Below, in pieces: positions 1 through 64,000 of a stretch of 64,000 nt of DNA. A model generated the notes under the pieces. It saw only the letters and a program-made list of their open reading frames with translations. It did not search any database and was not told the DNA's origin. Position 1 is the first letter of the stretch; each line of letters opens with the position of its first letter. Both the position numbers and the translations under genes were made by a program. The stretch is from a bacterium (GTDB taxonomy: Bacteria > Planctomycetota > Planctomycetia > Planctomycetales > Planctomycetaceae): contig WGME01000003.1 of the NCBI GenBank assembly GCA_016125225.1, forward strand, positions 186,001-250,000. Reading direction: 5' to 3'.

Positions 1-49
1 GGCTCTGTGAGCCGTGCATCGTTTTCGAATTGTCTCGGCTCACAGAGCC
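1..49. repeat. Palindromic repeat at the window edge
   Basis: Perfect 14-base inverted repeat: GGCTCTGTGAGCCG at 1-14 pairs with its reverse complement at 36-49, with a 21-base spacer. It could be a REP-like element or the terminator of a gene to the left. It begins at the first base of the window, so its full extent is unknown. The rest of the stretch up to 260 holds no supportable gene. Confidence 0.6.
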
Positions 50-260
50 GTGGCACACAGAGATTAGCAAAACAGCCCCACTACAGATCAATCAAAATCC
101 GCTGATTTGTTTCGACATGCCGATGCGCTTCGGTTATAAAGGGGCTTCACGCCATCGGAGTCGCCCGCCAGAGTTGCCAGCCGCAGCCAACGTTTATCCC
201 CAAGATGCAGCTTGCCGGACCACCCTGCAGGGGATCGTCTCTGTTCTGTGAGATGTGTCG

Positions 261-3239
261 ATGACCAATACTCCCAATCGAACAGCGCTGGCCTGCCACA
301 TATTGCTGGGTTTTGTGCTCGCCGTGGGACTGGTGGGTTGGTTGGGCTTATCGCGACCGTTGGCCTCTGCGGAACCCGCATCGCTGGACCAGTCCTTTGC
401 ATCCACGGCCGGGCCGTTTCTCCAGCAGCATTGCGTTCGCTGTCATAACGCCGATGAGCTCACGTCCGGCATTCGCGTCGATCATCTCGATGCGGCCCTG
501 GAAGATCGGCAGCTGAAACTCTGGCAAGCGATTCGGCAGGTCCTCCGTAAATCTTCGATGCCCCCGGAAGATGAACCGCAACCCACGGATGCCGAGCGTC
601 AGGCGATGCTGGGTTGGATTGATACGGCTTTGGACGTGGCACAATCGCGACCGACGCCGAAAAATGGCAGCGTCCGTCGGTTGACCGTGGAACAATATCG
701 CAACACCCTGCGGGAATTGCTGCTGCTCGATGACGAACTCACCGACACCTTGCCTCCGGATGCGGTCTCGCGGGATGGATTTCTGAACAATCAGGAGACG
801 CAGGTTCTGTCGCCATTGTTGGTGGAGACGTACCTCGATATCGCCGGCAAAGCATTGGATCGCTGTCTGGTCGATCCCACCGCTCGGCCGGTGATTCAAA
901 ACTTTCGCATGGATCTCGGTCGCAGCATCAATCCGCAGCCCTGTCCCGATGCGCTCATCCTGGGGGCGAACAGCCTGTTGCTGAATAACGCTGATTTTCA
1001 GGTCACGCAGCCGATTCCTGCAAAGTCGTTTGCCTTTGAGTCCTTCGCGATGCAGACCAAATTCCGGTTCATTGAAGGTTATCAGGGGAACGATACGGTT
1101 CGCGGCTGGCGTGACTATGACAGCATTTATCATGCTGTCTTTGCATGTCTGCGAGGTGCCGAGGGATATCCGCAAGGTCGGGCCTACAGCACCGTTCCTG
1201 ATGGCCTGTTACTGCGGCCCGCCATTCCGAGTGCCGAACTCTTTGGGGTCGATAGCACTTACGGGCCGCGGGCCAACTTCAAAATCTCATTACGCGAACT
1301 CCCCGATCACGGGAGATTCCGCATCACCGTCATGGCCGCCAAGTATGACGATGGTCTGCTGCTCGATGCACAAACGCCCACACAGCCAGAAGAGTCCGCT
1401 GAAGCCATCACGGTGACTGCCCCTCAGTCTGCAACAACCGTGACTATGCCACAAGCGGGGATTTATCAGATCGACCTGTACGCCGCGAAAGAAGCCAAGC
1501 CGCAGGAAGTCACGTTGCAGTTAGGGACGCGGGAATTCATTGGCACGCTGCAGAGCCCCGCCTTTCTGGTGGTGCGGTTGCCGGCCGGTGAGTTGCCGTT
1601 CCGCTTGACCAGTCCCGAATCGATGCCGGTCGAACGCTGCGTTGCCACGCGACTGCCAGATGATCATCCCTTGGCTCAACGGTTCCGGGTCTTTGAACAA
1701 CGGTCTCCCCGGGTTGGTGTGCACTTGGGTTTGCGTCGCGATTGTGGCAGCACGCTCAATCCGGTTTCGACACCACAGGCGGTCACATCGACGGAACTGC
1801 GGCCGTATATTTTCGAAGGGGCCATCCGCAATTTTCCGAGTCCCGATGTCGAAGCCGATAATGTCAACTATCTCGCGGGGATTCGGGAAATCGGGGTTCG
1901 CAGTGAATACACCGATGGCCGCGATATGCCACAGTTGCTGATCCGGTCCGTCGAGTTTGAAGGGCCCTACTATGACGACTGGCCGCCTGCGACGCATCGC
2001 AATCTCATCACCGAGGCGGAATCGCAGGCATCGACACCCGAGGCGGCTCAACAGGTGATTCGCCGTTTTGCCACGCGGGCGTTTCGCCGTCCGATCACCG
2101 ATCAGGAAGCCACGTCGTTGATGGCTGTTTTTGAGGAGGCCCAGGCTCAAGGCGAATCGTGGCAGAACAGTGTGAAAGATGCCCTGCAGGTGACACTCAC
2201 CTCGCCGCAGTTCCTGTTTCTGACGGAAGCCAGTTCGACGCCGGACGCGGAACCACTCAACGATTACGAACTGGCGGCGAAGTTGGCTTACTTTTTGTGG
2301 AATGGTCCCCCCGACGATGAACTTCTCGAGTTGGCCGCAACAGGTGCATTGCGGGCGCAGTTGGATGATCAGTTGACGCGGATGGTCGCCAGCCCGAAAT
2401 TCCATCGCTTCGTCGAGGATTTCGCGACGCAGTGGTTAAGTCTCGACAAACTGGCGGTGCTGGAACCCGATCGAAAACAGTTTCCCCGCCTCACCCGCGA
2501 TGCTCGACTGCATCTCAAGCAGGAACCGGTCATGTTCCTGGAGCATTTGTTGCGTGAGAATCTCCCCTCGCGACACTTGATCCAATCTGACTTCATTGTC
2601 GCCAACGAAGTCGTGGCGAGTTATTACAATCTCGCGGACCAAACAGAAAGTGGCTGGGAGTTCATCCCGATACCCCATCAACAGCCGGAACTCGGCGGAG
2701 TGCTGTCTCAGGCGGCGATCCTGGCCGGACTCTCGGATGGTCGCGAAGCCAACCCCGTGAAGCGTGGTGCCTGGGTCGCCCGCAAAATTGTGGCCGAGCC
2801 TCCCGATGATCCGCCGCCGAATGTCCCAACATTGCCCGAGGATCGCAGCCTTTCATTACGTGCTCGGTTAGAGCTGCACCGCAATCAGACGGGCTGTGCC
2901 CAATGTCACGCGAAGATCGATCCGTGGGGGTTGCCTTTCGAAGCCTTTGATGCTGGCGGTCGCTGGAAGCAAGAGGCCGTCGATGCCAGTTCCGTCCTCC
3001 CCGACAACACGCCGGTCGCTGATTACCATGCCCTACGGCGGTATCTGGCGGAGGACCGCATCGATCAGGTGGCTTTCAGCGTGCTCAAACATCTGACGAC
3101 CTATGCCATCGGCCGGACTTTGACCTATCGCGAACTCGCGGACTTGAAGCGGGAAAGTGAACAGCGGCGGGAGACCGAGTATCCTCTGCAGGATCTGTTG
3201 AGATTTGTGGTACAGAGCCCAATGTTTCTGGAAAAGTAA
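261..3239 (+). CDS. PSCyt1/DUF1592-family exported cytochrome-like protein
   Basis: Large planctomycete-type protein of about 992 residues. An N-terminal hydrophobic signal segment is followed by a PSCyt1 haem-binding region with CVRCH (about residue 50). Next come a DUF1587-like region (about 135-200), a long beta-rich insert, then DUF1595-, DUF1592-, DUF1588- and DUF1585-like regions to the C-terminus. A second haem motif, CAQCH, lies in the DUF1588 part near residue 880. The family is assumed to act in the periplasm; its reaction is not established. The following gene is the DUF1552 protein that usually accompanies it, 30 bases downstream, so they probably form one operon. Start: ATG at 261 is preferred; an in-frame GTG at 255 is an alternative, and neither has a strong ribosome-binding site. 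Confidence 0.9.
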
Positions 3240-3269
3240 TTTCTATCGAGTCAGTACGGAGCGTGGACG

Positions 3270-4610
3270 ATGCCAGGATTTTCAAACCTCGATCGCCGGG
3301 CATTTTTGCAGGGGGTGGGCGGCGTCACTCTGGCGTTGCCGCTGCTCGATGCGATGGGGGCGGAAGCCACCGCTCAGGCACCACGCCGCTTCTGTGCGCT
3401 CTATACGGCGAATGGCATGTCGTTGCCTCGCTCGGAACATGGCATCGATGACTGGAACTGGTTCCCATCCCGCGATGACGCCGACGAATTTGTCTTCAGC
3501 AAATCGACGGAACCGTTGGCTCCGTTCCGGCAACAGCTCAGTTTTTTGAGCGGTATGTACCACCCAAATGGTCCCAAAGCCGACCCGCATGTCTGTTCCG
3601 ATATGTGGCTGACGGGGGCACCGCTGCATAATCCCAAACCGGGCACCTACAATTCAGTCTCGCTCGACCAGATGGTGGCGTTACATACGAAGCAGCATTG
3701 CCGTCAGCCTTCGCTGGTGCTTTCAATCGATGCCGGTACCGGGTTTCTGTCGCGCACGGGCACCATCTCTTACAGCCTTGAAGGGAAGCCGATTCCGGCC
3801 GAGAACAATCCCCGTCGCATCTTCGACCGACTGTTTCGTGGCGACCGGGGCTCGCTGCAGGCCGAACGCGATGCGCTGAAACGCCGGATCAAACTGGTCG
3901 ATGCTGTCGTGGAAAGTGCGAAATCGCTGCAACAACAGCTCGGCCAGTCAGACCGTGAGCGCATGGACCAGTATCTGACATCCTTGAATGAAGTGGAATC
4001 GCGTTTGCTGGCTTCGGAACGCTGGATCGATATTCCTCTCAAGCCGCAAGATTATTCCCATCTCAATCTCGATGCGACCAATGAAAGCGAACCGGCCGAG
4101 TACTACCGCAACATGTTCGATCTGATCTCGTTGGCCTTTGATGCCGACATCACACGGTCGGTGGCGTTCATGCTCAACCGCGAAGATGGCATGGGCATCA
4201 GCGACACCTTCCCCTTGAAACTCGGTCTTTCACGGACGCATCATTCCTTGTCGCACACGGGTGACAAAGACGGGCAACTGGAATTCGCGAAGTACGATCT
4301 GTTCCTCAGTCAACAGGTGGCCCATTTTCTCAAGCGGCTCAATGAGTATCAGGATCGCGATGGGTGCGTGCTGGATAACACGTTGGTGCTGTTTGGCAGC
4401 GGAGCGAGTACGACTCATAACCCCCGCAATCTGCCGACATTGCTGGCCGGGGGGAAGAATCTGGGCCTGAAGCAGGGGCAATTCTGGCAATCAGAAGAAA
4501 CACGGCTTTCCAACGTTTATCTCACCATGTTGCACGCGCTCGGGGTTGAAGTCGATCAATTCGCGGACAGCACGGGCACCGTTAGCCAGTCGGTGTTTGA
4601 GAAGGTGTAA
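3270..4610 (+). CDS. DUF1552 domain-containing exported protein
   Basis: 446 residues. The N-terminus carries a Tat-like signal ([12 protein letters not shown] followed by a hydrophobic stretch ending near an AQA site), so export in folded form is likely. The rest matches the DUF1552 family, the standard partner of DUF1592/PSCyt1 proteins in planctomycetes and myxobacteria. The body shows an alkaline-phosphatase/DUF1501-like layout, with VLFGSGAS and LLAGG segments near the C-terminus. No catalytic role has been shown for the family. The ATG at 3270 has GGAG eight bases upstream. It follows the cytochrome-like gene by 30 bases. Confidence 0.9.
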
Positions 4611-4747
4611 CAAGGCTGCCAAGGCAGGGGCGAGACCGGTTCGGCTACACGGACAGAAAAATCTTCTTCGTGTGATGCCCACCGTAGTCCCGATGGGTTA
4701 GAGTATCGGCAACCGTCAGACGTTCGATATTCCCATCGTGTGGTTCC

Positions 4748-6253
4748 GTGTCGCGAACCTGCCCTGTTGAAAGTGCTGCCGTGTCGCCATCCCGATTCGG
4801 GTGCCGGGCGTGGCTGTTGCCATGTCTCTTCTGGCTGGTATTGCCTTCATCGTCATCAGGTGCCGAGCGACCAAACATCGTCCTGGTCCTGATTGATGAC
4901 ATGGGCTGGGGAGATCTCTCCTGCTTTGGTAACCTCGACGCGCAGACACCGCATATCGACCGACTGGCAGCTGAAGGTTTGCGTTTCGAGCAGTTTTATG
5001 TAGCGGCCCCCATTTGTTCTCCATCCCGGTGTGCCCTGACGACAGGGCAGTATCCGCAGCGCTGGCGGATCACGTCGTTCCTGAACAACCGGGCGGATAA
5101 CGAACGCCGTGGCATGGCCCAATGGCTCGATCCTGCGGCTGTCACTTTACCGCGACTCCTGCATTCAGCCGGTTATGCGACGGGTCACTTCGGCAAGTGG
5201 CATCTCGGTGGGCAACGCGATGTGGCCGATGCCCCGCCAATCTCCGATTACGGCTTTGATACTTCGCTCACCAATTTTGAAGGCATGGGGCCGAAGCTGT
5301 TACCTTTGACACTACGGCCGGGTGAGACGGAACCGGGCCACATCTGGGGTGATGCCGAACGGCTGGGGGAACCTGTGACCTGGATGCTGCGGTCACGCAT
5401 CACCAGCGGCTATATCGATGCCGCGTTGCCCTTTATCGATGAGGCTATTCGGAAGCAGCAGCCGTTCTACATCAACCTCTGGCCGGATGATGTGCATACA
5501 CCGTTATGGCCACCCGTTGAGCATTGGGCCGAGGGCAAACGCGGCCTCTATCTCGCTGTGCTGGAAGAAATGGACCGGCAGTTGGGAACGCTGTTCGATC
5601 ACATTCGCCAATCTCCGGCCCTGCATGAACAGACCGTGATTGTTCTCTGCTCGGACAACGGTCCGGAGTCTGGAGCAGGAACCGCAGGACCGTTGCGAGG
5701 TGGGAAGACTCAGCTTTACGAGGGCGGAATCCGTTCACCGCTCATCGTCTGGGGTCCGGGATTGATGGCCAAAGAGGTGGCATCGTCGGTTAATAAGACG
5801 TCGATCCTCACCGCTTACGATCTGGTACCGTCATTACTGTCAATCGCTGGTGTGACTCCGCCGACCGAGGTGGCTTTTGATGGCGTGGATTTGTCGGCCA
5901 CGTTGCTGGGCCGCGAACAACGCTCTCGTGAAGCGCCGGTGTTCTGGCGTCGTCCGCCCGACCGGAAGAATTCTCCGCCGGCGATTCCCGACCCGCAACC
6001 CGACCTCGCGGTCCGAGACGGCCGATGGAAACTGTTATGCGACTACGATGGTTCACGCCCGGAACTGTACGATCTCGATCAGGATCGTGGCGAAACCACG
6101 AATCTGTCAGAACAGCATCCCGACCAGGTCCAGCGGTTAACACAACTGGTACTGCATTGGCATCAATCTTTGCCGCCGGATCGCGGACCGCAAATCGGAT
6201 TGAATCCGCTGCCGAAACGTCAACAGGCCACACCCAAGAAGTCGCTCCCATGA
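4748..6253 (+). CDS. Exported sulfatase (first of cluster)
   Basis: Formylglycine-dependent sulfatase of about 500 residues. A hydrophobic signal segment precedes the metal-binding LIDDMGWGD motif. The active-site motif CSPSR has its Cys at residue 90; this Cys would be converted to formylglycine. GKWHLGG and the C-terminal metal-site motif CSDNGPESG are present. It should hydrolyse sulfate esters outside the cytoplasm; the substrate cannot be told. The start is a GTG and is uncertain: in-frame GTG codons at 4748 and 4781 both leave a signal peptide, and neither has a clear ribosome-binding site. Its stop codon overlaps the ATG of the next sulfatase (ATGA at 6250), which suggests translational coupling. 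Confidence 0.88.
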   Translation: MSRTCPVESAAVSPSRFGCRAWLLPCLFWLVLPSSSSGAERPNIVLVLIDDMGWGDLSCFGNLDAQTPHIDRLAAEGLRFEQFYVAAPICSPSRCALTTGQYPQRWRITSFLNNRADNERRGMAQWLDPAAVTLPRLLHSAGYATGHFGKWHLGGQRDVADAPPISDYGFDTSLTNFEGMGPKLLPLTLRPGETEPGHIWGDAERLGEPVTWMLRSRITSGYIDAALPFIDEAIRKQQPFYINLWPDDVHTPLWPPVEHWAEGKRGLYLAVLEEMDRQLGTLFDHIRQSPALHEQTVIVLCSDNGPESGAGTAGPLRGGKTQLYEGGIRSPLIVWGPGLMAKEVASSVNKTSILTAYDLVPSLLSIAGVTPPTEVAFDGVDLSATLLGREQRSREAPVFWRRPPDRKNSPPAIPDPQPDLAVRDGRWKLLCDYDGSRPELYDLDQDRGETTNLSEQHPDQVQRLTQLVLHWHQSLPPDRGPQIGLNPLPKRQQATPKKSLP

Positions 6254-9225
6254 ATCGCTGTCTGACTGATATCTGTTCCATCGCGTTGCGGTGGTGTGTC
6301 ACATTGTCCGGTTCTCATTTGTTCGCGAATCGCATCGGCCGATTGATCCTTGGCCTTTGCGTGCTCAGCTCTGCCTCACTGTCTATCGCGGCGGAGAAGC
6401 CGAACGTTTTGTTGATCATGGTCGATGATCTCAAGCCCGCTCTGGGATGTTACGGCGATCTCGTGGCTCAAACGCCGCATCTCGATCGGCTGGCGTCGCG
6501 GGGAATGCGATTCGACCTGGCTTATTGCAATCAGGCGGTCTGTGCCCCTTCGCGGTTCACGTTGATGCTCGGGGCGCATTCGACATCAACGGGACTGTAT
6601 GGCCTCGGCAGTCAATTGCGGCAGCACTGCCCCGATGCCGTGACCTTGCCCCAGTTCTTTGCCCGGCACGGCTACCATACCGAATCGCTGGGGAAGGTCT
6701 TTCACATCGGACATGGAAACCACGGCGATCCTGATTCGTTCAGCGTGGCTCACTTTCATGATAAAGTGATTGAGTATGCCGATCCCGCGAGTACCGATGG
6801 CGGGCAACTGACGCGCGAAGAAGCCTACTTTGCGAATCAGCAGTTGGGTAAGATTCGAACGCTGCCGCGGGGGGCGGTGATGGAATCCCCGGAGGTGGCC
6901 GATGAGCAGTATGCCGATGGTCGCGTGGCGGCGGAAACACAGCGGCGACTGCAGGCCGCGAAACAGCGTCGCCAGAGTGACGGCCTGCCGTTCTTCATCA
7001 CCGCCGGCTTTGCCCGCCCGCATCTCCCGTTCAGCGTGCCTCGGAAGTATTGGGATCTGTATGATCCGGCCACGTTACCCATGGCGGAGTTTGAATCACC
7101 TCCCGCAGAAGCCCCTGCCGTCGCGAATAAGACTAACGGGGAACTCGCGAATTATAGCCCCATTCCGGACGATGGCGTTGTGACTGGCGATTTACGTCGG
7201 CAGTTGGTCCACGGGTACTATGCCAGCGTCAGTTATGTGGACGCCCAAATTGGCAAAGTGCTGGCTGAACTCGATCGGCTCGATCTGACAAAGAACACCA
7301 TCGTGGTTCTCTGGGGAGATCATGGGTTTCATCTCGGTGATCATGGCTTGTGGACCAAGCACACCAACTATGAGCAGGCCAATCGAATTCCGCTGCTGAT
7401 CGTGGCTCCTGGTGTCACGCAGCCGGGTAGTTCCACGCGGCAACTCGCCGAGAGCGTCGACATCTATCCGACATTGGCGGAATTGGCAGGACTGCCTCGG
7501 CCGGATGGACCGCAGCCAATCGACGGCCTCAGCCTGGTGCCGGTGCTCAAGGATCCTGCGTTGCGCGTGCGAGATCATGCCTACCATGTTTTTCCACGGG
7601 CTCAACTGGGGCGAGCCATCCGCACGGAACGCTATCGACTGGTCGAGTGGAAGAAAGTCGGGGCACCTGCCGAGTCGGCTGTCAGGGAACTCTACGACTA
7701 TGCCCACGACCCGCTGGAAACCAAGAACATCGCCGCTGAACAGGCAGAGGTCGTTGCACAGTTGCAAACGCTGCTGGATCGTCATCCAACACCTGTCGAT
7801 CCGCAGGCGAAACCACAAGGGATCAATCGGAAGCATGAATCCACGGCGACTTCCAAACGTCCGAACATTGTCGTCTTTCTGACGGACGATCAGGGCCAAC
7901 TCGACAGCATGCCCTACGGCGACCCGGTGTTACAGACACCGCACATGCAGCGGCTGGCTCAAGCGGGTATGACTTTTACGCGGGCCTATGTGGCTTCTCC
8001 CAGTTGTGCACCCAGCCGGGCGGCTTTGCTGACGGGGTTAATGCCAGCCCGGAATGGTGCCGCAGCGAATCACAGCCAGCCGCGTGCAGACATCCGCAAA
8101 TGGCCCAGCTACTTTCAGGAACTGGGTTACAAGGTCGTCGCGTTTGGCAAGGTTTCGCATTACAAACACACCCCCCAGTACGGCTTCGATCATTTCGCCC
8201 ACGATACGTTCCATGATCACGCAGCGATTCCAGCCGCGGTCGAGTTCCTGCAGAATCGGACAGCGACGGCAGATCGTCCGCTCTGTCTGATGGTCGGCAC
8301 GAATTGGCCACATGTCCCCTGGCCGGAAGAGGCAAAGCGTTATGATCCTGCACGTCTGACATTACCCGCTGGCAGTATTGATACCCCGGAGACCCGTGAC
8401 TGGCGGGCCCGCTATGCCGAGGCGGTCACGTTGGCGGATCAGGATTTGGGCCAGATTCTCACGGCCATCGAATCTCATCTTCCTGCCGATACCATCACGG
8501 TTTTCAGCAGCGATCATGGGGCCCAGTGGCCATTTGGAAAGTGGAATCTCTATGAATCGGGGATCGCGGTGCCGTTGATTGTTCGCTGGCCGGGGACAGT
8601 TCCGGCTGGTTCTCGGTCTGCTGCTCTGGTGAGTTGGGTCGACTTGTTGCCGACATTGCTGGAAGCCGCCGGGGGCCAACCGCCGGGCGATATCGATGGC
8701 CGTTCGTTTTTGCCCGTCCTGACTTCGCCCGAGAAGCCCCATCGGCAACACATTTTTGGGACGCATGCGAATGACAATCGCATGAATGTGTACCCGGCCC
8801 GGTCGGTGCGGAATTCCCGCTGGAAGTACATTCGGAATCTGCATCCCGAATTTGTGTTCACGACTCATATCGATCTGGTTGCCGGGGATCTCGGTCAACG
8901 GGCCTTTTTCTCGACCTGGGAACAGGCAGCGAAGACAGACCCCAAAGCGGCGGCCATCTTGCAAAGGTACCACGCCCGTCCGGCAGAGGAACTGTATGAT
9001 CTGGAGGCCGACCCTCATGAACAGCACAATCTCGCCGCCGATCCTCAAGCCGCGATGGTCCTGGCCGAATTGCGTGGTCAACTCGATGCCTGGATGACCT
9101 TTCAGGGAGATACCGGCGAGGTGACGGTGCAGCCACGGTTACTGAGCGATCCACAAAGTTATGGACCGGCCGCCGCGATCCAAGGTCCCACTCGTCGTAC
9201 CACCACGCCAGCCCCAGTGAAATGA
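6250..9225 (+). CDS. Tandem double sulfatase (two catalytic domains in one chain)
   Basis: 991 residues from the ATG at 6250, which overlaps the upstream stop. A signal segment ends near residue 48. Domain 1 (about 50-525) resembles iduronate-2-sulfatase: LIMVDDLKP, active-site CAPSR with Cys98, and WGDHGFHLGDHG. After a linker rich in Pro, Lys and Thr, domain 2 (about 535-975) starts with RPNIVVFLTDDQGQ and has its own CAPSR with Cys586 and the metal motif SSDHGAQWPFGKWN. Both active sites look intact. Usual sulfatases have about 450-550 residues and one domain. No stop codon separates the halves, and domain 2 lacks a signal peptide, consistent with a real gene fusion. Two sequential desulfation steps on one glycan are plausible but inferred. 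Confidence 0.88.
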   Translation: MNRCLTDICSIALRWCVTLSGSHLFANRIGRLILGLCVLSSASLSIAAEKPNVLLIMVDDLKPALGCYGDLVAQTPHLDRLASRGMRFDLAYCNQAVCAPSRFTLMLGAHSTSTGLYGLGSQLRQHCPDAVTLPQFFARHGYHTESLGKVFHIGHGNHGDPDSFSVAHFHDKVIEYADPASTDGGQLTREEAYFANQQLGKIRTLPRGAVMESPEVADEQYADGRVAAETQRRLQAAKQRRQSDGLPFFITAGFARPHLPFSVPRKYWDLYDPATLPMAEFESPPAEAPAVANKTNGELANYSPIPDDGVVTGDLRRQLVHGYYASVSYVDAQIGKVLAELDRLDLTKNTIVVLWGDHGFHLGDHGLWTKHTNYEQANRIPLLIVAPGVTQPGSSTRQLAESVDIYPTLAELAGLPRPDGPQPIDGLSLVPVLKDPALRVRDHAYHVFPRAQLGRAIRTERYRLVEWKKVGAPAESAVRELYDYAHDPLETKNIAAEQAEVVAQLQTLLDRHPTPVDPQAKPQGINRKHESTATSKRPNIVVFLTDDQGQLDSMPYGDPVLQTPHMQRLAQAGMTFTRAYVASPSCAPSRAALLTGLMPARNGAAANHSQPRADIRKWPSYFQELGYKVVAFGKVSHYKHTPQYGFDHFAHDTFHDHAAIPAAVEFLQNRTATADRPLCLMVGTNWPHVPWPEEAKRYDPARLTLPAGSIDTPETRDWRARYAEAVTLADQDLGQILTAIESHLPADTITVFSSDHGAQWPFGKWNLYESGIAVPLIVRWPGTVPAGSRSAALVSWVDLLPTLLEAAGGQPPGDIDGRSFLPVLTSPEKPHRQHIFGTHANDNRMNVYPARSVRNSRWKYIRNLHPEFVFTTHIDLVAGDLGQRAFFSTWEQAAKTDPKAAAILQRYHARPAEELYDLEADPHEQHNLAADPQAAMVLAELRGQLDAWMTFQGDTGEVTVQPRLLSDPQSYGPAAAIQGPTRRTTTPAPVK

Positions 9226-9248
9226 TCCGTGAAACAAAAGGAAGTCCG

Positions 9249-10700
9249 ATGCGACCGCTGTTCTACGTACTGTGTTTAACCGGGCTGATCATTCTGCCGG
9301 GAGAAAGGGCCATCGCCGCGGTAACTCCGCATATCGTGCTCATCATGGCCGACGATATGGGCTGGGGACAGACAGGGTATCGTCAGCATCCGGTTCTGAA
9401 GACACCGCATCTCGATGAAATGGCCGAGCACGGCTTGCGTTTCGAACGCTTCTATGCCGGTAGTCCGGTCTGTTCTCCCACACGAGCGAGCGTGCTCACC
9501 GGCCGCTCACCCGATCGTTGTGGCGTATTAACTCATGGCTATGCCTTGCGACCACAAGAGAAAACCTTGGCTCAAGCCCTGCAGAAAGCAGGTTACAAAA
9601 CCGGCCACTTCGGGAAGTGGCACCTCGATGGATTTAAGGGACCTGGCGCCCCCATCCTGAAAGACGACCCACGCAGCCCGGGCCGATTCGGGTTTGATGA
9701 ATGGTTCTCAGTGACCAATTTCTTCGACGTCGATCCCCTCATGAGTCTCCAAGGCGAGATCCAGGCCACTCTGGGGGATTCGTCGGAAGTCATCGTCGCC
9801 AAAGCTTCGCAGTTTCTCGAACAGCATGCGACTTCGGGGCAACCGATGTTTGCTGTCGTCTGGTTTGGATCGCCTCATAGTCCGTTCAAAGCCTTGCCAG
9901 ATGATGCTGCCCAGTTTCCCGATTTGAATGAAGCTTCAGCGAACCACTATGGAGAACTCGTCGCCTTGGACCGAGCGGTTGGAACCTTGCGGACAAAGCT
10001 GCGGGAACTGTCGATTGCAGAGAACACACTGCTGGTGTTCTGCAGCGACAACGGGGGCTTGCCGGGCATTCAACCTGAAACCGTAGGCGGGCTACGCGGG
10101 TTCAAAGGCTCGGTCTATGAAGGGGGCTTGCGTGTGCCGGGCATCATCGAATGGCCAGGCGTGATCGCCCCCCGTGTGACGGAGTTTCCGGCAGGGACCA
10201 TCGATCTGTTCCCTACCATTGCCGACATCGTGGGCCTCCCCGTCGAATCATTTGTGCAACCCGTGGACGGGATCAGTCTGCGGCCACTCTTTACCGCCGA
10301 ACAAACCACGCGGTCGCAACCGCTCGGCTTTCGGTTTGGACAGAAGCTGGCACTCATCGACAATCAGTGGAAAATTGTGTGCGACAATCGCAAGCAAGGC
10401 GAATTTCAGCTTTATGATCTGGAACATGATCACCGGGAGGCCGAAGACCTGAGTTCCCGGCAACCGCAGAAATTCGCGGAGATGAAACAGAAAATCCTGG
10501 CCTGGAATCAGTCGGTGGAAGCCAGTTTTCAAGGGCATGACTATCCTGAACACGCCGTGGTCCCGCCCGATCTGGAATCGATTTTCTGGTATGACGCCCC
10601 AGCCTATGCTCCGTACCTGCCCGAGTGGAAAGACCGCTGGGAGTTCCGAACGTACATCGATCGGCAGCGACAACCGCAGAAAAAGAAAGCCGCAGACTGA
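9249..10700 (+). CDS. Exported sulfatase (third of cluster)
   Basis: 483 residues. A clear signal peptide (MRPLFYVLCLTGLIIL) precedes the metal motif LIMADDMGWGQ. The active site is CSPTR with Cys75; GKWHLDG and FCSDNGGLPG complete the sulfatase signature. The ATG at 9249 is chosen because AAAAGGAAG lies six bases upstream and the signal peptide begins there. An ATG at 9222 overlaps the previous stop but would add nine residues before the signal. It ends the three-gene sulfatase run, and a hairpin follows at 10703. Confidence 0.9.
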   Translation: MRPLFYVLCLTGLIILPGERAIAAVTPHIVLIMADDMGWGQTGYRQHPVLKTPHLDEMAEHGLRFERFYAGSPVCSPTRASVLTGRSPDRCGVLTHGYALRPQEKTLAQALQKAGYKTGHFGKWHLDGFKGPGAPILKDDPRSPGRFGFDEWFSVTNFFDVDPLMSLQGEIQATLGDSSEVIVAKASQFLEQHATSGQPMFAVVWFGSPHSPFKALPDDAAQFPDLNEASANHYGELVALDRAVGTLRTKLRELSIAENTLLVFCSDNGGLPGIQPETVGGLRGFKGSVYEGGLRVPGIIEWPGVIAPRVTEFPAGTIDLFPTIADIVGLPVESFVQPVDGISLRPLFTAEQTTRSQPLGFRFGQKLALIDNQWKIVCDNRKQGEFQLYDLEHDHREAEDLSSRQPQKFAEMKQKILAWNQSVEASFQGHDYPEHAVVPPDLESIFWYDAPAYAPYLPEWKDRWEFRTYIDRQRQPQKKKAAD

Positions 10701-10702
10701 CC

Positions 10703-10722
10703 TGCCTGGTTAAGGCCGGGCA
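10703..10722. terminator. Bidirectional hairpin between convergent genes
   Basis: TGCCTGG (10703-10709) pairs with CCGGGCA (10716-10722) with one G-U wobble and a six-base loop. It fills the gap between the end of the sulfatase gene and the end of the convergent minus-strand gene. There is no long T-run, so strength is uncertain. Confidence 0.45.
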
Positions 10723-12798
10723 TTAAGGGTTCGGAGTGGGAGCTGGAATCGGAGTCGGCGTGGCAGGTTCCGCGATTCCGCGTCGCGCATTTCTGCGGGC
10801 TTGTCGACGCTGAAGCCGTTCCTCCGAAGGCCCTGCTTCGATGCTCTCGAAAGCTTCGTTCGGAATCAGCATTTCGACATCGTCGGGCGTGACAGCACGA
10901 ATCAGTCCGGGAACCCAGGAACGCCAGGCGTTCCGCGGTGCAGGGGGATTCGGAGTTTCAGCAACGGCCGGTACCACTTGCGTGTCGGGTGTGGGAGACG
11001 GTTGACCTTCGGCGGTACCAAGATCGATCGTGAGTTCCATCGGTTGACCCAGTTCGGGCTTGATCGAATCAGGTGTCATTGCGGGTGCTGGCGGGGTCAA
11101 CAGGGCCGCCGCTGCGATCAGGGGGGGAGCCAGTGACAAGGGGTTCTTACACTCCACGATCCATCCAAAGTCCGTCTGCTGCAATCGAGCAGTCGTGGGA
11201 GCCGAGTATCGGACCATGGCCGAGGTCGACGGCCATAAGCTGGCGTCGATTCCCAACTGTCGCAGTTCTGGTTGATTGAGTTGCTGGCCGATCACAAATG
11301 GCACCATCGGCCAGAGCACGGAAGTCAAGGCACGACCATCCAAATAGAATTCGGCGGTAGAAGCCCCGGAGATTTTCCTTGCAAGATCGTCCCGCTCCGC
11401 AAAGTTTGGCCTGCTTTCGGACAAGAAACGCAGATGGGCCCGCATGGTTTGCGGCTGCAAAGTCACCAGTAACTCATGCTCGGTGAGGCAGAAGCAGGGA
11501 GCCACGTGATGCCACGGCGACTCCGTGGACTGCAGGCAATACACCGTCCGTCCTTCAACCCGTTCGCTCTTCAGCCATGTGGTGGCATCGGCATCGTCGG
11601 CCATGACAGATTGCAAACGCTTCATGACATGCATGAATGTAGTCTCGGCCTGCTGCGGATAGGTGACACTCAAGCTGAAAACCGGCCCCAGCCCTAACGC
11701 CCCGCCAGTGGATGGGGAACTGGAAACGACCCAGGTGTCACCGAATGACGGGGCCACATCACGGGCGATATCGATGCCCAGTTCAGTTTCCAGCCGTCGC
11801 AACAAACTGCCCGCCTGGTGACCTGGTGGGAGCTGACGTTCCACAATCGCGGTTGCGGTCTGCAAGACCGTCTCCAGGTCACACTCCATCGCGGCGACAT
11901 ATAACGCATCTGCGGGAATGCGGGTCCAGGTTTTAGGGGGGATGGTTGCCGCTGGACCTCGTTGGGCAAGAATGGCCGGGGGACATTTCAATGCGGCCCG
12001 TGCGACGACATGCCCTTGCTCGGACTGCAGTGACAGCAAGGCCGACCACGAAGTGAACGGTGCAACGAATTCCCGCACAGGAGCCGAGACGCCGACAGCC
12101 GGTGGCAAGACCTCGGGCAATCGGATCCAAACTCGGGCTGCTGCGCTTTCCGCGTGCAGTGCCGCAGAAAGTCCTTGAAAATCCGACTGAGTTGCCAGTC
12201 CGCCCGCGCCGGTGGCTAGACGCTGCGCGATACGCGGCCACGCATCCCCCACGCTCCAAATGAGCCGCGAATCGATCTGCTGAAATTTCACCAGCCCTGT
12301 GGTGAAGGGCTTTGGTCCGGGGGCATTGGCATCGACCAACAGCCAGGCCGGTGCATGCGGTCGCAGTTGTTCAAGCAGTGCTGGTCCGTCAGGGCCGGGA
12401 GAGATCACAATCGCGGCTTCCCAGCGAGGTGGACTTTGCTGTGTGGCTGGTTGAAAGGCGACATATCCACACCCGGGGTAGTGCGAAATCTGCTGCCAGA
12501 CCGCGGCGATGTGGTCGGTCGCGGACGCGGCTCCCTCTTCGGAAGTCTGAGCCAGCCCCGTTTGCAAGGCCGCGATCGCTCGTTGAATTTCAGGATCGGC
12601 AATGGCCCCGTCGAATCCCTGTCCATTCAAAGTTCCTGGACCACGACCATCCCAAGAGACCGCGATCATTGCCTCTTGAGGAATGATCGTCAGTTGCTGC
12701 GGATCGACACTCCCCGTCGGTAAGCCGGGCAGACCCACGCTTAAGAACAACGCCAACTTCTGCCACCAGTCGGCCGCTAAAGGCATCCATTCCGACAT
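10723..12798 (-). CDS. Uncharacterised 691-residue protein with Pro-rich tail
   Basis: Family not recognised with confidence. The globular part (about residues 1-590) has repeated weak patterns seen in DUF3352-like proteins of planctomycetes (for example ALYVAAMECDLETVL followed later by FGDTWVV). The hydrophobic segment LIAAAALLTPP near residue 595 could be membrane-associated. The last 90 residues are rich in Pro, Thr, Arg and Ala and look disordered. The ATG at 12798 is chosen because GAAGGAG lies just upstream; the open frame extends 30 codons further without such a site. It lies 198 bases downstream of the Hsp70 gene on the same strand. Confidence 0.7.
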   Translation of the reverse strand: MSEWMPLAADWWQKLALFLSVGLPGLPTGSVDPQQLTIIPQEAMIAVSWDGRGPGTLNGQGFDGAIADPEIQRAIAALQTGLAQTSEEGAASATDHIAAVWQQISHYPGCGYVAFQPATQQSPPRWEAAIVISPGPDGPALLEQLRPHAPAWLLVDANAPGPKPFTTGLVKFQQIDSRLIWSVGDAWPRIAQRLATGAGGLATQSDFQGLSAALHAESAAARVWIRLPEVLPPAVGVSAPVREFVAPFTSWSALLSLQSEQGHVVARAALKCPPAILAQRGPAATIPPKTWTRIPADALYVAAMECDLETVLQTATAIVERQLPPGHQAGSLLRRLETELGIDIARDVAPSFGDTWVVSSSPSTGGALGLGPVFSLSVTYPQQAETTFMHVMKRLQSVMADDADATTWLKSERVEGRTVYCLQSTESPWHHVAPCFCLTEHELLVTLQPQTMRAHLRFLSESRPNFAERDDLARKISGASTAEFYLDGRALTSVLWPMVPFVIGQQLNQPELRQLGIDASLWPSTSAMVRYSAPTTARLQQTDFGWIVECKNPLSLAPPLIAAAALLTPPAPAMTPDSIKPELGQPMELTIDLGTAEGQPSPTPDTQVVPAVAETPNPPAPRNAWRSWVPGLIRAVTPDDVEMLIPNEAFESIEAGPSEERLQRRQARRNARRGIAEPATPTPIPAPTPNP

Positions 12799-12996
12799 GG
12801 GTGCTCCTTCACTTCGAAAATGTCTATGAGTCTGGCCAGCTCGACAGTACGACGGAACTGGCTCTCCGTTCGATTGTGCGGCAGTCACCCGGAACTGGCA
12901 AGCTGGTCCGCTGATCAGGCGGTGATAAATGCGTCGTGTTGTTCAGCGGGAGAGCACATGCCACCGGTGCGGTCGGCTGCGGTCACAGACCATCAG

Positions 12997-14577
12997 TCAG
13001 TTGACGTGATAGTCCCGCGCCAGAATGGTCATGGCATCGACCGAGATTGGACGCACATTGTTCGTCCAGCGGATTTCGCACGACGATTGATTGTTCCCGA
13101 CCAGCTCACGGGCTTCCACATGAATGCAGCGGTTCTCGTCGTACCGGTACGCAACTTCAACCGGCGTTCCGACGGGCAGATTCGGTGGCAATCCTGAAAT
13201 ACGAAAGTCACCGATGAACGTGCAACTCGCCGCTTCCTTCGTTTCACCCTCCAGCAACCGTACCAGAATACCGGACGGATTTGCGGTGTTGGTGACGAAG
13301 CGTTGCTTGAATTCGACAGGCAAAGGCGTGTTCCGCGGAATCATGATGTGATTGAGTTTCCGCGCTTTATCGGCCGGGTCAGTGATTTCAATTCCCAGGG
13401 AGTGGGCATTAACATCGATCGAGCGAATGCTGCCCAGCCGCTTCAGTACCCCCGGCGACAGCGTGCCGGAACCGCCGGTTTCCCGTGTTTCGAGAATCGC
13501 CGCATGAATGGCGGCACCTTGTGCCACGGCCAGTTGCGGGTCGAGCACGCGGACCGGATCTTTGCCCAGCATCTCCGACAGCATCCGTTGCACAGCGGGC
13601 ATGTAGGTTGATCCACCGATCAGCACGACTTCATCGAGTTGCCTGGGGTTCATATCAACGGCGTCGATGACAAACTCGGTGGTATCACGTGTGCGTTGCA
13701 ACAGATCGGCGGTCAGCTTTTCAAACTCTTTGCGAGTGATCACGGTTTTCAAGTTCTTCCCGTGATGAGCGAATTCCAGCACCCATTCGTCTTCGAGACT
13801 TAACTGCCGCTTGACGTCGTCGCATTCTTCGGTCAGCGCCAGCCGCGAGCGGCCTTCATCACGGGGATCGAGTCGAAAATGATTGCGGAATTGCTCAGCG
13901 ACATGATTCACCAGCCGCCGTGTCCAATCAAGTCCCCCCAGAAACGTATCCCCATCCGTGGCGAGGACCTGAAAACTGGTCGGAGAGTATTTCACGACGG
14001 TGACATCAAACGTCCCGCCTCCGAGGTCATAGACCAGCATGGTTCGTTCGGTCTGGTCGAGATCGGCACGACCCAGCACGCCCTTGTTCCAAGCATAAGC
14101 TAACGTGGCGGCGGTCGGTTCATTCAAAATGTCGACTACGTTTAAGCCGGCAATCGTCCCGGCATTTTGCGTCGCCCGCCGACAAGGGTCATTGAAGTAG
14201 TAGGGCACGGTGATCACGGCGTTGGCGATAGGGGCACCCAAACGCGTTTCGGCGTCCTGCTTCAACTTCATCAGAATCAAGGCCGAAAAGAATTCCGCAT
14301 TGAGTTGGCGGCCGGCCACCATTTTGGTGTAGTCCGGGTTCCCCATTTGACGTTTGATCCCGGTGATCACTTTCTCGGGATCGGCCGTGTGCATCCAGTC
14401 GGCCGTGGGGCCGACAACGACTTGCCCGTCCTCTGACATCACAATCACAGAGGGGGTGATCAATTCATCGGCGGAATTGGGCAACACCTGCGGTTCGCCC
14501 TCGGCATCGAGCGTGGCAATCGCTGAGGAAGACGTACCCAGATCGATCCCGACGGTGTGACCCGCGAAAAAGCTCAT
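12997..14577 (-). CDS. Short Hsp70-family protein lacking the lid domain
   Basis: 526 residues. The ATPase domain is complete: GIDLGTSSSAIA (phosphate 1), ILNEPTAATLAYAW, YDLGGGTFDVTVV (phosphate 2) and VLIGGSTYMPAV (adenosine). A beta substrate-binding domain follows (about 375-500), but the chain stops there, without the helical lid and the acidic tail of a normal DnaK (about 640 residues). It may be a specialised cytoplasmic chaperone or a regulatory Hsp70; its clients are unknown. No DnaJ or GrpE gene is nearby. The ATG at 14577 is chosen for AGGAG about nine bases upstream; a longer frame starts at 14622. Confidence 0.88.
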   Translation of the reverse strand: MSFFAGHTVGIDLGTSSSAIATLDAEGEPQVLPNSADELITPSVIVMSEDGQVVVGPTADWMHTADPEKVITGIKRQMGNPDYTKMVAGRQLNAEFFSALILMKLKQDAETRLGAPIANAVITVPYYFNDPCRRATQNAGTIAGLNVVDILNEPTAATLAYAWNKGVLGRADLDQTERTMLVYDLGGGTFDVTVVKYSPTSFQVLATDGDTFLGGLDWTRRLVNHVAEQFRNHFRLDPRDEGRSRLALTEECDDVKRQLSLEDEWVLEFAHHGKNLKTVITRKEFEKLTADLLQRTRDTTEFVIDAVDMNPRQLDEVVLIGGSTYMPAVQRMLSEMLGKDPVRVLDPQLAVAQGAAIHAAILETRETGGSGTLSPGVLKRLGSIRSIDVNAHSLGIEITDPADKARKLNHIMIPRNTPLPVEFKQRFVTNTANPSGILVRLLEGETKEAASCTFIGDFRISGLPPNLPVGTPVEVAYRYDENRCIHVEARELVGNNQSSCEIRWTNNVRPISVDAMTILARDYHVN

Positions 14578-14735
14578 TCCGCCATCGGCTCCTGTCAGAA
14601 CAAAGAACGGAAGGTTCATCAACTTTCCGCACGAATACTTCGTTCTACTGACCCGATGTTGAGGTGTCTACCGGTGGAAGGCGGGCTTCATCAGACCTTA
14701 ACAGAGTCCGCCAAACTTTCATGATTGTTCAGACT

Positions 14736-17700
14736 TCAGTTGGACCAGTCCTGATCCAAAATCGCATGTTTTTTGAGTTTGCTGAAGAATGTACTGCGCG
14801 GCAGACCCAGCGATTTCGCGGCCTGGGCTTTGTTGCCCTGGGCTTGATGCAGAGCATCGAGTAACAGCCGCCGTTCGTCATCGGTCTCCATCCGCCGCCA
14901 TGAAAGTGCGGGAGCAGCCGACTGCCGACCACGAGGGGGACGGGGTTGCGTTGCACGCCCTGCTCGATTTGACGACCGACCCATAGCGACCGTGGTGAGT
15001 TGTGAAATGTCCGGCGGTAAATCTTGTACCGTGATCAAATCTCCCTCGGCGAGGACCACGGCCCGCTCAATCACATTTTCCAGTTCGCGGATATTTCCCG
15101 GCCAGTCGTACTGCAACAGGGCGTTCAAGGCTTCGTCATCAAAGGCAATGATGGCCTTGTCGGCTTTCTCTACCGCCCGGCGCAGAAACTCCCGGGCCAA
15201 TTCATGCAGGTCGTCTCGCCGCTCTCTCAAAGAGGGAAGTGAAAGTGTGATGACGTTCAGCCGATAGTAAAGATCTTCGCGAAACTGTCCGTCGGCAATC
15301 ATGCTTTCGAGATCACGATGAGTCGCGGCGACCAGACGGATATCAACGGCCACAGCTTTGCTCGCACCGACAGGTTCAATTTCCCGTTGTTGCAACACTC
15401 GCAAAAGCTTCACCTGAATCTCGGGAGAAAGCTCGCCGATTTCGTCGAGGAATAATGTTCCTCCACTCGCCAACTCAATGCGGCCCTGTTTGTCGCTGCT
15501 GGCACCCGTGAAGGCCCCTTTGATGTGGCCGAACAGTTCGCTTTCGAGCAGAGATGGTGCCAGGGCCGCACAATGCACTGCGATAAACGGCCCGGTCTTG
15601 CGTGGGCTGTTGTCGTGAATAGCTCGTGCCAGCAGTTCCTTGCCTGTGCCACTTTCACCACGGATTAAAACCGTGGTCTCACTGATGGCGGCCTTCCGGG
15701 CCATGTTCAGCACCTGAGTCAGTGCCGCACCATTGCCTTTGATGGCCGCTCGTTGGAATTCGGATTCGTTTGTCAGAGCGGCCACGGGGCGAGTGGCCGC
15801 CAGTTCCGCTTGCAGTGCGACAATCTGCTGACGTTGCAGGGCGATCCGCTCGACTTTCAACCGCAATTGTTCATTGAGCTGGGTTAAGTCTTGATGGACC
15901 CGGACGCAATGCAATGCGACGCCAGTCAACTGCGTGAGTGCGGTCAGAAAAGTGGCATCTTCCGGTCGATACATCCCTCCCGATTGCTTGGGTCCCAGAA
16001 TCACCAGTCCCGCAATGTCGCCATCAATTTCCAGAAGCTGAACGAGGTTCGCCCGAAGGTCGTGCAATCCTTGTTGCAGGATGGCTGTTTCGCTACGGCG
16101 TTCTTCGTAAAGACCAAAAAGTCCCGATTGCTGTTCTAAAGCCTCAAGGAACCCATCCGGCGGTGACCATTCGATCGGCAAATCAATCGTGGCCCCCTCG
16201 ATCACATTCATCCGGAAGACCTCGGCCCGTTGTGGATCGCGTAGATACAGGGCCGCCCATTCCGCCTGCAGGACTTCGACACAGGCGACCATGGTGCGCT
16301 TCGATAAGAACTGTGGGTCAGCCAACTGACCGACGGCCCGGTGAATCCGCTGCAGCGCTTTCTCCATGCGGTAGCGATCGCGGAAGAGATAACGTTCCAG
16401 CCAGCTTAATCCGAAATCGCGGACATTCATGACGACGGTGAGCACCACCAACAGAATCATGCCCACGGCAATCGTGGAAAGGAACGGCAAACCTTCCGTC
16501 CGGCGGCCCAACTCCAACGCAATCGGCACCGTTAAGGCCCCCAAGGCCAGGGCTCCCGCCCAGCGCAGCCCTTCTGCGATCAACCCACGTCCCAGCCATT
16601 CATCTCCCAGCATCAACTTGTAACGGACGATGCCAACGGCATAAGCCACCATGAAGACTAGACTGGAAAAGAACATCGGCAGCCGTGCCCCACCCAATGC
16701 GAAGGAGACGCGGTCCCAGCCCGCGAGAATCAGGGTATAGCCGATGAAAACACTGGCAACCATCGCTGCCCAGAGGATTGATGTCACTTGACGACGCTCA
16801 AGCACCGGGCGAACAGTAAGCACGCTGTGGAGCAGGCTGACCAGGATCAGTGCAAAGTATCCCGCGGCAATCGCGAAGTAGCCATAAATTCCCCACCGCA
16901 TGACATTCAGCCAGCCGACAGCGGCAAATGTCTGCTCGTTGGAGCGGCCGGGGCCAGTTCCGCTCCAGAGCAGCAGCTCTATTATTAAAAAGCCGATGGC
17001 CGCCAGAATCGGGGGGCCATACAGCCCCCAGAGCGTGGCCCGATACCACTGCGTGATGACTTGCTTGGGTTGCGGATACGCCAGAAAGAAATGCAAAGTC
17101 ACGGAAGGCAGCAAGAGTGCGCAGATGACAAACGGGCAGATCAAAAGCAATCGCCCGGCCAGCAGCCACCAGTGGAATCCACCGACAAAGGCTGCCAGGG
17201 TCACAATGCACATGGCAAAGAACAGCCGAGCGGGTCGGTCAAACGGGCGTTTCCAGAACGCGAGGGTACTCAGCCCGAAAATCCCAAGCTGGCAGATCAA
17301 CCAGACAAGCGTCACCCCCAGTTCCTGTTCCGCAACCGTCTGCAAGGCGACTTGAGTGCGATAGGTCTGCTGGTCACGGGCGGACCAGTATGTCACAGGC
17401 ATCCATTCCGGCGATGATCGATCGGTTTCACTCGACCACGGAGACTCCCAGTGAGTCCAGCGCGAGGGAATGGAGTTCAGGAGGCAAGAGGCTGCATCGA
17501 TGGAAATTCCCACGGGTTGCTCATCTAACGTGAGCAGGTAATCACCGGGTTCCGGCCGTGGCCCCCGAGTCTCCAGTCCGTTGACCTGATGAATTTTGAT
17601 TGCGCTCACGGGAGCATCGTTACCCGGAACAACAACCGGGGGGTCGACCATCAGCCAGCGCAGGCGAAGATCCGGCGTGGTGGCCACCACCACAATCACC

Positions 17701-17777
17701 TGCAGGCAATAGATGATTGAGATGACTCCGGCGCAGGCGAGCACAGAGCGTAAAGTGGTTCGTTGAGAAGCGAGCAA
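14736..17777 (-). CDS. Membrane-bound sigma-54 activator (multi-TM-GAF-AAA-Fis)
   Basis: 1013 residues. The N-terminus has one membrane helix and an exported region that resembles a PDZ fold (PEPGDYLLTLDEQPVG). About seven or eight further membrane helices follow up to residue 440. Next come a GAF-like domain (about 470-625), a short coiled coil and a sigma-54 AAA+ domain with Walker A GESGTGKE, the sigma-54 contact loop GAFTGA and Walker B LFLDEIGEL. The C-terminus has a Fis-type helix-turn-helix (KAQAAKSLGLPRSTFF). It should activate sigma-54 promoters in response to a membrane or periplasmic signal, rather than through a receiver domain. Target genes are unknown. It lies 158 bases upstream of the Hsp70 gene on the same strand. 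Confidence 0.9.
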   Translation of the reverse strand: MLASQRTTLRSVLACAGVISIIYCLQVIVVVATTPDLRLRWLMVDPPVVVPGNDAPVSAIKIHQVNGLETRGPRPEPGDYLLTLDEQPVGISIDAASCLLNSIPSRWTHWESPWSSETDRSSPEWMPVTYWSARDQQTYRTQVALQTVAEQELGVTLVWLICQLGIFGLSTLAFWKRPFDRPARLFFAMCIVTLAAFVGGFHWWLLAGRLLLICPFVICALLLPSVTLHFFLAYPQPKQVITQWYRATLWGLYGPPILAAIGFLIIELLLWSGTGPGRSNEQTFAAVGWLNVMRWGIYGYFAIAAGYFALILVSLLHSVLTVRPVLERRQVTSILWAAMVASVFIGYTLILAGWDRVSFALGGARLPMFFSSLVFMVAYAVGIVRYKLMLGDEWLGRGLIAEGLRWAGALALGALTVPIALELGRRTEGLPFLSTIAVGMILLVVLTVVMNVRDFGLSWLERYLFRDRYRMEKALQRIHRAVGQLADPQFLSKRTMVACVEVLQAEWAALYLRDPQRAEVFRMNVIEGATIDLPIEWSPPDGFLEALEQQSGLFGLYEERRSETAILQQGLHDLRANLVQLLEIDGDIAGLVILGPKQSGGMYRPEDATFLTALTQLTGVALHCVRVHQDLTQLNEQLRLKVERIALQRQQIVALQAELAATRPVAALTNESEFQRAAIKGNGAALTQVLNMARKAAISETTVLIRGESGTGKELLARAIHDNSPRKTGPFIAVHCAALAPSLLESELFGHIKGAFTGASSDKQGRIELASGGTLFLDEIGELSPEIQVKLLRVLQQREIEPVGASKAVAVDIRLVAATHRDLESMIADGQFREDLYYRLNVITLSLPSLRERRDDLHELAREFLRRAVEKADKAIIAFDDEALNALLQYDWPGNIRELENVIERAVVLAEGDLITVQDLPPDISQLTTVAMGRSSNRAGRATQPRPPRGRQSAAPALSWRRMETDDERRLLLDALHQAQGNKAQAAKSLGLPRSTFFSKLKKHAILDQDWSN

Positions 17778-18246
17778 ACCAGCGAGTCCTTCCGTGTTTC
17801 AGCGCCAGAAATCGGCGCTCTCAGCGCCGGTTTCCGTGAAATGCATGCGCCGATCGGCTCACGCGGTCATTCCCTAACTTTTACAGTCTGACGTAATCCC
17901 CTGACAGAAATCAAGTTCCGATTGATCAATTGAGCGCCGAAAGATTCGTTTGGTTTCTTTGGCATTTGGCGCGGCATTCGCTATTGATCTCAAGCGTTGA
18001 TGAAGCCCAGCCCGAGCCCCCGTGGTAGCTTGTGCGGAATTGCCGATACTAAGAGGTCATGTGCCGTAGCAGTCAGACCCACCCTGCCCGCGGACCATCT
18101 CAATCCCTCGAACCCACTCCGGCAGTGACGCCATCCTTTCACGGGGGCTCTTTTTCTGCGCTGAGGAATTTGCGCGAGGGTTACGGTGCCAGCTTGTCAG
18201 ATCTGGCACGCTTACCGTTTCGGATTCGTAGCGTGATACCGATCGA
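17778..18246. other. Intergenic region without a supported gene
   Basis: About 470 bases upstream of the sigma-54 activator gene and downstream of the QueD-like gene. A small GC-rich inverted repeat lies at 17801-17819 (AGCGCC pairing with GGCGCT), and AGCGCC recurs at 17823. The AT-rich part near 17930-17980 is the likely promoter area for the activator gene, but no convincing promoter elements can be named. The short open frames here have no ribosome-binding site and atypical composition. Confidence 0.4.
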
Positions 18247-18660
18247 TCAGTGCGGCAGTGGTTCGCTGTAGGTCGCGTACGCTTGGGTTGTTTCCCAGAG
18301 TGAAACTTCTGCGACAGGAAATTTTCGTTCTCGGGCATACCGGAAAATCATCCGGGCAATGTTTTCTGCGGTGGGGTTCTCGGCGACAGTGAGAATCGGT
18401 TCGCCAGTGCTCCGCAGATAGTCGATCACCGGGTCGCGTTCGTTGAGAATCATGCGGTGATCGAGTGTGGCATCAATCCAGGTGGCAATTTCCCGCTTGA
18501 TGTCCGAGAAGTCCATCAGCATGCCGCGATGGTCGAGGTTCTGTCCCTCCATCACAATAATGGCGCGGCCGTTGTGGCCATGGAGATACCGGCATTTGCC
18601 GTCGTAATCGAGCAGGCGATGTCCGTAACAGAACTCGATTTCTTTCGCGACACGAAACAT
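18247..18660 (-). CDS. queD: 6-carboxytetrahydropterin/6-pyruvoyl-tetrahydropterin synthase family
   Basis: 137 residues, the usual length for this family. Zinc ligands are visible as His14 and the CRYLHGH block (catalytic Cys23, His27, His29), followed by MDFSDIK and the DHRMILN segment. The motif SLWETTQAY near the C-terminus holds the conserved Glu. QueD makes 6-carboxy-5,6,7,8-tetrahydropterin for queuosine-type deazapurines; the related PTPS makes biopterin precursors, and the sequence alone cannot fully separate them. No queC, queE or folE is nearby. AAGGTG lies about seven bases upstream of the start. Confidence 0.87.
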   Translation of the reverse strand: MFRVAKEIEFCYGHRLLDYDGKCRYLHGHNGRAIIVMEGQNLDHRGMLMDFSDIKREIATWIDATLDHRMILNERDPVIDYLRSTGEPILTVAENPTAENIARMIFRYARERKFPVAEVSLWETTQAYATYSEPLPH

Positions 18661-18744
18661 CGGCAGGCACCTTGGGCAATGGGCGAACTTGGGACCTCAT
18701 TATAGGCGGTTGCTGGTGGCTTGGCGACCACCTTGCAGCGGAGT

Positions 18745-19113
18745 TTAGGACCGAAAGCGGGCGGAAGGGTATCGGGGGGGGCGTGGTCGCAAGACAATCC
18801 AGATAATGCCGAAGAGAATTCCCGCAGGAATCAGGAGCTGAAAGGGAATGCGGCTGCGGATGATCAGCAGCAATCCTACAGCGGTGCCGAGGACTTTCCA
18901 CAGAGGCACACGTGCCCAAGCGGCTTCTCGGGTACGGGATGGCAAGGCCAGCCACAAGGCAGCGAGCACCACTCCGACGCGCACGAACGCCCCGGTCCAC
19001 AATCCGGCAGCATCATTGGCGACCAGCCATTCCAGCAGGCCGCCGATGACGAGGCAACCGACGGCCAGGCAGCCGACCAGTGTGCGGTTGACGGGGATTT
19101 CTGTGTTAGTCAT
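18745..19113 (-). CDS. Small integral membrane protein, function unknown
   Basis: 122 residues with three or four hydrophobic segments (about 10-30, 40-58, 73-83 and 88-107), separated by short basic loops and ending in an Arg/Pro-rich tail. AAGG stands close before the ATG. No family recognised. It lies 84 bases upstream of the QueD-like gene on the same strand and could share its transcript. Confidence 0.6.
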   Translation of the reverse strand: MTNTEIPVNRTLVGCLAVGCLVIGGLLEWLVANDAAGLWTGAFVRVGVVLAALWLALPSRTREAAWARVPLWKVLGTAVGLLLIIRSRIPFQLLIPAGILFGIIWIVLRPRPPRYPSARFRS

Positions 19114-19359
19114 AGACCTTGCAGTATGGCTGAGTGAGGTATGGAGAGCAAATCGGCAGGGTTGTGCAGACCGCCAGAATTCTCCTGTTCGCCAGCAGCT
19201 ATCCAGAGTCCGTGAAACGGTGTTTGCGCCACCGGCAAAACCGGTTACACTGCGGCAGGAATTGCGGGAAGGGGAAGGTGCCCCTTTCCATTCGGTCGTC
19301 GACCGCCGATTTTGAACGCACGGGTTTTGGCTTCCCCGGCGACGGAAAGGACTCCGTCC

Positions 19360-20619
19360 ATGTCAGCGAACATCGTCAAACTGCTGCATGCTTCTGATGT
19401 GCAGCTTGATTGTCCGTTGCGTCAGGTGGGAACTGTCCCCCGCGATACAATCGACCTTCTGGCTTCCGCGACGCTCATTGCTTGGGAGCGGTTGATCGAT
19501 GCCGCGATTGCCCACGGCGTCGATGCGTTGCTGCTCACGGGTAATACCTTTGATGCCGCCGCAGAAAGTCTGGCCGCCGATGTGGCCCTCCGGCAGGGAT
19601 TTGAACGGCTGCTGGAACGCGAAATTCCGGTCTTTGTCGTTCCCGGTCAGCTTGATCCCTTGATGGCCTGGCAAGAGTTTCCTGCCATGCCGGAAAACGT
19701 GACGGTGTTCGATTCGCCGTGGGATGCTGCGGTCGATCTCACCGACAGCGGACGATTGCTCGCCCGTATTTTCCCCGTTTCGGCGGTAACCGATATCTCG
19801 CCACCGGAATGGCACCGACTTCAGGGAACCGTTCAAGGGTTGCGAGATGCCAATGCGGTGACCGTGGGGATACTGTGGTGTGATCGCACCGAAGGCATTT
19901 CCCGGCCTATTGATACCGACGAGCGTCGCCTCGCTTCGGTTCAGGTGCTCGCCTGTGGTCAAAATGTGCCAGAATCGGCACTCCCCCTGATCGATGGTCT
20001 GGTGCATGCTCAAACCGCGCCACAAGCGGTCACTGCTGATGAAACCGGCCCGCGTGGAGCCACCATTCTGCAGTTCGATTCTCAGCGGCAACTCAGCAAA
20101 CGTTTTGTTCCGCTAGGACCAGTCCGTAGGGAGCATCTTACGGCCCGGTTGGAACAGGCCCGGCATCGAGATGAACTCTGCGAACAGATGCTGGCCATGA
20201 TCGAAGAATTGCCGGCCGTTCCTGGAGAGCAACTGCGGTTGGTGCGCTGGAGCTTTGCGGGATCTCCTGCCGTGCGGCATCAGCTCGACTTCCAGGAAGC
20301 AACGGCTCATGAACTGCTGGAGACACTGGCCGGGCTGACCGATCAACCAACCGGCCTACGGTATGTCCACGAACTGGTGCCACTGTGGCAGGAACAATCG
20401 GTGCCGCCTGAACTGGGCGAACTCTGGCGTGACTACCTGGAATACTACGACGAACGGCCGCCGTTGAACGAAGACGAACTCCGCCAGCTTGCGCTCGAAC
20501 TTCGTCCGCAGCAGGCCGCGAGTTCCGGACCGTGGGAACGGGGATTGGCCCAACTCGATCCAACGGCGGTCCATCAGCGGGCTCGGCGTTATGCCCGCAA
20601 ATGGTTCGCTGGTCATTGA
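19360..20619 (+). CDS. SbcD/YhaO-like calcineurin-fold protein with lost metal motifs
   Basis: 419 residues. Its order and context match the exonuclease subunit YhaO/SbcD/Mre11, with an N-terminal phosphoesterase fold and a C-terminal capping region, and it is followed by a YhaN-like ATPase. However, the metal motifs are altered. The DxH position reads SDVQ; the GD motif reads TGNTFD; the GNHD motif reads PGQLD; and the late GHxH motif reads CGQNVP. The GPRGATILQFD strand that follows GHxH in this family is kept, so the fold seems real while nuclease chemistry looks lost. It may be a structural or regulatory partner of the ATPase. The start at 19360 has GGAAAGG nine bases upstream. Confidence 0.75.
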   Translation: MSANIVKLLHASDVQLDCPLRQVGTVPRDTIDLLASATLIAWERLIDAAIAHGVDALLLTGNTFDAAAESLAADVALRQGFERLLEREIPVFVVPGQLDPLMAWQEFPAMPENVTVFDSPWDAAVDLTDSGRLLARIFPVSAVTDISPPEWHRLQGTVQGLRDANAVTVGILWCDRTEGISRPIDTDERRLASVQVLACGQNVPESALPLIDGLVHAQTAPQAVTADETGPRGATILQFDSQRQLSKRFVPLGPVRREHLTARLEQARHRDELCEQMLAMIEELPAVPGEQLRLVRWSFAGSPAVRHQLDFQEATAHELLETLAGLTDQPTGLRYVHELVPLWQEQSVPPELGELWRDYLEYYDERPPLNEDELRQLALELRPQQAASSGPWERGLAQLDPTAVHQRARRYARKWFAGH

Positions 20620-20713
20620 GTTTCCCCGCTGACAGATGATTGAAGACAAATAGAACATCGACTCGGAATAGCCGCTCGAACCACAACTGGCCGCGGCCAG
20701 TGGAGCCGACCGC

Positions 20714-23700
20714 ATGAGAATCGACGCGATTGAAATTGAACGCTTCGGAGCCTGGCGGGGCTTTGCTCAAACGCTGCATCCCGAAGGACTCAGCGTCATC
20801 TATGGCCCGAATGAAGCGGGCAAAACCACGCTGCTGCGGTTCATTCGCGGGGTACTTTACGGTTTCCCATCGGGTGATGCCGGGCCGGGACGACGAACCC
20901 GCAATTCCGACCCGATGAGTGGTTCGCTGCGCGTCCGTCATCGTGACCAGAGCTATCATGTTCATCGGACTTCACGCGGTGACGATGCCGGCTTGGTCTC
21001 GATCAGCGGTCTCGATATCGGGGAGTCGCCGTACCGAGTGCTGGAAGGTGTGCTTTCGGGGACCGATGAAAAACTCTTTGAGTCGGTCTTCGCGGTGGGT
21101 CTGCCAGAACTGCAAGAGTTCGCCACGCTGACGGAAGACGAAGTCGCCCGGCATTTGTATGGCATGACCTTGGGGCCGCAGGGTCAACTCCTGATGGAAT
21201 TGCCCCGCAGGATTGAGCGCGAACTCGAACGGACCTGGCCGAAAGACGGGCATCGTGGGCTGGTGGGAGAGTTGCAGGAAAAGCAACGCGAATTCGGTCA
21301 GCAACTGCAGGGACTAAGGCCGCAACGCGAACGGTATCGTACCCTGGTGCGGCAGCGAAACGATCTCGATCGCCGCATCTCCGGGATCAAGCATCATGTT
21401 GTCGATCTGCAGCGGCAGTTGCGGGGGCATCAGTTCCTGGCGAAAGTGCATCCCGCCTGGACCCGGGTCCGCGACCTGCGACGAGAGTTGGCCGCGATCC
21501 CCGATCTGCGCAGTTTCCCAACCGATGGCCTTGGCCGTTTGGATCGATTGGAAGCCGACCGCGATGCGGCGATGCGAACCCGCGACGATCTGCATGGCGA
21601 ACTTCGCGAAATTCACAAGCAGCTTCAGGCGAACATCCAGGACGACAGCATCCGCCGATTTGCGGGGTCCATTCGCTCGCTGAGCGAGCAGCGGTCGCAA
21701 TGGGTGGAAGCCGAACAGCACATGCTGGAGTTGGAACGCAAGGCCGCCGAACATGATCGTGAGTTGCAGGCCGCGGTGACCAGAATCGGACCCAAATGGA
21801 CATTGTCGCGTCTGGAAGCGATGGTCGATACGCCGGAAGGGCATGGCCGCTTTGTGAATGCCGCCACGCAGTTCCAGCAGGTTCGCTGGCGGACGCAACG
21901 GCGACAGCGCAAGTACCGCAAGATCAGCAATCTCTGCCGTGATCGCGAACTCGCGTTGCGGACAGAACTGATGCACCTCGGTGTCGATGGCGATTCGCTG
22001 GAACAGCCGTTGAACATCGCCAAGCAACGGCTGGCTCAACTGACCGAGTTAGGTCATCTCCAGTTGAAAGCCGGGGAACTGCGGCAGCGTGCCCAATCGA
22101 TCGATGAACAAATCGAGCGCATGCGGGAACGGCTCGGCTTGCCCGACTGGGTCTGGGTGATGCTGGCATTCTTCGTGCTCGCCGGCATTGGCTTGTTTGT
22201 CGCGGGGTTATCGGCCAGTGTTTCCACGGGCTGGCTGGTCGGTCTCATCTATATGGTCCTGGCTATCACTGCAGGGGGCACTACCTGGGCCTTGAAAGTG
22301 CAGTTCGAGCACGAAATGCAGGATCAAGTGGCGGGGTTGCGAGAGCAACGGAATCGCTACGACAGCCAGCGATATGATATCGAACGCCGTATCTTCGAAC
22401 TGATCGAAACTCATGGTCTGCGGGAAGTGCAACGGAATCCGCAAGCCCCTCTCGATGCCACGGATGGTAAGCTGATCTCGTTGGCTGCCGATCGTCTGGC
22501 TCAATTAGAACTGGCCCAGCGCGATCTGCAACGCATCCTCGACACTCGCAAAAAGCTGAGCATTGTCCGTGGCAACCTGCAGGGTTATCAACGGGAATTC
22601 GCGGCAGCCCGCAAGATGTGGTGCGATACCCTGAAGTCGCTGGGGTACGATGAAGTCGTCGATGTCCCCGTCGCCTTTGCTCAATGGCAGGCGGTGACAC
22701 AGGCCCGGGAAACACGGCGGCGCGGTGCCGATGCCCGCCGTGAACTCCGCGGACTGCGGGAAGACTGGGATCGATACTGCCAAAAGGTCTCCGATCTCGG
22801 TCAGCGCATGCGGTTGGGGAATCTTGATTATTCCAAACCATTCGCCGTCCTGGAGCGTTGGGAAGGCGAGTTGCGGGCCTGGATTCACAGTCGGCAGGAA
22901 TACCGCCGTTTGTTGAAGGAACGCAAAGCCCGCCGGGTGGAAGTCGAAGATTTCCAGAAGCGGGTTGATCAGTTGCAGCAGCAGGTTGCCGCGTTACTCC
23001 AGCAAGCCAACGCTACCGATCGGGCCGATCTCGAACGCAAACTGCAACTGTTTCAACGCCGGCAACAAGTGGTGCAATTGCTGGAACAGGGACAGCGCGA
23101 TCTGGAATCGATCGCCAAGTCAGAACCGGAACTCGCCATCGTCGATGAGGATCTGTCCCGGTTCCACGAAGAAAGCAACTCAGAAGCGATCCGCCGTATC
23201 AGCCGCGATTCCGCCGGCGCTGAACATCAACTGGAAGAACTGTTCGAAGAACTGGGGACCGTGAAACAAGAAGTGAAGGCCCTGACCACCGACCGCCAGG
23301 CCAGTCGCGTGCGCTTCGAGGCCCAGCAGACTCAGGAACGCTGGCACGATGCCTGGGAAGATTGGTACGCCACCGCGGTCTCGGCGGAAACGCTGGATAC
23401 CGTGTGTGCGGTCTTTGAACAGGCCCATCAACCGGAAATGCTCGCCGCTGCCATTCCTTTCCTCGAAAGCCTGACGTTGGGCAAGTACCACAGGTTGTGG
23501 ACCCAACTCGGTCGCCGGCAACTCTTCGTCGATGAAGAAAACGGCACGCCCCGCTCGGCACATCAGCTCTCCGGTGGAACTCGCGAACAACTCTTTCTGG
23601 CGATTCGGCTCGCCATGGTCAAAGCCTTCGCGCGGCAAGGCGTGGAACTGCCGATGGTGCTCGATGACGTGACCGTCAACTTCGATCAGGAGCGCTCAGA

Positions 23701-23875
23701 AGCGGCGGTGAAAACGCTGATGGACTTCGTGCAGGATGGTCAGCAGGTGCTGGTCTTCACCAGTCATCTGCACTTCGCACAGATGTTCCAGCAACATGGC
23801 GTAGAGCCCATCTGGCTACCCGCGCGGGAACGTGCCGAAAACCCTACGATGTGGGAAGAACGCCTGGCCGGATGA
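20714..23875 (+). CDS. YhaN/SbcC-like SMC ATPase with central membrane segments
   Basis: 1053 residues. Walker A (GPNEAGKTTLL, about residue 32) lies near the N-terminus. Long coiled coils follow (about 165-470 and 540-880), and the C-terminus carries the ABC signature LSGGTREQL and Walker B MVLDDVTVNFD. Two hydrophobic segments near residues 478-530 interrupt the coiled coil at the place where SbcC has its zinc hook and where YhaN proteins have membrane helices. It is expected to be an ATP-driven DNA- or chromosome-associated machine tethered to the membrane. The gene follows the degenerate YhaO-like gene by 94 bases, with TGGAG upstream of the ATG. A convergent operon begins 18 bases after its stop. 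Confidence 0.85.
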   Translation: MRIDAIEIERFGAWRGFAQTLHPEGLSVIYGPNEAGKTTLLRFIRGVLYGFPSGDAGPGRRTRNSDPMSGSLRVRHRDQSYHVHRTSRGDDAGLVSISGLDIGESPYRVLEGVLSGTDEKLFESVFAVGLPELQEFATLTEDEVARHLYGMTLGPQGQLLMELPRRIERELERTWPKDGHRGLVGELQEKQREFGQQLQGLRPQRERYRTLVRQRNDLDRRISGIKHHVVDLQRQLRGHQFLAKVHPAWTRVRDLRRELAAIPDLRSFPTDGLGRLDRLEADRDAAMRTRDDLHGELREIHKQLQANIQDDSIRRFAGSIRSLSEQRSQWVEAEQHMLELERKAAEHDRELQAAVTRIGPKWTLSRLEAMVDTPEGHGRFVNAATQFQQVRWRTQRRQRKYRKISNLCRDRELALRTELMHLGVDGDSLEQPLNIAKQRLAQLTELGHLQLKAGELRQRAQSIDEQIERMRERLGLPDWVWVMLAFFVLAGIGLFVAGLSASVSTGWLVGLIYMVLAITAGGTTWALKVQFEHEMQDQVAGLREQRNRYDSQRYDIERRIFELIETHGLREVQRNPQAPLDATDGKLISLAADRLAQLELAQRDLQRILDTRKKLSIVRGNLQGYQREFAAARKMWCDTLKSLGYDEVVDVPVAFAQWQAVTQARETRRRGADARRELRGLREDWDRYCQKVSDLGQRMRLGNLDYSKPFAVLERWEGELRAWIHSRQEYRRLLKERKARRVEVEDFQKRVDQLQQQVAALLQQANATDRADLERKLQLFQRRQQVVQLLEQGQRDLESIAKSEPELAIVDEDLSRFHEESNSEAIRRISRDSAGAEHQLEELFEELGTVKQEVKALTTDRQASRVRFEAQQTQERWHDAWEDWYATAVSAETLDTVCAVFEQAHQPEMLAAAIPFLESLTLGKYHRLWTQLGRRQLFVDEENGTPRSAHQLSGGTREQLFLAIRLAMVKAFARQGVELPMVLDDVTVNFDQERSEAAVKTLMDFVQDGQQVLVFTSHLHFAQMFQQHGVEPIWLPARERAENPTMWEERLAG

Positions 23876-23893
23876 TGCCCGGTTGAGAGACCG

Positions 23894-24352
23894 TTATTCG
23901 ACCATCTCGGGGCTGGTATAGATAGCCGCATCACTGATGCCGGCGTTCTGCAGGGCTTCTGTCAGTTGCAGGACGGTGGTGGTGCGTGCCGACCCTGCAC
24001 GATAAATCGCCACGCGAATGCCTTCGTCATTGCCCGTGGTCTCCGCGATCATCGACAGCAAAGCGGGCAGATCGATCGGCGATTCTTCCCCATTGAGCCG
24101 GACAAAATAGGTACGGTCGCGGACGACGACCTGAATGGTCTCTATGCTCTCGATTCCGCTGGCTTCCGTGCTGAGACCCAGGTCGGGACCGGGTTGAGTT
24201 TCCACCGAAGTCTGGACGCCGGTCACACCCGACTGACCGATGCCGATGCCATCTCCCGTTCCTATCCCCTGAAAGAGATCACCCAGCCAGACACCGGCCG
24301 CAATGCCGAGGACCAGAGCGCCACCAATGATGTATCGCATTCGAGAAGCCAT
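23894..24352 (-). CDS. Membrane-anchored small protein with ExbD-like periplasmic part
   Basis: 152 residues. One N-terminal membrane helix (about 7-27) is followed by a Gly/Thr-rich linker and a C-terminal domain (about 65-152). The strand-helix pattern of that domain (IQVVVRDRTYFVRLNG, then RVAIYRAGSARTT and LTEALQNAGI) resembles the periplasmic part of ExbD/TolR. The membrane part lacks the TPLxD motif, so it is probably not the proton-carrying subunit. It is the last gene of a three-gene minus-strand operon with the ExbD-like and ExbB-like genes, 36 bases after the former. Confidence 0.6.
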   Translation of the reverse strand: MASRMRYIIGGALVLGIAAGVWLGDLFQGIGTGDGIGIGQSGVTGVQTSVETQPGPDLGLSTEASGIESIETIQVVVRDRTYFVRLNGEESPIDLPALLSMIAETTGNDEGIRVAIYRAGSARTTTVLQLTEALQNAGISDAAIYTSPEMVE

Positions 24353-24388
24353 GCCAGCACTCGCTTTGGATGTAAGGATTTTGCAATG

Positions 24389-25165
24389 TCAGGGGGTTGC
24401 GGCGCGGAACCCTTGCACCGCGTATTCAATCCGCGATCGGCCACCCGCGTCCAGACGAATTCGTTCGACGGCAAGCGGCAAGGCATCCAAGGTTCCTTTC
24501 AGACGCTTGAACTGGGCATCTCCATAGGAAAAGAGAATCAGCACCATGCCCTTGGATTCCGGCAGCGTCTTGTAGGCCTCGAACAAGCGAGTCGCAATGT
24601 CTTCCGGTGTTTCACCACGGAGTTCAAAGCGTTTGTCGCCGACCACGAGTTGCAATGCGCCATTGTCCGACAGATAGAGTTCCCACAGATCGATACGTTT
24701 CCGCATTTCGCCGAAAGTCAGCAAATGCTCTATCACGCGTTCCGGAGAATTCCCCGACAGGCTCTGCAGGCGATTCTTCAGTTGGGTGACATCGTTGGCT
24801 GATGGGCCGGGACCGGCTGATAATCGTTGCTGCAATAATTGATCGAGTTGTGTTTGTGGGATGCGAAAGATCTCGCCGACCAGTTCACCGACGAGGTCAC
24901 GCTGCACCCGGTAACGTTCGGCTTCCTGGCTGCGTGTCGCCGAGAGATCAACCTCGGCCTGTAGTTCCTGCATGCGCTCTCGCAGGTTGATAATCTGAGC
25001 AAGGGCCTGATCGAGTTGGGCGGAGAGCAGATCACGGGTGGTTGACAAGGCCAGCGTTTCTTTGCGCGTCGTCGTCTCGACATCGAGATATTGCGCGAAG
25101 ATCACGATCAGCAGCAGATCGAGCAGCGGCGTCAATTGAAACGTGAGGCGGCGGGCGGGGATCAT
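24389..25165 (-). CDS. ExbD/TolR-like protein with coiled-coil stalk
   Basis: 258 residues. The N-terminal membrane helix contains LTPLLDLLLIVIF, where Asp16 sits at the position of the proton-carrying Asp of ExbD, TolR and MotB. A predicted coiled coil (about 45-85) and a Gln-rich helical part separate it from a C-terminal domain (about 165-255) with an ExbD-like strand-helix pattern. Normal ExbD/TolR is about 140 residues, so the stalk is an unusual addition. Its ATG overlaps the stop of the ExbB-like gene (ATGA at 25162-25165), indicating translational coupling. Confidence 0.72.
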   Translation of the reverse strand: MIPARRLTFQLTPLLDLLLIVIFAQYLDVETTTRKETLALSTTRDLLSAQLDQALAQIINLRERMQELQAEVDLSATRSQEAERYRVQRDLVGELVGEIFRIPQTQLDQLLQQRLSAGPGPSANDVTQLKNRLQSLSGNSPERVIEHLLTFGEMRKRIDLWELYLSDNGALQLVVGDKRFELRGETPEDIATRLFEAYKTLPESKGMVLILFSYGDAQFKRLKGTLDALPLAVERIRLDAGGRSRIEYAVQGFRAATP

Positions 25166-25827
25166 GCGCTGGGCTCCCCGGTCGACCTCAGCGACAATTC
25201 CCGTTTCGCACGGATAACGGTATCGCGTACCTGCACGCGACTCTCGCTCAACCGGCGGAACCCAGGTTCGACGAGACTATTAACGAACATCAGCCACATG
25301 GCAGCGATCAAGCCGGCAAAGGTCGACCAGATGGCATCGCCGAAGTATCGCACAATGGTTTGGACGGTATTGCCTTCATCGACCGCCGTCACCTGTAATG
25401 CCGCGCCAATCGCCAGAATGGTGCCGAGCACTCCGGCGAGGGGATAGGCTTCGATCATGGTCCGGCAGACGTTGTAACAGGTGTCGAACGATTGCGACTG
25501 CAGGTACCGGCGTTCTTCATCCAGAATCGTCATGCGCTGATGGAGTGCCTGTCGATCGGACTGCCGACGGGGATCGTCCAGCACCTCTTTCACATCGGCC
25601 AGGAAGGCATCGAGTTGATCAGATAACTGAGTGCCCCGGGCGAACAGGCTGCGATGCTTGAGGTCGCGGGTGAAGCTGTCGAAGTCGTGGGCCAGCCTTC
25701 GGAGATCACGCCGTGCCCAGGCCCAAAGCCAGAGAAAGGCGAGAAAGTGGACCAGTCCCACGCCGGCAATGACCGGAGTCGTCCATTGAGAAACTTGGGC
25801 GAGTAAGTCGCGGGGCCAGGGGGGCAT
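25162..25827 (-). CDS. MotA/TolQ/ExbB-family proton channel subunit
   Basis: 221 residues from the ATG at 25827; an in-frame TTG lies 12 bases upstream. Three hydrophobic segments are visible: about 16-37, then AYPLAGVLGTILAIGAAL (about 125-145), then WSTFAGLIAAMWLMFVNSL (about 165-185). The LGTILAIGAAL and FAGLIAA patterns are typical of MotA/TolQ/ExbB channel helices. A charged cytoplasmic loop lies between helices 1 and 2. With the ExbD-like protein it should form a proton-driven complex that pulls on a periplasmic or outer-membrane partner. No TonB, TolA or TonB-dependent receptor is encoded nearby. Confidence 0.8.
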   Translation of the reverse strand: MPPWPRDLLAQVSQWTTPVIAGVGLVHFLAFLWLWAWARRDLRRLAHDFDSFTRDLKHRSLFARGTQLSDQLDAFLADVKEVLDDPRRQSDRQALHQRMTILDEERRYLQSQSFDTCYNVCRTMIEAYPLAGVLGTILAIGAALQVTAVDEGNTVQTIVRYFGDAIWSTFAGLIAAMWLMFVNSLVEPGFRRLSESRVQVRDTVIRAKRELSLRSTGEPSA

Positions 25828-26238
25828 GTTCGGTCTCAATGCTGCGAAATTTCAACTTGTTGCAAGTCTACCCCGAGTTCCGCCCTCATGAAACATCGGG
25901 GTGCTGATTCCGCCAAGGCCACCTCGATCTCTCTTATGCGTTCCACAATCCGCCCTCGACTTGAGTCCGATTTTCGCTGTTATCTGATTTTCAAAAAAAT
26001 ATCGACCTGCCGATTTGACTGCCACAAGTCATGACCTAGGTTTCGGGTGTCGAGGCAGAAGAGTGATTGGCGTGCCCGGCCTGTTGCCAAAACGCCACGT
26101 TCTGCCAGATAGCGTTCTCAGGGGTGATGAGGGACAGCGGCAGTCGCAATGTGCGGGTGCTGTACGAGTCTCTCAAGTGGTATATGCCATTCGTGGGTGC
26201 AAACGCGGGTGGCAGATCAGTGCAAAGAGGGGATTCCC
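25828..26238. other. Divergent intergenic region before the pilin gene
   Basis: About 410 bases between the start of the ExbB-like gene (minus) and the Flp pilin gene (plus), so it should hold promoters for both. An AT-rich patch lies at 25975-26010. No promoter elements can be named with confidence, and no gene with a ribosome-binding site is seen apart from the pilin itself. Confidence 0.4.
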
Positions 26239-26409
26239 ATGCAGTTCGTCAACAGCGTTAAGAAGTTTCTGGTTTCGGAAGATGGCCCGACCGCGGTCGA
26301 ATACGCCGTCATGTTGGCCCTGATCGTGATCGTGTGCTTGACCGCCATCGGCACCATCGGCACGAACGCCAACGCCAAGTTCAACGAAGCCGCTACTGCC
26401 CTCCAGTAA
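26239..26409 (+). CDS. flp: Flp/Fap-type pilin
   Basis: 56-residue prepilin, the usual size. The prepilin-peptidase site is visible as EDG followed by PTAVEYAVM: cleavage after Gly leaves the conserved Glu at position 5 of the mature protein, followed by a hydrophobic helix (LALIVIVCLTAIG) and a short polar tail. It is the main subunit of Tad pili used for surface attachment. AGAGGGG lies seven bases before the ATG, which supports this start over a longer frame. A strong hairpin lies just downstream, and the prepilin peptidase and other tad genes follow. Confidence 0.93.
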   Translation: MQFVNSVKKFLVSEDGPTAVEYAVMLALIVIVCLTAIGTIGTNANAKFNEAATALQ

Positions 26410-26444
26410 TCACTGGTGGACGTGGTCGCAGACCGTTACGCGGC

Positions 26445-26475
26445 AGCCGTCCGATCGGTGTTCGATCGGACGGCT
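26445..26475 (+). terminator. Strong hairpin after the pilin gene
   Basis: AGCCGTCCGATCG (26445-26457) and CGATCGGACGGCT (26463-26475) form a perfect 13-base-pair stem with a five-base loop, 35 bases after the pilin stop. There is no long T-run, so it may act as a partial terminator or as an mRNA-stabilising structure that keeps pilin mRNA above that of the assembly genes. Confidence 0.65.
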
Positions 26476-26520
26476 CGCTGTCTGTCTTGACGCCGCTTTC
26501 ATGTGGCAGGAAATCGCATC

Positions 26521-26628
26521 ATGTACCCATTTTGGGTCGAAGTTTCGTGGGAAGAATTGCTGCAGGTCGCGATGTTCGGCATCACGGCTGTCGCCTGCCT
26601 TGTGCAGACTCTGCTCTTTTCCCGGTGA
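26521..26628 (+). CDS. Possible 35-residue membrane peptide
   Basis: Short frame from ATG to TGA encoding a peptide that begins MYPFWVEVSWEEL and continues into a hydrophobic segment (about residues 15-32) ending LLFSR. The sequence AGGAAATCGC before the ATG offers a plausible ribosome-binding site. It sits between the pilin hairpin and the prepilin peptidase gene, where a small accessory pseudopilin or membrane peptide would fit, but it has no prepilin cleavage motif. The rest of 26629-26829 shows no supported gene. Confidence 0.4.
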   Translation: MYPFWVEVSWEELLQVAMFGITAVACLVQTLLFSR

Positions 26629-26829
26629 ATTGGATTTGATGACGCACACGGGTTCATCGCCTGTTCGATGGCTGGCTGTCGATCACGCCATGAATCTTTG
26701 TGGTTCCGTACCTTGTGTCCGACGAGCGTCATGCCCGTGATGTCTGTCGGCTGTTGTGTCACTGATCGCCAGAGTCCGAGACTCTAACCCGGCGATCCCC
26801 TCACTTTGATCACGAAAGGCCGATGTGCA

Positions 26830-27381
26830 ATGGACTGGCAGACCTTGTTAACCGAACACTGGCAGGTGAAACTCGTCAGTGCCTTGCTGATCTGGGCCGC
26901 CTGGATTGACGGCAAACAACTGCGAGTGCCCAATTGGCTGACCTACCCGATGGTCTTTTCCGGCCTGATCTACGGCGCCTATGCCGGGGGTTGGGACGGT
27001 TTGGGACACAGTGCCGTGGGCATGTGCGTGGGACTCGCCTGTCTGCTGCCGCTGTATGCCGTCGGCGGCATGGGGGCAGGTGATGTGAAATTGATGGCCG
27101 GCATGGGGGCCTGGGTTGGTTCCACAGTGACGTGGCATGCCTTCTGTGTCTCGGTTGTGGTGGGTGCGTTGATGGCTGTCTGCATGGCCGCCTATCGTGG
27201 CAAGCTCGGCCATCACTATCGCAATTTCTGGATGATCGCTTATGAGTGGCTGTCGGTGAAAGATCCCCGCAAGCTGGCGGCGATTGCTGCGGAGCGCAAA
27301 CCGACCATGCTGCTGCTGCCCTACGGAATTCCCATCTGCATCGGATCGATCGGCTACTTCCTGTATGCCGGTTTGATGTAG
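26830..27381 (+). CDS. cpaA: Prepilin peptidase of the Tad system (CpaA/TadV type)
   Basis: 183 residues of mostly membrane helices. The two catalytic Asp residues of type IV prepilin peptidases are visible: Asp27 in WIDGKQLRVPNW and Asp85 in GGMGAGDVKLMA. The N-methyltransferase domain of PilD is absent, as usual for CpaA/TadV. It should process the Flp pilin encoded just upstream at the inner membrane. The ATG at 26830 is chosen because AAAGG lies about ten bases upstream; an in-frame TTG at 26806 would lengthen it by eight residues. Confidence 0.9.
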   Translation: MDWQTLLTEHWQVKLVSALLIWAAWIDGKQLRVPNWLTYPMVFSGLIYGAYAGGWDGLGHSAVGMCVGLACLLPLYAVGGMGAGDVKLMAGMGAWVGSTVTWHAFCVSVVVGALMAVCMAAYRGKLGHHYRNFWMIAYEWLSVKDPRKLAAIAAERKPTMLLLPYGIPICIGSIGYFLYAGLM

Positions 27382-27798
27382 CACATCCGAGATCAAATTC
27401 CTGGTTGGATTGGCAGGTCGGGCCGCAAGGTTCCGACCTGCTGTTCTATCCGGCCCGGAAAAACTTCCGGAATGACGCACATTTTTGAGCTAGGTTTGAA
27501 TTGGTGACGACACCGCGGCAGCTAGCGGCAGAATCCGCCGACATCAGGCGAACCGCCGTGAAACCGAGGGAAATCACTCCGTGAAGACGAACCCGGTCCA
27601 GACAATCGGGCGGAGGCGTTGTAAGCGGAACAATAGGTAAGACCGTCATAAGCTGAAGAGTTTGACACCGGTCGGCCGATGATGATTCAGGCAGAGTGGG
27701 TTTCGACCTGCCCTCTGCGGAGATCGCCTCGACCGATCGCAAGGGAGTCAGCTCTTCCTTACGAAAAACGGACGAGACGTCCACGCGGAGAGCAGGCG
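27382..27798. other. Intergenic region inside the tad locus
   Basis: About 417 bases between the prepilin peptidase gene and cpaB. No supported gene and no strong terminator are seen. It probably contains the promoter for the cpaB-cpaC-cpaE group, but no element can be named. Confidence 0.35.
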
Positions 27799-28866
27799 AT
27801 GAAACCCAAATCAATGCTGTTGTTTGCTGTAGCAGCCGGTTGTGGATTGGTGGCCATGGTTGGAGCCCAGCAGTTGCTGGCCCAGCGTGGTCAAGGCGTG
27901 CCTAAGGTGCGAGTGCTGGTAGCCCGGGCGGAAATCGATCCGGGACTGAAACTCACACCCGATCTGGTGGGCTTCCGAGACATGGCCAAAGATTCGGTCC
28001 CAGAGGGGGCCATTTTCAAAGAGGAACAATATCAGGAGCGGGCCTTGCGTGTGCGGGCCTTTCCTGGGCAGGTGATTCAGGCAGCTCAATTGGGTGAGCG
28101 CGGTCAATTCGGGACATCACTCGATATTCCCGAAGGGATGCGGATTGCCCCGTTGTCGGCCAGTGCCAATATGTTGCCCAGCGCAATTATGAAGCCGGGT
28201 GACCGGGTCGATGTCGTGTTGACCTACAAGATGACCAAGAAGGGTTCACAACCGCAAACGTTGTCCAAGACCATTCTGGAATACATCCAGGTCTACGCGA
28301 TGGGGGATCAACGGATCGGTAGTGAAGAAGTCGAAGCCGGGAAAACAAAAAAGGATGTGAAGAGTATTAGCCTGCTGGTTTCCCCCTTGCAGGCTGAGAT
28401 TCTGAAGTTGGCGGAAGAGAAGGGCAAAGTGCATCTCACGTTACGCGGCGTGCTGGACAAGCAGGCGGTGTCATCGCGCGGCTTGGATGAAACGCAACTG
28501 GCGTCGTTGCGAGCCGAACTGTCTGAGTTGGGTGTCGAACCGCCCGTGATAGAGAATCGTGAAGAGGAAAAGCCCACCGAAGCCGCCGAACCCACATTTG
28601 CAGAGTTTGTGCAAGCGGAACCAGTCGAACAACCGGAGCCACCAAAAGAGACGCCCAAATGGAAGATCGAAATTTTCCAAGGTGATGAACGTAAGATCTT
28701 CGAAGTGGATCTGCCGGAAACGAGCATTGATACGACGACGACGGAGCCTGTTGGTAAGCATAGTGGAACGACAACAGCATCGAATGGGATTTGGAATTCG
28801 CCACTGGCTCGTTGGATGACTGGTCAATCCACAGCCAATAAGACTAATACGACAATGACGCCGTAA
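27799..28866 (+). CDS. cpaB: Flp pilus assembly protein CpaB
   Basis: 355 residues. An N-terminal signal anchor (SMLLFAVAAGCGLVAMVG) is followed by a SAF-like domain (VRVLVARAEIDPGLKLTPDL and the PGQVIQAAQL segment) and the CpaB/RcpC core (KPGDRVDVVLTYKM). The last 90 residues are acidic, Pro/Thr-rich and poorly conserved in look. CpaB is a periplasmic part of the Tad apparatus working with the CpaC secretin. The ATG at 27799 has GGAG eight bases upstream and starts the anchor directly. It is followed by cpaC after 66 bases. Confidence 0.9.
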   Translation: MKPKSMLLFAVAAGCGLVAMVGAQQLLAQRGQGVPKVRVLVARAEIDPGLKLTPDLVGFRDMAKDSVPEGAIFKEEQYQERALRVRAFPGQVIQAAQLGERGQFGTSLDIPEGMRIAPLSASANMLPSAIMKPGDRVDVVLTYKMTKKGSQPQTLSKTILEYIQVYAMGDQRIGSEEVEAGKTKKDVKSISLLVSPLQAEILKLAEEKGKVHLTLRGVLDKQAVSSRGLDETQLASLRAELSELGVEPPVIENREEEKPTEAAEPTFAEFVQAEPVEQPEPPKETPKWKIEIFQGDERKIFEVDLPETSIDTTTTEPVGKHSGTTTASNGIWNSPLARWMTGQSTANKTNTTMTP

Positions 28867-28932
28867 TACGATGACCCAGGGGACGGGGGGCCGACCGGAA
28901 CCCAGGAAGAGTTTTCCAGTCGAGGTGCAGGG

Positions 28933-30666
28933 ATGCCTACGTCATCAATGTTTGGAACATGGGGGCCATGGACACTCATGCTGTCCTTCGGTCTATGCTG
29001 CCTGTCGGGGCGGGTGGATGCCCAGCAGCCAGAGCAGGCTGCCAAATCTCTGCACAATGCCGAGACCCTTTCAATCGTCGGTAATCGTACGAACATCGAA
29101 ATTCCCGAGCGGTTTTCGAAGATTTTGCGATTTCCTGCCGCTATCAAACGGATCGATGGTTTCGACCAGACCGTGGTCAGCGTGACACCGTTGTCTCCGG
29201 AAGAGATTCGCGTGCAGGCCGTGGAGCAGGGGGTGACCACCGTTGTCTTTACCGATGCCAATGGTCAGACCTATCAGGTCGAAGTCTTCGTGACCGGCGA
29301 TGCCCGGTTGTTGCAGGCTATCCTCAGCCGCACCTATCCCAATACCGCAGTCCATGCCATCAAAGTTCGAGACAGCGTCATTCTGCGTGGGTGGGTCAGT
29401 GAACCGCAGCAGATCAGCGAAATCATTGCCCTCGCGGAAGTCTATTTCCCCCGCGTGCTGAATCAGCTCAAGGTGGGTGGCCCGCAAGAAGTGCAGTTGC
29501 GTGTGAAAGTGATGGAAGTCCAACGCAGTCAGATCCGACGATTCGGCATTAACTTCGCCGCCATCGGACGGAACGCGGCCTTGATCTCCACACCGGGACC
29601 GATCACTGGTATCGAATCCTTCACGGTGCCTTTCGGTGGTCCTCCTGCGGCATCACTCGCTGCCAGTCAGTTGTCCAACGCTTCGCTGGCACTCGGTATT
29701 GCGACCGATGACTTCGTCTTTCAGGGACTCATCCAGGCCTTGAAAGAAGAAGGTCTCTTGAAGATTCAGGCTGAACCCGTGCTGGTGACCCGCAGTGGTG
29801 AAGCCGCCCGGCTGGTGAATGGGGGCGAATTCCCCATCCCCGTGCCACAAAGCCTGGGAACCGTCACGATTGAGTGGCGAGAATTCGGCGTAGTCCTGGA
29901 ATCTCTGCCGATCGTTCTCGGCCCGACCACCTTGAAACAAACCATTGTCGCGGAAGTCTCGGAACGGGACTTCAGTACTGCGGTGACATTGAATGGCACC
30001 ACGGTCCCCGGATTGACCAAACGGACGGTACAGACACAAGCCGTGATGGAGTTCGGACAAACGCTGGTCATCGGCGGACTCATCTCCACCCGTTACACCG
30101 CAGAAACCGACAAGATTCCCTTCTTCGGCGAACTTCCCGGTGTAGGGGCAGCGTTTCGTCGAACGCGTTATGACACCTCGGAAACAGAATTGCTGGTGAT
30201 GATCACACCGGAATATGTCTCCGCACTTGCACCCGATCAGGTGCCGCCCGGTGGCCCTGGCAAGAGCAGTGCCATCCCCACGGATCGCGAACTCTACTGG
30301 GATGGGGTGATCGAAGTCCCCAACTATGGTGATCCGTGTGAAGGGCCGAACTGTCCACCCGTTGGAGGCTGGATGGGGGCTCCCGCCGGTATGCCCGGTT
30401 ACTCGACCGGGACGATGCCCGTCGGTTCACCGACACCGATACCAGGAACATTGCCGAACGACGACCCGGGTTTGCTGCTGCCCGGGACGCTGCCTCCGGC
30501 TCCTGATTTGCCCCCGGCGACCTCACAACTTCCGCAACCTAGTCGTCCCCTGGCATCGGCCCGGACGACACCAGCACCGACTACGCAACAGTCACCCACA
30601 GTGACCACACCAAACTTCGAGGACGATGGGTTGATTACTCCCACGTCTGCCTCGAGTGGTCCCTGA
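28933..30666 (+). CDS. cpaC: Tad secretin CpaC/RcpA
   Basis: 577 residues. A signal peptide (ending near VDAQQ) is followed by a pilus N-terminal domain, a BON-like segment (VHAIKVRDSVILRGWVSE) and the secretin domain (about 200-430), with VPGLTKRTVQTQAVMEFGQ and GGLISTRY typical of type II/III secretins. It should form the outer-membrane pore for Flp pili. The last 130 residues form a Pro/Thr/Gly-rich tail that is not part of the secretin fold and looks disordered. It lies between cpaB and the cpaE-like gene. Confidence 0.92.
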   Translation: MPTSSMFGTWGPWTLMLSFGLCCLSGRVDAQQPEQAAKSLHNAETLSIVGNRTNIEIPERFSKILRFPAAIKRIDGFDQTVVSVTPLSPEEIRVQAVEQGVTTVVFTDANGQTYQVEVFVTGDARLLQAILSRTYPNTAVHAIKVRDSVILRGWVSEPQQISEIIALAEVYFPRVLNQLKVGGPQEVQLRVKVMEVQRSQIRRFGINFAAIGRNAALISTPGPITGIESFTVPFGGPPAASLAASQLSNASLALGIATDDFVFQGLIQALKEEGLLKIQAEPVLVTRSGEAARLVNGGEFPIPVPQSLGTVTIEWREFGVVLESLPIVLGPTTLKQTIVAEVSERDFSTAVTLNGTTVPGLTKRTVQTQAVMEFGQTLVIGGLISTRYTAETDKIPFFGELPGVGAAFRRTRYDTSETELLVMITPEYVSALAPDQVPPGGPGKSSAIPTDRELYWDGVIEVPNYGDPCEGPNCPPVGGWMGAPAGMPGYSTGTMPVGSPTPIPGTLPNDDPGLLLPGTLPPAPDLPPATSQLPQPSRPLASARTTPAPTTQQSPTVTTPNFEDDGLITPTSASSGP

Positions 30667-30728
30667 TGCCCATCGCTGACCAGGTGGTCTTTCCCGGCTG
30701 GACTGATGGCGACTGACGACAAGATTGT

Positions 30729-31949
30729 ATGGCTATGAAAAACGTAACACGGTTGGCTTTGGTCGATCCCAACGACAACACGCGCAGCATGCTGAAGACG
30801 CTGTTGCTGGGCATTGAATCGGTCTGGCTGGAGGCTGAGTGCTCGCGCTATGAGTTCTTTGTCGATGTGGTCCTGCAGTCTCAACCCGATGTGGCTTTGA
30901 TCTCACTCGACAGTCATCCGCAAAAAGGTTTGGAACTCGTCGCACGACTGAACCAGGAACTGCCAGCGTGCAAGATTCTGGTGCTCAGCAGCTCTCAGGA
31001 AGGCACGCTGATTCTGCAGGCGATCCGCAGCGGGGCCCGCGAGTTTCTGAGTGCGCCCTTGCAGTTGGAAGACTTTCTCGGTGCTCTTGATCGTGTTCGG
31101 CAGACGACGCCGGGGCGTTCGGGCGAAGGCGGTGCGACACGCAGTTGTCAGGTCATCACGATTGCTGGGGCATCCGGCGGAGTGGGATGCACGTCGCTGG
31201 CCATCAACCTGGGCTGTTGCCTGGCGCAGGGACCGGGGCGAAGTGTCGCCATCATCGACCTCGACCTCGCCTTGGGTGATGCCGATGTCTGGCTCGATAT
31301 CATTCCTGATTACACTATTCAGGATGTGGCCGATAACATCTCCCGACTCGACTACTCCTTGCTGAAGCGTTCTCTGACCAAGCATGAGTGCGGTGCCTTT
31401 TTGTTGCCGCGCCCAGTCGAAATGGATCTGCGAACGCCGATCACACCCGACGAACTGCGGCGCGTGATCGCCTTGATGAAAGCCACATTCACGCACCTCG
31501 TGCTGGATGTTTCCAAGAGCTATACCGCTCTCGATATTGCGGCGATGGAAGTCTCTGATCAGGTGCTGCTGGTCACGCAGTTGGATCTTCCCTGCCTGCG
31601 AAACGCCGTGCGGTTACTGCAGTTCTTCGATCATCGCGACGGCTTGGCCGAGAAGGTCAAAGTCGTCATCAATCGGCAGGGGCTGGAAGACAACCAGATC
31701 AGTGTTTCCAAAGCTCTGGAAACTTTGGGACGGGAAGTTTTCGCCACCATTCCCAATGACTATGCCACCATGGTGGAGGCCCGCAACAACGGCGTGCCAC
31801 TACTGACGCAGTCGCCTCGCGCGAAGTTGACCCGGGCGATTCAGCAACTCGCTTCGCAGTTTGACGTGAAGTCCGAAGAGGCTGACGAAAAGCCAGACGA
31901 TCGCAAGACGAAGCGTAGCCTGTTCAGCTTTCTCGGATCGGGCAAATAA
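30729..31949 (+). CDS. cpaE: CpaE/TadZ-like ATPase with atypical Walker A
   Basis: 406 residues. The N-terminal part (about 8-130) has a receiver-like fold. The C-terminal part (about 138-375) is of MinD/ParA type, with IDLDLALGDADVWL and HLVLDVSKSY. The P-loop reads SGGVGCTSL: Cys154 stands where the ATP-binding Lys of KGGxGKT should be, and the signature Lys is also missing. TadZ/CpaE proteins localise the Tad machine to a cell pole and are known to vary in this motif, so ATP binding may be weak or absent. No tadA, tadB or tadC follows; the next gene is on the other strand. Confidence 0.88.
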   Translation: MAMKNVTRLALVDPNDNTRSMLKTLLLGIESVWLEAECSRYEFFVDVVLQSQPDVALISLDSHPQKGLELVARLNQELPACKILVLSSSQEGTLILQAIRSGAREFLSAPLQLEDFLGALDRVRQTTPGRSGEGGATRSCQVITIAGASGGVGCTSLAINLGCCLAQGPGRSVAIIDLDLALGDADVWLDIIPDYTIQDVADNISRLDYSLLKRSLTKHECGAFLLPRPVEMDLRTPITPDELRRVIALMKATFTHLVLDVSKSYTALDIAAMEVSDQVLLVTQLDLPCLRNAVRLLQFFDHRDGLAEKVKVVINRQGLEDNQISVSKALETLGREVFATIPNDYATMVEARNNGVPLLTQSPRAKLTRAIQQLASQFDVKSEEADEKPDDRKTKRSLFSFLGSGK

Positions 31950-31964
31950 CGCACGGCGATGGCT

Positions 31965-32297
31965 TCAGGCTTGCAGATCGAGCAGGCCGCCGTGCTCTTC
32001 ATCGGGATCGATGGCCTGCGGCGCTTTCTGTTCGTCTTTTGGCTCTTCGGCCTGAGGACGTTCAATCCACCGCCACGCTTGTCGACCGTTGGCATCGCGG
32101 TCGCTGCTCGTTCCTTCGGACGCTGAAATATCGTTGACCAAGCGTTCAAACTGAGCGGCACGCTCCTGCTCGGCTGCCCGCTGAGCCGCTTCACCCGCCG
32201 CTTGATTGGCTCCCGCCACGCGTTGCTGACCGTTACTTCCGGCGACACTTCCCACCAGCGGGATGTTACCGAAGCCTGCCGAGCCGATCGAACTCAT
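31965..32297 (-). CDS. Small uncharacterised hydrophilic protein
   Basis: 110 residues with no recognised family. The Gly/Ser-rich N-terminus is followed by an Ala/Glu/Gln-rich helical part (AAQRAAEQERAAQFERL), a conserved-looking WRWIERP segment and an acidic tail. No signal peptide or membrane helix. The start is well supported by a full Shine-Dalgarno sequence, AAGGAGGTGA, just before the ATG, so it is probably strongly translated. It ends 15 bases from the convergent cpaE gene. Confidence 0.7.
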   Translation of the reverse strand: MSSIGSAGFGNIPLVGSVAGSNGQQRVAGANQAAGEAAQRAAEQERAAQFERLVNDISASEGTSSDRDANGRQAWRWIERPQAEEPKDEQKAPQAIDPDEEHGGLLDLQA

Positions 32298-32500
32298 GAC
32301 TCACCTCCTTCGGAGGGAATTCCTGCCGTCGAATTGTCCCGTTGTACGGCCATCTGGGTGTGAGTCTAACATCAACATCGGCGATTCTTTCCGGGAAAAT
32401 CCCCGAATTGTGGAAAATCACGGCGGTGAGCCATCCCTGTTCAGGATGAGGAATTCACCGCCTTTCGTCACTTCAAGCCGCGCACCGGTAACTATCGAAG

Positions 32501-34960
32501 CTATTGCGCCTGGGCAACGAACACGGTGACTGATCGCCCTGCCACATTCACCCGTGTTTTATGCAGGAACGATTCTCCAGCGGATTCGTTGGTCAGAATG
32601 TCATCAGGACCAGCGGCTGCCGTATCAATCACTCGCCGCCAGATCCAGCCATCCGGGGCCGCAGGCAAACGGAAGTCCAGCGGCTCCCAGAACATGTTGA
32701 ACACCAGGTAGAGCACATCGATCAAACCACGGACCGAGTACAACCGCAGTTGCAGCGCCAGTGACCGACTCGACGGGGTCCAGTCCGGCTGATGGGGCTC
32801 CACTCCGTGCCAGGTGACATCGAGCAGGTCGGCCTCCTGGAATTGTCGCTGGCCGGCATGATTGTGGTGACGCAACGCCGGATGCCGCTGGCGGAAGGCG
32901 ATCAACTCCTGGCAGAACCTCAGCCGATCGGCGTAGTGTTCGGTCAAGCTCCAGTCGAGCCAGTTGATGGGGCCATCGTGGCAGTAGGTGTTATTGTTGC
33001 CGTCTTGCGTACGGCCCATTTCGTCACCCATGAGCAGCATGGGGACTCCCTGGCTGAGAAACAGCATGGCCAGGGCATTGCGGACCATCCGCTCTCTCAG
33101 GGACAGAATTTCCTCGTCATCCGTGGGGCCTTCGACTCCGCAGTTCCAGGAGTCGTTCATATCCGTGCCGTCGCGATTTTCTTCGCCGTTGGCCCAGTTA
33201 TGTTTCTCGTTGTAGCTGTAGAGATCCTGCATCGTGAAGCCGTCGTGGCAGGTCACAAAATTGACCGAAGCCGTGGGACCACGCTCGCCATAGACATCGG
33301 GCGATCCAATCAATCGCTGTGCCATCTCTCCAGCCTGACCCGGATCGCCACGGAGAAATTTGCGGGCACAGTCTCGGTACTTGCCGTTCCATTCCATCCA
33401 CCGACCAAAGGCCGGGAAGGTGCCCACCTGATACAACCCACCCGCATCCCAGGCTTCAGCGATCAATTTGGTATGACTCAATACGGGGTCGCGGGCCAGT
33501 GATTCCAGCAATGGTGGACTTGATAGCGGATTGCCTCGGGAGTCACGCCCGAGAATGCTCGCGAGATCGAACCGGAAGCCATCGATGTGGTATTCCATCA
33601 CCCAGTGACGCAGGCAATTCCGGACAAACTCGCGGACCACGGGGTGGTTGCAGTTCAAGGTATTGCCGCAACCGCTGAAATTGAGATAACCGCCGTCAGG
33701 GGCGAGCATGTAATACACACGGTCGTCGATGCCACGGAACGACAGCGTGGGGCCATTGACATCGAGTTCCGCCGTATGATTGAACACGACATCGAGAATG
33801 ACTTCGATGCCCGCGCGATGGAACTCCAAGACCAGCGTTTTCAGTTCGTCGGACTGCATGCCCAACACGCCAGAGGCTGCGTAACTGGTCTTAGGAGCAA
33901 AGAACGCCACCGTGCTGTAGCCCCAGTAATTGACCAGTCTTTCGCCGGTTTCGGGATGCTGACGCAGATTCTCGCATTCATCGAATTCGAAGATGGGCAT
34001 CAGTTCGACGCAGTTGACTCCCAACGATTTCAGATGCGGAATCTTTTCCCGCAGCCCCGCATACGTTCCCGGATACTCGACGCCCGACGTTTCACTCTTG
34101 GTGAAGCCACGCACGTGCATCTCATAAATCACTAAATCTTCGACAGGCAGTTGCAAAGCCCGGTCACCATTCCAGTCGAAGTCGTGCGGCACAATCCGCC
34201 CACGCATTACCCGGCGATCCAATGGAGTGATCGTCGAGGGGCAGCCCCAGGTTTCCGTACCGGCGAGGCTTTGAGCCATGGGATCGAGCAAGGCCACATC
34301 ACTGCGAAATCGCAGTCCACGGTCGGGCTTCCACGGACCCGTCAGCCGATAGGCATACTCCAGATCGTCCACATCAAGATCGAAGACCGTCATCGCCCAG
34401 ACATCACCGACGCGGTAAGTGTCCGGGTAAAGCAACTCCGCGAAGGGCTCCAGCACGCCGGGTCGGTAAAGGAGCAGCGTGACGGTTTCCGCATGACGGG
34501 AAAAGAGGGCGAAGTTCACGCCTCGGGGAGTTAATGTGGCACCGAAGGGTAAAGCCTCACCGCGACGAACACCAAACCCGGCAACCGAATGCGTCGGGTA
34601 AGCATCAAGCCGAAAGGGCGTGGCACTACGCACATGCAGCAAAGGCAGATTGCCGACGGTATCGGCCCGGGTCAGCAATTGTTCAAAGCCCGCGGCCACC
34701 AGCAGTTCATGCAAATCTTGCGGCACGCCGGTGGGAGCGAGGCGGCAACCGACGCTGCGCGCATAGCGGGCAACCAGAATCAGCCGCCGTAACGCATGGC
34801 TGGAAAGCCGTTCGACGCCGGTAAAATCGAGAATGATTTCATGTCCGGGCAGCAGCAAACCACGGATCTGCTCTTCGACGTTCTGTGGCAGATGTCCGGC
34901 CAACGTGCCGGTAAACCGAATCCAGGCCCGATCGCGATCTTGCTCTATGCGGACGTTCAC
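32501..34960 (-). CDS. glgX: STAS domain fused to a GlgX-type glycogen debranching enzyme
   Basis: 819 residues from a GTG start. Residues 1-100 match a STAS (anti-sigma antagonist-like) domain: IILDFTGVERLSSHAL and the following helix. Ser53/Ser54 lie where SpoIIAA-type proteins are phosphorylated, though the usual Asp before them is Leu. A CBM48-like region follows (about 125-220). Then comes a GH13 isoamylase/GlgX catalytic domain with VFNHTAE, GFRFDLAS (nucleophile Asp), LIAEAWDAGG (acid Glu) and TCHDGFT. The enzyme should cleave alpha-1,6 branches of glycogen in the cytoplasm. GlgX normally has about 650-720 residues and no STAS part. No other glycogen gene is nearby. Confidence 0.9.
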   Translation of the reverse strand: MNVRIEQDRDRAWIRFTGTLAGHLPQNVEEQIRGLLLPGHEIILDFTGVERLSSHALRRLILVARYARSVGCRLAPTGVPQDLHELLVAAGFEQLLTRADTVGNLPLLHVRSATPFRLDAYPTHSVAGFGVRRGEALPFGATLTPRGVNFALFSRHAETVTLLLYRPGVLEPFAELLYPDTYRVGDVWAMTVFDLDVDDLEYAYRLTGPWKPDRGLRFRSDVALLDPMAQSLAGTETWGCPSTITPLDRRVMRGRIVPHDFDWNGDRALQLPVEDLVIYEMHVRGFTKSETSGVEYPGTYAGLREKIPHLKSLGVNCVELMPIFEFDECENLRQHPETGERLVNYWGYSTVAFFAPKTSYAASGVLGMQSDELKTLVLEFHRAGIEVILDVVFNHTAELDVNGPTLSFRGIDDRVYYMLAPDGGYLNFSGCGNTLNCNHPVVREFVRNCLRHWVMEYHIDGFRFDLASILGRDSRGNPLSSPPLLESLARDPVLSHTKLIAEAWDAGGLYQVGTFPAFGRWMEWNGKYRDCARKFLRGDPGQAGEMAQRLIGSPDVYGERGPTASVNFVTCHDGFTMQDLYSYNEKHNWANGEENRDGTDMNDSWNCGVEGPTDDEEILSLRERMVRNALAMLFLSQGVPMLLMGDEMGRTQDGNNNTYCHDGPINWLDWSLTEHYADRLRFCQELIAFRQRHPALRHHNHAGQRQFQEADLLDVTWHGVEPHQPDWTPSSRSLALQLRLYSVRGLIDVLYLVFNMFWEPLDFRLPAAPDGWIWRRVIDTAAAGPDDILTNESAGESFLHKTRVNVAGRSVTVFVAQAQ

Positions 34961-35835
34961 CCGGGGCTCACTTTCCCATACTGTACGCTGTCACCCACGC
35001 TGCGCGGCCCGCAATCCTAACACGCGGACACCCCGAAAAGCGCGGATGGACGACACGCAGAGGGGAAAGCGTTAGCGACACATTCCGTGCACACCGCACA
35101 ACCGCACGGTGCGACAGGAACCATAGGAGTCCTGCCGTTTGCCCGGCGGGATGATGTTCACACACAGGCGGCCACAGAATTGCTGTAGAAAACTGCCCGG
35201 ATACCACCGGCATTAATGCAGGAAGCAAGATCTCGCCAACTCACAACGAGCGGGGGGCGTCAGGCCTGGGATTGAGAGCTTTCGGATGGTCCCAAAGCCG
35301 CACCCGCCGTGGTGCGAGCTGTTCGTTCCGTACGACTGGCGGTCAACGGCATCTACCCGTCGACTCATGCAAGAGCATTCCCTACGAGACTGGACCTGGA
35401 GTTCTGCCCGATGGCATCACTCGGGAAATTCGGTGGGTAGCACAATCAGGGCAGTCGTTTTTGTGTAGCACTGGCTCCGCCAGTGCTCATTAGTGTTCAA
35501 TGGAATGGCCCGTGAACGACCGGTGGTCTTAATGCATCAGACTTGTTTGCCAGAATGGTCAAAACGCTGGAAAAGCCAGTTGCACCCATTCAGAAGTCTC
35601 TGACAGTGCCACCCCGCCGACTGGTCGATCCGAGTCCTCCATCGTGCGCACTTACTCAGACTATGTGACTCTCGTAATCCTCAGTATGGAGATTTGGGCA
35701 AGGTAAGCATGGTCATGGGTTCTGTAGTGCGTTACTCTTCTACCGATGGATGGCTCCAAGAGATTACACTCTGTCGGAACCGCACAACAACTCCAATTCT
35801 GGGAGATGGACTCATCTCGCAATGGGGCAAATAAA
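34961..35835. other. Long non-coding stretch before the orphan effector-like gene
   Basis: About 875 bases with no gene that can be supported on either strand. Composition is more AT-rich and irregular from about 35200 onward than in flanking genes. It contains a perfect hairpin at 35467-35487. It may be a decayed or inserted segment. No integrase, terminal repeats or attachment site could be found by eye. Confidence 0.45.
35467..35487. repeat. Perfect 9-bp hairpin
   Basis: AGCACTGGC (35467-35475) and GCCAGTGCT (35479-35487) form a perfect stem with a three-base loop. There is no T-run and no gene end next to it, so it is more likely a small REP-like palindrome than a terminator. Confidence 0.5.
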
Positions 35836-37026
35836 ATGGCTGAAGCTAACATGAATAGCGACTCAACAACCGTATCTGAGAGCACGGCTCTCCCACCAAA
35901 ACCTGCCAAGGCTGAGAAAAAGGCAAGCCCAACCAAGGCCGCAGCTAAAAAGTCAAAAGCGGCGGTAAAGCGGCCAAAATCGTCTTCGGAAAAGAAGCCC
36001 AAAGCAAAAGTAAGGCGAACTTTTCCGCAAAACACACTAGAGGAGGCTCTGGCCGTTCCATCTGCACTCAAGATGAACAAAGGTAATCCACTCGCTCCGA
36101 ACGATATTGCCACGGCACTCGGTTATGCCAGTAAGTCCTCAACGGCGTTTTTTTACGTGGCCGCGTCATCAAGAGACTACGGACTCACTACGGGGAGCCG
36201 CGATCAAGCGACAATTGAATTAACAGATTTAGGTCGCAGGATTGTTTATCCGACTTCGGACGAACAGTTGCAGATCGATAAGACTGCTGCGTTTTTCAAC
36301 GTTCCGCTATTCAAAAGCCTATATGACTATTATGGCGGTGGTCAATTACCGAAGATGGAATTCGTCAGCAGCGTGCTATTCAACACGTTTCAGCTTGACG
36401 AATCTCTGCACAATGAATTCTGCGATCTCTACCAGCGCAATTGCAATTATCTCAGTCTTCGCGAGGGGCGAGGCGCTTCAACAATTAGGCAAACCGGAGA
36501 TTCCGGCGAACAGTCCGTGGTGGTTCTACAACCTGGCCAGTACAAGCAACGTGCTTTCATTATTATGCCGTTCAGTGAAAAAGGTACGAACCCTCGCCCA
36601 ACGAGCTTCTTTGACGAAGTATTCACGAGTCTCCTCACGCCCGCGTGCAACAAGGCCGATTTTGGGGTTGAGACGGCCCGCAAGCATGGTAGCGATGTCA
36701 TTCACCACACAATTGTTAAAGAGCTTGATGAAGCGGATTTGGTCATCGCTGATCTTACGGATCATAACCCAAACGTTTTGTTTGAACTTGGAATTCGGAT
36801 CGCATTGGACAAACCGGTCCTCCTCATCAGGGCGATGGGAACTCCACCAATCTTTGACGTTGATCACATGATGCGGGTATTTGAGTACGACCCGCGACTG
36901 TGGAAATCAACCATTGATGGCGATATCACTGGCCTGAGCGAACATGTAAAGGGCGGATGGGAGAACCGCGACAAGAATATCAGTTACATGAGGCTTCTCA
37001 AAACAGGCCAGTTACCGCCGCGTTGA
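35836..37026 (+). CDS. Orphan protein: Lys/Ala-rich tail, winged-helix-like region, deoxyribosyltransferase-like domain
   Basis: 396 residues from the ATG at 35836; the frame is open from an ATG at 35746. The first 65 residues are rich in Lys, Ala, Pro and Ser, like a histone-type DNA-binding tail. The middle (about 70-210) looks like a winged-helix region (LAPNDIATALGYASKSSTAFFY, cut here to its start). The C-terminal domain has AFIIMPFSEKG, then HTIVKELDEADLVIADLT and NPNVLFELGIRIALDKPV. This pattern belongs to nucleoside 2-deoxyribosyltransferase-like/TIR-related folds found in bacterial immunity, with the Glu of FELG as the likely catalytic residue. Codon use and AT content differ from neighbours, suggesting transfer. 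It stands alone on its strand. Confidence 0.72.
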   Translation: MAEANMNSDSTTVSESTALPPKPAKAEKKASPTKAAAKKSKAAVKRPKSSSEKKPKAKVRRTFPQNTLEEALAVPSALKMNKGNPLAPNDIATALGYASKSSTAFFYVAASSRDYGLTTGSRDQATIELTDLGRRIVYPTSDEQLQIDKTAAFFNVPLFKSLYDYYGGGQLPKMEFVSSVLFNTFQLDESLHNEFCDLYQRNCNYLSLREGRGASTIRQTGDSGEQSVVVLQPGQYKQRAFIIMPFSEKGTNPRPTSFFDEVFTSLLTPACNKADFGVETARKHGSDVIHHTIVKELDEADLVIADLTDHNPNVLFELGIRIALDKPVLLIRAMGTPPIFDVDHMMRVFEYDPRLWKSTIDGDITGLSEHVKGGWENRDKNISYMRLLKTGQLPPR

Positions 37027-37183
37027 TAGTTCAAAATCGGCGCGATGACGGGTGGCTAGGGGCGACCAACCGGAGCCCCCCAGCGGAAGCCGTCCACCTG
37101 ATTTTCCCATTCCGAATTGGCATCGTCAACGGCGATGCGGCATAATCATTTGCGGTGCTTGATGTTCTGCTGATGAGGTTGCC

Positions 37184-39517
37184 ATGCGTTTGTTGTGCTC
37201 TCTGTTCGTGGTGGTTCTGTTGTTCGCCGGTTCCGCAGCGGCGGAGACGATGTATGTCGAGGCGGAAGCCTTCCCGGAGATGGGGGGCTGGTCGCTCGAT
37301 TCCTCGTTCACGCATATCGTCGGTTCGCCCTACCTGCTCGCGCATGGTCTCGGCAAGCCGGTGGCCGATGCTCAGACGAAAGTCGCCATCCCCGCTGCTG
37401 GCGAGTACCGCGTGTGGGTCCGCACCAAAGATTGGGTCGCCGCCTGGAAAGCCCCCGGCACGCCCGGCCGGTTCCAACTCACCATCAATGGCAAACCATT
37501 GGCGACGGAGTTCGGTACCAAAGGTGTGAACTGGCACTGGCACGACGGTGGCACCGTCAAACTTGCCGCAGGTGACATCACGCTCGGCCTGCACGATCTC
37601 ACTGGGTTCGATGGTCGGTGTGATGCAATCCTGTTGAGTTCCGAGAAAGACTTCACACCGCCGGAAGGGGCGGAACTGGTCTCTGCCCGCAAAAAATGGC
37701 TGGGTCTCACCGATGGCCCCGAAGAGACCGAAGAGTTTGATCTGGTGGTGGTCGGCGGCGGTTATGGTGGCCTCGGCACGGCGATCTCGGCGGCCCGCCA
37801 ATCGCTGAAGGTCGCCCTGGTGCAGGACCGGTTCGTCCTCGGCGGCAACGGCAGCAGCGAGATTCGCGTGTGGGCCAACGGTGGCACCATGCGGGGCAAG
37901 TACCCGCATCTCGGCGAGATTGTCGAAGAGTTCGCCGACCATGCTCCCGACAGCCCCGGCCTCGCGGAGCACTACGGCGATGAGTTGAAGGAAGCCGTCT
38001 GTAAGCGGGAAAAAACGCTGACGTTGTTCCTCGGTCATTTTGCCCGCGATGTCGAAACCGATCCGGACACGAAGCAGATCAAGTCGGTGACAGCCCTCGA
38101 GGTACGTACCGGTCGGGAACGCAAGTTCCGCAGCAAGTTCTTCGCCGATTGCACGGGGCATGGCTTCATCGGTGCGGGAGCTGGGGCCTCTTACCTGATG
38201 GAACCCGACGGCCGCATGGGCATGTCGAACATGTTCTACTGGCAGATGGATGAAACGCCGCAAGCCTGGCCGGATACACCGTGGGCATTGGATCTGGAAG
38301 CCGCCGATTTCCCGGCTCAACAGAAGAGCCGTTCGGTCGAAAATGGCAAGCCGTTCATGAAGGGGGAATGGTTCTGGGAATCGGGCTTTGATAAAGACGC
38401 GATCAATGAACTCGAACTGATCCGCGACTGGAACTTCCGGGCCGTGTTTGGCGCCTTCAGTGCCCTCAAGCATGGCCCCGAGAAGGAGAAGTATGCCAAC
38501 GCTGCGATGAAGTGGGTGGCCTATGTCGGCGGGCCGCGCGAGTCGCGGATGATTGAGGGCGACATCGTTCTTACACGAGAAGACATTGTGCAGAAGAAGA
38601 TGTATCCCGATGGCTGCGTGCCGACGACATGGGATATCGACCTGCACTATCCCAAAGAGCAATACGCGAAGAAGTTCCCGGACAATCCGTTCATTTCGCG
38701 GGCCGAGTTCGGAGCCGGGGTCGATCGCCAGAACGGTTACCCGGTGCCCTACCGCTGCTTCTACTCGAAGGACGTGCCGAACCTGTTCATGGCGGGACGG
38801 TGCATCAGCGTGAATCATGATGCGCTCGGCACCATCCGCGTGATGCGGACCTGCGGCATGATGGGCGAAGTGGTCGGCAAGGCGGCGTATCTCTGCGTGA
38901 AGCACAGCATCAGCCCCCGCGGTGTGTATGACCATTACCTGCCATCGCTGATCGAACTGCTCGAACAACCGGGTGCCATGCGGCGGGACGGTATTCAGCA
39001 GGCGCTCTATCGCGACACGAGTTCGCCCGCCGTTACCCCGTACTACAACAAGGGAGCGGATACCGTGGTGGGGGCCCCGCTGAATCCGCCGCGCGAAGGG
39101 GGCGTGAAGGTCTCGTCGCTGCCGGGGATTGTGGTCGATGACACGCAGGCCAAGTTGACGGGTTCCTGGAGCAATACTGGCTCGCTCACGCCGTTTGTGG
39201 GGGATGGTTATCGCTATGCCGGGCCGAATTCCAATGCTGTCGCGCGGTTCGAGTTCATGATTCCCAATGCAGGCAAGTATGAAGTCCGCATCGCCTGGGT
39301 CGGCCATGAAAACCGGGCGTCACGCACCGCCTGTGCGATCGAACGGGCCGGCCTCGCCCCCATCAAGACCCGGCTCAACCAGCAGAGCGAAGGCGACCTG
39401 TTCCACGTCGTCGGCACGTTCGACTTCCCGGCGGGTGAATCGGCCGTGGTGATCTCCACCGAGGGAGCCAACGGCAACGTTCATATTGATGCGGTGCAGG
39501 TGGTAGAAAAGCGTTAA
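37184..39517 (+). CDS. Exported FAD-dependent oxidoreductase
   Basis: 777 residues. A signal peptide (LLCSLFVVVLLFAGSAAAE) is followed by a beta-rich, carbohydrate-binding-like domain (about 22-165). The FAD domain starts with the dinucleotide motif VVVGGGYGGLG near residue 187 and includes GGNGSSEIRVWANGG and the C-terminal FAD segment FMAGRCISVNHDALG. A further beta-sandwich domain (about 640-775) ends the chain. Planctomycetes have many such FAD-dependent enzymes; the substrate, perhaps a sugar or polyol, is unknown. GAGG lies before the ATG. A long palindromic repeat follows the stop codon. Confidence 0.88.
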   Translation: MRLLCSLFVVVLLFAGSAAAETMYVEAEAFPEMGGWSLDSSFTHIVGSPYLLAHGLGKPVADAQTKVAIPAAGEYRVWVRTKDWVAAWKAPGTPGRFQLTINGKPLATEFGTKGVNWHWHDGGTVKLAAGDITLGLHDLTGFDGRCDAILLSSEKDFTPPEGAELVSARKKWLGLTDGPEETEEFDLVVVGGGYGGLGTAISAARQSLKVALVQDRFVLGGNGSSEIRVWANGGTMRGKYPHLGEIVEEFADHAPDSPGLAEHYGDELKEAVCKREKTLTLFLGHFARDVETDPDTKQIKSVTALEVRTGRERKFRSKFFADCTGHGFIGAGAGASYLMEPDGRMGMSNMFYWQMDETPQAWPDTPWALDLEAADFPAQQKSRSVENGKPFMKGEWFWESGFDKDAINELELIRDWNFRAVFGAFSALKHGPEKEKYANAAMKWVAYVGGPRESRMIEGDIVLTREDIVQKKMYPDGCVPTTWDIDLHYPKEQYAKKFPDNPFISRAEFGAGVDRQNGYPVPYRCFYSKDVPNLFMAGRCISVNHDALGTIRVMRTCGMMGEVVGKAAYLCVKHSISPRGVYDHYLPSLIELLEQPGAMRRDGIQQALYRDTSSPAVTPYYNKGADTVVGAPLNPPREGGVKVSSLPGIVVDDTQAKLTGSWSNTGSLTPFVGDGYRYAGPNSNAVARFEFMIPNAGKYEVRIAWVGHENRASRTACAIERAGLAPIKTRLNQQSEGDLFHVVGTFDFPAGESAVVISTEGANGNVHIDAVQVVEKR

Positions 39518-39523
39518 CGATAC

Positions 39524-39590
39524 TTAGCCGCGAGGCGACGCCGAGCGCTGGGTGAATTCCACTCAGCGTTCGACTTCGTCTCGCGGCTAA
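39524..39590. repeat. Long palindromic repeat, copy 1
   Basis: 67-base imperfect palindrome. The outer 11 bases, TTAGCCGCGAG, pair perfectly with CTCGCGGCTAA, and pairing continues inward to about 27 bases per arm with a few mismatches, around a loop of about 13 bases. It begins seven bases after the FAD oxidoreductase stop. A second copy lies at 41091-41159 on the other side of the next gene. Confidence 0.85.
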
Positions 39591-39633
39591 ATGTGACGAG
39601 AAATGATCGACCCAATCAAGGGATTCAACGTTG

Positions 39634-41094
39634 ATGAATACATGGATTGCCACTTGCCTGATTGTTTCTTCGTTCGCCCAAGCCCCGGTTGAGAACGATT
39701 ACTACAAACTCACACCCCTCACCATTCCCGATGCGGCGTATCTGGAAGCCGGGGCGATCGATCTGTTACCCGATGGCAAGCTGGCCGTTTCGACTCGCCG
39801 TGGCGAAATCTGGCTGATCGAGAAGCCCTTCGCTGAAAACCCGGCCGAGATGAAATGGTCGCGGTTTGCACACGGACTGCATGAAGTCCTCGGGTTGACC
39901 CATCGCGATGGTTGGCTGTACCTCACGCAGCGGGGGGATGTCAGCCGCATCAAAGACAGTGACGGCGATGGTCTCGCGGATCAGTTCGAAGTGGTCAATG
40001 ATGAATGGCACATCAACGGCGATTACCACGAATACGCGTTCGGTTCGAAGTTCGACAAAGACGGCAACATCTGGGTGGTGCTCTGCCTCACCGGGTCGTT
40101 CGGCAGTGAATCGAAGTATCGCGGCTGGTGCCTGCGGATCACGCCGGAGGGCGAATGCATTCCCACCACCAGCGGCATCCGCTCGCCCGGTGGCATCGGG
40201 TTCAACGCGGCGGGCGAAGTGTTCTATACCGACAATCAGGGTCCGTGGAACGGCACCTGCGGTTTGAAGCAACTCATTCCCGGCAAGTTCGTCGGTCATC
40301 CCGGCGGGTTCAAATGGTACGACCTGCCCGCCGCGAAAGCGGCCATGGGCGAGAAGCCGCAGGAACCACTATCGGGTAGCCGGTACATGACCGAAGCCGC
40401 CAAGATTCCGAAGTATGTCCCCCCGGTGATTCTGTTCCCGTACAAGAAGATGGGCCAGTCGGCCAGCGGCATTGCCTGTGATACCACGGGCGGAAAGTTC
40501 GGCCCGTTTGAGAACCAGATGTTCGTCGGCGATCAAACCAACAGCACGGTCATGCGGTGCTTCCTTGAAGATGTCGACGGCTTCTATCAAGGGGTTTGCT
40601 TCCCGTTCCGCGAAGGCTTCGGATCGGGCACGCTGGCCCTGGAAATGACACCCAGCGGCAGCCTCTTTGTCGGCGGCACCAATCGCGGCTGGGGCAGCCG
40701 GGGCAGTAAGCCGTATGCCCTCGAACGTCTCGACTGGACCAGCAAAGTTCCATTTGAAATTCACGAGATGCGGGCCAAACCCGATGGATTCGAACTGACC
40801 TTCACGGAATCCGTTGATCCGGCGACTGCGGGGAACGTTGAGAGTTACACGCTCGATGCCTACACCTACATTTTCCAGGCTTCGTACGGCAGCCCCGAAG
40901 TCGATTTCTCGAAACCGAAGATTCAGTCCGCCACGGTCAGCGAAGACGGCAAAAGCGTCCGCCTGATCATCGACGGTCTGGTCGCCGGGCATATTCACGA
41001 ACTCACCGCACCGGGCGTGACATCGAAAAATGGCCTGCCGCTGTTGCACAAAGAAGCTTACTACACGCTCAACCGCATCCCCCACGCAAATTAG
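39634..41094 (+). CDS. Exported beta-propeller-like protein (PQQ-dehydrogenase/DUF7133-like)
   Basis: 486 residues from the ATG at 39634; a TTG precedes it directly. A short signal segment ([14 protein letters not shown]) precedes a propeller-like domain with repeated strand patterns: [22 protein letters not shown], cut into blades, [17 protein letters not shown] with a Ca-binding-like DSDGDGLAD loop, and [20 protein letters not shown] small C-terminal Ig-like domain follows (about 370-480). Related planctomycete proteins resemble sugar dehydrogenases, often with a cytochrome domain, which is absent here. Its stop codon TAG lies inside the second palindromic repeat. Confidence 0.82.
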
Positions 41095-41159
41095 CCGCGA
41101 GGCACACGCCGAGCGCTGGGAGATTTCGGACACAGCGCTCGACTCCGTCTCGCGGCTAA
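41091..41159. repeat. Long palindromic repeat, copy 2
   Basis: 69-base palindrome of the same family as 39524-39590: the same outer arms TTAGCCGCGAG and CTCGCGGCTAA, the same inner CCGAGCGCTG block, and a changed loop. Its left end supplies the stop codon of the upstream gene. Its right end overlaps the ribosome-binding site AAGGAA (41158-41163) of the YbjQ gene. Confidence 0.88.
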
Positions 41160-41168
41160 GGAACAACC

Positions 41169-41498
41169 ATGATCGTCACCACCACGTTTGATGTCGCCGG
41201 ACATGAAATCAGCGAATACCTTGGGATTGTCCGGGGGATTGTTGTTCGTGCACCGACGATCTCGCAGGGGTTCATCGGCGGACTCAACACCATCATCGGC
41301 GGCAAGATTGGGGCCTTCACGCAGATGTGCGAGACCGCCCGGCAGCAAGCCTACGACGACATGATCGAACACGCCGAGCAACTCGGCGCGAACGCCATCG
41401 TCGGCATGCGGTATGATACCGGCGAAGTCGGTGCTCAAACCCGTTCGACAGAAGTACTCTGCTACGGGACCGCAGTGGTCTTGCAGCGGACACGTTGA
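41169..41498 (+). CDS. YbjQ/UPF0145 family protein
   Basis: 109 residues, the usual length. The family pattern is clear: GIVRGIVVRAPTISQGFIGG, then AYDDMIEHAEQLGANAIVGMRYDT, and a short C-terminal strand. YbjQ forms small ring-like oligomers; its role is not settled and heavy-metal binding has been proposed. The ATG has AAGGAA at 41158-41163, overlapping the palindromic repeat. The stop overlaps a TTG that could start the next gene, but the ATG 15 bases later is more likely. Confidence 0.9.
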   Translation: MIVTTTFDVAGHEISEYLGIVRGIVVRAPTISQGFIGGLNTIIGGKIGAFTQMCETARQQAYDDMIEHAEQLGANAIVGMRYDTGEVGAQTRSTEVLCYGTAVVLQRTR

Positions 41499-41512
41499 TT
41501 CTCGGATCGAAT

Positions 41513-42700
41513 ATGACAACTGAACCGTCGCCTGGTTTTAATGATGCCACCATCGCCGCCCGTGGCGGTTGGGCGCCCGATTTTGTCACGCGGCCGAGTG
41601 CTCCGCCGATCTACATGACGACGGCGTTTGACATCGAAGATCTCGGCCAGTTGGAGGACATCACCACCGGAGCACAAACCGGGTACATCTATACCCGTGA
41701 TGGGAATCCGAACCATGAGGCCTTTGCGGCTGACATCGCCGCCCTGGAAGGTGCAGAACTCGGCGTGGTGACGGCATCAGGAATGGGTGCAATCACAGCG
41801 TTACTCATGGCGACTCTGAAGGCTGGTGATCATGTGGTGGCCGGCCGCGTGTTGTATGGTCGCACCGGGCAGTTGTTGAATCATCTGGCAGCATCGTTTG
41901 GTATCGAAGTCACCTTCGTTGATATCGCTGACCTGACTGCCGTGCAAACCGCGATCAAATCCACCACCAAACTCTGCATCGCCGAAAGCCTTTCGAATCC
42001 ACTCGTGGAAGTCACCGATCTGCCGGGGCTTGCCCGCGTCTTGGGCGATGTCCCGCTGCTGGTCGACAACACCTTCGCAACGCCGTGCCTTTTGAAGCCG
42101 ATCACGCACGGGGCTACTTATGTCTGGCACAGTGCGTCGAAATATCTCAATGGGCATGGTGATGTGATGCTCGGTGTGCTCGTTGGTCCGCGATTAGCGA
42201 TGCGAAAAGTGCGGGCGATGTCGTCGCTCTACGGACTCAACAGCAATCCCTTTGAAAGTTGGCTGGGATCGCGCGGCTTACGCACTTTGCCGCTACGAAT
42301 GGAACGCGTCTCCAAAACGGCCCAGTCGGTTGCCAATGCACTATCCCAACATCGGGTGATTGAACGCGTCTACTACCCCGGTTTGCCGACGCATCTCACA
42401 TTTGAACTTGCCCAGAGACTGTTGCCGCACGGTTGTGGTGGCATGCTGGCGTTTGATCTAGCCGGTGGTCGCACCGCCGTCGATCATTTCTTCCGCAAAC
42501 TCGGCGAAACGATCCCGTTCTCACCAACTCTGGCCGATGCGCGAACCACGCTGTCTTATCCAGCGGGGACCTCGCACAAATTCATCACCGCCGCAGAACG
42601 GGCAGCTTATGGCATTGGCGATGGGCTGGTGCGGCTGTCGATCGGCCTGGAAGATGCCGGGGACTTGATCCGAGAACTGCAGCAGGCGCTCGTGCAATAA
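41513..42700 (+). CDS. Gamma-family PLP enzyme (cystathionine synthase/lyase, methionine lyase type)
   Basis: 395 residues, typical for Cys/Met metabolism PLP enzymes. Visible are the substrate-site YTRDGNPNH, the PLP phosphate region ASGMGAIT, the VDNTFATP segment and the Schiff-base Lys210 in HSASKYLNGHGD. The C-terminal segment TLSYPAGTSH is also typical. It works in the cytoplasm on O-acyl-homoserine, cystathionine or methionine; the exact reaction cannot be read from sequence. An in-frame TTG at 41495 would overlap the ybjQ stop. A hairpin follows the stop by one base. Confidence 0.88.
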   Translation: MTTEPSPGFNDATIAARGGWAPDFVTRPSAPPIYMTTAFDIEDLGQLEDITTGAQTGYIYTRDGNPNHEAFAADIAALEGAELGVVTASGMGAITALLMATLKAGDHVVAGRVLYGRTGQLLNHLAASFGIEVTFVDIADLTAVQTAIKSTTKLCIAESLSNPLVEVTDLPGLARVLGDVPLLVDNTFATPCLLKPITHGATYVWHSASKYLNGHGDVMLGVLVGPRLAMRKVRAMSSLYGLNSNPFESWLGSRGLRTLPLRMERVSKTAQSVANALSQHRVIERVYYPGLPTHLTFELAQRLLPHGCGGMLAFDLAGGRTAVDHFFRKLGETIPFSPTLADARTTLSYPAGTSHKFITAAERAAYGIGDGLVRLSIGLEDAGDLIRELQQALVQ

Positions 42701-42701
42701 A

Positions 42702-42731
42702 GAAGCCTAGGCATGGCGATGCCTGGGCTTC
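42702..42731. terminator. Hairpin between convergent genes
   Basis: GAAGCCTAGGCAT (42702-42714) pairs with ATGCCTGGGCTTC (42719-42731), a 13-base-pair stem with one G-U wobble and a four-base loop. It begins one base after the PLP enzyme stop and faces the end of a minus-strand gene at 42753, so it can serve both directions. No T-run. Confidence 0.6.
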
Positions 42732-42752
42732 CCATTCATGATAACTCAAAGA

Positions 42753-43205
42753 TCAGTGGGCGGCGGCGACCGCGTGGCCGTGGTCATCATGACCATGATC
42801 ATGTCCGTGATCGTCTTCCGGTGCTTCCTCAGGGAAGCTGGCCCAATCGCCACAGGCTCCGGACAGTTGGACCGAGCCACAGAGCATCATCATCACGAGC
42901 AACGCTGTCACATACATGAATTTGCCGACGAAGTTGCTGACGGTGAGGCCGAGAATAAAGTGCGTGCCACCGGTCGGCGGAGCGATTACCCCCCAGATCA
43001 GGGTCATCATCAGGCCGATCAGCACGACACCAATCCAGCCACCGCGACGCATCACCGGCCAAAGCTTCGACCAGTCCGCCGCGAAGAGCCACACGGCGAG
43101 CCATGCGATGAGGGGTGTCCAAGGGGTGACCAATCCGATGATCACCAGTAAGAGGCTCCACAGAGCCGTCAGGACATCGACCAGACTGTTGAATAGCTCG
43201 ATCAT
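42753..43205 (-). CDS. Membrane protein with His-rich C-terminal tail
   Basis: 150 residues. Three or four hydrophobic segments: about 8-27, 28-45, 56-75 and 92-112. After a GACGDW segment, the last 25 residues are an Asp/His/Gly run (DDHGHDHGHDDHGH) that could bind Zn, Ni or Cu. No known transporter family is recognised. Similar His-rich ends occur in metal transporters and chaperones, but metal handling is only inferred here. Confidence 0.65.
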   Translation of the reverse strand: MIELFNSLVDVLTALWSLLLVIIGLVTPWTPLIAWLAVWLFAADWSKLWPVMRRGGWIGVVLIGLMMTLIWGVIAPPTGGTHFILGLTVSNFVGKFMYVTALLVMMMLCGSVQLSGACGDWASFPEEAPEDDHGHDHGHDDHGHAVAAAH

Positions 43206-43343
43206 TTCCGTGCCCGCTGAGGCTGTAAACCCGAAGATACAAGGGCTATAGAGATACCAAAACGGCGAGAATGTCGCCAGTGAGCGGGAAGGGCGGAGGG
43301 TCGAAGCGGGAAGCTGGAATTGGATTCCGTCTTCACCACCAGC

Positions 43344-44468
43344 TCAGGCCGCATTCTGCAAGGGGTGATTGATGCGATGCAGTTGGGTCTGCACGGCGGC
43401 GAAGACCTGTTCGACGGTCAAATCCCGCATGCAGCGGTGATGTTTCAGCGGGCATTCCCGTTGCTGACACGGCCCGCAATCGACGGGAATCTGCAGATGC
43501 ACCGCTTGCGGATCGAACGTTTCGCTCCAGGCGATGTGTGTCGGACCAAACAGCGTAATTACCGGCACTCCGAACGCCGTCGCAAAGTGGCGGGGACCGG
43601 AATCGGTGGTGACAAGCAGATCACAGCCGCGGACGGCCGCCTTGGTCAGACCGATGCTCAATGGTTCATCAGCCATGGAGACAACGGTGGACCGCTGCGA
43701 CTGTTCCGCAATCCACCGTGCATCATCACGCTCGGCGGGACCACACAACAGGATCACGCGGTGGCCGAGTTCATCGACGATGCGTTGAGCCAATTTGACG
43801 AACGATTCCCGCGGCCAGTTCTTTGCCGGTCCAAAAGCTCCGCCGGTATTAAAGGCGATGAGGCGGGGATGGGTGAGAGTTGAGGATTGAGAGTTGAGGG
43901 TGAATTTCTGCTTGTCGGCTTTCCGAAGTTCGCTTTTCGCTAGAAACTCTTGCCATTGCGATTCGGCATCAACAGTCACCCCGAGCGACATTGTTCTCGA
44001 GATGTTTGCTGTCTGGCCTTCCGCCTTCCGCCTTCCGCCTTCCGCCCATTCAACCAGCCGCAGATACTCGACCAGTACCGGATGCGGTGTCAATTTCGAC
44101 TTCGGTGTCACACGGTCGGTCAGTAGCCAACCACGCAGATCACGGGCGAAACCGATACGGCGACGGGCGCCAGAGATGTATGCCAGCCATGCCGATCGCA
44201 GGGAATTCGGGAACAGGATGGCGGTGTCACACTGTTCGGCCCTTAGCTTTCGCAGGAATCGCCAGCCCCGTTGTTCGGGGTTCTTACCGCGCGGGTTGTA
44301 GAGCAGAACTCGGTCGCAGAAACTGCTGCCGGCGAGTGTGTCGGCAATCACCGGTCGCATGATGCCGACGACTTCGGCGTCGCGAAACCGATCGCGAATC
44401 GCACGGAGGGCCGGGGTTGCCATAACCGCATCGCCGATCCAGTTCGGTAGGAAAACGGCGAGCTTCAT
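43344..44468 (-). CDS. waaF: ADP-heptose:LPS heptosyltransferase (WaaF-like, GT9)
   Basis: 374 residues. The N-terminal LPNWIGDAVMATPALRAI motif is typical of heptosyltransferase II. The C-terminal domain has the family pattern GPAKNWPRESFVKLA, TDSGPRHFATAFGVPVITLFG and CGPCQQRECPL. It should add heptose to the LPS core at the inner membrane face. Two insertions lie in the inter-domain part, at about residues 142-151 and 190-199. Both are encoded by four-copy 7-base tandem repeats, so changes in copy number would shift the frame. The ATG overlaps the hldE stop (ATGA at 44465-44468). Confidence 0.9.
   Translation of the reverse strand: MKLAVFLPNWIGDAVMATPALRAIRDRFRDAEVVGIMRPVIADTLAGSSFCDRVLLYNPRGKNPEQRGWRFLRKLRAEQCDTAILFPNSLRSAWLAYISGARRRIGFARDLRGWLLTDRVTPKSKLTPHPVLVEYLRLVEWAEGGRRKAEGQTANISRTMSLGVTVDAESQWQEFLAKSELRKADKQKFTLNSQSSTLTHPRLIAFNTGGAFGPAKNWPRESFVKLAQRIVDELGHRVILLCGPAERDDARWIAEQSQRSTVVSMADEPLSIGLTKAAVRGCDLLVTTDSGPRHFATAFGVPVITLFGPTHIAWSETFDPQAVHLQIPVDCGPCQQRECPLKHHRCMRDLTVEQVFAAVQTQLHRINHPLQNAA
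43872..43899. repeat. 7-bp tandem repeat inside waaF (GTTGAGR type)
   Basis: Four head-to-tail 7-base units (GGTGAGA, GTTGAGG, ATTGAGA, GTTGAGG on the plus strand) inside the coding region, encoding a Ser/Thr-rich stretch of the heptosyltransferase. The same unit recurs at 44484-44511 and, in altered form, at 46043-46063. Confidence 0.8.
44018..44045. repeat. 7-bp tandem repeat inside waaF (CTTCCGC x4)
   Basis: Four perfect copies of CTTCCGC (GCGGAAG on the coding strand), encoding the EGGRRKAEG segment of the heptosyltransferase. A 7-base unit is not a multiple of three, so gain or loss of one copy breaks the frame. Confidence 0.9.
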
Positions 44469-46030
44469 CCGGCTTTTTTAAGGGTTGAGAGTTGAGAGTT
44501 GAGGGTTGAGGGCAAGGGAATCGTAATCGGATCAGACAGCGATTCGCCGCGATCGATGGCTCGCAATCGGGCCACGATATCGGTGGTGGAAACGCCGGGG
44601 GTGATGCCCATCGGCTTCACCGTGCCACCATAACTCAGGACTACTTCGCGACCCACGATTTCTTCTGCCGAGTACGTGCCCCCTTTGACGAGGACATCGG
44701 GCCGCAGGTGTTCCAGCACCGCATGCGGCGTGTCTTCCTCGAAGACCACGACATAATCGACCGAGGCCAAACCGGCGAGCATCTGAGCCCGGTAGTTCTG
44801 ATCGAACAGCGGGCGATCGGCGGCTTTGCCCAACCGCCGCACACTGGTATCGCTATTGATCGCGACGACCAGGCAATCCCCTTCACGGGCCGCCTCTTCG
44901 AGATAACTCACATGGCCGACATGCAATAAATCGAAGCACCCATTCGTCATCACGATGCGTTGCCCGGCTTGACGACGGGCCGACACTTGCCGCACGATAT
45001 CATCGAGCGAACCGACTTTGCTTTCCGTGGTTCGACTGACCCGCAGGATATCTTCAATGATGGCCTTGCGACTGATCGGTACGACGCCGACTTGTTCGAC
45101 TTCCAGGCCCCCCGCGACATTCGCCAATCGACAAAGATCAACAGTATCGATGCCCGCCGCGACACCCACGCCGATCATGGCGAGGACCATATCTCCCGCG
45201 CCGGTGATGTCGCAGACTTCGCGCGGCCGGGTGGGCAGATGCGTCGATTCACCGCTGCGACTTGTCAGGGCAATGCCATCGCGGTCGATGGTCACGAAGG
45301 CATAATCGAGATCGAATTTTTCGACCAGTTTCCGGCCCGCTTTGAAGGCATCATCAATCGTGCGGATTTCGCAGCCGGTCGCTTTGAAGGTTTCCGAGCG
45401 ATTCGGTGTGACCCCGGTGGCTCCACGGTAGAGGTTGTAATCGCCGCCGGCAGCCGGGTCGGCAACCACGGGAAGATTCAATGACCGGGCCGCTTGAATC
45501 AAGGGCCGCAAAAATTCTTGGGTACAGACACCCTTGGCGTAATCGGAAATCAGAATCGCTGAGTATTCGGCCAGTCGGGGCAGGATCGCTTCCAGCAGCT
45601 GCTCGGCAATCTCACTAGAAATCGGTTGCCGGGTTTCGCGATCCACCCGCAACATCTGATGCGGATGCCGGTATTGAGCCCGGCCCATGAATCGCACTTT
45701 AGCGGTGGTCGGACGGTCAGAGTCGGTGACAATCGTGTCTCGGCCAATGCCCGCCTGATCCAAATCCCGAGCCAAAGCCCGGCCGTCGGCGTCGTCGCCA
45801 ATGACTCCGGCGAGATCGACCGTGGCATCGAGACCAAGCAGCATGTTCGCGACGTTCGCCGCCCCGCCGAGCCGGGTTTCCTGCCGTTCTTCCCGCAGAA
45901 GAATGACCGGAGCTTCCTGGCTGATGCGTTCGGCATCGCCCCAGACATAGCGATCGAGAATCAGGTCGCCCACCACGAGAATGCGTGGCGAACCAAGGCG
46001 ATCGACAGCATCGAGCAGGTGGTAGGACAT
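44465..46030 (-). CDS. hldE: Bifunctional heptose-7-phosphate kinase / heptose-1-phosphate adenylyltransferase
   Basis: 521 residues. The N-terminal PfkB/ribokinase-type kinase (about 1-320) shows RLGGAANVA and the ATP-site DITGAGDMVLA motif. The C-terminal cytidylyltransferase-like domain (about 345-490) begins at VMTNGCFDLLHVGHV, with the nucleotide-binding HxGH. It should make ADP-heptose for the LPS core in the cytoplasm, matching the heptosyltransferase encoded next to it. The last 15 residues (PLPSTLNSQLSTL and on) are encoded by a 7-base tandem repeat and are not part of the enzyme fold. The ATG at 46030 is preferred over 46069, since the extra codons come from another such repeat. Confidence 0.92.
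   Translation of the reverse strand: MSYHLLDAVDRLGSPRILVVGDLILDRYVWGDAERISQEAPVILLREERQETRLGGAANVANMLLGLDATVDLAGVIGDDADGRALARDLDQAGIGRDTIVTDSDRPTTAKVRFMGRAQYRHPHQMLRVDRETRQPISSEIAEQLLEAILPRLAEYSAILISDYAKGVCTQEFLRPLIQAARSLNLPVVADPAAGGDYNLYRGATGVTPNRSETFKATGCEIRTIDDAFKAGRKLVEKFDLDYAFVTIDRDGIALTSRSGESTHLPTRPREVCDITGAGDMVLAMIGVGVAAGIDTVDLCRLANVAGGLEVEQVGVVPISRKAIIEDILRVSRTTESKVGSLDDIVRQVSARRQAGQRIVMTNGCFDLLHVGHVSYLEEAAREGDCLVVAINSDTSVRRLGKAADRPLFDQNYRAQMLAGLASVDYVVVFEEDTPHAVLEHLRPDVLVKGGTYSAEEIVGREVVLSYGGTVKPMGITPGVSTTDIVARLRAIDRGESLSDPITIPLPSTLNSQLSTLKKAG
44484..44511. repeat. 7-bp tandem repeat at the 3' end of hldE (GTTGAGA/G x4)
   Basis: Two GTTGAGA units followed by two GTTGAGG units, 16 bases before the hldE/waaF overlap. 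A change in copy number would alter the hldE C-terminus and could remove the coupled ATGA junction. Confidence 0.9.
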
Positions 46031-46042
46031 GGTGGATCGAGG

Positions 46043-46063
46043 GTTGAAGGCTGAGTGCTGAGG
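46043..46063. repeat. Degenerate 7-bp repeat upstream of hldE
   Basis: Three related 7-base units (GTTGAAG, GCTGAGT, GCTGAGG) 12 bases upstream of the hldE start codon, in the place of its ribosome-binding site. Confidence 0.65.
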
Positions 46064-46434
46064 GTGCATGCTCGCTCCGGGAACGATCCCTCAGCCGATA
46101 GCACACGCCCCCGAGCCATCCAAAGGCCGGAATCATCGTCGAGGACGGGATTTGGGTCAATCCCGGTTTGGGCAAGAGAGGTTTGCGGACATTCAGCATG
46201 GAAACGCAGAGAACGCCGAGAATCGAAGAGGTCGAAACGTACGGCCTGCTCCCGCATGCCGATGGGGTTTGTCCAGGCCACTCAGCCCATGTCAGACCTG
46301 CTCGCGACTGAGCGCAGACGCGCAGCATCAGGTCTGCAGTTCCCACGCTTCGCTTGGGAACGTGTTAAATTCAGGTCGGTGCCAATTAAGCATGTTATTA
46401 CTGATGTCTACTCTATCACTCAAATCTCTGATGA
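46064..46434. other. Intergenic region upstream of hldE
   Basis: About 370 bases with no supported gene. A hairpin GTTCCCA (46339-46345) with TGGGAAC (46355-46361) is visible; this resembles the short GTTCCCACGC...TGGGAAC palindromes scattered in several bacterial genomes. The hldE promoter should lie here. Confidence 0.4.
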
Positions 46435-46866
46435 CTATGCCACAGGTTGCTTCTGTCGAAGCAAATCATCCAGTGAATCAGCTTCGTGAGTTACTGCTCC
46501 TCCTAAGACAATTGTCCTTACCTTTTTTGCCTGAATAATCAGAATGCTAAGTTGGTGATGTTCATGCTCATACTCCAAGCATGCTTGATCTATAACGTGA
46601 TAAGCTTTCCAGTAACGTTCCGCCTTTTGAAGCGGGCCTAAAAATGTCACCAGACTCGTGCAAACTGCGGCAAGCGCTCCCACAGCCCAACCCCATGCCC
46701 GTGCTGGTTCGTTCGCAGCAGAGACTCCTGCGAGTCCCCCTGCAAGCACTCCTATGAAACCGACGGAATAGTGCACGGCCCACCAAGTTCTATATAGAAG
46801 CATACAATGTCTTCTCAGCGTTGCTACTCGCACTGGAATTGATGAAGAACTGTCGCCTTTTTCCAT
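46435..46866 (-). CDS. SLATT/DUF4231-like two-helix membrane protein
   Basis: 143 residues. A short polar N-terminus is followed by RRHCMLLYRTWWAVHYS, two membrane helices (about 37-55 and 63-82) and a cytoplasmic helix with FLGPLQKAERYWKAYHVID. Layout and motif spacing resemble the SLATT family of two-helix proteins, which act as pore-forming effectors in several nucleotide-signalling defence systems. No partner sensor (CD-NTase, SLOG or protease) is next to it, so a defence role is only a possibility. The ATG at 46866 is preferred for AAAGGGA upstream. Base composition is AT-richer than its surroundings. Confidence 0.6.
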   Translation of the reverse strand: MEKGDSSSSIPVRVATLRRHCMLLYRTWWAVHYSVGFIGVLAGGLAGVSAANEPARAWGWAVGALAAVCTSLVTFLGPLQKAERYWKAYHVIDQACLEYEHEHHQLSILIIQAKKVRTIVLGGAVTHEADSLDDLLRQKQPVA

Positions 46867-47067
46867 GTTTTGATTTCCCTTTCTTGGAAATTGGATTCGG
46901 AACAATTCTGAACTGAGTTGGGTTAGGTATGCATGCTTATGCCCGTAGGATTTGGCCGGAACTTCCGCCTGTTCTCGAAAAACTCATCTCGTCTGCGGTA
47001 TCCTTGTCGCACACATTCCATCATGCCTGTACCACGTTTCGGGCTGTTGCTCAAGGAGAATCCGCCG

Positions 47068-48069
47068 ATGCCGTTGGATCACATGCTCAATCGTCGTGAT
47101 CTGTTGGGGACTGCGCTGGCGGCTGGGACCACCGCTGGTCTGCAGGGGCCGTTTGGATTGCCTCTGGCGGCCGTGGCTCAACCTGCTTCAACCATGGGAA
47201 AGAAGTATCCCTTCAAGAAGTCGATCAATCTGTGGGCGTTTCCCTATCCACAGCAGATGTCGCTGGAACAGTGCCTGCAGCTTGCGAAGGACGCCGGGTT
47301 TGATGGCATCGAGCTGAATTACGATCTCGATAGCGATCTGTCACCCAAGTCGGGCACGGCGGAGTTCATGGCAATTCGCCGCATGGCTGAGAAGATCGGC
47401 ATTGCCATTAGTGGGTTGTGTTCGTTCCTGTTCTGGCCGTACCCGCTCACCAGTAACGATCCGGAAAAGCGGTCGCTGGGGTTGGAACTCGCCGGGAAGA
47501 TGACGCAGGCGGCTCACGACCTCGGCACCGAGAATCTGCTCGTCGTCCCCGGAGCGGTGTGCATTCCCTGGCGGACCGATCATGAACCGGTCCCCAACGA
47601 TGTGTGTGAGCAGCGGGCGAAAGCAGCGGTGCGGCAGATGATCCCCGTCGCTGAGAAGTTGAAGGTGAACCTCAACATGGAGAACATCTTCTTCAACGGG
47701 TTCCTGATGACGCCGATGGAGATGAATGCCTTTGTGGATTCATTCAGCAGCGAACGGGTCCACGTCCATTTCGATACCGGCAACATCTCGGAATACCAAT
47801 ACCCGGAGCATTGGATTCCGTTGCTCGGCCAGCGTACGCGGAACGTGCATCTGAAGGAATTCACGAAGAAGGGGACCGATCATTCGCTGGAAGCGTTCCG
47901 GCCCTTGCTCGATGGCACCACCAACTGGCCCGCCGTGCTCGACGCCTTCGCCGCGGTCAACTACCAGGGGTACCTGACATTCGAGTACTTCCACCCCTAT
48001 CTCTATTGGCCGGAAGCGCTGATTCACCAGACGAGCGATTCGCTGGACCGCATGCTGGGGAGGAAATGA
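47068..48069 (+). CDS. Exported sugar phosphate isomerase/epimerase-like TIM barrel
   Basis: 333 residues. A Tat signal (NRRDLLGTALAAGTTAG) is followed by a xylose-isomerase-like TIM barrel. Its metal-site residues occur in GFDGIELNYD, LNMENIFFNG, VHFDTGNISEY and the late LTFEYFHPY segment. Tat export suggests it folds with its metal before transport. It may act on sugars released outside the cytoplasm, together with the nearby sulfatases. The ATG at 47068 is strongly supported by AAGGAGAA seven bases upstream; the longer frame from 46933 is not. Confidence 0.87.
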   Translation: MPLDHMLNRRDLLGTALAAGTTAGLQGPFGLPLAAVAQPASTMGKKYPFKKSINLWAFPYPQQMSLEQCLQLAKDAGFDGIELNYDLDSDLSPKSGTAEFMAIRRMAEKIGIAISGLCSFLFWPYPLTSNDPEKRSLGLELAGKMTQAAHDLGTENLLVVPGAVCIPWRTDHEPVPNDVCEQRAKAAVRQMIPVAEKLKVNLNMENIFFNGFLMTPMEMNAFVDSFSSERVHVHFDTGNISEYQYPEHWIPLLGQRTRNVHLKEFTKKGTDHSLEAFRPLLDGTTNWPAVLDAFAAVNYQGYLTFEYFHPYLYWPEALIHQTSDSLDRMLGRK

Positions 48070-48306
48070 ACCCGTCTCAGCTCGTTGGCTTTGCTCCCAT
48101 GCTCTGCAACGGACCATTGACATATGAAGACGAGTTAACGCCTGAGGAATTCCATCGGATTTTGCTGGCGATACCAAAATCGTCGCACTATGCTCGCCGT
48201 ATCACCTCTCGTTTGCTCCATTCCCAGAACCATAGCGGTTGTCTTTTGACAGCTGAACTCATCTCAGACGGGTTTCGCGATTCGGTCGCTCACGGAGTCG
48301 TCTATT

Positions 48307-50685
48307 ATGGCCTTGCGCAGCCTTCGATCTGTTACCGCCATCATCACGACAACCTGGCTCCTGGCGGGTGTCTTACCACTGAACCCATTGGAGAAGGCAA
48401 TTGCTCAAGAACGCGCGGCCGTGACTGATCGCTTTCAACTGCCGTTGCCACCGGCACCATTCGAAGGAAAGATTGGCAAGACCTATAAGGAATCAGAGGC
48501 CTCATGGCCGAAGATTCCCACGGCAGCGCCGGACGCACCGAACATTGTCGTTATTCTGCTCGATGATGTGGGGTTCGGTCAGACATCGACGTTTGGCGGG
48601 CTCATCCCGACACCGAACCTCGACAAGCTGGCGTCTGAAGGCCTGCGTTACAATCGCTTTCATACCACGGCCATTTGCGGGCCATCGCGTGCAGCTTTGC
48701 TGACGGGCCGGAATCATCATGACACCGGCAACGGCTTCCTGATGGAGTGGGCAACGGGGTTCCCGAACTATTCCACGATGATCCCGAAAACCACCGCGAC
48801 GGTCGCCGAAGTGCTCAAAGATACCGGGTACACAACCTGGTGGTTCGGCAAGAACCACAACACGCCCGATTGGGAAACCGGCCCCACTGGCCCCTACGAC
48901 CGCTGGCCGACGGGCATGGGCTTTGACTACTTCTACGGTTTCAACGCCGGAGAGACGCATCAGTTCTATCCGGTGATTTTTGAGAACACGACGGTCGTTG
49001 AACCGAGTCAGACACCTGAGGAAGGTTATCACTTCATGACCGATATGACTGACCGTGCTATCGCGAAGATGCGGTTTGGGAAATCGGTCGCGCCGAACAA
49101 ACCGTTCTTCCTGTATTTTGCCCCCGGTGCCATGCATGCACCGCATCATGTCACGGCGGAATGGCGGGACAAATTCAAAGGCCAGTTCGACATGGGCTGG
49201 GAAAAGTATCGGGAGATCGTCTATCAGAATCAGTTGAAGATGGGCATCATTCCGCCGGGCACAAAGCTCACGCCGCGGCCGGAGTGGGTCCCGGAATGGG
49301 ATGGCCTTTCGGCAGAGCAGAAACGGCTCTACTGCGCACTCTTTGAAAACTTCGCGGGCTATTTCGCCTTTACCGATCATGAAGTCGGGCGATTGCTCGA
49401 TGCGATCAAAGAACTTCCCGATGCCGATAACACGCTGGTAATGTACATCGTTGGCGACAATGGGGCCTCATCCGAGGGTGGACCCGACGGCACGCTGAAT
49501 GAGATCAAAAGCCTGAACGGTATCCCCAGTGCGATTGAGGACACGCTCAAAGGCCTTGATAAGCTCGGCGGTCCCGAGACCGAGCCGCATTACCCTGTCG
49601 GCTGGGCGTGGGCGGGCAACACACCGTTCCAGTGGGTGAAGCAAGTCGCCTCGCACCTGGGGGGCAGCCGCAACCCGATGGTGGTGAGTTGGCCCGCGAA
49701 GATTAAGCACGATCCCCAGCCGCGCGACTGCTTCCTGCATCTGATTGATGTGATGCCCACCATCCTGGATATTGCACACGTTGAGATGCCTGAGACCGTC
49801 AATGGCATCGAACAACTGCCATTGGCTGGGAAGTCATTTGCCAGCAGCTTCACCGATACCAGTTTCAAAGGCCGCGACGAGCAGTACTTCGAAATCATCA
49901 GCAACCGTTCCATCTACGAAAATGGCTGGAAAGCCAATGCACAGCACACGCTCCCCTGGCGTCAGGACCTCGTGCCAGGCAACTGGGACCGTGACAGGTG
50001 GGAACTTTACAACCTGAACGAGGACTTTTCTGAGGCCCATGATCTCGCAGCGAAGATGCCCGAAAAACTGGCCGAGATGCAGGCGAAATTTGATGCCGCA
50101 GCCGTAAAGTATCACATCTATCCGCTGGATGACCGCGGTGCGGCTCGCCTCGGTTTGCCTAAGCCGCCGCCGCCCGGATCTGACCCACAGGCGACGAACT
50201 TTACGTTCTATCCCGGGGCCATCCGTCTCGCGGAGAATGCCGCTCCACCCATGAAGAACCGCAGTTGGACATTAACGGCCGACCTCGCCACGCAGGGCAC
50301 GAAGACGCAGGGCGTCATCCTCGGCTTTGGTGGCGTCGCCGCCGGAATGGCGGCATATGTCGAGGATGGTGTACCAATCTTCGACTACAACTACTTCGAG
50401 AAACACACGGTCGTGAAAGGCAGCCAGCCACTGCCTGATGGCAAGACCTCGCTGCAGTTTGATTTCATCTATGCCGGCGGTGGGGCAGGCAAAGGGGCCG
50501 ACATCGTCATCAAGGTGAATGGTCAAGAAGTCGGCCGGGGACACTGTGAAGAGACCGTCGCTGGCCGCTTCGGCATCGACACGTTTGGTATCGGCGAAGA
50601 TTCGGGGCAACCCGTCACCGACGCCTATCAACCGCCGTTCCGATTCAATAGCACGATCGAAAAGGTGACCATTACCGTCAAATGA
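48307..50685 (+). CDS. Large arylsulfatase with C-terminal beta domain (CGPSR)
   Basis: 792 residues. A signal segment is followed by the metal motif [10 protein letters not shown], the formylglycine site CGPSR with Cys124, and [11 protein letters not shown]. The C-terminal metal motif is [13 protein letters not shown]. After the sulfatase domain, residues about 625-792 form an extra beta-rich domain that looks like a lectin or concanavalin-like sandwich. It belongs to the long arylsulfatase group. Gly at the second place of the CxPSR motif fits the consensus. It lies 60 bases upstream of a paralogue of similar length, probably as an operon. Confidence 0.9.
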
Positions 50686-50745
50686 AGAGCTGTTTTTCGG
50701 GGCTTGGGTGTGGCGTTCGCAATTCCAATTCCTAGGGAGACTTCT

Positions 50746-53100
50746 ATGTTTGGCCGACTTCTCGCACTCGGCATTTTGCTCGGTTTACTCTCCGCCTCCG
50801 ATCACATTCCCAATGTGCTCGCACAGCAGCCTGATACCCCATCGGTCCTGCCACGTCCGGATTTCCACTTCAAAGGGAATGTCGGTCGTACCATTCTCGA
50901 TTCCGATCCGCCGCAGTTTCCACAGCCGATCAAAGCCCCCAAAAATGCGCCGAATATTCTGCTAATTCTGCTCGATGACGCGGGCTTCGGCCAGTTCAGC
51001 ACCTTTGGTGGCGGCGTTCCGTCTCCCACCATGGACAAACTTGCTGCGGAAGGTCTGCGGTACAACCGGTTCCACACGACTGCCTTGTGCAGTCCCACAC
51101 GGGCTTCGCTCATCACTGGCCGCAATCATCACTCGGCGGCTTTCGCGAGTATTACGGAAGTCGCGACCGGTTACGACGGTTACACCGGGGTCTTGCCGAA
51201 GGACTGCGGAACCGTCGGAGAAGTGTTGTGGCAGAATGGCTACTGCACGGCCTGGATCGGCAAGAACCATAACACGCCACCGTGGGAAACAAGTGCCGCC
51301 GGGCCATTTGATCGCTGGGCCAATGGTCTGGGCTTCGAGTACTTCTACGGTTTCAATGCGGGAGACATGAATCACTGGAACCCGATTCTGTACGAGAATC
51401 GCAATCTTGTCCCGGCATCGACCGATCCGAATTACCATCTGACGGAAGATCTGGCGGATAAGTCGATCGCCTGGGTCCGCAAGATGAAAAGCATCGCCCC
51501 GGACAAGCCCTTCTTTCTCTATGTGGCACCGGGAGCGACTCACGCACCCCACCACGCTCCCCGGGAATGGATTGAGAAATTCCAGGGCCAGTTTGACGGC
51601 GGCTGGGACAAATACCGCGAGGAGACTTTCGCCCGGCAAAAGAAGCTCGGCGTCATTCCGCAAAATGCCAAGTTGACCGAGCGCTCGCACGGCTTGCCCG
51701 CATGGGACTCCCTCAATGCTGATCAGCAGCGGCTCTATGCCCGCATGATGGAAGTCTTCTGCGGCTACGGTGCCCACGTCGATCACCATATGGGGCGAAT
51801 TATCGAGGCGGTGAAGAAGTTGCCCGATGCGGAGAACACGCTAATCATCTACATCGCCGGTGATAACGGCTCCAGCGCTGAGGGCGGGATTGAAGGGTCA
51901 CTCTGCGAGAACATGTTCTTTAATGGCTTCCCGGAAAAATGGCAGGACAACATCAAGGCGATCGATGAACTCGGCGGGCCGAAGCACTTCAATCACTTTC
52001 CGAGTGCCTGGGCCCATGCAATGAACACCCCGTTCCAATGGACCAAGCAGGTGGCCAGCCACTTCGGCGGGACGCGTAATCCCATGATCATTTCGTGGCC
52101 AGCCAAGATCACGGACAAAGGCGGACTACGCACACAATTCACCCACACCATCGATATCGTGCCGACGATTTACGAAGTCTGTGGAATTGCCGCCCCTCGG
52201 GTGCTCAATGGCATCGAGCAGAAACCGATCGAGGGAACCAGCTTCGCCGCGACATTCAGTGACGGCAAGGCTCCGGAGCATCGCAAGTCGCAGTACTTTG
52301 AGATGTTCGTCAACCGCGGCATCTATCAGGATGGCTGGATGGCCTCGGCCACTTCATTCGAGCCGTGGAATCCGAACCGTGGTGATTTCAATCCCGACAA
52401 GCAGAAGTGGGAGCTTTACAACATCAATGACGACTTCTCGCAGGCCACCGATCTTGCGGCTCAAAATCCTGAGAAACTCCGTGAACTGCAAGACCTCTGG
52501 TGGGTAGAGGCGGCGAAGTACAGCGTGTTGCCGCTCGATTGGCGTGGCACCGAGCGGTTTAACGCCGAGGCGATGGGCCGCCCCAGTTTGATCCGCGGCC
52601 GCAAATCAATGACCTATTTTCCGGGGACGATTGGAGTCCCGGATGCAGCCTCACCGCCGATGCTCAACAAGTCCTGGACGATCACCGCCGACATTGAAAC
52701 TGCGGACGACAAGGCCAGCGGCATGATCATCACGCACGGCGGACTCGAAGGGGGGTATGGACTCTATCTGCAGGCAGGTGTTCCGACTTTCGTGTACAAC
52801 TTCCTGGGCACCCAGCGAATGACGTTCACAGCCACAGAAGCCTTACCCAAGGGAAAAACGAAGCTGGCCGTCAAATTCAAGTATGATGGCGGAGGCGTGG
52901 GCAAGGGCGGCGCGATCACGATGACTGCGAATGGCAAAACGATGGCGGAAGGCCGCATGGAAAAGACCATTCCCGCGCAGTTCTCATTAGGTGAAGGTCT
53001 CGACATTGGGATGGATGTCGGCTCGGCGGTCGACTTCACCTATGAATTACCCTTCGCCTTCACCGGCCAGATCGAAAAGGTCACCGTTGACCTGGAGTGA
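50746..53100 (+). CDS. Large arylsulfatase with C-terminal beta domain (CSPTR)
   Basis: 784 residues. A signal peptide (FGRLLALGILLGLLS) precedes LILLDDAGFGQ, the active-site CSPTR with Cys115, GKNHNTPPWET and YIAGDNGSSAEGG. It has the same extra C-terminal beta domain (about 610-784) as the gene before it, so the pair looks like a tandem duplication with divergence. Periplasmic or surface sulfate ester hydrolysis is expected. AGGGAGA lies seven bases before the ATG at 50746, which supports that start over a TTG at 50704. Confidence 0.92.
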   Translation: MFGRLLALGILLGLLSASDHIPNVLAQQPDTPSVLPRPDFHFKGNVGRTILDSDPPQFPQPIKAPKNAPNILLILLDDAGFGQFSTFGGGVPSPTMDKLAAEGLRYNRFHTTALCSPTRASLITGRNHHSAAFASITEVATGYDGYTGVLPKDCGTVGEVLWQNGYCTAWIGKNHNTPPWETSAAGPFDRWANGLGFEYFYGFNAGDMNHWNPILYENRNLVPASTDPNYHLTEDLADKSIAWVRKMKSIAPDKPFFLYVAPGATHAPHHAPREWIEKFQGQFDGGWDKYREETFARQKKLGVIPQNAKLTERSHGLPAWDSLNADQQRLYARMMEVFCGYGAHVDHHMGRIIEAVKKLPDAENTLIIYIAGDNGSSAEGGIEGSLCENMFFNGFPEKWQDNIKAIDELGGPKHFNHFPSAWAHAMNTPFQWTKQVASHFGGTRNPMIISWPAKITDKGGLRTQFTHTIDIVPTIYEVCGIAAPRVLNGIEQKPIEGTSFAATFSDGKAPEHRKSQYFEMFVNRGIYQDGWMASATSFEPWNPNRGDFNPDKQKWELYNINDDFSQATDLAAQNPEKLRELQDLWWVEAAKYSVLPLDWRGTERFNAEAMGRPSLIRGRKSMTYFPGTIGVPDAASPPMLNKSWTITADIETADDKASGMIITHGGLEGGYGLYLQAGVPTFVYNFLGTQRMTFTATEALPKGKTKLAVKFKYDGGGVGKGGAITMTANGKTMAEGRMEKTIPAQFSLGEGLDIGMDVGSAVDFTYELPFAFTGQIEKVTVDLE

Positions 53101-53124
53101 CCCCGCAATCACTGCCACCTCTGG

Positions 53125-53358
53125 CTACTCCGCATAAGAACGCAGAAGATGGCATCCCGTGCAACGGTAGGTTGTGACGGGGAGCATCTTCTTGGTGTCG
53201 ATTTTGATCGTACCACCGCCTATTGGTATGCCAAAGAAGGTTGCGACTTCTGCTGTGCCGGGTTGCCAATGGGACTGTCGCACTTGATTGTGACCGAAAT
53301 CCAGGATGACGCCCGTTTCCATTTGAGCACCACAATCGGGACAGACACGTGATTCCAT
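53125..53358 (-). CDS. Small zinc-ribbon protein
   Basis: 77 residues. A CPDCG knuckle near the N-terminus and CTGCH near the C-terminus form one zinc ribbon. Between them lie a short sheet (TGVILDFGHN) and GGGTIKIDTKKML. It resembles the small PF20097/DUF6487-like zinc-ribbon proteins of planctomycetes and others, whose role is unknown. AAAGGTG before the ATG at 53358 supports this start. It is divergent from the Cys-rich exported protein gene. Confidence 0.75.
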   Translation of the reverse strand: MESRVCPDCGAQMETGVILDFGHNQVRQSHWQPGTAEVATFFGIPIGGGTIKIDTKKMLPVTTYRCTGCHLLRSYAE

Positions 53359-53553
53359 GCGGCACCTTTCAACGCACATTTTGTCCCAGCGCCAATCACC
53401 ATACTACAAACGATCGCAAAATCTGATATCCAACATCTCTTGCTGAATAGGCGTAAGAGATCTAGCCGGACTCTGCAAGATTCCCTCTTGACCGGTTTCG
53501 GGACGCGCGCTAGGGTAGTCTCTGGAAGAGGATACTCCTCGTCGAGGTGCGAT

Positions 53554-53979
53554 GTGCGGCGGATGATGCTACTGACGATGCTGGCCTGGTGCAGTGCGAT
53601 GCTGTTCGCGGCCCCATTGTTCGCCGCGGTGGACTGCCATGCCTGTTGCAGCGAGCAACGCCAGCAGGTGCAGCCGGCTACGTGTCCGCACTGCCCGATT
53701 CATGAGTCGGGCTCGGTGGATGCGGTTTGCCACTCTCCCGCCGCTGCTGATGACGATTGCGGTACGAAGTGCCCGCGCTGTGAGCGGTCGCGGCCCGTTC
53801 CGTATGATCGCTCCGCCAGCACTGAAATCACGATGCCGTCCGTCGTGTTGATGGCGTGGTTGCCCGTTGATGTGATTTCACTGAACAATTTCTCTCAATC
53901 AGCGGAAGGCCAGGTGACCGCAGGGATTACGCCGCATTCGCGGTCGGCCTGCGTGCTCTATCACCGCTGGCTGGAATGA
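53554..53979 (+). CDS. Cys-rich exported protein, function unknown
   Basis: 141 residues from a GTG with GAGG seven bases upstream. A signal peptide (MMLLTMLAWCSAMLFAA) is followed by several Cys clusters: VDCHACCSE, TCPHCP and CGTKCPRCE. No known family is recognised. Its place 122 bases upstream of a copper-storage protein suggests a role in binding copper or another thiophilic metal in the periplasm, but this is inference. An ATG at 53563 is an alternative start. Confidence 0.6.
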   Translation: MRRMMLLTMLAWCSAMLFAAPLFAAVDCHACCSEQRQQVQPATCPHCPIHESGSVDAVCHSPAAADDDCGTKCPRCERSRPVPYDRSASTEITMPSVVLMAWLPVDVISLNNFSQSAEGQVTAGITPHSRSACVLYHRWLE

Positions 53980-54101
53980 GCCGATCGTCTTGATCAGAGC
54001 GCTGGTGCGCTTTTTGCTCGTTCTTCTGATGTCTCTCAAACATTCCACCGTCGGCATGGGCTGATGGTGTCTCGAAATTCTTTTGCCTTGAAGGATCTAT
54101 C

Positions 54102-54500
54102 ATGGATCGTCGTTCATTTATGTCGTTGGCGGGTGTGGGTGCTGGTGCCGGTCTGTTGTCCACGGGTTGGATGACTTCGGTGTCGTTCGCGGCGGAGGAT
54201 CTGCCGAGCTGCATCGCCGAATGCAAGAAGTGCGCGAAGGAGTGTGCGAACTGCATCGAATGCTGCAAGAAGGAGGGCCACAAAGGTTGCGACATGTGCG
54301 CCACCTGCGAAAAGATGTGCCTGGTCTGTGCCGACCTCTGCGAAAAGAAGTCGCCTCTGTGGAAGCAAACCTGTGAACTGTGCGAACAGGTTTGCCTGGC
54401 CTGTGCAAAGGGCTGCCGTGCCGCGGGTAATGATTGCTGCATCGCCTGTGCGGAACGCTGTGAGAAGTGTGCCGCGGCTTGCAAGGCTGCTCGGGCATAG
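54102..54500 (+). CDS. Tat-exported copper storage protein (Csp, DUF326)
   Basis: 132 residues. A Tat signal with Arg3-Arg4 (DRRSFMSLAGVGAGAGLL) precedes a Cys-rich four-helix-bundle domain with about two dozen Cys, mostly as CxxC and CxxxC (KKCAKECANCIECC, CEKMCLVCADLC). This matches the Csp1-type copper storage proteins, which hold many Cu(I) ions inside the bundle. Tat transport fits export in folded form. AAGGA stands before the ATG. A terminator follows at 54522. Confidence 0.93.
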   Translation: MDRRSFMSLAGVGAGAGLLSTGWMTSVSFAAEDLPSCIAECKKCAKECANCIECCKKEGHKGCDMCATCEKMCLVCADLCEKKSPLWKQTCELCEQVCLACAKGCRAAGNDCCIACAERCEKCAAACKAARA

Positions 54501-54521
54501 TTGGTAATGCGGAACGTGGAG

Positions 54522-54564
54522 CGCGGAAGGGGGGACGTTGGTTCTGCCTTCCGCGTTCTCTTTT
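54522..54564 (+). terminator. Rho-independent terminator after the copper storage gene
   Basis: CGCGGAAGG (54522-54530) pairs with CCTTCCGCG (54547-54555) over a 16-base loop, followed by TTCTCTTTT. It lies 21 bases after the csp stop and 33 bases before the DUF58 gene, so that gene needs its own promoter or partial read-through. Confidence 0.75.
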
Positions 54565-54597
54565 GGATACAAGGCTGTTGGCTTTATACTGCGGAGC

Positions 54598-55494
54598 ATG
54601 ACCAACTCTCTCACGACGACCGACCCGACCGCGCTGGCTCATATGGGCGGGTTAGAAGTTGTTGCGAAGGCGTTGGTGGAAGGTTATCTCATCGGCCGGC
54701 ATCGCAGTCCTTTCAAGGGGACCAGTGTCGAGTTCGTCGAACATCGGCAGTACACCCATGGCGATGAACTGCGGCACATCGACTGGCGGGCTTACGCCAA
54801 AACCGGTGAGTACTACGTCAAGCAGTTTGAAGAAGAGACGAATCTGCGGGCCTATCTGCTGGTCGATGCTTCCGGCAGCATGGGCTATGCCGCATCGACT
54901 CTCAGCAAGCTGAGCTATGCGAAAACCCTGGCCGCGATGCTGGCCTACTTGTTGACACAACAACGTGACGCCTGTGGGCTCATTACGTTCAGTGATCGGG
55001 TGATCGATCGGCGTGATCCGGCGACAGCCACCACCACGTTTCCTGAACTGATAAGATTACTGGAAGACCGTGGACCAGGAGCCGAAGGCCGTTTGGGCCT
55101 CGTTCTTGGTGATATTTTGCCCACACTCAAACGACGAAGTCTGGTGTTTCTTTTTACGGACGCTTTCGATGACACGCCAGCTCTGATCCAGCAGCTTCGG
55201 CAGTATCGGATTGCCGGGCATGATCTGACCCTGTTTCAGATCGTCGCGCCAGAGGAGGAAGAATTCCCGTTTCGTCGGACGACACGGTTTCGTAGTCTGG
55301 AGCAACCACTGACTGAACGTCCGGTCGAACCGTTACGGATGCGGCAGATTTACCTCGAACGTTACCAGGAGCACTGTCGACAACTAGAACGCGAATGTCT
55401 GTCCAGCGGGATCGACTACGTCAAATGGCAGACGACACAACCCTACCATCTGGTCTTAGGTGATTACCTCACGCGGCGTCAAAGCGCGAAATGA
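54598..55494 (+). CDS. DUF58 / VWA-like protein
   Basis: 298 residues. The DUF58 motif GDELRHIDWRAYAKTGEYYVKQFEEE (given here only by its start) is followed by a VWA MIDAS site DASGSMG near residue 92. No membrane segments. DUF58 proteins usually sit beside a MoxR-type AAA ATPase and VWA membrane proteins, and act in assembly or envelope-related systems; no MoxR gene is next to this one. GGAG is very close to the ATG at 54598, so the start is slightly uncertain. Confidence 0.87.
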   Translation: MTNSLTTTDPTALAHMGGLEVVAKALVEGYLIGRHRSPFKGTSVEFVEHRQYTHGDELRHIDWRAYAKTGEYYVKQFEEETNLRAYLLVDASGSMGYAASTLSKLSYAKTLAAMLAYLLTQQRDACGLITFSDRVIDRRDPATATTTFPELIRLLEDRGPGAEGRLGLVLGDILPTLKRRSLVFLFTDAFDDTPALIQQLRQYRIAGHDLTLFQIVAPEEEEFPFRRTTRFRSLEQPLTERPVEPLRMRQIYLERYQEHCRQLERECLSSGIDYVKWQTTQPYHLVLGDYLTRRQSAK

Positions 55495-55546
55495 AGCGAC
55501 GCGGACTTTCCTCTCCACTCTTATCCTCTAGCACTCAACCATTTTC

Positions 55547-55825
55547 ATGCTGGCATTTCTCAAGAACTATGCAGAACGACATCAGCACCCTGCGAGCCAG
55601 GTGTTGCATCTGATTGGTGTTCCGCTGACGTTTATTGTCTCACTCATCTGGCTGTGTCAGGGGTATGGCTGGTGGGCATTGGGAGCCTTCGTGGGTGGCT
55701 ATGCGCTACAGTTTCTGGGGCATGCCATCGAGGGAAATGACGCAGGGGAAGTGGTGCTGATCAAGAAAGCTTTAGGGCTTCCTTACGTGGATATTGTCCC
55801 TCGGGCGAATGCGGTCAAGAAGTAA
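55547..55825 (+). CDS. Mpo1/DUF962-like small membrane protein
   Basis: 92 residues. The N-terminal RHQHPASQVLHLIGVPLTF motif and two membrane helices ending in FLGHAIEGND match the DUF962 (yeast Mpo1) family. Its conserved His residues bind iron in the yeast alpha-oxidation enzyme; a similar oxygenase role in fatty-acid breakdown is possible. It follows the DUF58 gene by 52 bases without a visible terminator. Confidence 0.8.
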   Translation: MLAFLKNYAERHQHPASQVLHLIGVPLTFIVSLIWLCQGYGWWALGAFVGGYALQFLGHAIEGNDAGEVVLIKKALGLPYVDIVPRANAVKK

Positions 55826-55940
55826 CAAAGCTGCCGCCGATACTGGCGATAGGGGTTGTTACGACTCTGTGGACTGCATTGCGTGCACCGATCGTGCCGT
55901 ATCGCAGATCGGCAGAGTTCGCCGGTTGGGGGCAGCAGGG

Positions 55941-58028
55941 ATGCGTTGGTCAAAATCCATTCGCTGGATGAACGCGGTCTTGGTTGGTACGGCGCTCACA
56001 GGTTGCCATACGAACAAGCAGATCCATTACTTTGGAGACGCGGATCTTCAGCACTATCACAATCAGGCGCTGGCGATTCAGTATCCGAATGTCGCCGATC
56101 CTTCGCCCGAGGAAGTGGTTTATTCGCAGAAACCACGGACCGTTAAAGAGCGCGAACATGACGAGATCTGGGATCTGACGCTGCTCGAGGCCATTCATAC
56201 GGGGATCGCGAATAACAAAATGATCCGTACCCGTAGTGGTTCGGCTCAACTGATTGCTAACCCGACCAACTCGCCGTCAATTTACGATCCCGCGTTACGG
56301 GCTTCGGGTTTTCTGTTCGGCAACCGTGGTGTTGAAGCTGCGTTGGCCGACTTCGATACGCAGTTCACTTCGTCCATGATTTGGGGGCGAAACGAACAGG
56401 TTTCGAATTCCCTTTTCTCAAGTGCTTCGATTCCACCGGGTTTCATTTCCACGAGCGAAACCGGCCAGTTCCAGTCGCAACTGGCGAAGACATTTGCCAA
56501 TGGTGGTAACTTCGCGGTTAGTCACAACTGGAACTACCTGGGGAGCAATTCTCCCGGTCTCTTGTTCCCGTCGGCTTATACCGGGAATTTGCAGGTCCAA
56601 TACACCCAGCCGTTATGGGCCGGTTCGGGGGTGGAATACAACCGGATCGCTGGTCCCAGCCGTAGCGGGTTAGGCGGGTTGATTGGCGTCAGCCAAGGGG
56701 TGACGATTGCCCGTATTAACGAAGATATTTCGGTAGCCGATTTCGAATCGGCTGTCGTGACCATGGTGAAAGATATCGAGGATCTGTACTGGGATCTCTA
56801 TCTGACTTATCGCCAGTACGACGCGGAGCAGGCGAACCGCGATAGTGCATTGCGTTCCTGGCGTGAAGTCAAAGCGAAGATGGAAGTCGGAGCGGCCGGT
56901 GGTAATGCTGCTGCGGAAGCCCAGGCCCGTGAAAACTATTTCGAAACCCGGTCGCGCGTCGAGAACGCGCTGGGCTCGATCTACAACACCGAGAATGCGT
57001 TCCGGCGGTTGGTTGGGTTGCCCGTCAATGATGGTCGCATCATTCGCCCGGCGGATGATCCCCTGCGGGCTGAGTTCACAGTCAGTTGGGAGTCTTCGTT
57101 GTCGGAAGCGTTGACCAAACGCGTGGAACTCCGACGCCAGAAGTGGCAGGTCAAGAGTCTGCAATTGCAGGAGATCGCGGCCGAGAATGCAGCCAATCCT
57201 CAATTGAATTTTGTGTCGAGCTACCAGGTCAACGGCTTCGGTAATGATCTGCTGCAGTATGACTCGGCCGATGGTGTAACCGACGCAGGTTATAACAGTG
57301 CCTACTCGACATTGACCCGTGGCGACCAGACAGGCTGGGGGCTGGGTTTACAGTTTTCTGTGCCGATCGGCCTGCGAACCGCACGGGCTCAGATGGAAAA
57401 CATCCAACTGCAACTCGTGAAAGCCCGCGCCGCGCTTGCAGCTCAGGAGTTGGATATCAGCCACGATCTGGCCGATGCGATTCAGCGTATCGATCAGGCG
57501 TACACGACAGCCCGAACAAATTTCGACCGGCGCGTCGCTTCGGAACGACGGGTGCAAGCCACTCAAGCGGAATACGAAGCTGGCGTACGAGATGCGACTC
57601 TCGACCTCGTGTTGCGTGCTCAAGCCAGTAAAGCGGCTGCAGAAATTTCCTATTTCAATAGTCTGATTGAGTACAACAAGGCGATTGTCGAGTTGAATCG
57701 TCAGCGTGGAACGCTACTGGAAATCAATGCGATCTCGCTGGCAGAAGGGGCTTGGACAGCCGAAGCACAAGACGAAGCCTTGCGACGTGCTTGGGCTCGC
57801 AGCTTTGCCAAGCCAGCCAAACACATGCATTCCGAGCCGGAAGACTTCTCATCCCCGGTCCCGTACATGAAGAACGACCTATTCCCGGGTATGTCCGTGG
57901 GGCCGGTTCCAGAGCAGTCGCCGCTCGCTCCGTCAGCGATGCCAGCGGCCGCTGCGACGGCCCAGCCCTATGAAGCCGCGCCTACAGAGCAGGATATCCC
58001 GGATGTCGGCGAGATCGAAGACGAATAA
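55941..58028 (+). CDS. TolC-family outer membrane lipoprotein
   Basis: 695 residues. A lipoprotein signal with lipobox ALTGC (Cys22) precedes the outer membrane efflux domain. Two helical repeats with long alpha-barrel segments are visible (for example VKDIEDLYWDLYLTYRQYDAEQANR, cut, and TQAEYEAGVRDATLDLVLRAQ). The last 60 residues are Pro/Ala-rich. It should form the outer-membrane exit channel of a transport or efflux system; no inner-membrane pump or adaptor gene lies nearby. A long insert makes it larger than usual TolC (about 470 residues). The ATG at 55941 starts the lipoprotein signal. Confidence 0.9.
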   Translation: MRWSKSIRWMNAVLVGTALTGCHTNKQIHYFGDADLQHYHNQALAIQYPNVADPSPEEVVYSQKPRTVKEREHDEIWDLTLLEAIHTGIANNKMIRTRSGSAQLIANPTNSPSIYDPALRASGFLFGNRGVEAALADFDTQFTSSMIWGRNEQVSNSLFSSASIPPGFISTSETGQFQSQLAKTFANGGNFAVSHNWNYLGSNSPGLLFPSAYTGNLQVQYTQPLWAGSGVEYNRIAGPSRSGLGGLIGVSQGVTIARINEDISVADFESAVVTMVKDIEDLYWDLYLTYRQYDAEQANRDSALRSWREVKAKMEVGAAGGNAAAEAQARENYFETRSRVENALGSIYNTENAFRRLVGLPVNDGRIIRPADDPLRAEFTVSWESSLSEALTKRVELRRQKWQVKSLQLQEIAAENAANPQLNFVSSYQVNGFGNDLLQYDSADGVTDAGYNSAYSTLTRGDQTGWGLGLQFSVPIGLRTARAQMENIQLQLVKARAALAAQELDISHDLADAIQRIDQAYTTARTNFDRRVASERRVQATQAEYEAGVRDATLDLVLRAQASKAAAEISYFNSLIEYNKAIVELNRQRGTLLEINAISLAEGAWTAEAQDEALRRAWARSFAKPAKHMHSEPEDFSSPVPYMKNDLFPGMSVGPVPEQSPLAPSAMPAAAATAQPYEAAPTEQDIPDVGEIEDE

Positions 58029-58187
58029 TCGTCTGCGAGATCGTTACCACCGGCCTCTATCTCAAAGCAATTCCAGACTGTTGTAGGAACTTCATCTCAT
58101 CAGCTGATGATGTGCGGTTAAACTCATCCTGCGCTGCTGGTTGCTCCGGCGTAGTTCATGGTTACTGAATCGCAGGAATGATTCCGG

Positions 58188-59180
58188 ATGGCGCGGAACC
58201 TCAGGCTGCGGCGACTGCTGCACCTTGTTTCACTATTGCAGAGTGGGCTTCCTTTAAATCCCGATGCTTTAGCCGAAAGGTTAAGTATCAGTCGGCGGAC
58301 AGTCTTCCGCGATCTGCAGGAGTTGAACTCCGCCGGACTGACGGTGCTGTATGACGACCAGCGACAGGGTTATTTTTTACCGGTTCCCTGGCGGTTGCCG
58401 GTCGAAAAGCTGACAGTGTCCGAAGCGGTTTCTCTGCTGCTCATCTGTCAGGAAATGGGCCGGGCCGAAGGGGGAATGCCATTTCATGCCGCGGCTCAAT
58501 CGGCAGCATTAAAGATCAGTCGGTCGCTCCCTGTCGACTTGCAGGAGTTTGCGCAGGACGCTGTGGATGCTATGGCGATCCGGCTGGAGCCGACTAATCC
58601 TCTGGCCAGTTCCGCAGAATGTTTTGAGCAGTTACAGGAAGCCTGGATGCAGCGGCGTCCGGTGCGAATTGCTTATGAGAGCGCGTCGGAACGGCGCGAG
58701 ATATCGACCATTTTAAATCCTTATCGATTATTCTTCAGTCGACGCAGTTGGTATGTGATCGGTCGATCTTCAGCAGACAGAGCCATCCGGGTTTATAACA
58801 TCGGACGGATCATCAACCTGCAGATGCTCGACAGCAGTTATCGCATACCTAAAGGCTTTTCGCTCGACAAGCATCTGGGAGATGCCTGGCATCTCATACG
58901 GGAACCGCAGAATCGGCACCGTATAGTCATCCATTTTTCTCCGTTAGTTGCTCGCAATGTTTCGGAAGTCCGCTGGCATAAATCACAAGTCTGCCGATGG
59001 CTTCCCGATGGCACGCTGGAGTATCAGGTCACTGTCGATGGCTTGACCGAAATCACCTGGTGGATTCTGGGCTATGGTGATCATGCGACCGTGATCGAAC
59101 CCGACATCTTGCGCCGCCAGATACAACAGCGGATCGAACGAATGCGAAGCCTCTATCAGTCGCCGCAGACCAGGGAATAG
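58188..59180 (+). CDS. WYL-domain transcriptional regulator
   Basis: 330 residues. An N-terminal DeoR-type helix-turn-helix (LAERLSISRRTVFRDLQEL, about 28-46) is followed by a linker and a WYL domain (about 155-235) with IAYESASERREISTILNPYRLF and WYVIGRSS. A WCX-like C-terminal part completes the usual layout. WYL domains bind nucleic acid or nucleotide ligands and control DNA-damage, defence or metabolic genes. The target is not evident. AGGA lies upstream of the ATG, and the next gene is convergent, 11 bases away. Confidence 0.88.
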   Translation: MARNLRLRRLLHLVSLLQSGLPLNPDALAERLSISRRTVFRDLQELNSAGLTVLYDDQRQGYFLPVPWRLPVEKLTVSEAVSLLLICQEMGRAEGGMPFHAAAQSAALKISRSLPVDLQEFAQDAVDAMAIRLEPTNPLASSAECFEQLQEAWMQRRPVRIAYESASERREISTILNPYRLFFSRRSWYVIGRSSADRAIRVYNIGRIINLQMLDSSYRIPKGFSLDKHLGDAWHLIREPQNRHRIVIHFSPLVARNVSEVRWHKSQVCRWLPDGTLEYQVTVDGLTEITWWILGYGDHATVIEPDILRRQIQQRIERMRSLYQSPQTRE

Positions 59181-59191
59181 TTACTTGGTCT

Positions 59192-60685
59192 CTAAGCCGC
59201 TGCTGTGGCTTGTCGCTGTGGCATACCGCGTCCGGTCAGCAGCCAGGTTACTGCGAGTACGCAGGCACCGCCCGCTGTCACGGTGATCAGCATCGGCCAG
59301 TTATGAAAGGAGAGCGGCTGCTGGCTGAGGCACCAGGCATAGGTCGACAATGCTGCCAGAGGAAGGAGTTGCGGGGCAACGGCCTCGGTCCAGAGACGCC
59401 GGTAGCTGATCTGCAGGAGTTGCAATGCAATCGGCAGCGTGAGAGTGAGTTCGATGAGGGCCACAGGCAACATCGTTCCCCAGGCAACCCCCGACAACCC
59501 CCAGTATTGAACAAGCACCAAACTCAGTCCCAGATTACAGACGGCTTCGATCAGATACAGAATGGCAGGTGTTCGCACATGCCCCATCCCAAAGAGAAAT
59601 GCTCTGAGAACACCCGTGGGTGATGAGATGGCCTGCGACGCGAGCAGGATGATCAGAATGTGATGGCTTTCGGTGTAGCCCTCGCCCATCCAGGTGGCAA
59701 TCACATGCCCGCCGAAGAACCAGGCGCCTACCCACATGCCTACCGACAACAGCAGCACCACGCCGAAGGCCTGTAGGACGAAACGCTGGAGTTTTGAGCG
59801 GTCGGTATTCACGGCCAGAGCCCCTGCCGTCGGCATGCAGATCTGGGCAATTTTCTCGATGGGTTGTTTGATGAACTGGGCCAGCCGCAAGGCTATGTAG
59901 TAGGGTACAATGCGTTCGGTACCCATCGCAAACCCAATCACCACGCTATCGGTGGCGAAAGTCATCTGATAGGCGATGGCATTCAGAAATGCCATGCTGC
60001 TGAACGAACTGCAGTCCTTGAATGTTTCCCAACTCAAATAACGTCGATGGACTTGCAGTTGTGGCAGGTTGCGGAAGGCCAACACTACATAGGCAGTGTT
60101 CTCGGTGATCGCAATCACGAGATAAATCAACGCAATGGTGAGAATACCCCACTCTTGCCGGAGAAAGACGAGAATCAATGCCAGCCGTAACACATCGGAC
60201 GACAGACTGATGGTCCGCTCCTGATCAAAGCGTCGCAGACCCATCAGCACGCCGCCAAAGACGCTGCCGGCCAAACCGACCGCCACGTTGATTGCCAGCA
60301 CGACCATCGTCAGGCGAATTTCCTGCAGGCTGATCGATTCCCATTGCGTGAGGTAGGGAGCGGCGGCACATAAACCCAGGCCAATCAGCAGGGCCACGCC
60401 CCCCATGACGAGATAGATCGCCAGAACCAGCGTCACCACCTGATTCAGTTTCTGGTACTCGCCCGCGGCGTGATGCTTGGCGACATACCGGCTAATGGTG
60501 TCGCCGAATCCGAAGTAGAGCAGGCCCGAATAGCTGGCCAGCGAATTAATAAAAACCCAGCTTCCGTAAGCCCGGTCTCCCAGCACGCTGACGACATACG
60601 GCATCAGGAAGAAGCCGATGACGATGGTGACTCCGTGAGCAAACCAGCTCATCAGGACATTGCGTTTGACGGACGGTGTCGACAT
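59192..60685 (-). CDS. Oligosaccharide flippase (polysaccharide biosynthesis/MATE-like)
   Basis: 497 residues from the ATG at 60685, with about 12-14 membrane helices. The N-terminal pattern MPYVVSVLGDRAYGSWVFINS and GFGDTISRYVAKH are typical of Wzx/PST-type flippases in the MOP superfamily. It should move lipid-linked saccharides across the inner membrane for cell-surface glycans. No glycosyltransferases lie next to it. The frame extends upstream to 60847, but that part lacks a membrane helix pattern and is not included; no strong ribosome-binding site is seen. Confidence 0.85.
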   Translation of the reverse strand: MSTPSVKRNVLMSWFAHGVTIVIGFFLMPYVVSVLGDRAYGSWVFINSLASYSGLLYFGFGDTISRYVAKHHAAGEYQKLNQVVTLVLAIYLVMGGVALLIGLGLCAAAPYLTQWESISLQEIRLTMVVLAINVAVGLAGSVFGGVLMGLRRFDQERTISLSSDVLRLALILVFLRQEWGILTIALIYLVIAITENTAYVVLAFRNLPQLQVHRRYLSWETFKDCSSFSSMAFLNAIAYQMTFATDSVVIGFAMGTERIVPYYIALRLAQFIKQPIEKIAQICMPTAGALAVNTDRSKLQRFVLQAFGVVLLLSVGMWVGAWFFGGHVIATWMGEGYTESHHILIILLASQAISSPTGVLRAFLFGMGHVRTPAILYLIEAVCNLGLSLVLVQYWGLSGVAWGTMLPVALIELTLTLPIALQLLQISYRRLWTEAVAPQLLPLAALSTYAWCLSQQPLSFHNWPMLITVTAGGACVLAVTWLLTGRGMPQRQATAAA

Positions 60686-60961
60686 CGTGTTTGTGAGTGT
60701 TTCTAAACGGCAGTAGACCCGGCTGCGAACAAAGATTCTCGGCAGAATCGTTACAGACCGTGCGCGCTGCCAGGCCAATGAGGGTCTCGCATCGAAGGGT
60801 ACACTCCATAAGGAGGCAAGCCGGAAAGTCCCCGCCGTGGAGTTCAATCCGTATGGGGTTTTTCGGCAACAGACTTGTGTGACCGGTAGAATGGGTATAT
60901 TCCATTCAGACGCATCGAAGTCCTGGATGCTGCCGTATCCCCATTGAGACCAGCCCGTCGC

Positions 60962-63406
60962 ATGTCTGAAGCGTGGTCACCACAACTGACATTTCCCGGA
61001 GCCCAATCGTGGACGGGGGCCATGCATTGCCTGGCAGCGCTGTTGGCCGTCGGGGTAGTGATCTGGCTGTTTCGGGCGGAACGCCGTTGTGTTCCTGTGG
61101 CGGTCGGCTGGACTCTATTGGCGTTGCGCCTGGCCGCCATTGCCGTTGTGCTGGCAACTCTCTGGCAACCGACCTGGGCCTGGGTCATTGATCAAACCCA
61201 GCTGGGCCGCATCGCGGTTGTCATCGATGTCTCGGAGAGCATGCAGACTCAAGACCTGCAGGCGACTCCACCAGAGCAGCGGGATTGGCTGGCGGCCGTG
61301 GGCTGGCTGAATCGTCAAGACGTCGTTGCGACGGCCGATCTGGTATCGCCTCCTGATGGTCTCGCCCCGGATGTCTGGCTCGACTTAACCACGCGGCTTC
61401 GTGGTTTGACTCGCAGCGACATTGCTCGCCAGACCTTAACGGTTGGCCCGGAATCACTGTGGTCGGAACTGGAACGGCTGGGAACTCCAGAACTTTATCT
61501 GTTCGGAGGGGCGGCCGTCAGCACGACCCTGACGGATTTTGAAGATCCGGAATGGGAAGTTCCTGCCGCCACTCAACCTGCGAACACACAACTTCATGCT
61601 CCACTACTCGCTGCCCAACGCGGTGACGATTCCGCTCCACTGCTAGGGATTATTCTGCTGACCGATGGCCGGGAAACGGCGGATTCCCATGCGGTCGAAC
61701 TGGCCAAGGTCTCCGGACAGAACCAGATCCCGATTTTTCCTGTGATCGTCGGGTCCACGCATCGCCCCAAAGATCTCTCGCTGTTAAGTGTCGATGCTCC
61801 GCTGGCGGTTTATCGCGGCGATCACCCGCGCGTGAAAGTGCTGATCTCCACGGCGGGGTTTGCCGGGCAAACGGTGGACGTCATTCTTAATACCCTTGAA
61901 CCCGATGGCCAATTTGTCCCTTTGACCAAAAGCGTGATGGCCTCCGAAACTTCGCAAGTGGTGGAATTCGATTTACCTGCCGAAGAACTGGGCGAGCATC
62001 GGTACGTGGTTTCGATTCCGGAGGCCGCCGGGGAAACGACCCACGAGAACAATCGCAAAGAGTTTCTGTTGCAGGTCGTGGATGATCGCACGCGGGTGCT
62101 TCTGGTCGATGGGCCACCCCGCTGGGAGTTTCGCTACCTCGAGATCGCCTATGCAAGAGATGACCGGGTGGCGGCGGATGTCGTGCTGTTCGATCAACCG
62201 TCGCTCGGGATTTTGCCCGAACCGTTCTTTCCACGCAGTTGGCCGGTGGTTGACCCAGCGACAGGGGCGGGAGCATTCGCTGATAAAGATCTGATCATTG
62301 TCGGGGACGTGAACCCACGGGATCTGACCGAAGATCGCTGGCAGGAATTGCACAAATTCGTTTCCGAGCAAGGGGGCCTGTTAGTGCTTGTGGCCGGTCG
62401 CGCGAGTTTGCCCCTGGCTTATGATTCCGCCACATTACGAAGGCTGTTGCCGATCAATGAGCCCCATTTGGAAACGCTGACGATCCGCCCCGGGACTGAG
62501 ATCACAGCTCGTGGCTGGAACTGGTCGTTATCGCCTGCGGGGGCTACGCAGACACCGCTGCAGTTTGCGGGCGATGCTGGCACGAACCGTGCCATCTGGG
62601 ATTTGCTGCCGGGGGCGACCTGGGCGATTGTGGGTGAGCCCAAACCGGCCGCCACCGTTTGGGCTTGGGGACGTGATGACGCGGGCGGGCTTGCCGTGCC
62701 CCTGATCGTGCAGCAGAACTATGGATTAGGTCAGGTGATCTGGCTGGCAACGGATTCGACCTGGCGCTGGCGGTTTCGTTCGGCGGATCAGTTCCATCAT
62801 CGGTTCTGGGGGCAACTGGCCCGGTATGCCTCGGCCACCAAGCTCGCCGCCGGAAATGAATTCGTGCAGTTCGGGCCTGTGCAACGCAACTACAGTGTAG
62901 ACGAACGGATTGAAGTTCAGGCGCGGTGGAGTGCGAAATTCCTGGCCCAGCCACCGGAACACCGAAACGCAATCGTCGAAGTCTATGCCGGGTTGAACAA
63001 GATTCAGGAAGTGGCCTTGGCTGCCGATCAGACACGACCGCTGCTGTCTCTCGGCACCATTGCTGCCTTGCCATCGGGCAACTATCGCTTGCGACTGGTT
63101 GCCCCTGCCGCGAATCTAGGACCGGATGTTCTGGAAGCCCCGCTCACGATTGCTGATCCGCCGACGGTGGAGCTTGCAGAAACCCTGCCCAATCGGCCGC
63201 TGCTCCAGCAACTCGCCGATCTCTCGGGAGGGCAACTCTATACTCCGGGCAATGCCTGGCAGATTCCGCGACAACTTCCCGCTTTTGAAGCTATGACGTC
63301 CTTACCTCAAGAACGCCCGCTCTGGGATCGCTGGCCGACGTACTTGGTGCTTGTCTCTCTGCTGACATTCGAGTGGATCATCCGACGACGAAACGGGCTC
63401 CCGTAA
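60962..63406 (+). CDS. VWA membrane protein with glutamine amidotransferase-like domain
   Basis: 814 residues. Two N-terminal membrane helices (about 23-38 and 48-68) precede a VWA domain with the MIDAS motif DVSESMQ near residue 90 and LLTDGRET. A beta-rich region follows, then a class I glutamine amidotransferase-like domain (about 375-480, RVLLVDGPPRWEFRYLE and LIIVGDVNPRDL), and finally a C-terminal membrane helix. The catalytic Cys of amidotransferases is not evident, so that domain is probably non-catalytic. Related proteins occur with MoxR and DUF58 genes; here the DUF58 gene is 5.5 kb upstream. Start: ATG at 60962, with a weak ribosome-binding site. Confidence 0.85.
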   Translation: MSEAWSPQLTFPGAQSWTGAMHCLAALLAVGVVIWLFRAERRCVPVAVGWTLLALRLAAIAVVLATLWQPTWAWVIDQTQLGRIAVVIDVSESMQTQDLQATPPEQRDWLAAVGWLNRQDVVATADLVSPPDGLAPDVWLDLTTRLRGLTRSDIARQTLTVGPESLWSELERLGTPELYLFGGAAVSTTLTDFEDPEWEVPAATQPANTQLHAPLLAAQRGDDSAPLLGIILLTDGRETADSHAVELAKVSGQNQIPIFPVIVGSTHRPKDLSLLSVDAPLAVYRGDHPRVKVLISTAGFAGQTVDVILNTLEPDGQFVPLTKSVMASETSQVVEFDLPAEELGEHRYVVSIPEAAGETTHENNRKEFLLQVVDDRTRVLLVDGPPRWEFRYLEIAYARDDRVAADVVLFDQPSLGILPEPFFPRSWPVVDPATGAGAFADKDLIIVGDVNPRDLTEDRWQELHKFVSEQGGLLVLVAGRASLPLAYDSATLRRLLPINEPHLETLTIRPGTEITARGWNWSLSPAGATQTPLQFAGDAGTNRAIWDLLPGATWAIVGEPKPAATVWAWGRDDAGGLAVPLIVQQNYGLGQVIWLATDSTWRWRFRSADQFHHRFWGQLARYASATKLAAGNEFVQFGPVQRNYSVDERIEVQARWSAKFLAQPPEHRNAIVEVYAGLNKIQEVALAADQTRPLLSLGTIAALPSGNYRLRLVAPAANLGPDVLEAPLTIADPPTVELAETLPNRPLLQQLADLSGGQLYTPGNAWQIPRQLPAFEAMTSLPQERPLWDRWPTYLVLVSLLTFEWIIRRRNGLP

Positions 63407-63410
63407 GCAG

Positions 63411-63444
63411 AACAGCCCGGTTCTGCCGATGCAGCCGGGCTGTT
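63411..63444. terminator. Bidirectional terminator hairpin
   Basis: AACAGCCCGG (63411-63420) pairs perfectly with CCGGGCTGTT (63435-63444) over a 14-base loop. It starts five bases after the VWA gene stop and lies 23 bases from the end of the convergent gene. Confidence 0.7.
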
Positions 63445-63467
63445 ATCAAGTCTTCAAAGGACAGTGC

Positions 63468-64000
63468 TTACTGCAGATTCTCAGCAGTAAAGTCCGCAAT
63501 CAGCGTGCCGACGAACTTCAGCAGGCATCTGCTGACATCCACTGAGCCGGTCACCACTTCACCCTGCTTGGTCAGCTTGGCGGTGAGGACCGAGTCGCAA
63601 TCGGCAAAGGTGTCCAAGGCATACTTGCGGATCTTATCGCGTTGTTTTGCCAGTTCCCGTTCGGCTTCGTCGGCTGTCGTGCTCGGCGGCTCTTTAGACC
63701 GCAGCAGATCCAGCATCTTCACCCACGGCTCGAACCGCATTTCCAGGGTCAGGAAATCGGCAGCAATCGCTTCCGACGCCGGTTTCGCCGCCTGGTCAAT
63801 CGCGGCTTTCAACCGGTCCAGAGAACCCTCGCCCGTGGCTCCCCAGACGGCGTCCTGAGTGGTGCCGATATACATGACCGGTTCACCACCGAACAACGCG
63901 TTGAATTCATCCATTCGGTGCGGAGCCATGTGCAGCTTGTGAATCGCGACGCCGCCATGTTCAGCAACCTTGGGCTCGAACTTCCAGCCCGATCGGATGT
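63468..64000 (-). CDS. Uncharacterised protein, 5' end beyond the window
   Basis: The reading frame is open from the right window edge to the stop at 63468 (at least 177 residues), so only the C-terminal part is seen. It starts inside a segment reading GWKFEPKVAEHGG, followed by YIGTTQDAVWGATGEGSLDRL and an acidic, helical C-terminal part with LLRSKEPPSTTADEAEREL. No membrane segment in this part. The pattern resembles DUF3352-like or uncharacterised planctomycete proteins, but no firm family can be given. An internal ATG at 63929 is probably not the real start. Confidence 0.6.
   Translation of the reverse strand, partial: IRSGWKFEPKVAEHGGVAIHKLHMAPHRMDEFNALFGGEPVMYIGTTQDAVWGATGEGSLDRLKAAIDQAAKPASEAIAADFLTLEMRFEPWVKMLDLLRSKEPPSTTADEAERELAKQRDKIRKYALDTFADCDSVLTAKLTKQGEVVTGSVDVSRCLLKFVGTLIADFTAENLQ

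Follow-up and report, generated by a model that had tools for sequence, protein, structure and literature searches.

The closest described counterpart of the locus analysed here is the icfG cluster of Synechocystis. As given in the relevant parts of two papers, it comprises slr1855 (epimerase), slr1856 (STAS), slr1857 (GlgX/isoamylase), slr1859 (STAS), slr1860 (the PP2C phosphatase IcfG), and slr1861 (kinase) (PMC12329169, PMC8670252), and the region slr1852-1862, including the Slr1855 epimerase, is described as one salt-repressed operon (PMC8670252). According to the sections of the 2025 paper that deal with this system, in Synechocystis 6803 Slr1861 phosphorylates both Slr1856 and Slr1859, and IcfG dephosphorylates Slr1856 (PMC12329169). 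Its authors count Slr1856 among a network of anti-sigma antagonists and call the sigma target of this antagonist unknown, while Slr1861 binds SigC and controls it with another antagonist, Ssr1600, the SigC contact being a model in that paper (PMC12329169). The enzyme slr1857 was among those tested in another study, whose relevant section describes activity only for slr0237; the reverse primers for the two genes are printed identical there, and nothing is drawn here on the activity of slr1857 (PMC4911114).

Two further systems are comparable in the way they work. In Pseudomonas aeruginosa, the small regulatory protein SiaC directly binds and activates the enzyme SiaD, as described in the part of PMC8457831 that concerns this pair; SiaD is a diguanylate cyclase and the two proteins are separate; the likeness is one of working. 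GlgX of Streptomyces venezuelae is allosterically activated by c-di-GMP (PMC9530166), an example of direct signal control of the same enzyme; the ligand there is a small molecule, and no STAS domain is named in the abstract of that paper.

The window considered below (the whole stretch of 64,000 nucleotides of planctomycete DNA that was analysed) appears to hold a variant of the icfG-type pairing, in which a Slr1857-type GlgX directly follows a Slr1856-type STAS. The same type of STAS thus stands beside the same type of GlgX, but while Synechocystis has two separate genes, the window has one protein in which the switch residues are eroded; moreover, the kinase, phosphatase, second STAS, and epimerase of the icfG cluster were not found beside the window fusion. 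The gene and its parts are as follows.

32501..34960, minus strand: STAS-GlgX fusion gene, a single open frame of 819 aa with a GTG start
34667..34960, minus strand: STAS domain, residues 1-98 (Pfam, AlphaFold2, RsbV Z 13.6)
34799..34801, minus strand: codon AGC of Ser54 at the phosphoserine place, aligned to the DSAG serine of TM1442
34613..34666, minus strand: linker, residues 99-116, of low pLDDT in the full-length AlphaFold2 model
32516..34561, minus strand: GlgX/isoamylase-type debranching enzyme, residues 134-815 (TIGR02100 and solved chains)
34274..34549, minus strand: CBM48 domain, residues 138-229 (Pfam CBM_48, 42.8 bits)
33566..33568, minus strand: Asp465 (FRFDLA), invariant in the seven fusions
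33455..33457, minus strand: Glu502 (AEAWDA), invariant in the seven fusions
33242..33244, minus strand: Asp573 (CHDGF), invariant in the seven fusions
32579..32812, minus strand: C-terminal isoamylase domain ISOA1-3_C, residues 717-794 (Pfam, 46.4 bits, cut-off 27.3)

An earlier note, made from the sequence, had read this frame as STAS, CBM48, and a GH13 GlgX with an intact Asp/Glu/Asp triad, and the family models bear the reading out. The N-terminal part scores 36.1 bits with Pfam STAS_2 (PF13466; cut-off 29.2) and 26.5 with STAS (PF01740; 22.6), CBM_48 exceeds its cut-off of 22.4, Alpha-amylase reaches 66.7 bits against 22, and NCBIfam glgX_debranch (TIGR02100) gives 681.9 bits over residues 134-815 against a curated equivalog cut-off of 640.9. 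The N-terminal 115 residues miss the cut-off of the SpoIIAA/RsbV-type antagonist model TIGR00377 (32.5 vs 53.45 bits). Asp465 is presumably the nucleophile, Glu502 the acid/base, and Asp573 the third catalytic residue of the GH13 triad. With its family scores and the kept Asp/Glu/Asp, the window frame looks like an intact GlgX, and alpha-1,6 debranching activity is predicted.

The STAS assignment is also borne out by structure prediction. Since a search with the full-length model was swamped by chains of the GH13 type and said little about the STAS part, this part was folded and searched alone. Residues 1-111 are predicted by AlphaFold2 to adopt a STAS fold (mean pLDDT 87.2), with secondary structure in the order beta-beta-alpha-beta-alpha-beta-alpha-alpha. 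The top three Foldseek matches are the Haliangium anti-sigma antagonist 4hyl (E 1.5e-6), RsbV from the RsbV/RsbW complex (4.2e-6), and SpoIIAA from the SpoIIAB complex (7.6e-6). In VIA-align 2, RsbV has the best Z (13.6 over 95 residues, rmsd 2.0 A), with 4hyl (12.9) and SpoIIAA (12.7) counted as tied with it. The full-length model has a mean pLDDT of 79.8 and a pTM of 0.79, and the values for residues 101-117 are under 50, as would suit a flexible linker between STAS and GlgX. The GlgX part matches solved isoamylase/GlgX chains with Z 36.5-40.5, the highest value going to one chain of the ISA1-ISA2 isoamylase complex of rice (40.5), with S. venezuelae GlgX reaching 38.1. A GTG at residue 110 and a TTG at residue 107 sit in the linker, so that a short second product without STAS is possible.

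A search for the same N-terminus in planctomycetes, proposed in the earlier note, found a single-frame fusion in seven of 397 genomes of the class (G000, the window genome, and G003, G048, G044, G088, G103, and G321), with matches running from model position 1-2 to 808-809; the first four of these account for the fusions among 59 relatives, and that of G088 is, by its coordinates, the locus L031 of Isosphaeraceae bacterium KatS3mg108, by which the window is assigned to Planctomycetota. Among 392 genomes of the phylum, searched at E 1e-290, seven matches were obtained, of which only those in G000 and G003 are fused, the remaining five starting at model positions 101-127. The fusion was not found in two genomes of the genus to which the window belongs, G001 and G002 (the latter 64% complete), so the gene is patchily distributed. 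In the class and phylum scans, as in that for epimerase fusions (see below), at most two candidates per genome were scored at strict E-values and truncated fusions may escape; duplicate fetches of the fusions (L111-L114, L115, L070, L140-L146) were counted once.

The six orthologues share 53-58% identity with the window protein, and each has a possible start codon in the same alignment column, the starts being our choice, as some frames open further upstream with other start codons. Had homologues truly begun after residue 105, the STAS assignment would have lost its ground; instead, the orthologues carry the same in-frame STAS with a uniform core, by which an artefact or a late start is ruled out. 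This core of 92 residues has no insertion or deletion in any of the seven fusions, while the stretch corresponding to residues 93-116 varies from 20 to 27 residues. Pairwise identity of the fused STAS domains is 18-60%, on average 31%, and D45, R58, L60, L62, A89, and G91 are invariant. An indel-free core at such a mean identity argues that the STAS fold is kept, and its uniformity in all seven that the domain belongs to the gene.

The remark in the earlier note that an ordinary GlgX is without such a domain is right as far as fusions go, but in many bacteria STAS is the gene next to this type of GlgX. Of at least 565 confirmed relatives the best 80 were kept, picked by similarity and thus not a random sample. 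Among these best 80, only two loci are fused (L031 and L070, both already within the seven), and in 51 a separate gene for STAS begins the pair, lying no more than 700 bases upstream of GlgX. The 51 pairs span 11 named phyla besides Planctomycetota, together with one genome without a phylum label. Near them lie an RsbW-type kinase (46/51), a GlcNAc-2-epimerase-like gene upstream (43/51), a second STAS downstream (42/51), and a SpoIIE-type PP2C (25/51), with all four present in 21; the epimerase and the second STAS are absent, for instance, from the Bacillota pairs, three in number. The cluster genes were called with small profiles of our own (four seeds for the kinase, two for the epimerase, one for PP2C), and the calls were checked with Pfam on representatives only: HATPase_c_2 was found in four, SpoIIE in one, and epimerase in one of two, the epimerase-like protein of Synechocystis salina having no Pfam match and being linked through its relative in L038. 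In S. salina (L039) the order is epimerase-STAS-GlgX-STAS-PP2C-kinase, and the cluster of the unfused relatives is the icfG cluster of Synechocystis. In the phylum of the window itself, genome G412 has an unfused version (L153), epimerase-STAS-GlgX-kinase-PP2C, which has only one STAS.

The remaining 27 loci, unfused and with no STAS in the 700 bases upstream, include four with the kinase and two with the epimerase, and 23 show none of the five neighbours, some contigs ending early. Three of the kinase-bearing loci (L048, L058, and L084) have STAS further upstream than 700 bases, and in the fourth, L091, the contig begins at GlgX. As an observation on its own, the lack of a STAS-GlgX pair in 27 of the best 80 relatives speaks against regulation in cis.

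In a FastTree phylogeny of 132 GlgX domains, the seven fusions form one clade (support 99) that sorts by family, G000 with G003, G048 with G044, and G088 with G103. They fall in a set with the 51 cluster-type enzymes and 26 other relatives, apart from 48 ordinary planctomycete GlgX (100). A second tree, with the long branch L024 left out and six rows added, gave the same result and grouped the cluster GlgX of G412 with the cluster types. In the STAS tree the seven fused domains are together (95) and the 45 downstream STAS domains are a separate group (99); this tree, built on 103 columns and containing several long branches, serves as supporting evidence only. The fusion thus appears to join a Slr1856-like STAS and a Slr1857-like GlgX that were ancestral neighbours.

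Residues of the phospho-switch were counted in 106 STAS domains, 54 encoded upstream of GlgX (within 3 kb), 45 downstream, and seven fused, rows shorter than 70 residues and STAS far from GlgX being left out. Aligned with TM1442, the window protein has Ser54 opposite the serine of DSAG and Ser53 opposite its Asp. Thus, from the claim that Ser53/Ser54 lie at the phosphorylation place, Ser54 is retained and Ser53 is not, and the residue before the phosphoserine, given as Leu in place of the usual Asp, is in fact Ser. The same position is Ser in all 54 unfused upstream STAS domains, whose motif is SSAGLR in 53 and SSIGLR in one. Ser occupies the phosphoserine place in 54/54 upstream, 45/45 downstream, and 4/7 fused domains (P, A, and G in the others), the GELD Asp is kept in 52/54, 43/45, and 2/7, respectively, and the Arg of SSAGLR in all 106. 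In the window protein, S53-S54 are kept, the GELD Asp is replaced by A21, and the Ala and Gly of SSAG by H55 and A56. On the GlgX tree, the three losses of serine need at least two events if the sisters G088 and G103 share one. At 60-65% GlgX identity, mean STAS identity is 26% between fused (13 pairs) vs 36% between unfused domains (299 pairs). The phospho-switch is eroded in the fusions, as the loss of residues in the alignment demonstrates. The window STAS resembles the SpoIIAA/RsbV antagonists in fold and in the serine at the phosphorylation place; unlike them, it is fused to an enzyme, scores below the TIGR00377 cut-off, and is without the GELD Asp and the SSAG Gly.

Planctomycetes have a second, parallel fusion, an epimerase with a C-terminal STAS, in four of 397 genomes (G003, G170, G243, and G147); two further genomes match the epimerase part only. 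By coordinates, GlgX adjoins the epimerase-STAS fusion. The epimerase-fused STAS has Lys-Gln where 45/45 downstream STAS domains have Gln, its type being assigned by motif and not by tree, and the phosphoserine place, read by eye, holds Glu in three and Ser in one. In G003 the GlgX beside this fusion groups, on a long branch, with the ordinary planctomycete type. In planctomycetes, STAS thus seems to have been joined to each of the two enzymes of the cluster, with a switch that has apparently decayed in most cases. Such a pattern would be expected were the two enzymes the targets of the STAS proteins; gene fusion alone is no proof of contact, since neighbouring genes can fuse without physical contact of their products.

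The flanks of the seven fusions, examined over 0.9-10.6 kb on each side (two of them shortened by contig ends), yielded no epimerase, no PP2C, and no second STAS, and none of the eight scanned neighbours is a glycogen gene. Nor was any of these three, or a kinase, found at the window locus (L140; G000 C27:210000-229000), where the search for a kinase or phosphatase covered 8.0-8.5 kb around the gene. The only kinase domain near any fusion is that of a response-regulator protein in G103, at a distance of about 5 kb; it was rejected as a linked partner, being part of a response regulator and separated by TPR and exosortase-like genes. Several neighbours are shared only between G048 and G044, which are of one family, G088 and G321 share a sulfatase, and what else matches between the loci, the fusion gene aside, is little and weak (26-31% identity). 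For the epimerase, five fusion genomes, G000 among them, gave no match; in G321 the match is weak and partial, and in G003 it is strong but far from the fusion.

An RsbW-type kinase elsewhere in the genome, which the earlier note proposed to look for, does exist. RsbW-type and PP2C proteins are encoded elsewhere in all seven fusion genomes, and a kinase may therefore phosphorylate the fusion in trans. G000 has nine PF13581 matches (six over the cut-off), eight PF07228 matches, and seven STAS_2 matches including the fusion itself (four over the cut-off), as well as a linked kinase-STAS pair on C17 (L147); an RsbW-type protein of this genome lies at C17:117508-117870. A search with the cluster kinase of G412 gave matches of 21-31 bits in five fusion genomes and none in two, and no close relative of it was found in any of the seven.

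We regard it as reasonably probable that STAS serves an icfG-type GlgX in cis, as a regulatory or assembly domain with a relaxed phospho-switch. The fusion suggests that STAS acts on the GlgX enzyme, although both the contact and its effect are inferred. In the proposed course of events, the Slr1856-like STAS gene just upstream of the Slr1857-like GlgX gene in the ancestral cluster would have become an N-terminal domain. On its flexible linker, this domain would touch GlgX directly and thereby set the activity or oligomeric state of the enzyme. Where the cluster is unfused, the STAS-GlgX contact would be toggled by the kinase and PP2C through Ser phosphorylation, a toggle that would be relaxed or lost in the fusions. 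A kinase acting in trans might still phosphorylate Ser54 of the window protein; since A21, H55, and A56 mark the loss of other signatures around this serine, however, the arrangement is more probably a mostly constitutive one.

More tentative, and in our estimate rather doubtful, is the wider scheme in which the partner-switching cluster of these 11 phyla has a metabolic enzyme as an output: STAS1, its first STAS protein, in one phosphorylation state binds GlgX and switches debranching, the second STAS may likewise act on the epimerase, and planctomycetes twice hard-wired this arrangement by STAS fusions whose switch is decaying. The Slr1861-SigC result has lowered the probability given to such an enzyme output of STAS1. 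A separate point against regulation in cis is that the cluster kinase of Synechocystis has a sigma-factor output (SigC), so Slr1856 need not act on GlgX; Slr1856 may act via Slr1861 on transcription rather than on GlgX, or both.

The first alternative to a cis-acting domain is an intact switch, in which an RsbW-type kinase phosphorylates Ser54 in trans and PP2C reverses it, so that stress would switch glycogen breakdown or sequester an anti-sigma factor. It is favoured by the serine kept in the window protein and three other fusions, by the linked kinase-STAS pair and the several PF13581 and PF07228 proteins of G000, and by the fact that Slr1856 is a phosphoprotein of such a switch whose kinase controls SigC, as reported in the sections of PMC12329169 on this network. 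We nevertheless consider it unlikely: the GELD Asp and the Ala and Gly of SSAG are gone from the window protein, P, A, or G replaces Ser in three of the seven orthologues, the flanks scanned around the window gene gave neither kinase nor phosphatase, and the fusion genomes are without a close relative of the G412 cluster kinase. Of the link to a general-stress or partner-switch signal drawn in the earlier note, a historical tie to Rsb/Spo-type switching survives, reflected in the kinase near 46 of the 51 unfused pairs, while an intact phospho-switch tied to general stress does not.

Still less probable is a structural or vestigial leftover, of use for folding or solubility but not for regulation. 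The faster divergence of the fused domains and the disappearance of the phosphoserine from three of the seven fusions would fit it, but a leftover accords poorly with an indel-free core, six invariant positions, and the persistence of the domain across such a range of pairwise identities. A reverse flow, in which GlgX senses glucan and STAS informs some distant kinase or anti-sigma factor of the carbon status, is very improbable: the closest solved folds do include RsbV and SpoIIAA complexed with their kinases, and RsbW-type kinases are present in the genome, but the surroundings of the phosphorylation place are eroded while the expected catalytic residues are kept.

In the open-access literature searched, no paper was found on a STAS-GlgX fusion or on the cluster outside Synechocystis; the only open-access paper in which "STAS domain" and "glgX" occur together has them as separate genes in an expression table from mycobacteria. 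A review of STAS-only proteins makes no mention of glycogen, icfG, or Synechocystis, and in the accessible portion of a 2024 alpha-glucan review STAS, icfG, and partner switching were not found. For the icfG partner switch, the 2025 paper shows that the kinase controls SigC through Ssr1600 but names no target for Slr1856 (PMC12329169). The natural fusion names a candidate target for the Slr1856 homologue, namely the neighbouring debranching enzyme GlgX. This signalling system may therefore act directly on glycogen breakdown and, if so, a switch best known for sigma factors would control glycogen use directly in many phyla.

A STAS-GlgX pair with an RsbW-type kinase in its vicinity recurs in 11 named phyla among the best 80 of at least 565 relatives, and an epimerase, a second STAS protein and a PP2C phosphatase are its frequent companions. 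The only such cluster previously known to us is icfG of Synechocystis.

Loci L032-L109: STAS-GlgX pair, RsbW-type kinase nearby; e.g., 8162-15278 in L039 (Synechocystis salina)

For the upstream STAS of the Dyadobacter cluster, the top sequence match among solved structures is the Haliangium STAS (PDB 4hyl, 81 bits). PP2C was not found within the Dyadobacter locus L034, where an nSTAND1 NTPase with WD40 repeats directly follows the cluster kinase (13288-16446).

Epimerase-like proteins with a C-terminal STAS domain were found in four genomes.

L160 (G003), 6556-8697, minus strand
L162 (G170), L163 (G243) and L164 (G147)

These domains resemble the downstream STAS of the cluster, and the place corresponding to the phosphorylatable serine is occupied by Glu in three of them and by Ser in one.

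In the window, the fusion gene has the following neighbours.

27679-31949, plus strand: Flp/Tad pilus-type genes, adjoining the fusion gene
35746-37026, plus strand: 426-aa protein, nucleoside 2-deoxyribosyltransferase-like domain at the C-terminus (29.9 bits)

The Flp/Tad-type set comprises RcpC/CpaB, a secretin and an apparently CpaE-like protein of receiver-ATPase make-up; no link between these genes and the fusion is evident.

An unfused cluster is present in the window's own phylum, in a different class (genome G412).

L153, 5753-13281, minus strand: unfused cluster

A second STAS was looked for in this cluster and not found; the arrangement likely represents the pre-fusion state of STAS-GlgX.
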